Below, piece by piece: positions 1-33,059 of a stretch of 33,059 nucleotides of DNA; the first letter of the stretch is position 1; every line of letters begins with the position of its first letter. The notes beneath the pieces are model-generated. The model saw only the letters and a program-made list of their open reading frames with translations. It was not told the origin of the DNA and made no database searches. This stretch comes from a virus, in IMG/VR virus record IMGVR_UViG_3300032296_000609, positions 1-33,059 of that record; one strand, 5' to 3'. The position numbers and the translations under genes were made by a program.

Positions 1-164
1 ACGCAAACGCTGCGCCGCTTCTGATCCATGATGTGGGCCTCGATCATCAGCTCGGCAAACATGTGGGACTTGCCAGAGCCTCGGCCTCCCCATGCTCCTT
101 TGTAGCGGCTGGCCTCCAGCAGTGGAAGTGCCCATTCTGGGGTCTGGAGCTGGAGGGTTGTCAT
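1..164 (-). CDS. terL: Terminase large subunit, N-terminal fragment (cut by window edge)
   Basis: The ATP-driven packaging motor and nuclease of tailed phages, which fills the prohead through the portal. Only the first 54 codons lie in the window; the rest runs off the left edge. The fragment has the typical start of the family: a short adapter segment, then a Walker A loop GGRGSGKS at residues 26-33, followed by SHMFAELMI. The ATG lies 3 bp downstream of the stop of the PP-loop enzyme gene, in the same leftward operon as the terminase small subunit. Walker B, the coupling motif and the nuclease domain are not visible. The identification rests on the Walker A context and on the terS neighbour. 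Confidence 0.88.
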   Translation of the reverse strand, partial: MTTLQLQTPEWALPLLEASRYKGAWGGRGSGKSHMFAELMIEAHIMDQKRRSVC

Positions 165-167
165 GCC

Positions 168-989
168 TTAATCCCCACAAAAGCACGCAATGGCTTCTTC
201 GTTGTGGTAAAACATATCGCTTTGCTCATCGGCATATTTCGCCATTTGTGCGTAGCTGGGACGGTCAGATCGGAAGACAGCACCGCTTGGCTTGGACGCC
301 AACGCCAACGCCTCCATTTTTGCCCACCACACTGCACGCTCTGGTTTTTCTGCAATCAGCGCCAGCACTTGGGCCGCTGGCTTAAGAAAGCACAGATCGC
401 AGTTTCCGTGCATGGTCACACCATTGTTGTTTGGCAGACCAAGATCAAACGGCTGACTACGCCAGAATGCGCCCACATCTTCTTTTGTGATGCCAGCCTT
501 CACCAATGGAATGCGAGACTTATCTGCAATCTTGGCTGCTCGGCGCTGCTCATCTGCCCTCATACCAACCCAATCCATTGATTCGTTATGTTCCCAACCC
601 AAAAATTTAAGATATTTGTGGATGGTGCGAATCTTGAGTTCAGACGTACAAAATCGCGTTACAGGATTGGGCAAGTAGTTGCGCTTGCGAATCAAAGCCT
701 CAAACGGCTCACCGTTCCTGCTGGCTGTCTCAAACGTCACGCGCTTAAAAGCTGGGTCAGCGTCTTGAAACTCAACCCAATGGATTTCCACACCCCACCG
801 CTCTGAGCAGTCCTGAACGAATCTCAAAGTGGCCTCATCTTCCTTGCCTGTATTGGCAAAACAGACAATTGCTTGGCACGGAAGTTGCCCCCCCCCGCTT
901 TGGATAACGCGCCACAGCATATATCCGCTAGTGCGCCCCCCAGAAAAGCTAATGCAGGTCGGTTCTGTGATTTTGAATGGATCACTCAC
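168..989 (-). CDS. PAPS-reductase-like PP-loop protein with possible Fe-S cysteines
   Basis: A 273-residue protein of the adenine nucleotide alpha-hydrolase/PAPS reductase superfamily. The PP-loop SGGRTSG is at residues 16-22, followed by a segment with FANTGKE (44-50) and by GMRADE (142-147). Cysteines occur at 114 (RFCTSELK), 197 and 200 (CDLC) and 269 and 271 (CFC at the C-terminus). That pattern could hold an iron-sulfur cluster, as in DndC-type members, but this is inference. It starts with GTG, overlapping the terS stop (GTGA), so it is probably translationally coupled. It lies between the two terminase genes. Related phage proteins have no settled role; sulfur metabolism, DNA or tRNA sulfur chemistry and nucleotide modification are all possible. 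A run of nine G at residues 31-34 may make the frame unstable. Confidence 0.85.
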   Translation of the reverse strand: MSDPFKITEPTCISFSGGRTSGYMLWRVIQSGGGQLPCQAIVCFANTGKEDEATLRFVQDCSERWGVEIHWVEFQDADPAFKRVTFETASRNGEPFEALIRKRNYLPNPVTRFCTSELKIRTIHKYLKFLGWEHNESMDWVGMRADEQRRAAKIADKSRIPLVKAGITKEDVGAFWRSQPFDLGLPNNNGVTMHGNCDLCFLKPAAQVLALIAEKPERAVWWAKMEALALASKPSGAVFRSDRPSYAQMAKYADEQSDMFYHNEEAIACFCGD

Positions 990-1438
990 GACTTCACCAC
1001 CACTCGCTCAATGCGTTGAACCAGCGGATTGGCAGGATCGCCAGAAACTTCGATCTTCTCGCCATACTTCTTCGGGGCCAGCTTGGACAACAGCCATTTG
1101 CGGGTGTCTACCTGCAGTTTGTGCTTCTGCACCGCTGCCCAGTCTTTCTTGCCGTCTGGCTGCATTCCGACATCGGCATCGCTCAGCTCGATCACCTCGT
1201 TGGCAATGCGCTCGATCAGGTCTTCCCTCGCGCGCGCGTATTCTGCGGCCAGTTCTGCGTCCTCATTGACCCACAGGTTGAAAGTGCTTTGCGACAAACC
1301 AGCCGCCTCGCAGGCCTTGAATGCGCTCAGACCGCCACGCATACCGGAGAGCACCAAGCCGATCAACTCGGCCTTGTTCTCGTGCCTTCTGACAGGCTTC
1401 TTTTCGCCAGTCTTTGCTTTGTGTGTTTTCGTGGTCAT
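986..1438 (-). CDS. terS: Terminase small subunit
   Basis: A 150-residue DNA-recognition subunit that selects the packaging start and delivers DNA to the large subunit. After a basic N-terminus comes a helix-turn-helix segment, roughly residues 25-60 (AFKACEAAGLSQSTFNLWV). An acidic helical region follows, then DTRKWLLSKLAPKKYGEK near residues 111-128, a signature of one large family of phage small terminases. It overlaps the preceding 60-residue gene by 4 bp (ATGA) and the following PP-loop gene by 4 bp (GTGA). The order terS, PP-loop gene, terL is unusual only for the inserted middle gene. Confidence 0.9.
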   Translation of the reverse strand: MTTKTHKAKTGEKKPVRRHENKAELIGLVLSGMRGGLSAFKACEAAGLSQSTFNLWVNEDAELAAEYARAREDLIERIANEVIELSDADVGMQPDGKKDWAAVQKHKLQVDTRKWLLSKLAPKKYGEKIEVSGDPANPLVQRIERVVVKS

Positions 1439-1617
1439 GCTGCATTGTCCTTCAGAATTTGCTGCCGCGCCATCTTCATTGCATCCTTGAGGTCAAGCCT
1501 GATCTGCTCGTTTGCTTCCTGCTCGGCCAGCAGGGCAGCGTAGCAGTCCTGGCAAAAGCGCACCAGGTTGTCGCGCTCCCAGGTTGCGAAGTTGGGTTGG
1601 TCGATTGGTTGTGTCAT
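1435..1617 (-). CDS. Small hypothetical protein upstream of terS
   Basis: A 60-residue protein that I do not recognise. It contains the segment FCQDCYAALLAEQEANEQ (one CxxC pair) and is otherwise a probable single amphipathic helix rich in Ala, Glu and Gln, with a basic C-terminus. Its stop overlaps the terS ATG, so it is the first gene of the terminase cluster. The Shine-Dalgarno signal is weak: the purine-rich AGGAAAG lies well upstream of the ATG. It could be a packaging accessory factor, but nothing in the sequence proves that. Confidence 0.6.
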   Translation of the reverse strand: MTQPIDQPNFATWERDNLVRFCQDCYAALLAEQEANEQIRLDLKDAMKMARQQILKDNAA

Positions 1618-1777
1618 GTTAGTGCTTGCTTACTTTCCTGTGGATAACTTTGTCCAAATTCTCCCGCATCCCAGTGCCCCTCTGCCCCTCACCTATAGGT
1701 GTGAGGGGCGGGGAGGGGCGATTTTCTGGGCTTTTGCCCCTATCGCCCCTAACCGTCCCAGGGGCACTTAGGGGCGA
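1618..1777. other. Candidate replication origin (non-coding, repeat-rich)
   Basis: This is the longest non-coding stretch in the window. It lies between the primase-helicase stop and the terS operon. It holds a perfect DnaA box, GGGGCGATT repeats in direct orientation plus one near-perfect inverted copy, a strong hairpin centred on CTATAGGT, a second long stem between 1742-1752 and 1769-1779, and closely spaced G4 runs on the plus strand. A DnaA box, iteron-like repeats and an adjacent primase-helicase gene are the usual company of a theta-type origin. Whether it works as one is inference. It may also carry the promoter of the terminase operon, for which I found no convincing hexamers. Confidence 0.5.
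1639..1647 (-). promoter_or_regulatory. DnaA box
   Basis: The minus strand reads TTATCCACA, an exact match to the strong DnaA-box consensus TTATNCACA. It lies upstream of the terS operon and beside the G-rich repeat block. A single 9-mer can occur by chance in 33 kb, so its weight comes from its position next to repeats and the primase-helicase gene. Confidence 0.55.
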
Positions 1778-1797
1778 TTAGGGGCGATTTTTGGGGG
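1671..1797 (+). repeat. G-rich iteron-like repeats with two quadruplex motifs
   Basis: GGGGCGATT occurs at 1715-1723, 1771-1779 and 1781-1789, and an inverted near-copy starts at 1741. The plus strand at 1761-1797 has four G-runs (4, 4, 4 and 5 G) separated by 6, 6 and 8 bases, which fits a canonical G-quadruplex. A second set at 1705-1730 has three G4 runs separated by single bases and then GGG. A stem of at least 9 bp (GCCCCTCAC with GTGAGGGGC) spans 1684-1709. The last repeats overlap the final codons and stop of the primase gene, whose C-terminus NRP is encoded by a repeat unit. Confidence 0.8.
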
Positions 1798-3832
1798 CAT
1801 TTTTCTGCATGAGCATTGCGCTCGCCTGGGTCTTGTTGCTGAAAATCCAGCCATGTTCGAAGGTCTCCAAAGTGCCTGCATTGAGCAGTTGCTCGATGAT
1901 TGAACCCGATCTGGATGCCTCTGTTTTGTTCTTGGCGGTGCGCTCAGTCGCACCATCTTTGACCAGCAGTTCACGCATTGCCGACCTGCTGACGTAGGGA
2001 AAACCCTCGCGCTCTTCGGCACCTGATGCCCACCAAGCACGCTCAACTGTGCGCACGTTCTCATCGTGTTTTGTGGGCTTTTTGTGGGGTTTTGTGTCAT
2101 TTGCTTCCTGATCTGGAACGGCCACGCAGGTGGTAGAAGGTGAGCCAAATTTGCTGATTCCCATCTCGATCACCTCCAGACGGAAGTAGATCGTCTCGCC
2201 CTTGCTGGGCAGCTCACGCTGCTTGGTGACCGTCACAGACCGGCTGCCGTCCTTTTCAGAAACCTCGATCTCGGTGTCGATGTGGGCACGGATGCCTGAC
2301 CAACCCCTTGCGCCCCTGGCAGCGTCCTTGCCGTTGTGGTGGATGATCATCATGGCAGCGCCCGTGGCGGTGACCACTTGGTCAAATCTGGCCATGACTG
2401 GCCCCATGTCCTCGCCGCTGTTTTCGTTGGCTCCTGCGCTCATCCTGGCCAGCGTGTCGCCAATAATCAGTCGCACTGGCTTGCCCTTGGCGATCTCGAT
2501 GGCTCGCACCAGCTCAATCACATCATGGGCATCCTGGTCTCCGACATAAAAATTCATCGGGACCGGAACCATCGCCAGGTTCTCCAAGCTACAGCCGTGA
2601 AACTTCTTGATGGCCTGCATACGCGACCGGATGCTGGCAGGTGCTTCGCTGGCCAGGTAAACAACCAGTCCTGGGTCGGTCTTCCTGCCGTAGCAGTCCT
2701 CGCCTGTTGCGATGGCCGTGGCCACTGACAGCGCCCAAAATGTTTTGCCTGAGTTGCTGTCGCCGTAAACCACCACCGAGCTGCCGATGGTCATCAGGCC
2801 TTCCACCAGCTCGTCTGGTGCTTCGTAATCGCTGCCGAGTTGGTCACCGAACACAACCTGCAGCTTGTCAAGCACGGCTGAGCCAGTTTGCTGCACCAGC
2901 AGGCCTACCAAATCGTGCCCAGCCTGGACATAATCGTTGGCGTCCATGCCTTCGATTGGTGGGATAATCACCCTGGCCCCGAACTTCGCGCTGGCTTGGT
3001 CGGCATACTTTTGCCCGACGCCATGCTTGTCATGATCTGCGACGATCACAATATCCTGAGCTGCTCCGAACATTTCGCGCAGGATGCCAGTTACCGGCAC
3101 CAAGCTGCTGGCGCTGTAAGTGGCCACGCAGGGGCGGCCTGTCGTCTCATGGATTGTGGCCGCCGTTGCGAAACCTTCGGCCACAAACAGTGCGCCAGGC
3201 TCATCCAGTGAGCCTACCATCCAAAATTTCCCACCGGCCTCGCCGCCTGGGTGGTAGAGTTTTCCTCCTTCTCCGTCGATGTACTGCAAGGTGGCCAGTG
3301 CGCCATCCTTGTCAAACAGGGGCACGATCAGCCTGCCGTCTCCTGTGATCCTGGCACCGTGCGCCTGGATTCCTTTTCGCTTGAGGTAAGGGTGATCGGG
3401 GCTGGCTGCCTGGGCCGCCGTCCAGATTGCCTCCACGGTCGAAGCGGCCACTTCGTGCTGCTTTTCCAAGGCTGCCTCGCGCAGCGCCTTGGCCTCTGCC
3501 AGCCGCCTGGCGTTTGCCATCTCCTCTGTGGCTGTCAGCCTCCTGCCAACGTCAGCACGCCAGGGTGACTCAAACCCCATGCGCCAGCAGCCAAACCTGC
3601 CTGCCGGAACACCATCTCCGAAAACTACATACCAGCCAGATTTGTCGCCTGTCTTGGCGCTGCCCTTGGTGCCGGACCTAAACCGGTGCAACTTGCCATC
3701 AAAGAACACCTGCTCTGGTGGCTCAAGGCCTGCTTCCCGGATGGCATCAATGAGCTGCTCCTCTGGAGGTGCGACGCGCTTTTCTGGAGGTGGCGACCAA
3801 GGGCCGCCAAGGACGTTGGAAAGATCAGCCAT
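1778..3832 (-). CDS. Bifunctional primase-helicase (TOPRIM plus RepA/AAA-type ATPase)
   Basis: A 684-residue replication protein. The N-terminal part resembles the zinc-less primase region of phage DUF7146/TOPRIM proteins. The TOPRIM core shows LFVAEGFATA (215-224) and the metal-binding VADHDKHG (264-271). A RepA/DnaB-like ATPase follows, with Walker A GDSNSGKT at 357-364, Walker B LIIGDT at 455-460 and a His pair at 498-499. It should unwind DNA and prime synthesis for host polymerase, since no phage polymerase is visible. It overlaps the upstream HTH gene by 8 bp; GGGAGG lies about 9 bases before the ATG. The C-terminal 120 residues may be a DNA-binding or partner-binding winged-helix region. 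The stop codon is inside the G-rich repeat block. Confidence 0.85.
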   Translation of the reverse strand: MADLSNVLGGPWSPPPEKRVAPPEEQLIDAIREAGLEPPEQVFFDGKLHRFRSGTKGSAKTGDKSGWYVVFGDGVPAGRFGCWRMGFESPWRADVGRRLTATEEMANARRLAEAKALREAALEKQHEVAASTVEAIWTAAQAASPDHPYLKRKGIQAHGARITGDGRLIVPLFDKDGALATLQYIDGEGGKLYHPGGEAGGKFWMVGSLDEPGALFVAEGFATAATIHETTGRPCVATYSASSLVPVTGILREMFGAAQDIVIVADHDKHGVGQKYADQASAKFGARVIIPPIEGMDANDYVQAGHDLVGLLVQQTGSAVLDKLQVVFGDQLGSDYEAPDELVEGLMTIGSSVVVYGDSNSGKTFWALSVATAIATGEDCYGRKTDPGLVVYLASEAPASIRSRMQAIKKFHGCSLENLAMVPVPMNFYVGDQDAHDVIELVRAIEIAKGKPVRLIIGDTLARMSAGANENSGEDMGPVMARFDQVVTATGAAMMIIHHNGKDAARGARGWSGIRAHIDTEIEVSEKDGSRSVTVTKQRELPSKGETIYFRLEVIEMGISKFGSPSTTCVAVPDQEANDTKPHKKPTKHDENVRTVERAWWASGAEEREGFPYVSRSAMRELLVKDGATERTAKNKTEASRSGSIIEQLLNAGTLETFEHGWIFSNKTQASAMLMQKNAPKNRP

Positions 3833-4013
3833 TGATCGTGGCCTCCCTGCGTGTCAGGTAGTCCGACAGCGCCTTGAGAACCTTGTAGGTCGGATTGGCA
3901 TCTGGGTTGTCGCGCACCTCTCGGATGGTGTTGTAGTGCAGGCCGGTGGCCTCCGCAACCTTGGCAGGCATGCGGTCTCGCAAGGATTCTCGAATCTGTT
4001 CCAGGGTCATCAT
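3825..4013 (-). CDS. Small HTH regulator (Cro/repressor-like)
   Basis: A 62-residue basic protein that is almost entirely a helix-turn-helix domain: PAKVAEATGLHYNTIREV at about residues 16-33, then a third helix YKVLKALSDYL. Size and layout fit Cro-like or XRE-like phage switch proteins. Two adjacent ATGs are possible starts; GAGG lies 7 bases before the first. It is the first gene of the leftward unit, followed by the primase-helicase with an 8-bp overlap. Its own control region (4047-4082) is also the control region of the rightward operon, so it probably acts on both. No long CI-type repressor and no integrase is present, so it need not mean lysogeny. Confidence 0.75.
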   Translation of the reverse strand: MMTLEQIRESLRDRMPAKVAEATGLHYNTIREVRDNPDANPTYKVLKALSDYLTRREATING

Positions 4014-4047
4014 TTTTTGGCCTCTATAAAAAAACTTTGGTCGGGTG

Positions 4048-4077
4048 TTGCAATCCTACATTGTTCCATGCTAAAGT
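4048..4077 (+). promoter_or_regulatory. Putative rightward early promoter
   Basis: Minus-35 TTGCAA (4048-4053), an 18-base spacer, then minus-10 TAAAGT (4072-4077), 59 bases before the Sak4-like gene. TTGCAA matches 4 of 6 and TAAAGT 4 of 6 sigma70 positions. The flanking GTTGCA and TGCAAC form an inverted repeat that could be an operator. Confidence 0.45.
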
Positions 4078-4081
4078 GCAA
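4053..4081 (-). promoter_or_regulatory. Putative leftward promoter overlapping the rightward one
   Basis: On the minus strand, TTGCAC (4081-4076), a 17-base spacer and TAGGAT (4058-4053) give a sigma70-like promoter for the HTH and primase genes. It occupies the same DNA as the rightward promoter, so RNA polymerase should not be able to bind both at once. Confidence 0.45.
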
Positions 4082-4135
4082 CCACTGCGCGAACGGAATC
4101 ACCCAAAGGCGCAGCAACCAAGAAGGAGAGCCAAC

Positions 4136-4810
4136 ATGGCAATCAACGTGAAGACCACCGGCAGCCTGGCTGCCAACGGTGTGAAAGTCCTGGTCTATGG
4201 CCAGGCAGGGGCTGGAAAGACCAGCCTCATCAAGACGCTGCCCAGCCCCATTGTGCTGTCGGCAGAGGGTGGCCTGCTGTCCATCCAGGACGCAGACCTG
4301 CCGTTCATTGAGATCACCTCAATGACCGAGCTACAGGAGGCTTACACCTGGCTGACCAGCAGCGACGAGGCCAAGGCCTACAAATCGGTGGCACTGGACA
4401 GCATCAGCGAGATTGCTGAGGTCTGCCTGAACACCGAGAAGAAGGCCACCAAAGACCCGAGGCAAGCCTACGGTGCAATGCAGGAGCAGATGGCCGACAT
4501 CATTCGGGCATTCCGCGATCTGCCTGGCCGCCATGTGTACATGAGCGCCAAGCTGGAAAAGACGCAGGACGAGATGGGACGGGTTCTGTACTCGCCATCG
4601 ATGCCTGGCAATAAGACCGGCCAGGCGCTGCCCTACTTCTTCGACGAGGTGCTGGCACTGCGTGTTGAGAAGGATGGCGATGGCAATACCCAGCGTGCGC
4701 TGATGTGCGACAGCGATGGCCTTTGGCTGGCTAAGGATCGCAGCGGCAAGCTGGATGCCTGGGAGGCACCGGACCTGAGTGCAGTCATTGCCAAGATCGG
4801 AGGCAAGTGA
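4136..4810 (+). CDS. Sak4-like AAA ATPase (recombination)
   Basis: A 224-residue ATP-binding protein of the phage AAA_24/Sak4 group, single-domain RecA relatives that assist DNA annealing and recombination together with a phage SSB. Walker A is GQAGAGKT at 22-29, followed by SPIVLSAEGG; the Walker B-like strand is SVALDS at 84-89. The start at 4136 is preferred because AAGGAGAG lies just upstream; an earlier in-frame start at 4037 lies within the promoter region. It opens the rightward operon and is followed, within two small genes, by a DUF669 SSB-like protein and a PD-(D/E)XK exonuclease. That linkage supports the recombination role. Confidence 0.8.
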   Translation: MAINVKTTGSLAANGVKVLVYGQAGAGKTSLIKTLPSPIVLSAEGGLLSIQDADLPFIEITSMTELQEAYTWLTSSDEAKAYKSVALDSISEIAEVCLNTEKKATKDPRQAYGAMQEQMADIIRAFRDLPGRHVYMSAKLEKTQDEMGRVLYSPSMPGNKTGQALPYFFDEVLALRVEKDGDGNTQRALMCDSDGLWLAKDRSGKLDAWEAPDLSAVIAKIGGK

Positions 4811-5022
4811 TGGCCAAGATCATTCACACAGGTGGGCCAGCGTTTCCAACGCCAGCGCACAATTTGCAAAATGACGGCATGACCCTGCGCGACTACTTTG
4901 CCGCAAAGGCCATGCAAGCACTGCTGAGTCATCCAGACGGTGACCAAATTTCAAATCCCGTAATCTACGCGCAAGCAGCATATGTACTGGCTGACGCCAT
5001 GCTGGAAGTGAGGAAATCATGA
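4810..5022 (+). CDS. Small conserved phage hypothetical protein
   Basis: A 70-residue protein starting at the ATG that overlaps the Sak4-like stop (TGATG). It contains GMTLRDYFAAKAMQALL at residues 23-39, a segment I recognise from many small phage early proteins of unknown function, followed by a second helix YAQAAYVLADAML. No catalytic motif is visible. Tight coupling to the ATPase upstream and the gene downstream suggests co-translation. Confidence 0.7.
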   Translation: MAKIIHTGGPAFPTPAHNLQNDGMTLRDYFAAKAMQALLSHPDGDQISNPVIYAQAAYVLADAMLEVRKS

Positions 5023-5411
5023 TGAACGCTGACCTGAAAACACTCAGCGCAGACTGGCTGCGCTACAAGGCCGAAGAAGGCAATGCCACAACTGAGCGCC
5101 GCAAGATCGAAGACCAGATTGTCAAGTTGCTGGCCTTGGCTGAGAACTTTGAGGGCACCGAGACTGCAGAGCCAGAAGGCTTTGTGGTCAAGATCGCTGG
5201 CCGCATTGACCGCAAGGTTGACAGCGACAAGCTGCAAGAGCTGGCCGCCGAGCATGGCCTGACCGAGCATTTGGCACGCCTCTTCCGCTGGACGCCAGAG
5301 ATCAACATGGCGCTCTGGAAGGCTGCAGACGAGACCATCACGCGCCCACTGGCAGACGCAATCACGGCCAAGGCTGGCCGCCCATCTTTCAAAATCACCA
5401 TCAAGGAGTAA
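5019..5411 (+). CDS. Hypothetical early protein in recombination cluster
   Basis: A 130-residue protein, overlapping the preceding stop by 4 bp, with GAGG 5 bases before the ATG. The N-terminal 40 residues are helical and charged (coiled-coil-like). The centre is a mixed region containing GFVVKIAGRIDRKVDSDK, and the C-terminus is FKITIKE. I cannot name the family with confidence. Proteins of this style commonly sit between a Sak4-like ATPase and a DUF669 protein in phage early regions, so a DNA-processing accessory role is likely but unproven. Confidence 0.6.
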   Translation: MMNADLKTLSADWLRYKAEEGNATTERRKIEDQIVKLLALAENFEGTETAEPEGFVVKIAGRIDRKVDSDKLQELAAEHGLTEHLARLFRWTPEINMALWKAADETITRPLADAITAKAGRPSFKITIKE

Positions 5412-5414
5412 ATC

Positions 5415-5936
5415 ATGGCTTTTCTTGGACAAACCTTTGACGCAAACGAACTGCCGCAAGGCAATGGTGGAAGCTATGCACCGCTGCCTGAAGGCAACTA
5501 CAACGCCAACATCACGCAGGCCGAGCTGAAGGACACCAACGATGGGACCGGCCAGTACATCAAGATTCGCCTGGACATCACAGGCCCAAGTCATCAGGGC
5601 CGAGTTGTGTTCTCGAACTTGAACATCAAGAACGCCAACGCGAAGGCCGAGGAGATTGGCCGCCAGCAGTTGGGTGACATCATGCGAGCGATTGGCTTGT
5701 CGAAAGTGACTGACACCGATCAGTTGATCGGCAGCAGCGTCAACATCAAGCTGGCAATTCGTGCCGCACGCACGGATGAGAAGACCGGCAAGACCTACGA
5801 GGCCAGCAACGATGTCAAGGGTTATCGCGCAATCAATGGTGGATCAGCCACAGCGTTTAAGCCAGCCGCACCAGCAGCAGCACCTGCTGCCCAGGCAGCA
5901 CCGGCCAAGGCAGCACCGCCCTGGCTGAAGAAGTAA
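5415..5936 (+). CDS. DUF669-family SSB-like protein
   Basis: A 173-residue protein resembling the DUF669 family, regarded as phage single-stranded-DNA-binding proteins with an OB-like core. Recognisable segments are LPEGNYNANITQAELK (28-43), YIKIRLDITG with a following VFSNLNI, and a 40-residue Ala/Pro-rich tail ending PPWLKK. A low-complexity linker plus terminal tip is typical of SSB-type partner-binding tails, although here the tip is basic and aromatic instead of acidic. AAGGAG precedes the ATG. It probably works with the Sak4-like ATPase and the downstream exonuclease. Confidence 0.75.
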   Translation: MAFLGQTFDANELPQGNGGSYAPLPEGNYNANITQAELKDTNDGTGQYIKIRLDITGPSHQGRVVFSNLNIKNANAKAEEIGRQQLGDIMRAIGLSKVTDTDQLIGSSVNIKLAIRAARTDEKTGKTYEASNDVKGYRAINGGSATAFKPAAPAAAPAAQAAPAKAAPPWLKK

Positions 5937-5946
5937 GCAAGAAAAA

Positions 5947-5974
5947 GCCCCAGGAACCGTGAGGAACCTGGGGC
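5947..5974 (-). terminator. Terminator-like hairpin facing leftward, antisense to the early operon
   Basis: GCCCCAGG (5947-5954) pairs with CCTGGGGC (5967-5974) across a 12-base loop. On the minus strand the stem is followed at once by TTTTTCTT, the classic intrinsic terminator layout. On the plus strand it has no T-tract. No minus-strand gene lies to its right before 13073, so it would stop antisense or read-in transcription. Confidence 0.5.
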
Positions 5975-6006
5975 AATGTGGCAACTACAGGAAGGAGACG
6001 GATACC

Positions 6007-7035
6007 ATGAAGATACCCGAAGCAAATCATAGCATCCAGGTGCTGATCGACAAGCACCACGAGGCCAAGGCTGAGGTGCCCAGGCCGCACATGGGCTGCA
6101 GCCAACTCGGCCATGTGTGTGATCGGTGGCTGTGGCTGAGTTTTCGCTGGGCTGTGCAGCCTAAGTTTCCTGGCCGAGTCCTGCGCCTGTTCCGCAGGGG
6201 CCAGATGGAAGAGGAAACCATTGTCAGTGATCTGCGAGCCATCGGCATGGATGTGCGCAGCACAGGCAGCGCACAGAGCCGTGTTGACCTTGGATGCCAT
6301 GTGTCAGGCAGCCTGGATGCCATCATTGAGTCAGGAGTGCCTGAAGCGCCCAAAAAGCGCCATGTGGCTGAGTTCAAGACGCACAGCAAGAAGTCATTTG
6401 ATGACCTGGTGAAAGAAGGCGTCGAGAAGTCCAAGCCCGAGCACTTTGTCCAGATGCAGCTCTACATGCACGGCACCAAGATCGACCGTGCTTTTTATCT
6501 GGCCGTCTGCAAGGACGATGACCGCATCCACACCGAGCGTGTGAGGTACGACAAGGAGGTGGCCGAAAAGTACATCCAGCGAGGCCACAGGCTGGCCACA
6601 GAGGATCGAATGCCACCGCCAATCAGCACAGACCCAAGCTGGTATCAGTGCAAGTTCTGCGATGCGCACGAGTTCTGCCACAGCACAAAGACCACCAAGC
6701 ATGTGAACTGCCGCACCTGTGCGCATAGCACGGCCACCAAGGCCAGCGAGTGGCATTGTGCCAAGTGGGATGCTGTGATCCCGGTGGATGCCCAGCGCAC
6801 TGGATGTGAAGGACACGTCCTACATCCTGATCTGGTGGCCTGGCAGCGCAAGGACGGGCCAGATGAGTGGACGGCTGTTTATGAGATCAATGGCACGAAT
6901 GTGGCCAACGGAGACCCTGAACAAGAAGGCGTGTTCAGCTCCAAGGAGCTGCTCGCAAATGCTGCTGCCTGCGCCAGCGGTGATTCTTTTATTGCCGAGA
7001 TGCGCATGGACTTCGGCGGGAGGATTGTGGGATGA
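6007..7035 (+). CDS. Cas4/RecB-like PD-(D/E)XK exonuclease with Fe-S cysteine pattern
   Basis: A 342-residue nuclease. The start at 6007 follows AAGGAG; an upstream in-frame start falls inside a hairpin. The PD-(D/E)XK core shows GSLDA (101-105, D104) and AEFKTH (121-126, E122 and K124), then Q149 and Q151 in the FVQMQLYMHG helix. One N-terminal cysteine (C38) and three later ones (C215, C218, C224) match the Cas4/AddB iron-sulfur arrangement. A further group (C235, C238, C251, C267) may bind zinc. It would resect DNA ends, giving single strands for the Sak4-like and SSB-like proteins. Its stop overlaps the next ATG. Confidence 0.8.
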   Translation: MKIPEANHSIQVLIDKHHEAKAEVPRPHMGCSQLGHVCDRWLWLSFRWAVQPKFPGRVLRLFRRGQMEEETIVSDLRAIGMDVRSTGSAQSRVDLGCHVSGSLDAIIESGVPEAPKKRHVAEFKTHSKKSFDDLVKEGVEKSKPEHFVQMQLYMHGTKIDRAFYLAVCKDDDRIHTERVRYDKEVAEKYIQRGHRLATEDRMPPPISTDPSWYQCKFCDAHEFCHSTKTTKHVNCRTCAHSTATKASEWHCAKWDAVIPVDAQRTGCEGHVLHPDLVAWQRKDGPDEWTAVYEINGTNVANGDPEQEGVFSSKELLANAAACASGDSFIAEMRMDFGGRIVG

Positions 7036-7535
7036 CTATTGAAACCATGAAGCAGGCGCTGGAGGCGCTGACACACAAAAAATGGTTTCGCATTGGGCTG
7101 GGGGAGCCAAACGAACCTAAAGTTGAAGCTGCCATCGCCGCCCTACGCACCGCAATCGCAGAGGCTGAGAAGCAGGAGCCGGTGGCGTGGATGGATGAGT
7201 TTGGTAATGTTTTCCCGCTTGGCGCACAGCGTGGCCCGAAATATCTTAACGAGCCAATGAAGCCCCTCTACACCACCCCACCCGCAGCACCTGTGCAGGA
7301 GCCTCGGTGCGCGGTAATCGTGGAGGTGTTCGGAAAAGACTGGCGGCTTGACTACATGTCGCTCCCCGTTGAAAAGCACAGGCTCTACACGCAGCAATAC
7401 GTCTACACCACCCCACCCGCAGCACAGCGGCAATGGGTAGAGCTGACATTTGCTGAGATATGCGAATGTGAAAATGACTATTTGCACCTTTTTGCCCGAG
7501 CCATTGAAGCCAAACTAAAGGAGAAGAACACATGA
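7032..7535 (+). CDS. Modular phage protein with PLYTTPPAA repeats
   Basis: A 167-residue protein built from interchangeable modules seen in many phage early proteins: an N-terminal helix (MKQALEALTHKKW), an EPVAWMDEFG module, two copies of a YTTPPAA segment (near residues 80 and 124), then a WVELTFAEI module ending in EAKLKEKNT. The two YTTPPAA copies are encoded by an exact 24-bp direct repeat. The C-terminus is nearly identical to that of the next gene, and its DNA also supplies the next gene's Shine-Dalgarno. Function is unknown. The 4-bp start/stop overlaps show translational coupling. Confidence 0.65.
   Translation: MTIETMKQALEALTHKKWFRIGLGEPNEPKVEAAIAALRTAIAEAEKQEPVAWMDEFGNVFPLGAQRGPKYLNEPMKPLYTTPPAAPVQEPRCAVIVEVFGKDWRLDYMSLPVEKHRLYTQQYVYTTPPAAQRQWVELTFAEICECENDYLHLFARAIEAKLKEKNT
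7267..7425 (+). repeat. Exact 24-bp direct repeat inside one gene
   Basis: The same 24 bases occur at 7267-7290 and 7402-7425, encoding two YTTPPAA modules. A 14-bp piece just after the second copy (CCGCAGCACAGCGG, 7417-7430) recurs at 7704-7717 in the next gene. These are probable recombination points for module exchange. Confidence 0.9.
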
Positions 7536-7831
7536 AACCCGAAGACATCATCAAAGCAACTCGCAACAGCCTGAACATCTATTCATTCACTGCCGAGGCG
7601 CTTGAGAAATTGATTGCCGCAATCCAGTCAGAACATAAATGCCAGACCTGTGAAGCGTTGGCCCGAACGGTAATGATGGATCAAACGGCGCATGACACGC
7701 ATACCGCAGCACAGCGGGAATGGATTGGGCTGACGGATGAGGAAGTCGGTCTGTTTGTGGAAAACAGGCGGGCAGAAGATTGGGTGTTTGTACGCTCGGT
7801 CGAAGCCAAACTTAAGGAGAAGAACACATGA
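7506..7831 (+). repeat. 30-bp gene-end repeat carrying a Shine-Dalgarno and overlapping stop/start
   Basis: Positions 7506-7535 and 7802-7831 are identical except for one base. Each copy encodes the C-terminus EAKLKEKNT, includes AAGGAG, and ends in ATGA, the start of the next gene overlapping the stop of the current one. Confidence 0.9.
7532..7831 (+). CDS. Modular phage protein sharing its C-terminus with the preceding gene
   Basis: A 99-residue protein. The N-terminal half is MKPEDIIKATRNSLN and a helix with CQTCEA. The C-terminal half (AAQREWIGLTDEEV through EAKLKEKNT) repeats the module that ends the preceding protein. It looks like a plug-in gene with its own N-terminal domain and a shared tail. 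The CxxC pair near residue 37 could bind metal, but nothing else indicates an enzyme. Start and stop both overlap neighbours by 4 bp. Confidence 0.65.
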   Translation: MKPEDIIKATRNSLNIYSFTAEALEKLIAAIQSEHKCQTCEALARTVMMDQTAHDTHTAAQREWIGLTDEEVGLFVENRRAEDWVFVRSVEAKLKEKNT

Positions 7832-8019
7832 CCCGCGACGACATCACCCGCATTGCCCGTGTGGCTGGGTTTGTAGGCTTTGATGGGGACAACGGGTCAC
7901 TGAGACGCTTCGCCGCCATTGTCGCCGCAGCCGAGCGCGAGGCGTGTGCTCAGATTGCCTTTAATGCCAAGACATACATCGAAGCTGCCGCCGCAATCCG
8001 AGCAAGGGGGCAAGCATGA
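7828..8019 (+). CDS. Small modular phage protein (AEREACAQ type)
   Basis: A 63-residue protein with MTRDDITRIARVAGF at the N-terminus and AAEREACAQIAFNAKTYIEA leading to AIRARGQA. This AEREACAQ to AIRARG layout is common in small phage early proteins of unknown function. Its 3' end carries the 19-bp sequence that recurs at the end of the next gene and contains an AAGGGGG ribosome-binding site for it. No enzymatic motif is seen. Confidence 0.65.
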   Translation: MTRDDITRIARVAGFVGFDGDNGSLRRFAAIVAAAEREACAQIAFNAKTYIEAAAAIRARGQA

Positions 8020-8262
8020 ACTGGCTACCTGAGCACAAGTGCGGCTTGTACCTAGAACACAACGCCCACAAGGATGTGTATGAAACGATTGAGGAGTATT
8101 ACGACCCAAAAGATTTTGTCTCTGATGAGGAGTGGACAAAAGCTGTTGAGTTGGATAGCGTTTGGCGCTTGCAGTGGTATCCAAACACGCCTGTGGGTTT
8201 TAATGTTGTCTGCGCGTCAACTTTGGCCGCGCTTGAACAATACATCCGAGCAAGGGGGCAAG
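7996..8262 (+). repeat. 19-bp gene-end repeat
   Basis: An identical 19-bp sequence occurs at 7996-8014 and 8244-8262. It encodes IRARGQ at the end of two consecutive, otherwise different genes. In each case the next ATG follows within 0-1 bases, so the repeat doubles as a portable ribosome-binding site. Confidence 0.9.
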
Positions 8263-8273
8263 ATGCTGCGTGA
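8016..8273 (+). CDS. Hypothetical early protein ending in IRARGQDAA
   Basis: An 85-residue acidic, aromatic-rich protein (EEYYDPKDFVSDEEWTKAVELD) that I do not recognise. Its C-terminal IRARGQ module is shared with the previous protein. Its stop lies 8 bp inside the remnant start of the original helicase gene (ATG at 8263), which shows that it was once directly coupled to the helicase before the HNH gene inserted. Confidence 0.6.
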   Translation: MNWLPEHKCGLYLEHNAHKDVYETIEEYYDPKDFVSDEEWTKAVELDSVWRLQWYPNTPVGFNVVCASTLAALEQYIRARGQDAA

Positions 8274-8346
8274 CTACCAACAGCGAACCATCGACCAGCT
8301 TTATGCGTGGTTGCTTTGTGTCCGTCAATCCGATAAAATGGACTGA
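8263..8346 (+). pseudogene. Orphaned helicase N-terminus left by HNH gene insertion
   Basis: A short frame begins with ATG just after the 19-bp repeat and encodes MLRDYQQRTIDQLYAW, then stops after 27 residues. The intact helicase at 8941 begins MQLRDYQSRSIEMLYSW. The two are clearly homologous over about 16 residues but differ in DNA. After TGG at 8308-8310 the homology ends and the promoter and leader of the HNH gene begin. This is the displaced original 5' end of the helicase gene. Confidence 0.8.
8311..8337 (+). promoter_or_regulatory. Possible promoter of the first HNH gene
   Basis: TTGCTT (8311-8316) and GATAAA (8332-8337) are spaced 15 bases apart, 28 bases before the HNH start. The hexamers are moderate and the spacing is short. 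Placement exactly at the insertion boundary suggests the endonuclease brought its own promoter. Confidence 0.3.
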
Positions 8347-8365
8347 CTGACACAAGGAGATACGC

Positions 8366-8941
8366 ATGAAATGTGCATTTGACGAGTGTGAACGCGATGC
8401 CGTTTGCAAGGGTTACTGCGACAAACACTATCGCCGGGTCTTGAGGCGTGGTGACGTCAACAACTACGGCAGTCGCAAAGTCGCAGAAGGTGACGCCATA
8501 GAACGGTTTCATCAAAAGTATGAGATCAATGAATCTGGCTGCTGGATGTGGACTGGTGGCACAAGACCGAACAGCAAAGGTGTACCGTATCCAAGGCACT
8601 GGACAGATGATTCTGAGTCAATCGGCGCGCACAGGTTTTCATTTGAACTGGTGCATGGAGCAATACCGCAAAGCATGTACGTCTGCCACAAGTGCGACAC
8701 GCCGCTGTGCGTGAACCCAGATCATCTTTTTATTGGAAGTCACCAGGACAACATGCGCGATATGGTCGCCAAGCAAAGATCGTTTATCGGACGTGGAGAA
8801 GACAAAAAAGGTCGCGCAAAGTTGACCAATCAACAGGCCGATCAGATCAGAAAAATGAATATGTCTCACTCCAAGATTGCCTTCATGTTTGGAGTCAGCG
8901 CCACCACTATCGGACGGATCAAGCGCGAGGAGAGTTACTGA
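8366..8941 (+). CDS. HNH endonuclease (homing-type), inserted at the helicase 5' end
   Basis: A 191-residue nuclease. A possible N-terminal zinc knuckle has C3, C8, C14 and C18. The HNH core is at about 88-130: AHRFSFELVHG, then VCHKCD (106-111), C115, and NPDHL with N117 and H120. The C-terminal 35 residues form an HTH (HSKIAFMFGVSATTIGRI), probably for target recognition. AAGGAG precedes the ATG. Its stop overlaps the helicase ATG (TGATG), so it is now coupled to the helicase. Sampled GC (28/60 bases at 8761-8820) is lower than in the downstream helicase body. It is free-standing: there is no intron or intein, and the helicase is re-started, not spliced. Confidence 0.85.
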   Translation: MKCAFDECERDAVCKGYCDKHYRRVLRRGDVNNYGSRKVAEGDAIERFHQKYEINESGCWMWTGGTRPNSKGVPYPRHWTDDSESIGAHRFSFELVHGAIPQSMYVCHKCDTPLCVNPDHLFIGSHQDNMRDMVAKQRSFIGRGEDKKGRAKLTNQQADQIRKMNMSHSKIAFMFGVSATTIGRIKREESY

Positions 8942-10542
8942 TGCAGCTTCGAGACTACCAATCCAGAAGCATTGAGATGCTGTATTCATGGATTGAGAAC
9001 AACAAAGGGCATCCATGTGTTGTCATGCCAACAGGTTCTGGAAAGAGCCATGTCATTGCAGCACTGTGCAAGGATGCGCTTCAATCGTGGCCAGAAACAC
9101 GCGTTTTGATGCTCACGCATGTCAAAGAACTGATTGAACAGAATGCAGAAAAGATGCGTCTTCATTGGCCTGGCGCACCAATGGGAATTTACAGCGCAAG
9201 CGTTGGAAAGCGCCAGCTTGGAGAGCCAATCACGTTTGCTGGAATTCAATCAGTGCGCGATAAAGCAAGGCTGATCGGACACATTGATTTGATCGTCATT
9301 GATGAATGCCATCTTGTGAATCACAAAGATGAAGGCGGGTATCGCAAGTTGATCGGTGAATTGATGGCAGTAAACCCTGCTCTCCGCATCATCGGGTACA
9401 GCGCAACGCCCTACCGCCTGGGGCACGGCCTGATAACCGACAAGCCTGCCCTGTTCGATGCCCTGATTGAGCCTGTGAGCATTGAGGAGCTGGTGTTTAA
9501 GGGCTACCTAGCCACCCTGCGCAGCAAGGTCACCAGGGCCAAGCTGGATGTGACTGGCGTGCATAAACGTGGGGGCGAGTTTATTGAGGCCGAGCTGCAG
9601 GCAGCCGTTGACACCGACGACAACAATCAGCGGGTAGTGCGTGAGATCGTCGAGCTGGCAGGAGATCGCAAGGCCTGGCTGGTGTTTTGTACAGGCGTCA
9701 AGCACGCACAGCATGTAGCCGAAGTCCTACGCCAGCAAGGCGTGACCGCTGAGTGCGTGACGGGTGAAACTCCTAAGAAGGAGCGCGAGCGAATGCTGAC
9801 AGAGTTCAAGGCTGGCCGCCTACGCGCCTTGACAAACGCCAACGTGCTGACCACTGGGTTCGACTATCCTGACATAGACCTGATCGCCATGCTGCGCCCA
9901 ACCATGTCGGCCAGCCTGTACGTCCAGATGGCAGGCCGAGGCATGAGGGTCAAGAGCCACACCGATCATTGCCTGGTGCTGGACTTTGCTGGGGTGGTGG
10001 CCACGCACGGGCCGATCACCGCAGTGCAGCCGCCAAAGAAGGCAGGCGATGGCAATGGCGAGGCACCAGTCAAGGTCTGCGACAACTGCGGTGAGCTGTG
10101 CGCCATCTCGGTGGCCGTCTGCCCTGCCTGCTTGCATCCATTCCCTGAGCCTGAGCGCAAGAAACTGGAGCTGCGCAACGACGACATCATGGGCCTGGAA
10201 GGTAAAGACCTTGAGGTGACGAGCTGGAACTGGCGCAGGCACATCAGCAAGGCCAGCGGCAAGGAGATGCTGTCCTGCACTTACTATGGCAGCCTGTCCG
10301 ACAAGCCCATCACCGAATACCTGCCGGTGCTGCATGATGGCTATGCTGGAGAGCGTGCGATGCAGCAGCTCTTCAAGATGGCCAACTCGTCAGGTGCGCA
10401 TCTGGCCGAGGCCGAGCGCATGGGCGATAGCGAAGGACTGGAATACCTGGCCGTGCAGATGAGCAATAGCCAGCCGCCCAAGGCCATCGAGTACAAAATG
10501 GACGGGAAGTTTCACCGTGTTTTGAAAAGGAGTTGGACATGA
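8941..10542 (+). CDS. SF2 (DEAD/DEAH-type) helicase with zinc finger
   Basis: A 533-residue helicase. Walker A is MPTGSGKS (29-36), motif II is DECH (121-124), motif III is SAT (154-156), motif V is TTGFD (304-308) and motif VI is QMAGRGMR (329-336). A treble-cysteine or zinc segment follows with C380, C383, C394 and C397. The N-terminal LRDYQ is the Q-motif region of this phage family. It may unwind or remodel DNA during replication or recombination. The first roughly 450 bp are AT-richer than the rest (28/60 and 26/60 GC in samples, against 34/60 and 38/60 later). Together with the duplicated N-terminus at 8263, this suggests that the 5' part came in with the HNH gene. Confidence 0.88.
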   Translation: MQLRDYQSRSIEMLYSWIENNKGHPCVVMPTGSGKSHVIAALCKDALQSWPETRVLMLTHVKELIEQNAEKMRLHWPGAPMGIYSASVGKRQLGEPITFAGIQSVRDKARLIGHIDLIVIDECHLVNHKDEGGYRKLIGELMAVNPALRIIGYSATPYRLGHGLITDKPALFDALIEPVSIEELVFKGYLATLRSKVTRAKLDVTGVHKRGGEFIEAELQAAVDTDDNNQRVVREIVELAGDRKAWLVFCTGVKHAQHVAEVLRQQGVTAECVTGETPKKERERMLTEFKAGRLRALTNANVLTTGFDYPDIDLIAMLRPTMSASLYVQMAGRGMRVKSHTDHCLVLDFAGVVATHGPITAVQPPKKAGDGNGEAPVKVCDNCGELCAISVAVCPACLHPFPEPERKKLELRNDDIMGLEGKDLEVTSWNWRRHISKASGKEMLSCTYYGSLSDKPITEYLPVLHDGYAGERAMQQLFKMANSSGAHLAEAERMGDSEGLEYLAVQMSNSQPPKAIEYKMDGKFHRVLKRSWT

Positions 10543-10736
10543 CCACCAGACCACCAGAGCCACAATTCCTGCTTGACTATCGCCAGTGGCTGCAATCTGG
10601 GCCGCCGAAGTGCTGCCACACCTGCGAGTATTTCAGCCAGGAAGGCAACTGCTCGGTCTTCGACATGAGGCCGCCAAGCGAGTTTGCTGACGAGGTGAAT
10701 GCCTGCGAGAAGTGGGAGTTTGAGGTGCCATTCTAG
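10539..10736 (+). CDS. Small cysteine-rich protein
   Basis: A 65-residue protein with CCHTCEYFSQEGNCSVF at residues 25-41 and a later NACEKWE. The four to five cysteines probably form a small zinc or iron site. AAAAGGAG lies 6 bases before the ATG, which overlaps the helicase stop (ATGA). Similar CxxC...C...C mini-proteins are common in phage early operons, with unknown roles. It ends 41 bp before the second HNH gene. Confidence 0.65.
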   Translation: MTTRPPEPQFLLDYRQWLQSGPPKCCHTCEYFSQEGNCSVFDMRPPSEFADEVNACEKWEFEVPF

Positions 10737-10745
10737 GATTAACGC

Positions 10746-10751
10746 TATAAT
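10746..10751 (+). promoter_or_regulatory. Perfect minus-10 element before the second HNH gene
   Basis: TATAAT at 10746-10751, followed by GCA, lies 26 bases before the HNH start. No convincing minus-35 at 17 bases was found; TTGAGG lies 20 bases upstream. Other candidate promoters here (4072 and 12257) also have a T at the end of the minus-10 followed by GCA. Confidence 0.4.
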
Positions 10752-10777
10752 GCAAAGGTGGAGCACAAGAGGCAATC

Positions 10778-11371
10778 ATGGACATTTCTACCTTGCAAGA
10801 GGCACTTGAGTATTTCCCAGAGACTGGTTTGTTTTTCTGGAAGACAAGACCAGTCCATCACTTCAAAAACGAATGGTCCATGAATAAATGGAACGCTCGT
10901 TATGCCGGGCAAAAAGCTGGGACAGTTTATTCACCAACCAGAGGTGTTGACTACATGCGGGTGAAGATTGTTGTGTGGAACAAGCCTGTGTTTGCTCATC
11001 AACTGGCGTGGTGGTTTGTGCATGGAGTGATACCGCATGGCCTCTTTGTTGATCACATCGACGGAGACGCAACCAACAATGCAATCAGCAATTTGAGGCT
11101 TGTGAACCATTCAGAAAATCACAGAAACAGGCGCATTCAGTCGAACAACAGCAGTGGAGTCCCTGGCGTCCAGATGCGCCGAGGCAAATGGTGCGCCAGG
11201 ATAAAGATCAACGGCAAGGAGAAATATCTTGGTTCATTTGCATCAAAAGAGCAGGCCATCGATGCGCGCAAAAAGTTTGCAATCCAGCACGGATTCACAG
11301 AAAGACACCATACCGACAGAAGACCACGAGCAGATGATGCTGGTGCAGTGGTTCAGGAAAACATACCCTGA
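10778..11371 (+). CDS. HNH endonuclease with AP2 DNA-binding domain (homing-type)
   Basis: A 197-residue protein. The N-terminal region (LQEALEYFPETGLFFWK) is typical of HNH_3/AP2 endonucleases. The catalytic segment VDHIDGDATNNAISNLRLV is at 91-109 (D92, H93, N105). The AP2 domain is at about 127-170 (SGVPGV, GKWCARI, YLGSFASKEQAIDA). The natural family end would be about residue 178. The last 20 residues (TDRRPRADD and onward) are read from the start of the VRR-NUC gene in another frame, so the native stop seems to have been lost at the insertion junction. AAGAGG precedes the ATG. Confidence 0.85.
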   Translation: MDISTLQEALEYFPETGLFFWKTRPVHHFKNEWSMNKWNARYAGQKAGTVYSPTRGVDYMRVKIVVWNKPVFAHQLAWWFVHGVIPHGLFVDHIDGDATNNAISNLRLVNHSENHRNRRIQSNNSSGVPGVQMRRGKWCARIKINGKEKYLGSFASKEQAIDARKKFAIQHGFTERHHTDRRPRADDAGAVVQENIP

Positions 11372-11654
11372 CGTTCGGATTTTTTCTGTGCCAAATGGTG
11401 GCCATCGTCATCCGGCCGTGGCAGCGAAGATGAAAGCAACAGGCGTGTCCTCTGGCGTGCCTGACCTGTTCGTGCCTGCCTGGAGCCTGTGGATCGAGAT
11501 GAAACGCAGCAAAGGCGGCAGTCTTAGTGCCGAGCAAAAAGACTGGATTGCATATCTCGAAAGTGTGGGATTCTGTTGTATAGTGGGGAAAGGTGCTGGT
11601 CATGCAAAAGAGCAGATCAGCACTTTTTTCACCAACCACATAGGAAACACATGA
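11262..11654 (+). CDS. VRR-NUC domain nuclease, start disrupted by the HNH gene
   Basis: A VRR-NUC family protein (PD-(D/E)XK fold; phage members are proposed junction-resolving or structure-specific nucleases). Key segments are HEQMMLVQWF, IFSVPNGGHRHPAVAAKMKA, GVPDLFVP (catalytic D) and LWIEMKR (E and K), then LSAEQKDWI. Family members start a few residues before the HEQ motif. Here the codon at that point is ATA (11310-11312), not ATG. In-frame alternatives are ATG 11262 inside the HNH gene or ATG 11334 after the HEQ motif. I chose 11262, with doubt: no strong ribosome-binding site is seen. Expression may depend on HNH translation. Confidence 0.7.
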   Translation: MRAKSLQSSTDSQKDTIPTEDHEQMMLVQWFRKTYPDVRIFSVPNGGHRHPAVAAKMKATGVSSGVPDLFVPAWSLWIEMKRSKGGSLSAEQKDWIAYLESVGFCCIVGKGAGHAKEQISTFFTNHIGNT

Positions 11655-11890
11655 CCACGCGCATTTATGTCGTCACCGACACTGAGACCAACAAGCACCG
11701 CCTGATTCGTGCAGCCAATCAGGCCCAGGCCATCAAATATGCAGCCCAGACCCGATTCGACATCGAGGTGGCTGGCCAGGACGATCTGGTAAGCCTGCTC
11801 ACGCACGGCATCCCTGTCGAGCTGGCCACTGGCCAAGCCACCGCAGACATGTTCGAGGATGTGGTCACCAATGCTGGGGGCACGGACTGA
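11651..11890 (+). CDS. Hypothetical small protein
   Basis: A 79-residue protein starting at the ATG that overlaps the VRR-NUC stop (ATGA). It begins MTTRIYVVTDTET, with alternating strands and helices (a possible ferredoxin-like fold), and contains RAANQAQAIKYAAQTRFDIEVA. This resembles small phage proteins involved in unspecified early functions; I cannot name the family. It is followed by an RHH protein with a TGATG overlap. Confidence 0.6.
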   Translation: MTTRIYVVTDTETNKHRLIRAANQAQAIKYAAQTRFDIEVAGQDDLVSLLTHGIPVELATGQATADMFEDVVTNAGGTD

Positions 11891-12063
11891 TGGCCGCCGC
11901 AGACGCCAAGACCAAGGATCGTTACATGACGATCCGCATCCCAGCAGATGTTGAACTGGCGCTGCGCCGCCAGGCAGAAAACGACACCAGGACACTGGCC
12001 GCCCAGGTGCTGCACTACATCAAGCAGGGGCTGGCAGATGAGGGCAAGAAGGTGGCCTCATGA
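11890..12063 (+). CDS. Ribbon-helix-helix (Arc/CopG-like) DNA-binding protein
   Basis: A 57-residue protein. The core is YMTIRIPADVELALRRQAE followed by TLAAQVLHYIKQGL, the beta-strand/helix/helix plan of Arc/MetJ-type repressors. The strand residues that would enter the DNA major groove are T, R and (with the alternation) I. It probably dimerises and regulates early genes. It starts at the ATG overlapping the previous stop, and its own stop overlaps the next ATG. Confidence 0.72.
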   Translation: MAAADAKTKDRYMTIRIPADVELALRRQAENDTRTLAAQVLHYIKQGLADEGKKVAS

Positions 12064-12218
12064 AGTGCCCAGTATGTGGCACCTGGACGCTGGTGAAGGA
12101 GACTCGCCAGCGTGCAGACAATGCCAAGTACAGGCGCTATGAGTGCGCCAACATGCACCGATTCACAACGCTTGAGAAGGTGGCCAAGGTGATTGCTGCA
12201 AAAACTCCCAAAGACTAG
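12060..12218 (+). CDS. NrdR-like zinc-ribbon mini-protein
   Basis: A 52-residue protein with MKCPVCG at the N-terminus, then RYECANMHRFTTLEK at residues 28-42. This closely resembles the zinc ribbon of NrdR (CPxC ... RRRECxxCxxRFTTFE), but there is no ATP-cone domain and the second metal pair is C-x3-H instead of C-x2-C. NrdR controls host ribonucleotide reductase, so a phage zinc-ribbon fragment could interfere with that control or simply bind DNA. Both are inference. Its stop lies inside a terminator-like stem. Confidence 0.7.
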   Translation: MKCPVCGTWTLVKETRQRADNAKYRRYECANMHRFTTLEKVAKVIAAKTPKD

Positions 12219-12232
12219 GGTTTGTCCCTAGT
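12214..12232 (+). terminator. Hairpin at the end of the first early block
   Basis: ACTAGGG (12214-12220) pairs with CCCTAGT (12226-12232) around a TTTGT loop. The stem contains the stop codon of the zinc-ribbon gene and is followed by TAATTAGATT, a weak T-tract. It may be a partial terminator or attenuator. Confidence 0.5.
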
Positions 12233-12256
12233 TAATTAGATTGTGGGAAATCGTGT

Positions 12257-12262
12257 TAAGAT
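12257..12262 (+). promoter_or_regulatory. Possible minus-10 element before the small-protein block
   Basis: TAAGAT (12257-12262) followed by GCA lies 34 bases before the GTG start at 12297. It resembles the minus-10 calls at 4072 and 10746. No good minus-35 at normal spacing was found. Confidence 0.3.
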
Positions 12263-12296
12263 GCAGTCATCGCAACCAACCAGCAAGGAGCTGAAC

Positions 12297-12446
12297 GTGA
12301 GCAGACTGATCGAAACCTATCGCAAGTGCCCATCGCCAAGCAACAGGGCCAAGCTGCAGGCCTACCTGCAAAAGCACATGATGGCCGTGTGCATGGCCAC
12401 CGAACAAGAGATTGCCTTCCTGAAGGCCCATGAGTTCAAAATCTAA
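12297..12446 (+). CDS. Small hypothetical protein (GTG start)
   Basis: A 49-residue protein. GTG at 12297 is chosen because AAGGAG lies exactly 6 bases upstream; an upstream in-frame ATG lacks this and lies in the promoter region. It is helical and basic: SRLIETYRKCPSPSNRAK, then LQKHMMAVCMATEQEIAFLKAHEFKI. No family is recognised. Its TAA stop is part of the TAAGGAG ribosome-binding site for the next gene. Confidence 0.55.
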   Translation: MSRLIETYRKCPSPSNRAKLQAYLQKHMMAVCMATEQEIAFLKAHEFKI

Positions 12447-12456
12447 GGAGACCACC

Positions 12457-12609
12457 ATGCAAGCCCCACAACCTCAGCAACCCTCTTGGCTGGCCATCAG
12501 GCCAAGCCTGCTCAACCCCAACTGGCGCTATGTACCAGCAGCGTCCACCAACATCATGGATCGTTTTCGTGCAATGGGCTGGGTGCCACCATCGGAAGCC
12601 AAGAAATGA
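12457..12609 (+). CDS. Small hypothetical protein
   Basis: A 50-residue protein rich in Pro and Gln at the N-terminus (MQAPQPQQPSW), followed by WRYVPAASTNIMDRFRAMGWVPPSEAKK. The ending DRFRAMGWVPPSE resembles the C-termini of short phage proteins of unknown function. AAGGAG is 6 bases before the ATG, and the stop overlaps the next ATG. Nothing points to a specific role. Confidence 0.6.
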   Translation: MQAPQPQQPSWLAIRPSLLNPNWRYVPAASTNIMDRFRAMGWVPPSEAKK

Positions 12610-12761
12610 AGAAGCTGCTCAACCTGGCGCTGGCCACCGCAATCGGTGTTGCTATGGCAATCCTGCTCATGGAGTGGATGGTAGGCTGTGGTGAGACCTA
12701 CATCGACTCCAAAGGCGTGAGCCACAAGCACGCTTGTCTGTTCTTGGGCCTGGACAAATGA
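12606..12761 (+). CDS. Small membrane or exported protein
   Basis: A 51-residue protein with a basic MKK start and a hydrophobic segment LLNLALATAIGVAMAILLMEW (residues 4-24), then a short polar tail with two cysteines (GCGETYIDSKG and HKHACLF). It is either a single-pass inner-membrane protein or a secreted peptide; no clear signal-peptidase site is visible. It overlaps both neighbours by 4 bp. Confidence 0.6.
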   Translation: MKKLLNLALATAIGVAMAILLMEWMVGCGETYIDSKGVSHKHACLFLGLDK

Positions 12762-13066
12762 ACTGCTGCAATCAAGACTGCGTGCAGGGCCGAGAGTGCC
12801 CTGCCCGTGTGGCCAAGTGCAAGCCAGTCATGCTGGCCGCTGAGCCATTGCCTGCCAGCCCTGTGGCTGGATACCTCAGAAGGATGGCCACCGCCATGTT
12901 GATGGTGCTTGGCGTGACATTTGTCATCTGCCTGTGGATCGTCCTGATCGCAGCATCTGCAATAGTCGCACCTGAAAGACGGCTTATCGACTGCAGCCTG
13001 GCATCATTTCACCCAGACTTCACCCCAGCCATGCGCGAGGCGTGCCGCACGCGCAAGCCCATGTAG
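12758..13066 (+). CDS. Cysteine-rich small membrane protein, last gene of the early operon
   Basis: A 102-residue protein. The N-terminus MNCCNQDCVQGRECPARVAKC has five cysteines (possible metal site); a single strong transmembrane segment at about residues 49-71 (MLMVLGVTFVICLWIVLIAASA) follows; the C-terminus is basic (CRTRKPM). This cysteine-knuckle plus one-helix plan recurs in small phage early proteins. Its role is unknown; host membrane interference is possible. It ends only 6 bp from the convergent endolysin gene. Confidence 0.6.
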   Translation: MNCCNQDCVQGRECPARVAKCKPVMLAAEPLPASPVAGYLRRMATAMLMVLGVTFVICLWIVLIAASAIVAPERRLIDCSLASFHPDFTPAMREACRTRKPM

Positions 13067-13072
13067 CAGGTC

Positions 13073-13585
13073 TCAGGCAGTCATGCTGGCTGCCTTGGCC
13101 TGCACATCAGCAACGCGCCTTTCCCAGCCCTTGCCAAAGGTTGGCCAGTGTTCCAAATACATTAGGAATGACAGTCGGCGCTTGCAGTAGTCCTCGACAA
13201 GCTGCTGTGAGTCAAAGTTCGCCACAGCCGCCAAAGTCTTCGGGCCTATGCCACCATCAGGCTCGACGCCAACGCACGTCTGTAGCCACTTCGCTGCCCT
13301 TCCTGGGCCGCTGTTGATGGCAGCATCGAACACAGCGTAATCGACGCCAGACGGCAGCTCGTCGCCGCGAACCTTGTCCCAGTACTTGGTCTTGTACAGA
13401 GGTGCCACGTCGGCAGGCGTGAGCGCACGCATGGTCTTCTCGTCCACCTCGTGGCCGCAATGCTCCTCCCAGACTTTCTTGGTGCAGCCGAGGTTCGTCA
13501 TGCCACCTGGGTCTTTTGGGTGGTTCACAAAGCCACCCTCATGATGTAGGACGGCAGCCAGTGCAGCTTCGAAATTCTGTTTCAT
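13073..13585 (-). CDS. Endolysin (GH108-type N-acetylmuramidase)
   Basis: A 170-residue peptidoglycan hydrolase. The start MKQNFEAALAAVLHHEGGF follows TGAGG; a longer frame upstream overlaps the preceding gene and lacks family similarity. HEGGFVNHPKDPGGMTNLG (15-33) carries the catalytic Glu of glycosyl hydrolase family 108. VDYAVFDAAINSGPGRAAKWLQ and GVEPDGGIGPKT belong to the C-terminal peptidoglycan-binding (PG_binding_3) part. There is no signal peptide, so release must depend on the membrane proteins encoded upstream. It is the last gene of the leftward late unit in this window. Confidence 0.88.
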   Translation of the reverse strand: MKQNFEAALAAVLHHEGGFVNHPKDPGGMTNLGCTKKVWEEHCGHEVDEKTMRALTPADVAPLYKTKYWDKVRGDELPSGVDYAVFDAAINSGPGRAAKWLQTCVGVEPDGGIGPKTLAAVANFDSQQLVEDYCKRRLSFLMYLEHWPTFGKGWERRVADVQAKAASMTA

Positions 13586-13592
13586 GGTGTCC

Positions 13593-14084
13593 TCACTTGG
13601 TGGCTTTGGAGAGCAGATCGGTCTTGGCTTGGGAGCCAGCAGAACTGCCGAAGTAGTAGGCAATGATCCCTGTCCAGGCGGTGCCCAGGCTGCCCAGCAT
13701 CATCAAGATGGCTGGGTTGTTGCTGTCGATCTGGTTGAAGAACATCATCACCATGATGCCGAAAAACCCAAAGGTCACAGCGCCAGCCAAGATAGGAGGC
13801 ATCATCGAGCGAGTGGTGGCCTGCATCTCTCTGGCGCTCTTGCGGTCCTCAACGGCCAGCTTCTCAAAGTTCAGGCCCAGCTCCTGCGCCTGCTTCTGTA
13901 ACTCGATCTCGGCCAGCTTGACCTGCGCGATCTGGTCGGCGGTCAGCTTGTTGGAGGCGATCAGATCGCCCACCTTTGCCTCATCCACGCCAATGGCCTT
14001 GGAGACTGCCGAGACGGCCATGCCTGCCAGTGGGCCACCCAGTGCAGTGGCAATCGTTGGGGCGATCTGCTTAAGCCAGTCCAT
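13593..14084 (-). CDS. Holin-like membrane protein
   Basis: A 163-residue protein. The N-terminus is amphipathic (MDWLKQIAPTIATALGGPLAG). A long charged helix follows (about 45-95), then DRKSAREM and two hydrophobic segments, about 97-117 (MPPILAGAVTFGFFGIMVMMF) and 126-146 (ILMMLGSLGTAWTGIIAYYF), ending GSSAGSQAKTDLL. That C-terminal hairpin plus GSSxGS ending is typical of phage 3TM-type holin proteins. ATG 14084 is chosen because AGGAG is 5 bases upstream; a GTG at 14090 is too close to the Shine-Dalgarno. It lies directly before the endolysin gene. Confidence 0.72.
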   Translation of the reverse strand: MDWLKQIAPTIATALGGPLAGMAVSAVSKAIGVDEAKVGDLIASNKLTADQIAQVKLAEIELQKQAQELGLNFEKLAVEDRKSAREMQATTRSMMPPILAGAVTFGFFGIMVMMFFNQIDSNNPAILMMLGSLGTAWTGIIAYYFGSSAGSQAKTDLLSKATK

Positions 14085-14086
14085 GC

Positions 14087-14512
14087 TCACTCCTTTTTCG
14101 CAGTGACAACGTCGTCACCCTTACGCACCGTCACCTTGTCGCCTTCAACGTCAACGCGCATCGGCTGCTCTGGTCGGTCAAGACGATCCAGTTTCTCAAT
14201 CAACTGCTTCATGATTTCAAATTCAGGCTTTTCCTGCTTGGTGCTTGCACCAGCGATGCCGTTAAGCATTGAGATAAGCGCGGTCAGGGCCGCGCCCAGC
14301 AACCCCATCACAGCGGCAATCTTTTCATTCTCAAGCACCACACTGGAGCCAACGCCGATGACGATAATCAGCGTGATGTAGAAGAGGCCGCTTTCGCCAA
14401 TGGCTTTGCCAGCAACTTCCTTGGCTGTGCTTTGCGCTTGTAGCCGGTTCAATTCAACTTTGGCCTGCTCCTTGATGAGCGCAAGCTCATGAGTTAGGTC
14501 TTGATCTGACAT
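14087..14512 (-). CDS. Membrane protein in lysis cassette
   Basis: A 141-residue protein. An acidic helical N-terminus (DLTHELALIKEQAKVELNRL) is followed by two hydrophobic segments near residues 43-60 (FYITLIIVIGVGSSVVL) and 67-90 (AVMGLLGAALTALISMLNG), then a charged tail with DRPEQPMRVDVEGDKVTVRKGDD. Two-helix topology and position suggest a holin, antiholin or spanin-like helper. No lipoprotein signal is seen. The start at 14512 was preferred over an upstream extension that runs into the previous gene. Confidence 0.6.
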   Translation of the reverse strand: MSDQDLTHELALIKEQAKVELNRLQAQSTAKEVAGKAIGESGLFYITLIIVIGVGSSVVLENEKIAAVMGLLGAALTALISMLNGIAGASTKQEKPEFEIMKQLIEKLDRLDRPEQPMRVDVEGDKVTVRKGDDVVTAKKE

Positions 14513-14514
14513 AT

Positions 14515-14754
14515 TTACACCTTCAGCAGTTCCCAGGCAGAACCAATCACAATGCCAGGCAGCGCGGTGGCAACAGCATCCCAAATGTCAGGCTGGCCCT
14601 CTTTGCGATACCACTGCTGGAGTTCGTAGAAGACGCCGAACACGATGCCGCCGATGGCAACGGCCCAGCCAATGGGAAGCAAGTGAATCGCGCCAAGGAC
14701 AACAGTCGAGCCGACGCCCATAGCGAGATGCTGTAGCTTGTCTTTTGCAATCAT
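14515..14754 (-). CDS. Small two-helix membrane protein
   Basis: A 79-residue protein that starts MIAKDKLQHLAMGVGSTVVL. The DKLQH...G segment resembles the start of small phage and bacterial membrane proteins of unknown function. Two hydrophobic segments (about 12-45 and 62-76) are joined by FYELQQWYRKEGQPDIWDAVA. A holin role is possible because of size and position, but I cannot choose among the four neighbouring membrane proteins. It overlaps the upstream gene by 4 bp. Confidence 0.6.
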   Translation of the reverse strand: MIAKDKLQHLAMGVGSTVVLGAIHLLPIGWAVAIGGIVFGVFYELQQWYRKEGQPDIWDAVATALPGIVIGSAWELLKV

Positions 14755-14930
14755 TTTGTGATCCAGATTGCGGCAAAGATTGTCCCTGCCATTGACACAA
14801 GCATGATGCCTGCAGTCTTAATCATGATGCCTTCAATGCGTTTGAGACGCGCATTGATCTGCTCATACCTCAGTGCACAAATTTCTTCGTGCGTCTGAAG
14901 TCGTGCATCTGTTGCATCGACCTGGCTCAT
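14751..14930 (-). CDS. Small coiled-coil plus one-helix membrane protein (XhlA-like layout)
   Basis: A 59-residue protein. The first 34 residues form a charged helix (DARLQTHEEICALRYEQINARLKRIE); residues 38-56 are hydrophobic (TAGIMLVSMAGTIFAAIWI) and the end is TK. A short cytoplasmic coiled coil plus a C-terminal transmembrane helix is the plan of haemolysin XhlA-type lysis accessory proteins. The similarity is in layout only. Its start overlaps the preceding stop and its stop overlaps the next start. Confidence 0.65.
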   Translation of the reverse strand: MSQVDATDARLQTHEEICALRYEQINARLKRIEGIMIKTAGIMLVSMAGTIFAAIWITK

Positions 14931-15286
14931 TACATGCCCTCGCCTTGCACAATGTACACGGTAGATGCGCCAGCAGGGGCCAGGCCTGAGAAGAACGACT
15001 CACGCGCAAAGCGCAGCACTTCCACAGCACCAGGCACTAGCACGATGGCCGCTGAAGGTGTACCAGCAACAGGAGCCACAGCATTGGCTGCGGCCTCTGC
15101 TGCAGTGTTGCCAACTCCAAGAAACACCGTATTGGCGCTGCTGTTGATGATCCGATATTGGCCTGTGCTTTGGGCATCAAGCCTTGAGAACACCAGAGCC
15201 TGGACACCAGTTGACGCAGAAGTGGTGGCAGGAATGACGACTGTGTTGCCAAGTGGGGCAAATGCGATTTGCGAATTGGTGGACAT
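14930..15286 (-). CDS. Small beta-rich virion-associated protein (hypothetical)
   Basis: A 118-residue protein rich in Ala, Ser, Thr and Val with no charged clusters: LGNTVVIPATTSASTGVQAL, then QYRIINSSANTVFLGVG, ending VYIVQGEGM. It is probably a small beta-sandwich, similar in style to the tandem 111-residue proteins at 23009-23690. A structural or decoration role is likely. It sits between the lysis genes and the fibre-like gene. Its ribosome-binding site is weak (GAAAG), and the 83 bp upstream are AT-rich. Confidence 0.55.
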   Translation of the reverse strand: MSTNSQIAFAPLGNTVVIPATTSASTGVQALVFSRLDAQSTGQYRIINSSANTVFLGVGNTAAEAAANAVAPVAGTPSAAIVLVPGAVEVLRFARESFFSGLAPAGASTVYIVQGEGM

Positions 15287-15369
15287 GATTTTTTTACTTT
15301 CAAAGTGTGTTGATTTTTAGATTTCAAATTTATAAGATTGCACTACCAGTAACGATCTGAGGCGTGTTA

Positions 15370-15882
15370 TTACGCGCCGTTTCTTGTTTTAATTACATAA
15401 ATATTAAAAGTAGTTGCGCCGCCGCTTTGATTTTCTAATTTGTACAATCCTGCATCGTAATAAAACCTGAATGTTCCGGACCCTGAAGTATTTGTAAAAT
15501 ATGAGCCAACGGTTTGACTAACTACCGCTGTGCCGCCACCACCGCATGCCAAAACAGCAAACGACCCGGAAAATCCTATATCAGAAACTAACAGCATTCC
15601 TGAAAAATCAGAGAAGGAAATACTAGCTGCGTTTGAAACAGACACAGAAGCGCCGCTTGCGTTTACGTGAACTGCAGGTGGAGTTGCTGTTACAACTTGG
15701 GTGCTGCTAAACGTTTGATTGCCAGTAAAAGTTTGAGCCGCATCAGTTCTGGCCATTGTTGCATTGGCATTAGGAACTGTGATTACACGAGTTGTCCCTG
15801 CTGCTGGACCAGTGAATTGAACTAAACCACCAGTAATTGATGAAATGATTTGTGTTGCAATTGATGAAATTGTTTTGAGCAT
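15370..15882 (-). CDS. Tail-fibre-like protein (AT-rich gene)
   Basis: A 170-residue protein. The N-terminus is MLKTISSIATQIISSITGG; the middle has TRTDAAQTFTGNQTF-type residues (ARTDAAQTFTGNQTFSST, about 44-61), a motif of many phage fibre proteins. The remainder is Ser/Thr/Gly-rich with predicted beta strands, ending FNIYVIKTRNGA. It may be a fibre, a fibre-tip domain or a decoration protein. It lies directly downstream of the tailspike in the operon. GC is low (22/60 at 15361-15420), suggesting recent exchange of a host-recognition cassette. AAGGAAAG precedes the ATG. Confidence 0.6.
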   Translation of the reverse strand: MLKTISSIATQIISSITGGLVQFTGPAAGTTRVITVPNANATMARTDAAQTFTGNQTFSSTQVVTATPPAVHVNASGASVSVSNAASISFSDFSGMLLVSDIGFSGSFAVLACGGGGTAVVSQTVGSYFTNTSGSGTFRFYYDAGLYKLENQSGGATTFNIYVIKTRNGA

Positions 15883-15908
15883 TTTCTTTCCTTAAATCAT
15901 GAATTAAG

Positions 15909-17420
15909 TTATCGAACCATGATCCAGTTAAAGGTCACGATGCCTGTGCCGCCTGGTGCAACTTCAACATTGATCGTAAAGCCTGAAGCCGTTTTGGTGA
16001 TACTGGTTACTCGGTTGGAACCTGCTGCCGGTGTGTTTATCAGTTCAACAGGAGTTGCAACTATAAAATAAGTTGCATTTGGTTCAGCGGTTGTGAAAGT
16101 CACAGTTGCGCTGGTGTTTGCGCCTGTTACTTGCACTAGGCCGCGCAAATTTTTCGGTGCGCTTGGCAATACTGCTCCGCCAATTGCAGGGCTGTACCAT
16201 TGCAGACCACCCTCAACCATCATTGTCGGCCCTTGCACCGACAAATCCTGCATCATGATCTTGTTTTGGATGTTGGGGTACTGACCAGGAGCGCCTTGAA
16301 CCACGTTGGCAATACCTGAGCCATGTGGCGAAATAATGGTGGTTCGGCCATCTTCAATCACATAATGGTTGGCTGTGAACATACTGCCAGACTCAACCCA
16401 ATCACCGATATAAGTGTTGGGACCAGCAGACACAACAGCATTTGATGCGTACTCGTAAATGTTGCCCAATCCAACTGTGTTGACACCATCATCGCTGATG
16501 CTGATTGGATAGCCGGTGATGTAGTTGTCAATCAATCGAACCGTCGTAGCTACGCCGCCATCTCCAATCCTAATGCCCGCTGATCCTGGTGCAGGTGCGT
16601 TGCCTGAATCAATTCTGCACATTTGCACTTGAATCTGCGTGACAGAACCAGAACCATCGCCCGTGATGTAAACGCCGTGATCGTTGAAATTTCTGATGAA
16701 CAGGTTATCAATCATCACTCGTGTGGCACGCACAATTCTTACACCATGAGTTGCTGCATTCAGCCCGTTAATCGTAAATCCATAAACACACGCATTGACA
16801 AGTGTATCGCTCGGAATTTGAATCTTAATTGCAGGATTGGTTCCATCTGACACCAGCGTTACGCCAAAGCCGTTGATGCGAACATTTGACCGATTGATGT
16901 TGATATGTCCTAAATACGTCCCAGGAGGGAACGTCACAACTCCACCGCCAGCAGGCAAAGCGCTGATTGCGTTAGCAATTGCCGTTGATGAATTTACAAT
17001 GCCCGTTGGATCAGCGCCAAAATCTAAAACGCTGATTGATTCAGCAAGTTTTGCTCCAACATTAGTTGGAACAGAATTGGCAAATGGAGGGTTGTATATC
17101 ACTTCAGAAGCATCTGGGCTAATACCAGTGCCATCTGGAAAGTTGTAGACCATCGAGCCTTTGCTGTCCTGCACCAAGATGCTGAAGTTCACGCCATCAA
17201 CATAAATTTGAGCTGGGGTGCCTGCCCGAGAAATGTAACCATTGAGCGTGCGCAAAGGCTGAGGTGCCACGATGGTCAGAGCCTCGTCGAAGTACACCAC
17301 GACAGGGTTGGTCTGGGGGTTTAGATTTGCCTGTCCAATCCAGATGTAACCATTCTCCAATGGCTGGCCATCACGGTCTTGAAAGACCGGGAATGGGACT
17401 TGAATCGAGAGTGCGCTCAT
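15909..17420 (-). CDS. Tailspike with P22-like head-binding domain and beta-helix (pectate-lyase-like) body
   Basis: A 503-residue receptor-binding protein. The start at 17420 follows AGGAG, overlaps the upstream stop and matches the P22 tailspike head-binding plan: QVPFPVFQDRDGQPLENGYI, an IWIGQANLNPQTNP segment, VYFDEALT and a QPL...GYISRAGTPAQIYV run (residues 1-105). Then ISVLDFGADPTG marks the start of a pectate-lyase-3-type right-handed beta-helix (about 135-400) with short repeats such as NNYITGYPIS. The C-terminal 100 residues form a beta domain. The body is smaller than that of P22 (667 residues) and its catalytic residues cannot be assigned. It would bind or cleave surface polysaccharide. 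Confidence 0.85.
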   Translation of the reverse strand: MSALSIQVPFPVFQDRDGQPLENGYIWIGQANLNPQTNPVVVYFDEALTIVAPQPLRTLNGYISRAGTPAQIYVDGVNFSILVQDSKGSMVYNFPDGTGISPDASEVIYNPPFANSVPTNVGAKLAESISVLDFGADPTGIVNSSTAIANAISALPAGGGVVTFPPGTYLGHININRSNVRINGFGVTLVSDGTNPAIKIQIPSDTLVNACVYGFTINGLNAATHGVRIVRATRVMIDNLFIRNFNDHGVYITGDGSGSVTQIQVQMCRIDSGNAPAPGSAGIRIGDGGVATTVRLIDNYITGYPISISDDGVNTVGLGNIYEYASNAVVSAGPNTYIGDWVESGSMFTANHYVIEDGRTTIISPHGSGIANVVQGAPGQYPNIQNKIMMQDLSVQGPTMMVEGGLQWYSPAIGGAVLPSAPKNLRGLVQVTGANTSATVTFTTAEPNATYFIVATPVELINTPAAGSNRVTSITKTASGFTINVEVAPGGTGIVTFNWIMVR

Positions 17421-19900
17421 TGTTGGTTCTCCTGGTCGAATTGTCGTCCTGTTTGGATTGCACTCTGCAAGAACTGGATGCGTGCATCCAGAGATTGTGG
17501 CAGGTTCGCTTCTTTTGCGAAATCCCCAAAGGACTTGCTCATGGCCGTGCGACGAAGCGACGCCTGGCTTGGCTGGCCACCCTTGGTGGCAGTCTGCACG
17601 GCCAACTCTTGGAATTCTGGTGAGGCAAAGAGCTTGGCTGCCTTCTGCACGCCAGCGCCTTTGGCTGAGGACATCCATTGCACGATGTCTGGTGCGATCA
17701 GGCCGCCACCAGGCACCATGCTGGCCACGCCAGTGGCAGCACGTTGTGCCACGCTGCTGGACATGATCTGTCCCATTAGGCCTTGGACCGCTGCATCGCC
17801 AAGAATCTGGTTGGCCTTGCCGGTGGTCGGAATGCGAGCCTGAGCGTCTGCGATGCGCCTCGAAATCTCGTAGAGATCACGCGAGGCACGATCCCACTCT
17901 GGCCCCATGATCTTGACCATCTGGGAGTAGACAGGCGGGTTGGCTCGAAGGCCACGATAGACCTTGGTGAACTCGGCAGGGCTGAACACGGTTTCAGCAG
18001 CTCCAGCAGCACGACCTGCCGCCTTGCCTGCGGTCACAGACGCCAGCGCCGTGGCCAGAGTCTCTTTCTGCAACTCATCTGGCACCACCTTCATCAGACG
18101 ATTGAAGGCCGCTGCATCGCCCTTGGCAGCCGTTGTGATGGCCGTCTGCATACGCTGGGCCACGCTGCCATCAATCTCTTGGCCGAATGCGCCGACGATA
18201 CGCTTTTCCAGTGCCTTCTGTTTGGCGGTCAGCAAGTTGGCTGCACGCAGTTCGCGCCGAGCCTCTTCGCCTGCCAGCGTTGCCACGTTATCCAGTTGAT
18301 CTTGGGCCAGTGCAGCATAGAGGCGCTTGAGGTCACCGGCTGCCATGTTGTCGTATGGTGACTTCAGACCACCAACGGCTTGGCCTACCAAATCCTTCTC
18401 GCGCTTGAGTCCGAAATAGGTCAGCTCACCCTTCTCCAGCATCTTGGCCAAATTGGATTCCTGTGGCGTCATGCGTCCTGCAGCGCCCAAATTGGTACGA
18501 AGGTCGTCAAGGTAAGTTTTTAGGTTGTTCAGCTCAACTGGGGAATTCTTTGGCACTGCCTCGTCGATACGGTCGTAGATCGCCTTGGCATCAGTTTTCA
18601 GCGTCTGCCGGGTCTGCTGCAAGTTGTCCACAATCTTCTGCGAAGTAGCTCCAGGAGCTGGCCTGCCAGCAATGAAGTTGGCATCAAACTGCTGCGACAC
18701 CTCGTCGGCACGCTGGATGGCGTTGCGCACGGTGCTTTCCCATGCAGCCTCAGCTTCTCCTGCAACCAATGCACGGGTCAAGCCAACAGCACTGCGCACC
18801 TGCGGGTTGTCGCTCAATACGTCGAATGGCAAATCAATGCGAAGGCGCTCGGCTGCCGCACGAGCCTCTGGGTTAACCTGCGCAAGATCAACCAGTTGGG
18901 CCTTGGCAGCAGAGGAGCCAGGCCCAAATCCACCAGCCTTGCGTGCCAGGTTCAGAACATCAATGACGCCACCTGCTGTGGCCTCTGCTGCGACGGCTGG
19001 GGCCGCTGCAGCCGCTGACGGTTGCACCTCTGGTATTGCTGCAGCCATAGGAGGCGCTTCTGGCACTGCTGCTGCTATTGGAGGAACTTCAAATGTCGGC
19101 TCAATGCGAGTTTCTGGGGCCATTGCTGTGCCCATAGAAGCACCAGGAGCGCCAGGTGCTGGGGCAGGGGCTGGTGCGCGGCCTGTGACGCGCTGTGCAC
19201 CCCTTCGAACGGCTGCGGCCACCGGAGGTGCCACCCGTTGCAAAATCTGCCCTGCTGGACCTGTTGCTGCTGCCAGACCAATCTCGGCTGGGCTTATTTG
19301 ACCGCCAGTTGCGGCCTGGGTTGTCTCGATGGCCGCTTGTGTTGCACCAGCACCAACAACTGCACCAGGAATAGTCGCAGCTCGTCCTGCTGGCAAGAAG
19401 GCTGCAACTCCACCAATGGCCCGAGGAATATCTCCCATCGTAAAGCCTGGTGGGATAGCGTATTCCTGTTGGTTGACAGACGATCGCAGGATAAAGTTTC
19501 CTTTTTCGTCTTGGCGAACCTGCACTCCAGGGAAGTTGGATTGCAGAATCTGCACCGTCTCTTGAGGGTTGCTAAGCAAAGATCCAAGAGCAGTTTTGAA
19601 GGATGCCACGCTCATCTGGTTGAGTTCTGGCATAGTTGTCCACTCAGGCAAGCGCTGAGTTTCAGGCGTTGCACGAGCGCGGCCAGTAACAGTCTCAACC
19701 AATCCCTCAAAAAAGCCCATCGGCTTTGGCTGTGATGCCGCCCACTGTTCAGGCGACATCGCTGGCAAAGATGGAACCACTGTGAATGGTGCTGGAGCAG
19801 GAGCCGCAGGAGAAGGTGCTGGTGCTGGTGCTGTGGCAGATGCAGGAGCTGCTGATGCAGCCTGCCTAGTTTGGGATGCCAGCCATTCTTCTGGACTCAT
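17417..19900 (-). CDS. Large ejection (internal virion) protein, P22 gp16 position
   Basis: An 827-residue Ala-rich protein. The N-terminus has two copies of MSPExWxASQ (residues 1-10 and 48-57) separated by an Ala/Pro linker. A hydrophobic Gly/Ala segment lies at about 155-220 (IPRAIGGVAAFLPAGRAATIPGA), with another Pro/Ala-rich region at about 240-310. From 340 to the end it is helical. In gene order it is the third ejection protein before the tailspike, where P22 has gp16 (609 residues), which enters the cell with DNA. Sequence resemblance to gp16 is not obvious, so the call rests on position, size and composition. Its start and stop overlap neighbours by 4 bp. Confidence 0.68.
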   Translation of the reverse strand: MSPEEWLASQTRQAASAAPASATAPAPAPSPAAPAPAPFTVVPSLPAMSPEQWAASQPKPMGFFEGLVETVTGRARATPETQRLPEWTTMPELNQMSVASFKTALGSLLSNPQETVQILQSNFPGVQVRQDEKGNFILRSSVNQQEYAIPPGFTMGDIPRAIGGVAAFLPAGRAATIPGAVVGAGATQAAIETTQAATGGQISPAEIGLAAATGPAGQILQRVAPPVAAAVRRGAQRVTGRAPAPAPAPGAPGASMGTAMAPETRIEPTFEVPPIAAAVPEAPPMAAAIPEVQPSAAAAAPAVAAEATAGGVIDVLNLARKAGGFGPGSSAAKAQLVDLAQVNPEARAAAERLRIDLPFDVLSDNPQVRSAVGLTRALVAGEAEAAWESTVRNAIQRADEVSQQFDANFIAGRPAPGATSQKIVDNLQQTRQTLKTDAKAIYDRIDEAVPKNSPVELNNLKTYLDDLRTNLGAAGRMTPQESNLAKMLEKGELTYFGLKREKDLVGQAVGGLKSPYDNMAAGDLKRLYAALAQDQLDNVATLAGEEARRELRAANLLTAKQKALEKRIVGAFGQEIDGSVAQRMQTAITTAAKGDAAAFNRLMKVVPDELQKETLATALASVTAGKAAGRAAGAAETVFSPAEFTKVYRGLRANPPVYSQMVKIMGPEWDRASRDLYEISRRIADAQARIPTTGKANQILGDAAVQGLMGQIMSSSVAQRAATGVASMVPGGGLIAPDIVQWMSSAKGAGVQKAAKLFASPEFQELAVQTATKGGQPSQASLRRTAMSKSFGDFAKEANLPQSLDARIQFLQSAIQTGRQFDQENQQ

Positions 19901-21414
19901 TTTGCCCCCACAGATTGTTTATATGCCGTCCACTGTGCATCAGTGAAGTTCGCAGGACGAGTGTAAGTCTTGTCGCCGACTCTGACGGTATTCCCAGATT
20001 TGTCAGATGGTGCGACCTCGGCTGGCGTGTAGAAGATGTTGGCCGTATTCAGGCCGTAGCCTTTGGCAATGCGCTCTAGGCCTTGCCTGACAACAGTCTC
20101 TTGCTCGCCAGCAGATTCGTAGAGTTTCTTGGCTTGGCCTTTGAATGAATTTCTCTGAGAAGCATTGAGCCTCTCACCGCTGATGACTCGGTTGTAGATA
20201 TTCTGGATTCGCTCAGGAACACCAGTGGCATTCTGCGCAGTGGCAAACTCGCCCTCGCGCACCACTGAGCCAGGGTCCAACATCTTCATGTAGCCGAAGA
20301 TCAGCGACAGATCTCCGACAGCAGTGTCTTCTGACGACAGAACCCGACCATAAGCAGATTTGACCTCCTGAAAAGGCTTTGTCTGATCGTTGTATTCCTT
20401 GCGGAACTTTGTCTCTGCCTCTGGACGTTTTTCGACTGGGATGATGCCTGCCGCCATCTGATCGGCTTCTGCTTGCGCACGTTTGGCATCTGCGCCAGAC
20501 TTGGCTGCCGCAGCATCAGATGCTCGACGAGCTGCCCTCGATGCCTCAATCTGCGCCTGCGTCAAACCGAGATCAGCGCCGAATTTATCAGGCGCAAACT
20601 TGGCCTCTGCCGCCTTGATGATTGATTGACTCTGAGCCTCACTGATTTTGAATGGCTGAGTGGCCCTGGCAACCTCGGCTTCAATGCGTGCCTTTTCTGC
20701 GTTTGCAACTCGCAAATCTTGCTCTGCTGCAAGACGAGTTGGTGTGTCTGCTGCTTCAAGAACTTTTCTCTGCGCTTCGGCCACAGCGGCATCTGCATCA
20801 GCCACGGATTTTCTTAGTGCCGATGGTTCTCTTTCGGCAGTTCTGCGCTCGTTTCTGACAGCAGTAATGCCCTTGTACCAGTCCTCACCAAACGTGCCAG
20901 CGCCAAGTGATTCAACAAGCCTTGATGCCCTGTTTGGGTCTTGGTTGGCAATGGTCAGAATGTCCTGGAATGCACGCTTCTGGTTAGGATCAGTTTCAGC
21001 ATTGATGCGATCTTGAAGCAGCGTTTTTGCCGTTTCTGGGTTTGCCTCAAAAGCCAGCAGAACTTGCGATGTGAATCTTTTCGAGCTATTGAGCTTATCT
21101 GCGCTCATGCCTTCGCCGATCAGTTTCAGGGCATCAAATTGTTGCTTGTTTGCTCCGAGCAGCAAAGGCTGCAGTTCTTCAAACGTGCGCTCGGCTGCTG
21201 GCTTTGCAAAGAATGAATTCAGTCCAGACTGAAACTGCTCCTGCGCTGCTCTTGCTTGTTCACGAGCAATTCTGGCATCCTCGCGCTCTTGCGCTCGTGC
21301 CTGTGCCTCTGCGCCAGCAGCGCCAAGTTTGAACCCACCGAGTGCCGCCTCAAAAGGGCTTTGCACATCGACTGCGTAGTTGATCGGGGCTTGGAATGGA
21401 TTGATGGTGGCCAT
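19897..21414 (-). CDS. Ejection protein, P22 gp20 position
   Basis: A 505-residue protein. A short N-terminus (MATINPFQAPINYAVDVQSP) is followed by GGFKLGAAG and then long Ala/Glu/Arg/Gln-rich helices, strongly coiled-coil-like (about 30-60 and 195-320). The C-terminus has NFTDAQWTAYKQSVGAK, which resembles the SPEEW-type segment at the start of the next protein in pairing an acidic residue with Trp. P22 gp20 is 471 residues, so the size fits. It is predicted to be packed in the virion and injected with DNA. AGGAATAG precedes the ATG. Confidence 0.68.
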   Translation of the reverse strand: MATINPFQAPINYAVDVQSPFEAALGGFKLGAAGAEAQARAQEREDARIAREQARAAQEQFQSGLNSFFAKPAAERTFEELQPLLLGANKQQFDALKLIGEGMSADKLNSSKRFTSQVLLAFEANPETAKTLLQDRINAETDPNQKRAFQDILTIANQDPNRASRLVESLGAGTFGEDWYKGITAVRNERRTAEREPSALRKSVADADAAVAEAQRKVLEAADTPTRLAAEQDLRVANAEKARIEAEVARATQPFKISEAQSQSIIKAAEAKFAPDKFGADLGLTQAQIEASRAARRASDAAAAKSGADAKRAQAEADQMAAGIIPVEKRPEAETKFRKEYNDQTKPFQEVKSAYGRVLSSEDTAVGDLSLIFGYMKMLDPGSVVREGEFATAQNATGVPERIQNIYNRVISGERLNASQRNSFKGQAKKLYESAGEQETVVRQGLERIAKGYGLNTANIFYTPAEVAPSDKSGNTVRVGDKTYTRPANFTDAQWTAYKQSVGAK

Positions 21415-21424
21415 GTTCTATTCC

Positions 21425-22075
21425 TCAAAACCCAAAGCCAAGACCAGCCTTGCCGCCTGCGCCGTACTGGAATCCAAGCACCTGGGCTGGCAGATTAAAC
21501 AGGCCACTGAATGCCTTGGCCTCGCCAAGTTCTCCACCAGCTCTGGCCGCCCCTTGCTGGGCCAGCAAGTTGGCCACATTGGTTCCAGACTCCATGCCAG
21601 CAGCACCGACACCGGCAGCAGAACGCTGGCCCAACTGCGTCATGCCGCCCAGGCGGCCATATTGCTGTTCAATGGCTTGGTTCAGCAAAGCTGGTCGGAA
21701 CTGTGCCAGTGCGCCTTGGATGTTGCCACCTCGCAGGCCACCAGTGGCCGAAGCACGCTGAAGCAGAGCCTCTTCGCCCTGCTGTGCCAAGGCCTGGAAG
21801 GTCTCGCCGCCTCGAATGCGCTCAATGGCGGCCTGCTCTGCTTCTGGGCCTTGTAGGCCGAGCAATGCTTGCTGCTGCTGAAGTGCAGGAAGACCTGCCT
21901 CGGTGTAAGGCTTGAGCAATGCTTGCAGTGCATCGAACTGCCTGCGCTGCTCTGCAATACCTTCGCCTGCTGCGCCTGCTTGAATGCCTGCAGCCTCGCT
22001 TGCTGCATCGGCCTGCATCATGCCGCCAAGCAGTTGCGAGCCTCCAACGATTAAACCAGTGACTGGATCAGGCAT
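21425..22075 (-). CDS. Ejection protein, P22 gp7 position
   Basis: A 216-residue Ala/Gly/Gln-rich helical protein. It starts MPDPVTGLIVGGSQLLGGMMQADAA, has ASEAAGIQAGAAGEGIAEQRRQFDAL and LLKPYTEAGLPALQQQ, and a C-terminus FQYGAGGKAGLGFGF. The segment FDALQALLKPYTEAG is found in many phage DNA-transfer proteins. P22 gp7 has 229 residues and the same place in the operon. It would be ejected with the genome. It overlaps the upstream gene by 8 bp. Confidence 0.72.
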   Translation of the reverse strand: MPDPVTGLIVGGSQLLGGMMQADAASEAAGIQAGAAGEGIAEQRRQFDALQALLKPYTEAGLPALQQQQALLGLQGPEAEQAAIERIRGGETFQALAQQGEEALLQRASATGGLRGGNIQGALAQFRPALLNQAIEQQYGRLGGMTQLGQRSAAGVGAAGMESGTNVANLLAQQGAARAGGELGEAKAFSGLFNLPAQVLGFQYGAGGKAGLGFGF

Positions 22076-22583
22076 GGCTGAACTCCTTCATGTAGTCTTC
22101 AAATTTCTCGCCATACAACTCCATGACGCTGCCTGCATCTTCTGTCGCACGACGAGTGCCGTGGCACAGCGCCACGGTCATCAGCACAACGTCATAGTAT
22201 CCTGCACGCCAGACGAATGACCGTGCATCGGCCTTGCCTGATCGCTCGGCCTGGTCGGAGGCCTGCCACTTCAGAATCATGGTGGCCACTATGGGTGCGA
22301 GGCTGTGGGAGTTGGCAGTCCAAAATGTATTCTGGTTCATGCCCACCAGGGTGTTCCAGATCACCGCATTGAGGTCTTCGCGCTCGACTGGATCACCGTC
22401 TGCGACATCATCAAAGACCTGGATGGCCCCATAAAGCATGAGCAGCCATTCAACGGCTGACGTTGGGAGCGCGAAAACCCTTTGCAGGTTCACTCTCAAC
22501 CAATCGACACCAGACATGCGCAGCTCCTGTTCAGGGTGAGCTGCTGGCGGCTCGATAGGCTCAGCGGCTGCATTTTCCCACAT
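22068..22583 (-). CDS. Conserved hypothetical protein upstream of the ejection genes
   Basis: A 171-residue protein with a short Pro/Glu-rich start followed by SGVDWLRVNLQRVFALPTSAVEWLLMLY and VFDDVADGDPVEREDLNAVIWN, then long helices ending LYGEKFEDYMKEFSHA. I recognise it as a helical protein of the kind found in this position in podovirus genomes, but I know no function. It could act in virion assembly or in ejection-protein packaging. The Shine-Dalgarno is weak (GACGGG). Confidence 0.55.
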   Translation of the reverse strand: MWENAAAEPIEPPAAHPEQELRMSGVDWLRVNLQRVFALPTSAVEWLLMLYGAIQVFDDVADGDPVEREDLNAVIWNTLVGMNQNTFWTANSHSLAPIVATMILKWQASDQAERSGKADARSFVWRAGYYDVVLMTVALCHGTRRATEDAGSVMELYGEKFEDYMKEFSHA

Positions 22584-22595
22584 TTCGGCATCCCG

Positions 22596-22997
22596 TCAAT
22601 ATTCTTCTTCTTCTTCCCGGTCTTCCCAGGCCTGGCAGACGCGCATGTCGTTGCAGATGAAGTTCAGCTTTTCACAGTGGCCACGAAAGCCTGCGCCCTT
22701 GTCGTAGGCTGCCATCGGGATGCGCTCGATCTTGACTTGGGCCATGAAACTGTTGTCGTAATACTCGCAGTTTGAGCAATGCTTGCGCCGTGCATCCTTT
22801 TCGGTGCACTGCATAGCCTCGGCCAGCCCTGCGTAAAACTCCTTGTTTGCGCCTGGCTCGTTGGTTGGCATCTCTGGACCATAGTTCCAGTCCTGCACCG
22901 CAATGACGTAGTTTTTCTTGTTTTCTGCCGTGGTGATGAATTCCTCATCCATTGGCAGGCCCATAAAGCCCTTGGGCATCATCATGAATTTGTCCAT
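22596..22997 (-). CDS. Conserved hypothetical cysteine-containing phage protein
   Basis: A 133-residue protein. The N-terminal part is acidic-hydrophobic (MDKFMMMPKGFMGLPMDEEFI). The C-terminal half holds cysteines in KHCSNCEYYDNSFMAQV, HCEKLNFICNDMRVCQAW, which look like a small metal-binding or high-potential iron-sulfur-like domain. The last residues are an acidic run (REEEEEY). AAAGGAG precedes the ATG. It lies among minor virion genes, so it may be a small structural component, but the cysteines point to metal binding. Confidence 0.55.
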   Translation of the reverse strand: MDKFMMMPKGFMGLPMDEEFITTAENKKNYVIAVQDWNYGPEMPTNEPGANKEFYAGLAEAMQCTEKDARRKHCSNCEYYDNSFMAQVKIERIPMAAYDKGAGFRGHCEKLNFICNDMRVCQAWEDREEEEEY

Positions 22998-23008
22998 GCT
23001 GTTCTCCT

Positions 23009-23344
23009 TTAAGTGATTTCGCGGCCAGATGCTCGGATGGTCAACGATGTTGCTGCGCTGGCAATGGTGGAAATAAAGCCACCACTGTCCAAGGCTTGGC
23101 CGACCAGTTCTGGAAAGGTATAAGTCTCGTCAGGTGCAATGGCACGTGCATCAACGATCAAGTTGGTCACACCTGCAGTGCCGCCACTGGTCACCAGATT
23201 AACGCTGATGGTGACATTGCCTGCTGTGGTGTTGGTGGCCGTGAACTTGTCAATGATGGCCTTGCAGTTCACAGCGGTGTACTGCGTGGTTTGGATGTTC
23301 TCGGCTTGCTTTGCTGGGATCAGCACCTTGATGGATACGGTCAT
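23009..23344 (-). CDS. Small beta-rich structural protein, paralogue B
   Basis: A 111-residue protein that starts MTVSIKVLIPAKQAENIQTTQ and ends SLTIRASGREIT. It is the same length as the next upstream gene and aligns with it through TNTTAGN and LVTSGGTAG (against ANTTAAA and LVPSAGSAG) and through the LTIxASGxExT ending. It probably folds as a small beta-sandwich and may be a decoration or head-tail minor protein. Tandem duplication followed by divergence is the simplest origin. AAGGAG precedes the ATG. Confidence 0.6.
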   Translation of the reverse strand: MTVSIKVLIPAKQAENIQTTQYTAVNCKAIIDKFTATNTTAGNVTISVNLVTSGGTAGVTNLIVDARAIAPDETYTFPELVGQALDSGGFISTIASAATSLTIRASGREIT

Positions 23345-23354
23345 ATCATGCTCC

Positions 23355-23690
23355 TTATGTGGCTTCGCCGCCGCTGGCGATGATGGTCAGACCTGCTGAT
23401 GCGGCCTGAATCTGGATAGTATCGCCTGCGTTCAGCACTTCGATGCCGTTGTACTGCAGTGCGTTGTTTGCTGGTACTGACACATCGTAGAGAAATGCAT
23501 TGCCTGTGCCTGCTGAGCCTGCGGATGGCACCAAGAACACGCGCACGTTGATGGCTGCTGCTGTGGTATTGGCAATGCTAAACTCTTTAAGCAGAGCACG
23601 GGTGCTGGCCGGAACGGTGTAGAGCGTGGTCACGCCTGTGGTGATCGCTGCTTGGCCAAACTTGGCAGGTGTGATTACATCGAAAGCCAT
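23355..23690 (-). CDS. Small beta-rich structural protein, paralogue A
   Basis: A 111-residue protein that starts MAFDVITPAKFGQAAITTGVT, contains TLYTVPASTRALLKEFSIAN and ends LTIIASGGEAT. The TLYTVPA...LLK segment resembles small phage proteins found near head-completion genes. It is paralogous to the 23009-23344 gene. AGGTG lies before the ATG, and the gene overlaps the upstream gene by 16 bp, suggesting coupled translation. Function is not known; virion decoration is a guess. Confidence 0.6.
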   Translation of the reverse strand: MAFDVITPAKFGQAAITTGVTTLYTVPASTRALLKEFSIANTTAAAINVRVFLVPSAGSAGTGNAFLYDVSVPANNALQYNGIEVLNAGDTIQIQAASAGLTIIASGGEAT

Positions 23691-24097
23691 GTGAGCACCT
23701 GGTTAGATCGCACGGAGGCGGGTAGGTTGGCCAAAGGCAAGATGCCATTGACATCGTGCGACAGTTCCACATTGTTGCGCACTGGGGCCAATGCCAGCAA
23801 TTCCAAAGCCTGGGCCAATCTTGGGATTGCATCCAAGGTCTGCTGCACCTTAGCATTGAGTGCAGCGTCATCGACTGCTGTTGCCTGAGCCAATGCGCTG
23901 ATCTGAGCCAGCGCCTCGTTTGCTGTGGCCGCCGCCGTGTCTGCCTGGTACTCGAAGTCAGTCCCGACAATAACCTGGAGCTGATCGACGGCAGAGAACA
24001 GCAGCTCAAACTGCCTGATCTGCTGCTGGTCGGTCAGAAACTCCGCGAGCTGATCGCGGGTCAGATTCAACTTGCGGGATTGTGGTGCGGTTGCCAT
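23675..24097 (-). CDS. Helical hypothetical protein between gp10-like and beta-rich genes
   Basis: A 140-residue protein: LTRDQLAEFLTDQQQIRQFELLFS near residues 12-35, then a long Ala/Gln-rich helix (DTAAATANEALAQISALAQA) with heptad-like spacing, and a C-terminus LPLANLPASVRSNQVLTWL. Proteins beginning with a DQLAxFL...IRxFE segment are common minor structural proteins in phages. In P22 the gene after gp10 encodes the trimeric tail needle gp26. A coiled coil here would suit that role, but I see no direct similarity. Confidence 0.55.
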   Translation of the reverse strand: MATAPQSRKLNLTRDQLAEFLTDQQQIRQFELLFSAVDQLQVIVGTDFEYQADTAAATANEALAQISALAQATAVDDAALNAKVQQTLDAIPRLAQALELLALAPVRNNVELSHDVNGILPLANLPASVRSNQVLTWLSM

Positions 24098-25542
24098 CAG
24101 TATGCCAACGCCTCAATCTGTGCCTCAAGGCGTGCAAACGACACATGGGCATCGCTGTCTCCTTGGAAACGCTGGATGCGCCAGTTGCGCATGTGCCCCT
24201 GCTGGAACCAGGCCAGGCGCTTGGACGTGCTGCCAATCGTGCCAACGGCAATGCTGCGGTCTTGACTCCAGGACAGGCCGTTCACGCTGTAGCTGGTGCT
24301 GATCTGCGGGTTCTTGCCCAGCGCCACGCTGCCGGTCAGTGCGACCAGCTCAAGGCGGTTAAAGATCGCGCCGTTGCCTTCGTTGTAGACGATGACCGTG
24401 CCAAACTCCCAGCGCACCTGCTGTCCCCAGTGATGGCCAATGTCTTGCACAAGATAGCCGATGGAGTTGGACTGCGGATCGCCGACCAGCCACTTGTCGT
24501 ATATCCAGACCATGTTGCGTGCCCGGTACTGGCTGAAACCGACAAAAGTGGTGGTCAGAGTAAACCAGACGGGCTGCTCTAGAGCCTCAGATGCTGAGGC
24601 ATCGTAAACCACCGTGCGGTCTGGCAGGTGGACGTAAAGATGCTGGTGGTTCTTGTCGTTGCGTGCTTCCAGTTGAACCTTGACCAGTTGCGCCTCGGTG
24701 TACTGAAGGAGCAGATTGTCGATCTCTTGGGTGCTGATTTTCTGAGTTGTGGCCGCTGCGCCAAGGTAAATGCCTGGGGCTTCGTTTCGACCACCGCCCA
24801 AAAACGCAATGCGCTCCAGGTAGACGCAGCAAGCGTGCGTGCCAAGAACGCCCTTTTGGACTTGTGCGCCATCAATGCGTGCGAATGGGAACAGCTCGCC
24901 GCCCACGTTGTCGAAGACCTCCATCGTGTTGCTGTTGAGAGCGTAGACCTCGTTGCGCAACTTGATGAGTGCCACAACGGGATCAGGGTCCACCTCGGAG
25001 CTGCCATATTTCAGCGGGTTGACCTGGGTCGGGTCTGACAACTCGGTGACGACAAGGTTTGCGCCATCGGTAGTCATGAAGTAGCCATCAACCCAGCAGA
25101 AGTCCAGCACCACGCCAAGGTCGGGATCTGTAACTTGTCTCAATATCGGAGCTGTTGGGTTCCAGCCTATGGTGCCTGGCGTGGTAACTGGAATCCAATA
25201 GTACAGTCGACCACCTGATGCGATGGCCAGCACATCAAAGCTGTAGTCCATTGTCACCAGCTCGGTGGTAGGCCCACCAACATCGCCCAGCACGGTCACA
25301 GCGCCGTTGCTGTCCACGGACACCAGCTTGGTGCCCATCACACGATAGCAGACGCCATTCCAGTTGATGCCTCCACGGTCAACGCCTGGGCCTGTGCCGT
25401 TGGCCACAATGCCATCGCCAGGACGCAAAAAGCCATTGCTGATGCCTGACGCCTTTGGCACCGGTACCATGTTCACAGGGTATGCGGTGCGCAGCTCTGG
25501 TGTGCTGTCAGTGTAGATGCCGCTTAGGATTGGAACTTGCAT
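24097..25542 (-). CDS. P22 gp10-like head completion/packaged DNA stabilisation protein
   Basis: A 481-residue protein, close in length to P22 gp10 (472). The opening resembles gp10 in having a YPVNM run (P22: YLPVNM), then SNGFLRPGDGI and RGGINWNGVCYRVMGTKLVS. Later matches are QKGVLGTHA, STQEIDNLLLQYT and LYVHLPDRTVVYDASAS (P22: HLPRHVLVYDASSS). This is the hub that plugs the portal-gp4 ring and receives the tailspikes and needle. It is followed by a helical gene in the place of the needle gene. Confidence is high because several separated motifs agree in order. Confidence 0.88.
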   Translation of the reverse strand: MQVPILSGIYTDSTPELRTAYPVNMVPVPKASGISNGFLRPGDGIVANGTGPGVDRGGINWNGVCYRVMGTKLVSVDSNGAVTVLGDVGGPTTELVTMDYSFDVLAIASGGRLYYWIPVTTPGTIGWNPTAPILRQVTDPDLGVVLDFCWVDGYFMTTDGANLVVTELSDPTQVNPLKYGSSEVDPDPVVALIKLRNEVYALNSNTMEVFDNVGGELFPFARIDGAQVQKGVLGTHACCVYLERIAFLGGGRNEAPGIYLGAAATTQKISTQEIDNLLLQYTEAQLVKVQLEARNDKNHQHLYVHLPDRTVVYDASASEALEQPVWFTLTTTFVGFSQYRARNMVWIYDKWLVGDPQSNSIGYLVQDIGHHWGQQVRWEFGTVIVYNEGNGAIFNRLELVALTGSVALGKNPQISTSYSVNGLSWSQDRSIAVGTIGSTSKRLAWFQQGHMRNWRIQRFQGDSDAHVSFARLEAQIEALAY

Positions 25543-25546
25543 GGCA

Positions 25547-25843
25547 TCACTTCTTGGCTTTGTTGCGTGCTGAGATTGCCTTGGCCTTGGAGCGTGCGTC
25601 CTCCTTGGAGCTTGCGCCCCAGGCCTTAAGACTGAGCAGCAGCCTGGTCGGCTCGCCGTTTTTCATCTCTGGGCCAGGCATGTTGCCCATTCGAGCCAGG
25701 AAGCTGGCTCGCCTCGGGTTGTCGCCCGACTTAACAGGCGGCTTGATGTTCTGGCCTGCAGCTTTCAAGCTGGCGCGACCAGCAGCGTTCAAGCCGCCTT
25801 TTGGGTTCTGCCCTTCTTTGCGCTGCCATGCCGGTGTTTTCAT
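25547..25843 (-). CDS. DUF6321-like small basic protein
   Basis: A 98-residue basic protein: PAWQRKEGQNPKGGLNAAGRAS at residues 4-25, IKPPVKSGDNPRRASFLARMGNM, then RLLLSLKAWGAS and a Lys-rich tail. The WQRKEG...NPxGGLNAxGRAS layout is a recognisable phage family (DUF6321-like) of unknown function that may bind DNA. It is the last of three small basic genes between the fibre-like gene and gp10. Confidence 0.65.
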   Translation of the reverse strand: MKTPAWQRKEGQNPKGGLNAAGRASLKAAGQNIKPPVKSGDNPRRASFLARMGNMPGPEMKNGEPTRLLLSLKAWGASSKEDARSKAKAISARNKAKK

Positions 25844-26073
25844 CTGTACCTCGCCACTTTTGCGGCCACTTTCTTGGGCTGCTTTGCAAACTGTTTTCCC
25901 TTGGATGTGGCCTCGCGCTTGGCGCGGGTTGTTGCAGCGTACTCAGCCGGGGTCAAAGCCTTGATGGCCTTTTCGGGCAGATAACGCTCTCCCGTCTCGC
26001 TGGACGGCTTGCCAGACTTGGTGCGCCAGTTCTGTGCACTCCAGTCCTTGAGCGATTTCTGCGTGGCCTTCAT
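25840..26073 (-). CDS. DUF5872-like small basic protein
   Basis: A 77-residue protein. The start is at the ATG overlapping the upstream stop, giving MKATQKSLKDWSAQNWRTKSG; then SETGERYLPEKAI, LTPAEYAATTRAKREATSKGK and a Lys-rich tail. The W...QNWRTKSGxPSxxTGERYLP segment is found in phages, bacteria and giant viruses in a family of unknown function, seemingly linked with nucleic acids or chromatin-like packaging. Here it may bind packaged DNA, but that is speculation. Confidence 0.65.
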   Translation of the reverse strand: MKATQKSLKDWSAQNWRTKSGKPSSETGERYLPEKAIKALTPAEYAATTRAKREATSKGKQFAKQPKKVAAKVARYR

Positions 26074-26258
26074 GACTTGTAACCTCCACCTTTGGCCTTG
26101 TACTGCTTGGCCAGCAACTGCGCCTTGCGAGCTGACCATTGCCCAGCTTCAGTGCCCTGCACAGCCTGCCCTTTGATCTTCTCAAACAGGTTCTTGCGCA
26201 TAGTCGGCTTGGTGTAAACAGCCGCCTTATTGACAGAGGATTTGGGCTTGGTGGCCAT
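26070..26258 (-). CDS. Small basic protein with WSARKAQLLAKQYKAKGGGY ending
   Basis: A 62-residue protein starting MATKPKSSVNKAAVYTKPTMR; the centre is KNLFEKIKGQAVQGTEAGQW and the C-terminus is SARKAQLLAKQYKAKGGGYKS. This pattern, KPxMRKxLFEKIKA...GQWSARKAQ, is a small phage family often next to the other two basic proteins here. It is probably a nucleic-acid-associated or minor virion component. A longer frame starting at 26294 overlaps the fibre-like gene and is rejected. Confidence 0.65.
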   Translation of the reverse strand: MATKPKSSVNKAAVYTKPTMRKNLFEKIKGQAVQGTEAGQWSARKAQLLAKQYKAKGGGYKS

Positions 26259-27442
26259 TACGCTACTACCGCACCACGGAAGCCAACAACCCACCAGTCA
26301 GTACCAGCAAACTGCAGAGTTACTGAATCTCCAACGGCATTAAAGGTGATCGTGGTAGCACTTCCAAGATTGGCTGGAGTCAAAACACCGGTATCACCAC
26401 CAGCCGCTTCTGCAACATAAATAATTGTTTTCAGTTGGCCCTGTGCGCCATCAGCAAGAGTCAACGCATTGCCAGTTGCAGTTGAAGTAAAAGCAGTGAC
26501 AAGACTTGTGATATTTACCGCACCTGGACCACTCAATGACTGAACTGTTGCAGATGCCCCTGTACCGCCATTGGCAACTGGCAGAGCGCCAGTCACGCCC
26601 GTGGTTAGCGGCAACCCAGTACAGTTTGTCAATGCCCCAGACGTTGGAGTTCCGAGAATTGGGGTCACCAGCGTTGGTGTGTTTGCAAATACATTTGCGC
26701 CTGTGCCAGTTTCATCGGTCAACGCAGCGGCAAGATTGGCGCTGCTTGGGGTTGCCAAGAAAGCGGCCACGTTTGCGCCCAGACCGCTGATGCCTGTCGT
26801 AACTGGCAAGCCGGTGCATGAGGTAAGAGTGCCTGATGTCGGAGTGCCAAGTATTGGTGTGATTAAAGTCGGGGTGTTGTTGAAAACCAGCACGCCTGTG
26901 CCGGTCTCATCGGTCATTGCTGCACGCAGATTGGCACTGGTTGGGTTTGCCAACCAAGTTTGCACACCAGCGGCATAAACCGTCTCGGCATTGATCTGAT
27001 ACCAAGAATTTGTGGGCTGATAGAACCTGATTGCTGTTGCGGTGCCAGCGGCCAGCGAAGTCACGCCACCATAAATTGCCGATGCGCCATTGAGCGCAAT
27101 GGTCAGCGAGGTGATCTCTTGCGTGGTCGTAATCAGCACCGTGGTGCCATCAGGCACGCCAGTGTTCAATGGCAGGGTGATCGTGCCAGTGGCCAGTGTG
27201 CCAGCAGGCTGCAGGAGCATCCACTGGTCATTGCTGACGGGTGTTGGCACGGTGATGTTAAAGCCTGTGCCTGGAACGTATAGGTTCGTGGCCAAGGTCG
27301 GAGATGCAAACGTCTGCTGGAAATATTGCAGAAGCTGCGTGACCGAGACCCTGCGTGCGTCACCATTGTTGGGCACATAGATCGGGAGCTGATCGCCACC
27401 GGATACTTGAGAAATGGGCGATAGTTGATTGATCGTTGGCAT
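26258..27442 (-). CDS. Fibre-like virion protein with two approximately 60-residue repeats
   Basis: A 394-residue protein. The N-terminus (MPTINQLSPISQVSGGDQLPIYVPNNGDAR) is a common attachment module of phage fibre proteins. Two tandem repeats follow at about 160-219 and 225-283, each with a NPTSANL-type start, TDETGTG, NTPTLxTPILGTPTSG and CTGLPxTTG. Then comes VANGGTGAS and a C-terminal beta domain from about 300 with a DWWVVGFRG ending. TDETGTGxxVF and TPxLGTPxSG repeats occur in many phage tail-fibre or collar proteins. It is encoded between the gp4-like and gp10-like genes, so it could be a head- or neck-attached fibre. Confidence 0.7.
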   Translation of the reverse strand: MPTINQLSPISQVSGGDQLPIYVPNNGDARRVSVTQLLQYFQQTFASPTLATNLYVPGTGFNITVPTPVSNDQWMLLQPAGTLATGTITLPLNTGVPDGTTVLITTTQEITSLTIALNGASAIYGGVTSLAAGTATAIRFYQPTNSWYQINAETVYAAGVQTWLANPTSANLRAAMTDETGTGVLVFNNTPTLITPILGTPTSGTLTSCTGLPVTTGISGLGANVAAFLATPSSANLAAALTDETGTGANVFANTPTLVTPILGTPTSGALTNCTGLPLTTGVTGALPVANGGTGASATVQSLSGPGAVNITSLVTAFTSTATGNALTLADGAQGQLKTIIYVAEAAGGDTGVLTPANLGSATTITFNAVGDSVTLQFAGTDWWVVGFRGAVVA

Positions 27443-27454
27443 GACTGCTGTTCC

Positions 27455-27937
27455 TCAGTAGTATTCGATTGGGCCGTCTTGACCGGCCAGGACGGGATCG
27501 GCTGGTGGACGAATGAATGGATTGTCGTAGACGCGCCAGGGCTTGTTGCCTGCGCCTGCTGGCATGGTGCTGGGCAGTTGCTGCTCCATTGGCATGGCAG
27601 CACGGGACAGGAGCGTGTTGTACGACTCCTTGGCCGTGGCCTTGGTGTCAGGCATCACCTGCTTGCCGTAGCTCGGGGCCAGCTTGATGGCCAGGTTGGT
27701 ATAGATGGCCTCGTTGGAGCTGTCTGGCACATTGGTCTGCTCATCCAGATCGCTGTCTTGGGGGCTGGATGGCAGAGGGTATGCCAGACGAATGCCCAAG
27801 GCATTCCAGGCGGCCAGCATGGTGTCTAACCTGCGCAGAGCAGATTGCATTTGCTCTGGGCCAAGGTCGAAGGCATAGGAGGCCAGGCCAATCTCATCGA
27901 AAGCCTGCTCAATAAATTGGCGCTTGGTCCATCCCAT
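27455..27937 (-). CDS. P22 gp4-like tail accessory/head-completion protein
   Basis: A 160-residue protein, close to P22 gp4 (166). MGWTKRQFIEQAFDEIGL at the start, FDLGPEQMQSALRRLDTMLA and WNALGIRLAYPLPSSP, then NEAIYTNLAIKLAPSYGK, are strongly characteristic of the P22 gp4 family. It forms the ring between portal and gp10. P22 gp4 has also been described as having lysozyme-like activity; no such residues can be assigned here. AGGAG precedes the ATG. Confidence 0.88.
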   Translation of the reverse strand: MGWTKRQFIEQAFDEIGLASYAFDLGPEQMQSALRRLDTMLAAWNALGIRLAYPLPSSPQDSDLDEQTNVPDSSNEAIYTNLAIKLAPSYGKQVMPDTKATAKESYNTLLSRAAMPMEQQLPSTMPAGAGNKPWRVYDNPFIRPPADPVLAGQDGPIEYY

Positions 27938-27938
27938 G

Positions 27939-28238
27939 TCATTCTCCTGTAGACAGTCTGTCCTGGATCAATTGTCCCAGCTTTTTGTCCTTTGTGCGAC
28001 CATCAAACCTGATTCCAAGTTCTGTGGCCTTGGCCTCCAGCTCAGTGCGTGTTGGTGGCGCATCGTCCTGCGGTGCAGCTTGCACCTCAATGATTGGGGC
28101 ATCAATGCGGGATGGGTAATATTGCTTGATCGCTTTGCGCTCAAGCATCGCAATCTTTTTGGCTTTGCGCTTTTGCAGCCGCAACTCTCGCCACGGGGCG
28201 AGAGTTTTGGTCTTGACGATTGCGGCTGACTTAATCAT
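27939..28238 (-). CDS. Small basic protein with LEM/SAP-like C-terminus
   Basis: A 99-residue protein. The N-terminal half is basic and helical (RLQKRKAKKIAMLERKAIKQ). The C-terminal part, TRTELEAKATELGIRFDGRTKDKKLGQLIQDRL (70-95), has the two-helix form of HeH/LEM/SAP domains that bind nucleic acids. It may guide or bind DNA during packaging or completion. It overlaps the upstream small gene by 4 bp and ends just before the gp4-like ATG. Confidence 0.6.
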   Translation of the reverse strand: MIKSAAIVKTKTLAPWRELRLQKRKAKKIAMLERKAIKQYYPSRIDAPIIEVQAAPQDDAPPTRTELEAKATELGIRFDGRTKDKKLGQLIQDRLSTGE

Positions 28239-28405
28239 TTCATTTTCTTCATTGGCGCTTTGCTTGGCTTGCCTGCGGCTTTTGCTGCCTTGGCTGCCGT
28301 GCTAAGTGCCATTGCAACAGCTTGCTTTTGTGGCTTGCCTGATTTCATTTCCATCGCAATGTTCTTGCCGATGGATTTCTGAGAGTAACCTTTGGTCATT
28401 GGCAT
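28235..28405 (-). CDS. DUF6496-like short basic protein
   Basis: A 56-residue protein beginning MPMTKGYSQKSIGKNIAMEM, then KSGKPQKQAVAMALSTAAKAAK and a Lys-rich end. This is a recognisable short phage family of unknown function (KGYSxKxIxKNI...GKPQKQAVAIAL). The start at 28405 is preferred to an ATG at 28417 because GGAGA lies 5 bases before it. Basic charge suggests DNA contact. Confidence 0.65.
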   Translation of the reverse strand: MPMTKGYSQKSIGKNIAMEMKSGKPQKQAVAMALSTAAKAAKAAGKPSKAPMKKMK

Positions 28406-28423
28406 ATCGTTCTCCATGTGAGG

Positions 28424-28455
28424 CAGGCCAACATCTCTGCTGGCCTGTTTGTTTT
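28424..28455 (+). terminator. Intrinsic-terminator-like hairpin antisense to the late operon
   Basis: CAGGCCA (28424-28430) pairs with TGGCCTG (28441-28447), followed on the plus strand by TTTGTTTT. All genes around it are on the minus strand, and on that strand the stem is followed by CCTCAC with no T-tract. It therefore faces the wrong way for the operon and would stop plus-strand (antisense) RNA. Confidence 0.5.
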
Positions 28456-28457
28456 AC

Positions 28458-29069
28458 TTACATGATGCGATACACAACGAATGTGTCAGCAGCAGTCTTG
28501 CGGATGCGGAAACGTGCCGCAGCACCAGAAGCAGCACCCGTTGCCGCGCCGCCCACAATGGTCACGCCTGTGTTGACCGTAATGGTCAAAGCAAACGCAG
28601 CCAAAGTGATGACGCTGAAGTCGAATGAGTCATCAATAGCCCACTCGGTTGCAGCATCCAGCGCAGCGCCTGTTGGCAACTGGATGTCACGGCTTGCCGT
28701 TGGCGTTGCTGTGATGATGCTGGTCAACAGGTTAGCCGCAGTAGCAGCCATCGAACCACCGTCAGCAATGTTGGCTGGCGCTGGTTGAGGCTGCCAGTTG
28801 CCATTGTTGCTGATGGTCGGTGCTGTGCCGACAGCATAATTAGCGCCCGATGCACCAGCCTGAATTGTCACGATGGTGGCATTGGTGAATGCCGGTGAAA
28901 CATAGGTGGTGTTCTCGACAACAGTTAGCAGGTCTTGCGAATCAGGAAAATTGGGGAATCCAACTTCCTGAAACACGCTTGCCGGTGAGAAGGCCTGAAC
29001 GGCGATTTTTTCGCCAGCGGGCACAGTGACAACAGCCGTGCCCTGGGTGAAAATTACTTGATAGCTCAT
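28458..29069 (-). CDS. Hypothetical beta-rich structural protein next to coat
   Basis: A 203-residue protein rich in Ala, Thr, Val and Gly: MSYQVIFTQGTAVVTVPAGEK, later DIQLPTGAALDAATEWAIDDSF and ALTITVNTGVTIVGG, ending FRIRKTAADTFVVYRIM. The low charge and repeated short strands suggest a head-decoration or fibre-like surface protein. It directly follows the coat gene, where decoration proteins commonly lie. AAGGAG precedes the ATG. I recognise the closing RIRKTAADTFVVYR-type segment as common in phage surface proteins, but not an exact family. Confidence 0.6.
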   Translation of the reverse strand: MSYQVIFTQGTAVVTVPAGEKIAVQAFSPASVFQEVGFPNFPDSQDLLTVVENTTYVSPAFTNATIVTIQAGASGANYAVGTAPTISNNGNWQPQPAPANIADGGSMAATAANLLTSIITATPTASRDIQLPTGAALDAATEWAIDDSFDFSVITLAAFALTITVNTGVTIVGGAATGAASGAAARFRIRKTAADTFVVYRIM

Positions 29070-29078
29070 GATGACTCC

Positions 29079-30365
29079 TTATGCTTGACCGAACAGCAAG
29101 ATGCCAGACATTTCTGGCTGCTTATTGACCACACCAAACAAGGTATCGAGACGATACTTGGTTTTCATGGTGTTGACATCGTATTGCTTCTGCATGACCA
29201 GCTCGATGCCTTGGTCGGTGCTTGCACGCATCACTGCGACACCAGCATCAGACGGGACAGCGTAACGGCCAGGCAGAATCTCCAGCGCATCTTTCTGCCA
29301 GAAGCAGTTGATGGGTGCTGCAGCCACGTTCAGGCGAGTGATGGTGCGGCCAGCGGCTGGAGTCACGATCACGTTCTGATACTGCAACTCAGCGTCAGTG
29401 CCACCCTGGGCCGAGATGATCGGGGGGGTGATGACGCAGGTCGTGGCGTTAACCACTTGCACCACACGGAAGGTCTTGGCAAAGCCAGTCCCCTGTTTGG
29501 TGATGTGATGCACAGCCTCAACGCCTTGAATCTGGATCGGCGTGCCGGCAGGCAGGTCAGTGGTGCTGGAGACCGTGATGGTCTGGAATCGGTTGTCCAC
29601 GTTCTGGGTCTCGCCGGTGGCGGCAGTCTGGGTTGCTTGCGGAACATAGTAGTTACCAGCAGCAGCCAAGGTGCTCATCGTCGGGTCTGAACCAGTGCGA
29701 GCTGCGATGCGGTTTGCATAATCCAGCTTGTAGGTGTCAAAGCCTGCAACCATGCCGACATAAGAACGCTCGAAGGCGTTGTTCGACTTGTTGCCAGCAA
29801 AGCTGCGGGACACAGATGCACCACCAGCGCCACCAGCAATGTTGCCAGCGATGCCGTTGTAGTCGCGTGAGGACAGGGCCATGTAACGGTCAAAGGATTG
29901 GACTCCCTGCTCGTTCATGATGCTGTCGCACAGAGCCACATCGTCGTAGTCACCAGCAGCGGTGTTCACGGTCACGACCAGCGAGCCTTGGGCTGCGGCC
30001 ACGTTCATGATGGCGATGTTGATGTCGGAAGCCAGCTTCTGCTTTGCAGCTTCGCCCAGACGACCTTCTTGCAGGGCATCACGCAGCTCAAGTGCGTCCA
30101 GGATGAACGGCACGGACTTCTGAAAGCCGAGCGTTGCAGGGACGGAAAGCTGGGTGTAGGCAGTGAAGTTGCCGGTCTGATCCATGCCATCGTACGACTG
30201 TGCGATGTAGGGCTGGGGACGGTAGATCACGTTGTTGGTGCGCTCCATCATCGAGCCGTCTGTGTTGTAGACGGACACGTTGCGGGACAACACCAGAGCA
30301 TCGTTAAAGCCTTCGAGGATGTCCTCGAACGCAACGCGCTCTTCTTTTGAAAAACTATTAGCCAT
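29079..30365 (-). CDS. P22 gp5-like major coat protein
   Basis: A 428-residue coat protein; P22 coat has 430. Resemblance is visible along the second half: VDNRFQTITVSSTTDLPAG, then IQGVEAVHHITKQ, FRVVQVVNATTCVITPPII, YQNVIV and LNVAAAPINCFWQKDALEI all have close counterparts in P22 gp5 in the same order. Earlier, DINIAIMNVAAAQGSLVVT matches the P22 NVELKVANMAAEMGSLVIT region. It forms the HK97-fold capsid lattice. AGGAG lies 7 bases before the ATG. A C7 run falls near residues 313-315 (ITPPI). Confidence 0.9.
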   Translation of the reverse strand: MANSFSKEERVAFEDILEGFNDALVLSRNVSVYNTDGSMMERTNNVIYRPQPYIAQSYDGMDQTGNFTAYTQLSVPATLGFQKSVPFILDALELRDALQEGRLGEAAKQKLASDINIAIMNVAAAQGSLVVTVNTAAGDYDDVALCDSIMNEQGVQSFDRYMALSSRDYNGIAGNIAGGAGGASVSRSFAGNKSNNAFERSYVGMVAGFDTYKLDYANRIAARTGSDPTMSTLAAAGNYYVPQATQTAATGETQNVDNRFQTITVSSTTDLPAGTPIQIQGVEAVHHITKQGTGFAKTFRVVQVVNATTCVITPPIISAQGGTDAELQYQNVIVTPAAGRTITRLNVAAAPINCFWQKDALEILPGRYAVPSDAGVAVMRASTDQGIELVMQKQYDVNTMKTKYRLDTLFGVVNKQPEMSGILLFGQA

Positions 30366-30383
30366 GATTGACTCCTAAAAAAA

Positions 30384-31232
30384 TTACTTTGGTGCTGATC
30401 GTTTCTGCGCCCGATACTGAATGACTTTCGTCATGTTGCCAGTACGGGCTGCTTCTTCTCTCAGCCGTTCGAGGGTTGAGTCCACCGCACCTGAAGATCG
30501 TCCAGTTCCCGAGACGATACGCTCTGGTGCGGGTGCTGCTCTGCGATTGGTAACTTTCAATTCTTTCTCCAGTTTCGCTACCGCAAAGGCAAACTTTACG
30601 GGGTCTTTGATGTCAGACAACTCCTTGGCCTTCTTTGGGTTCTTTCCAAGTGCGTAGACGACAAGAGCAGGGTTATCTGCACCTTGCAGCATGACGCCTT
30701 GCTGGGTGATGTTGAAAACTTCCAGGGCCACGGCCTCGGCATCCTCAAAATCTTTGACTCGCAGCTCGGCTTTCGCCTTGCCGTAGCCATCCAGTTTGGC
30801 TTTCCAGGCCTTCTGCTGATTCATAACTTCAGCTTCTTGCCTGGCGTTGGCCTCGTCGGCTTGTCGCTTGCGCTCAAACCAGTCGGCCAATGCTGCCTCG
30901 AATTTATCAGCATCGTAATCGTGATCTTCCAGCTTCGGCTTTACTCCCAGCACGACCGGCTTGGTCTCAGTCTGTGCGGTTGTTTGCAGCTTATTCTGAA
31001 GCTCGCGGTTCTGACGTTGCAATTCTCGGTTCGTCTTGCGCAGCTCGCGTACCCATTCAGGCGCATGAGTCTGTTCTTCGGGAGGTGGCGCTTCCTCACC
31101 AATGCTGACAACAACTTCCTCGGTATCTTCAGTCTCCACCTCATCAACGGGTTCGTTGACTACGATTTCCTCTTCTTCTACCTCGATCTCGCTGTCATCA
31201 ATTTCTGCCTTTTCATTCATCTTCAACCCCAT
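30384..31232 (-). CDS. Scaffolding protein (P22 gp8-like)
   Basis: About 282 residues, against 303 for P22 gp8. A highly acidic N-terminus (IEVEEEEIVVNEPVDEVETED) is followed by long coiled-coil segments (REL...TNRELQRQNRELQNKLQ and others) and a basic C-terminal region ending LREEAARTGNMTKVIQYRAQKR, a helix-turn-helix-like coat-binding tip. It is placed between portal and coat, as in P22. It directs procapsid assembly and exits before DNA enters. ATG 31232 is chosen because GGTGA is 5 bases upstream; alternatives are GTG 31241 and ATG 31220. Confidence 0.85.
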   Translation of the reverse strand: MGLKMNEKAEIDDSEIEVEEEEIVVNEPVDEVETEDTEEVVVSIGEEAPPPEEQTHAPEWVRELRKTNRELQRQNRELQNKLQTTAQTETKPVVLGVKPKLEDHDYDADKFEAALADWFERKRQADEANARQEAEVMNQQKAWKAKLDGYGKAKAELRVKDFEDAEAVALEVFNITQQGVMLQGADNPALVVYALGKNPKKAKELSDIKDPVKFAFAVAKLEKELKVTNRRAAPAPERIVSGTGRSSGAVDSTLERLREEAARTGNMTKVIQYRAQKRSAPK

Positions 31233-31249
31233 CAAACTCACCCATTAAA

Positions 31250-31270
31250 AACGGCTGGGTGGATACCGTT
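31250..31270 (-). terminator. Weak hairpin between portal and scaffold genes
   Basis: On the minus strand AACGG and CCGTT form a 5-bp stem around an 11-base loop, followed by TTTAAT. The stem is short. It may be a partial terminator that tunes portal against scaffold expression; read-through into the scaffold gene would still be needed unless a separate promoter exists. Confidence 0.25.
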
Positions 31271-31294
31271 AATTACATTCTCGCCCTTTTTCTA

Positions 31295-33059
31295 TCATCT
31301 GACAACGGGCTGCACAATCTGGCCGCGCAATATCTGCTGCACGGCCTCTGCATTTGTGAGCGCCATATTCTGGGCAGTTTCGTCAACCTTGCCGAGCGTC
31401 TCCAGCGTCTTGGCCCGGCTGAGTTCAGCATCGGCCACGGTTTTGACGGTGTTGGCACGGGCCTGGGCGGCCTTGGCTGTGGCCTCCTCTGCCGCTGCCT
31501 GGAGATACATGGCGTTGGGGTCTTGGGGCTTGCCCTGCATCTCGGCCATGAGTTCCTGGACCTCTTCCTCTGTGGGCTTGACCACGCCCATGCGCAGGAG
31601 CTTCTTGCGGAAGTAGGCGTTTGTGTCGCTGAGGCCTTCGCCCTCCATGTTCATCATGGCCATTGCGGTCAAGACTTGCGCAGTCTCTGGGTCTTGCGTC
31701 ATGGCAAGCATTCCGGTTAGGGCACGGACGGTTGCCTGCTTTTTGCTGCTGCTGGACGGGCCAACCTCGGCAATCACATCAAAGGTGGCAGAACTGAGGT
31801 CGTTCTCCATGACCATCGCGCCTGTTTCGGTGTCAATCGCAGGCTTCATCAGCTCGACCACACTGGACTCACCAGTTGGCGCAATGGCCTTCATCTTGCG
31901 TTTTTCTTCAACGTAGATGTCTCTTGCCATGCTCAGCCAGATTTCTCCGGAACGCTTCATCCCCTTGGCAAAATTGCTCATGTAGATGAACGATTGCATG
32001 TCCACACGGGTCTGGATCATCTCCACGGCTTTGCCAGATATGCCAGACACCATTTTGTCAGCCCCTTGCGGGTTGCCCAAAATTTCCTGCATGTCGGTCT
32101 CTGTGATCTGCAAGAGCGCGGCCATTGCTGGAGGTATCTGTGGGCTTTTTGTGTAGGCGATGGGGCCGCTAATTTGCTGCTCGCCGTTTGGCCCTGTGAT
32201 CGGATTGACCAGCAAATACGGGTAGTCCTTGAGGTTGTCCTCAGCCCACATGACCTGGTGGCCTGCGACCTGCTCTGGAACCAAGATTGGCTTTTCCACG
32301 CTGGACAGTGCGCTGATCTCGCCCAGCTTTGAGAGCTGCATATTCTTCAGGCGCTGGGCATCTTTGGCCAGGCGCACCGCTCCCATGCAGCGTTCGATGT
32401 TGTCCACGAACCATCGCTTGCCGTAGACCACGACGATGGGAATGCAGTTGCCTGCAATGTAGCCAGCATCCTCAAGCACTTTGCCACCGGACATGATGTA
32501 CTTGCGCACGCGCTTGCGCTTGACCTTTTTCTGCCGCACCTCAAGGGTTCCGATGGCTGCCAGCGTTTCCTCTAAGGTCTCGTCGGCTGCGAAGTCGGCA
32601 GAGCTGTAACGCTCCTCGGTGCCGTCGATGGCCTGGAAGATTCGGATGGTCTCGATCTTTTCCTCGACCTTGAAGTACTCAGCCACAAAAACGACATCAG
32701 GCGTTGCCCAATCAAACTCATACTGGTGGATGATCTTGGGCCAGTCTGTGGGGTCGTCGTTGTAGATTTCTTTGTAGCTCTCACGGGTCATGCTGGAGAC
32801 CACAAAGGCATACTTGGCGTCCGACTTGTCCTGGCGCTTGGCGTTCAGGTCAAAGAACACCGAGCTGTCGGCATCAAAGATTGGCTCCATGCGGATGCGC
32901 TGCCGGTCATCTTCTCCGTTCTCTTCGTCCTCGTAAACGGTGCGCAGCCGCCATGCGCCAATGCCGCCACCGACTGCCTCCTCGAAGGCGTTGTCGTAGG
33001 CCTCGTCTGCCACGGAAGCCTGCTCGTCGGCACGGTACAGGCCATCGCAAACCTCGGCC
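31295..33059 (-). CDS. P22-like portal protein (N-terminus beyond the window)
   Basis: The C-terminal 587 residues of the portal, the ring through which DNA enters and leaves. The first visible residues, AEVCDGLYRADEQASVADEA then FEEAVGGGIGAWRL and FDADSSVFFD, agree with the P22 gp1 family, as do IPIVVVYGKRW, LLVNPITG and DKMVSGISGKA. P22 portal is 725 residues, so roughly 130 residues lie outside. The C-terminal region (about the last 100 residues) is Ala/Glu/Gln-rich and helical (QARANTVKTVADAELSRAKT), as expected for the barrel. It is followed by the scaffold gene. On a circular genome it would directly follow terL at the left edge. Confidence 0.88.
   Translation of the reverse strand, partial: AEVCDGLYRADEQASVADEAYDNAFEEAVGGGIGAWRLRTVYEDEENGEDDRQRIRMEPIFDADSSVFFDLNAKRQDKSDAKYAFVVSSMTRESYKEIYNDDPTDWPKIIHQYEFDWATPDVVFVAEYFKVEEKIETIRIFQAIDGTEERYSSADFAADETLEETLAAIGTLEVRQKKVKRKRVRKYIMSGGKVLEDAGYIAGNCIPIVVVYGKRWFVDNIERCMGAVRLAKDAQRLKNMQLSKLGEISALSSVEKPILVPEQVAGHQVMWAEDNLKDYPYLLVNPITGPNGEQQISGPIAYTKSPQIPPAMAALLQITETDMQEILGNPQGADKMVSGISGKAVEMIQTRVDMQSFIYMSNFAKGMKRSGEIWLSMARDIYVEEKRKMKAIAPTGESSVVELMKPAIDTETGAMVMENDLSSATFDVIAEVGPSSSSKKQATVRALTGMLAMTQDPETAQVLTAMAMMNMEGEGLSDTNAYFRKKLLRMGVVKPTEEEVQELMAEMQGKPQDPNAMYLQAAAEEATAKAAQARANTVKTVADAELSRAKTLETLGKVDETAQNMALTNAEAVQQILRGQIVQPVVR

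Follow-up and report, generated by a model that had tools for sequence, protein, structure and literature searches.

The DNA between the exonuclease and helicase genes of this phage genome is a single hypervariable slot flanked by two conserved genes, and the small genes that fill it end in short coding tails shared with many genes of other phages. Probably these genes are exchanged as cassettes with the assistance of homology at the tails, each of which carries the ribosome-binding site of the next gene. Four observations bear this out: unrelated bodies with shared tails, a single body with varied tails and neighbours, fast slot turnover, and breakpoint clustering. The phages bearing the slot are freshwater phages.

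The window, that is, the whole 33,059-base stretch of DNA analysed (IMG/VR virus record IMGVR_UViG_3300032296_000609), holds in its region 7032–8273 four small genes joined by ATGA overlaps. The left edge of this region is exactly the exonuclease's ATGA overlap, and the right edge lies a few bases beyond the start codon (ATG) of a helicase start. The features referred to below are as follows.

4037–4810, + strand, Sak4-like single-strand annealing protein, candidate recombinase (phrog_124, 5e-60)
5415–5936, + strand, SSB-like protein (phrog_6015, 9e-29)
5959–7035, + strand, exonuclease with a Cas4 domain, bordering the slot on its left (phrog_1990, 4e-98)
7032–8262, + strand, hypervariable cassette slot, with four genes here, between exonuclease and helicase start
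7032–7535, + strand, slot gene 1, 167 aa: head MTIETMKQALEAL..QEPVAW, two units ending YTTPPAA, REWVGLT-type domain, K tail
7173–7190, + strand, inner anchor QEPVAW of gene 1; L484 similarity stops just behind it, at 7196
7267–7290, + strand, YTTPPAA 24-bp repeat, copy 1
7402–7425, + strand, YTTPPAA 24-bp repeat, copy 2
7417–7447, + strand, inner anchor AAQRQWVELT of gene 1
7506–7535, + strand, K tail of gene 1: EAKLKEKNT + AAGGAG + ATGA
7532–7831, + strand, slot gene 2, 99 aa: body, then REWIGLTDEE anchor, diverged segment, K tail
7704–7747, + strand, gene 2's inner anchor AAQREWIGLTDEE; six contigs cease to resemble the window here
7802–7831, + strand, K tail of gene 2, one mismatch from that of gene 1
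7828–8019, + strand, slot gene 3, 63 aa: MTRDDI..ERFAA head, R tail (IRARGQA)
7996–8019, + strand, R tail of gene 3: IRARGQA + AAGGGG + ATGA
8016–8273, + strand, slot gene 4, 85 aa: MNWLPEHK family, R tail (IRARGQDAA)
8244–8273, + strand, gene 4's R tail; it runs over the former helicase's start codon, the ATG at 8263
8263–8346, + strand, truncated former-helicase start, right border of the slot; 8262–8312 matches the start of L484's intact helicase at 98% identity

The four slot genes had no match in NCBIfam or PADLOC and only weak matches in Pfam and PHROGs (best E 0.0022). Gene 4 matched no PDB sequence at E up to 1, and its confident structure model matched no PDB fold at E ≤ 0.001. Gene 2 is predicted to be all-helical, with the K tail at the end of the last predicted helix. 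A relative of gene 3 forms a one-gene slot in another contig, L005, for which the gene finder lists no slot genes, yet there is room for one small RARGN-ending gene before the helicase.

The repeats pointed out in the original prediction were all recovered: a 30-bp end common to genes 1 and 2 (7506–7535 and 7802–7831, one mismatch), a 19-bp end common to genes 3 and 4 (7996–8014 and 8244–8262, exact), a 24-bp exact repeat within gene 1 (7267–7290 and 7402–7425), and a 14-bp repeat linking genes 1 and 2 (CCGCAGCACAGCGG, 7417–7430 and 7704–7717). In 500 dinucleotide shuffles of 7032–8273 the longest exact repeat had a mean of 9.8 bp and a maximum of 14; the observed 24 bp exceeds every shuffle, so the repeats are beyond chance. 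The proposal that the overlap is kept at the gene ends holds for genes 1 to 3, which end in ATGA, but not for gene 4, which lacks it and stops 8 bases past the next ATG (8263), the start of a truncated helicase copy. Likewise, the tails do sit on differing bodies, as had been proposed, but the bodies of genes 1 and 2 are partly alike, having a common C-terminal domain (AAQRxWxxLT...EAKLKEKNT) with a diverged middle.

Turnover of the slot was followed in a set of loci chosen independently of the tails, namely the best 80 of 510 fetched by the exonuclease, plus the window and L005 (82 records; the exonuclease set). Both exonuclease and helicase were present in 72 of the 82 records, with 0 to 10 small genes between them; 13 of these 72 slots were empty, the exonuclease and helicase overlapping or touching, and the largest held 10 genes in 2,655 bp. 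Among pairs from this best-80-of-510 set with exonuclease DNA 95–99% identical, slot content differed in 34 of 40 (23 different, 8 empty vs. filled and 3 partly shared), the remaining six being empty on both sides. It differed in 204 of 206 pairs at 92–95% exonuclease identity and in 1 of 17 pairs at ≥99%. The contig L484, 92–98% identical to the window on both slot flanks, carries a single slot gene, composed of the gene 1 head with QEPVAW, the gene 2 segment CQTCEALARTVMMDQTAHDT and a third tail, FARAIEAAHGITGEK. Ends of slot genes resembled each other far more than ends of other genes: in the exonuclease set, pairs with unlike bodies agreed in 15 or more of the 18 bases ahead of ATGA in 18 of 406 cases within the slot vs. 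6 of 2,145 outside it, and one of three tail types was found on 14 of 29 slot genes vs. 1 of 66 genes outside the slot. The mean difference in likeness of the last 30 bases, slot minus non-slot genes, was 0.107, a value reached in none of 5000 label shuffles.

These three tail types are KEKNT, RARGQ and, in relatives, AHGI..GEA, and in each of them an AAGG[AG]G-like core lies shortly ahead of the ATG. A search in other phages placed the tails, as anticipated, on many genes with differing bodies. The exact K tail, AAGGAGAAGAACACATGA, had at least 143 copies in at least 120 IMG/VR stretches. Among the matches listed, 18 contigs held two or more copies, an open frame of ≥28 aa lay behind 139 of 143, and a W.GLT-like domain occupied the last 60 residues in about 101 of 143; 33 of the 143 were on genes without this domain and 9 on frames below 30 aa. 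R-type tails with any six-base spacer occurred in at least 119 stretches, and in the phages DSL-LC04, DSL-LC05 and ct2t2046 the K tail closes three more genes, each a different one. A complete scan with a permuted control of the same composition (two codons exchanged) gave 15 stretches, none of them family-like. The exact K tail also turned up in 59 stretches among 257 Gb of bacterial and archaeal contigs, a single one of them family-like: L279, from a betaproteobacterial bin. The version of LKEKNT with E encoded by GAA was unfit as a further negative control because its AAGGAA is still Shine-Dalgarno-like; it had at least 120 matches, 85 of the 120 listed being family-like by motif and 66 of these having ATGA. 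No description of these tails was found in the one literature collection searched.

A single body may also be found with different ends and different neighbours. Six contigs encode the first ~65 residues of gene 2 at 91–95% DNA identity; each of them becomes similar to the window in the tail region of the upstream gene (window positions 7491–7506) and ceases to be so at 7743–7747, at REWVGLTDEE. Past this anchor each contig has a segment differing from that of the window, followed by a KLKEKN tail, and among the six only the near-twins L480 and L481 have the segment in common. These two are themselves 99.8% identical over 3,283 bp and diverge at the base after the ATGA of a KEKNT tail, with three of their seven mismatches in the last 32 bases. 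Thus near-identical bodies (91–100%) are followed by differing tails, C-terminal segments and neighbours, and tail and body do not diverge in parallel. Gene 4 has 51 relatives, whose own tail is KEKN-type in some and RARG-type in others. In all 18 dereplicated typable cases it was of the same type as the tail of the upstream gene (12 K-K, 6 R-R, none mixed; a further 13 lacked a typable tail on at least one side). In a phylogeny of 35 gene 4 bodies, own-tail type required four to five changes, at least two of them forced by well-supported branches, showing that switches are real but infrequent in this family.

Recent exchange was assessed from blocks of ≥95% identity, whose interior ends numbered 97 after dereplication. 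Six of these ends fell at K tails (6.3 times random positions), four at R tails (5.9 times), eight at the inner anchor REWVGLTDEE (6.1 times) and 16 at ordinary ATGA junctions (1.8 times), with 63 at no marked site. Recent joints within a shared end, the kind proposed for Island3 and HK620 (see below), were thus found at 10 of the 97 ends (K or R tails), plus the L480/L481 pair. When blocks of all identities were compared, among pairs that are heavily related, 58–73% of the ends closest to a K or R junction lay at −45 to +10 of it vs. 12–14% for random positions, while the same measure at ordinary junctions gave 16–18% vs. 9%. The upstream neighbour was also homologous in 2, 2, 3 and 33% of cases across tails (n = 224, 199, 72 and 18, in bins of rising identity) vs. 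15, 26, 47 and 86% across ordinary junctions (n = 852, 227, 130 and 64); averaged per gene cluster the values were 0.23 for tails (32 clusters) and 0.58 for ordinary junctions (144). Many loci in these comparisons were fetched via the tail itself, and the pairs are not independent. Where upstream genes were unrelated, DNA identity at tail junctions stayed at background (0.26–0.34) to −33 and then ran through 0.39, 0.58, 0.64, 0.86 and 0.80 to the ATG, values that are in part inflated by motif-based tail selection at −15 to 0 and are unaffected by it at −33 to −15; at ordinary junctions identity peaked at 0.49. Tail similarity extends ~27 bases into the unrelated upstream gene, past the Shine-Dalgarno and into the EAKL codons.

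Breakpoints thus cluster at the tails, as the original prediction of a cassette assembly with exchange at gene ends had it, and together with the tails on differing bodies they support that proposal with three amendments: the region is one slot between conserved borders; whole genes are exchanged, but so are parts of genes, via the inner anchors QEPVAW and REWVGLTDEE; and homologous recombination at the tails, as opposed to less specific recombination with selection, would be the driver. Each tail unites the last residues of its own protein with the next gene's Shine-Dalgarno and the ATGA stop/start overlap, and may drive translation of that next gene. A tail common to unrelated genes could allow homologous pairing or annealing over roughly 15–35 bp, by which a gene, or the part of it behind an inner anchor such as REWVGLTDEE, might be replaced, added or lost. 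The product would retain an in-frame protein end together with the ATGA overlap and the Shine-Dalgarno for the following gene, and the neighbour would still be translated; slot genes could be swapped without disrupting their neighbours because the shared tail preserves all three.

The recombination machinery presumed to use this homology could be Sak4 with SSB in this phage and, in others, enzymes of the host or of another source. A passage in PMC5928155 describes the annealing of single strands by Sak4 and its SSB, and the Sak4-like and SSB-like genes lie just upstream of the slot here. We surveyed 22 tail-bearing contigs (19 picked by size among the tail-fetched ones, plus L478, L480 and L481) and found Sak4 strongly in none and at borderline in one, RecT in none, and ERF in two, so that Sak4 is not supported as the general recombinase.

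Three results speak against a purely tail-driven scheme. At 88 loci with both K and R tails, neighbouring tails were of the same type in 34 cases and of different types in 29, vs. 25 and 23 after shuffling; local matching of tail type thus fails as proof of insertion at equal tails, and without an excess of same-type neighbours in mixed loci, tail matching belongs to lineages and not to each insertion. Fine matching between K tails was weak (5.18 vs. 5.64 mismatches, sd 0.19). Finally, none of the nine cases inspected among 36 rows of clean indels was a plain K/K tail event; in one of them, L145/L240, an R-type gene was lost at short AGGG-like homology.

One alternative is that recombination is unspecific (illegitimate), with joints falling anywhere, survivors being those that keep genes and overlaps, and the tails a by-product of common descent. 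The modest enrichment at ordinary ATGA junctions and the majority of recent block ends at no marked site agree with this, as does the meeting of empty and filled slots at gene borders, on the exonuclease side with no evident shared tail. We nevertheless consider it unlikely, since enrichment at tail junctions is three times that at ordinary ones, the six gene 2 blocks stop within a few bases of one another at the same intragenic anchor, and similarity reaches ~27 bases into unrelated upstream genes. An account with no exchange at all, in which one family duplicated and diverged under selection for its protein C-terminus and a good ribosome-binding site, fits the W.GLT-like domain of most listed K-tailed genes, the clustering of tail type on the gene 4 tree and the placing of the tail where a predicted helix ends. 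It is contradicted by bodies of 91–100% identity that run into different segments and neighbours, by the parting of L480 and L481 at ATGA, by the 33 of 143 listed K tails on genes without the domain and by slot turnover, and we judge it very improbable. Even less credible is convergence, whereby the tails are merely a favoured Shine-Dalgarno and spacer: the AAGG[AG]G-like core near the ATG in all three types speaks for this, but the permuted spacer of equal composition gave 15 stretches with none in the family vs. at least 120 for the K tail, the 257 Gb of bacterial and archaeal contigs yielded one family-like stretch of 59, and the similarity goes beyond the Shine-Dalgarno into EAKL codons.

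Exchange at shared gene ends is already known, from the mycobacteriophage Island3 and from the lambdoid phage HK620, for which Clark et al. in 2001 reportedly proposed short conserved boundary sequences at gene borders as exchange sites; in enteric phages these are said to occupy the nin region. By that description they resemble the tails here in being short common sequences at gene borders. Mobile regulatory cassettes have reportedly also been described in T4-type phages. Integron gene cassettes are single-gene units with a common 3' element that are gained and lost at one slot, a likeness to the slot genes. However, this one record, which may be incomplete, had no match to tyrosine integrase (PF00589) or resolvase (PF00239), and in a search for a folded, imperfectly palindromic 3' site the four tails as single-stranded DNA gave z of −0.32 to 1.21 vs. 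shuffles; lacking both integrase or resolvase and tail folding, an integron-like or site-specific mechanism was rejected.

The closest parallel is with Island3 genes 67 and 68, neighbours with a common 3' end of 18 residues, ~50–60 bp; Brujita, which lacks one such gene, has a single recombinant copy, and the authors propose recombination at the shared end (PMC3029335, in the passages on these genes). As here, exchangeable or neighbouring genes with differing bodies have a short common end. Unlike here, the passages concern one event in one phage pair, with neither inner anchors nor a hypervariable slot, and they do not present the shared end as a multi-gene standard or as the carrier of the next gene's start signal (PMC3029335). 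Start-associated sequences of cluster K mycobacteriophages (13 bp, GGGATAGGAGCCC) are likewise a repeated element with a Shine-Dalgarno core before many genes of one phage group, with a proposed role in translation start rather than in exchange; as described in the relevant part of PMC3203893 they lie mostly in gaps >50 bp, whereas the tails here are coding up to the overlapping ATGA and form the end of the preceding gene. Domain mosaicism in phage proteins, with fragments common to otherwise unrelated proteins through ongoing shuffling, is treated in an abstract that focuses on receptor-binding, lysis and replication proteins and that says nothing of coding tails carrying start signals (PMC10684548).

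What looks new here is the scale and the coding-tail form. The variant differs in its coding end with the next start signal, its few dialects over many phages, its inner anchors and its hypervariable slot. More tentatively, and with somewhat less than even confidence, we suggest that the tails are a common plug standard among many otherwise unrelated freshwater phages. The result would be a diffuse trade in cassettes without an integrase: genes, whole or in part, would change hands at a few common ends and inner anchors, and the tail would persist for its triple role as protein end, translation start and recombination site. An old question is whether homologous exchange at short borders or illegitimate recombination makes phage genomes mosaic, and for most mosaic joints no border sequences have been identified, as a passage of PMC3029335 notes. 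The border sequences here are plain, abundant and on many genes, making the question measurable: joints with and without tails can be counted, and a 30-bp tail is open to direct assay.

The slot doubles as an inventory of accessory phage genes that move fast, and is thus a good hunting ground for anti-defence genes; its cargo may serve host takeover or anti-defence. A Pfam scan of ten cargo proteins gave no match for six and matches for four: a C5 cytosine methylase (L590), NUMOD3 (L586), DUF7694 (L553) and HNH (L534); the fast-moving genes thus include a cytosine methylase or homing-type endonucleases.

Upstream of its full helicase the window carries a remnant of a helicase start followed by an HNH endonuclease gene, and another HNH gene lies on the far side:

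8263-8346, helicase start remnant (28 codons)
8366-8941, HNH endonuclease gene, after the remnant
8941-10542, full helicase
10778-11371, second HNH endonuclease gene (PF13392, 9e-16), downstream of the helicase

The intact helicase of the close relative L484 is 98% identical to the window's remnant, but only 82% identical to its full helicase. The same HNH gene as in the window recurs in L533, L575 and L580, paired with a helicase allele at 81-83%, versus 89-95% for the helicase in most other relatives; in L534, a different HNH gene is placed after the same helicase start. In this pattern the helicase 5' end looks to have been replaced repeatedly in homing-type events.

Within the hypervariable slot between exonuclease and helicase, L573 has a 43-aa gene (6062-6190) joining the start and end of the slot's L590-type cytosine methylase; it looks like the product of an in-frame deletion of the central part. 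Just after position 306 of L113 is a 12-residue frame, MTRDDIRARGEQ, in which the start typical of the family of gene 3 (window 7828-8019) is fused straight to its RARGQ-type tail, without a body.
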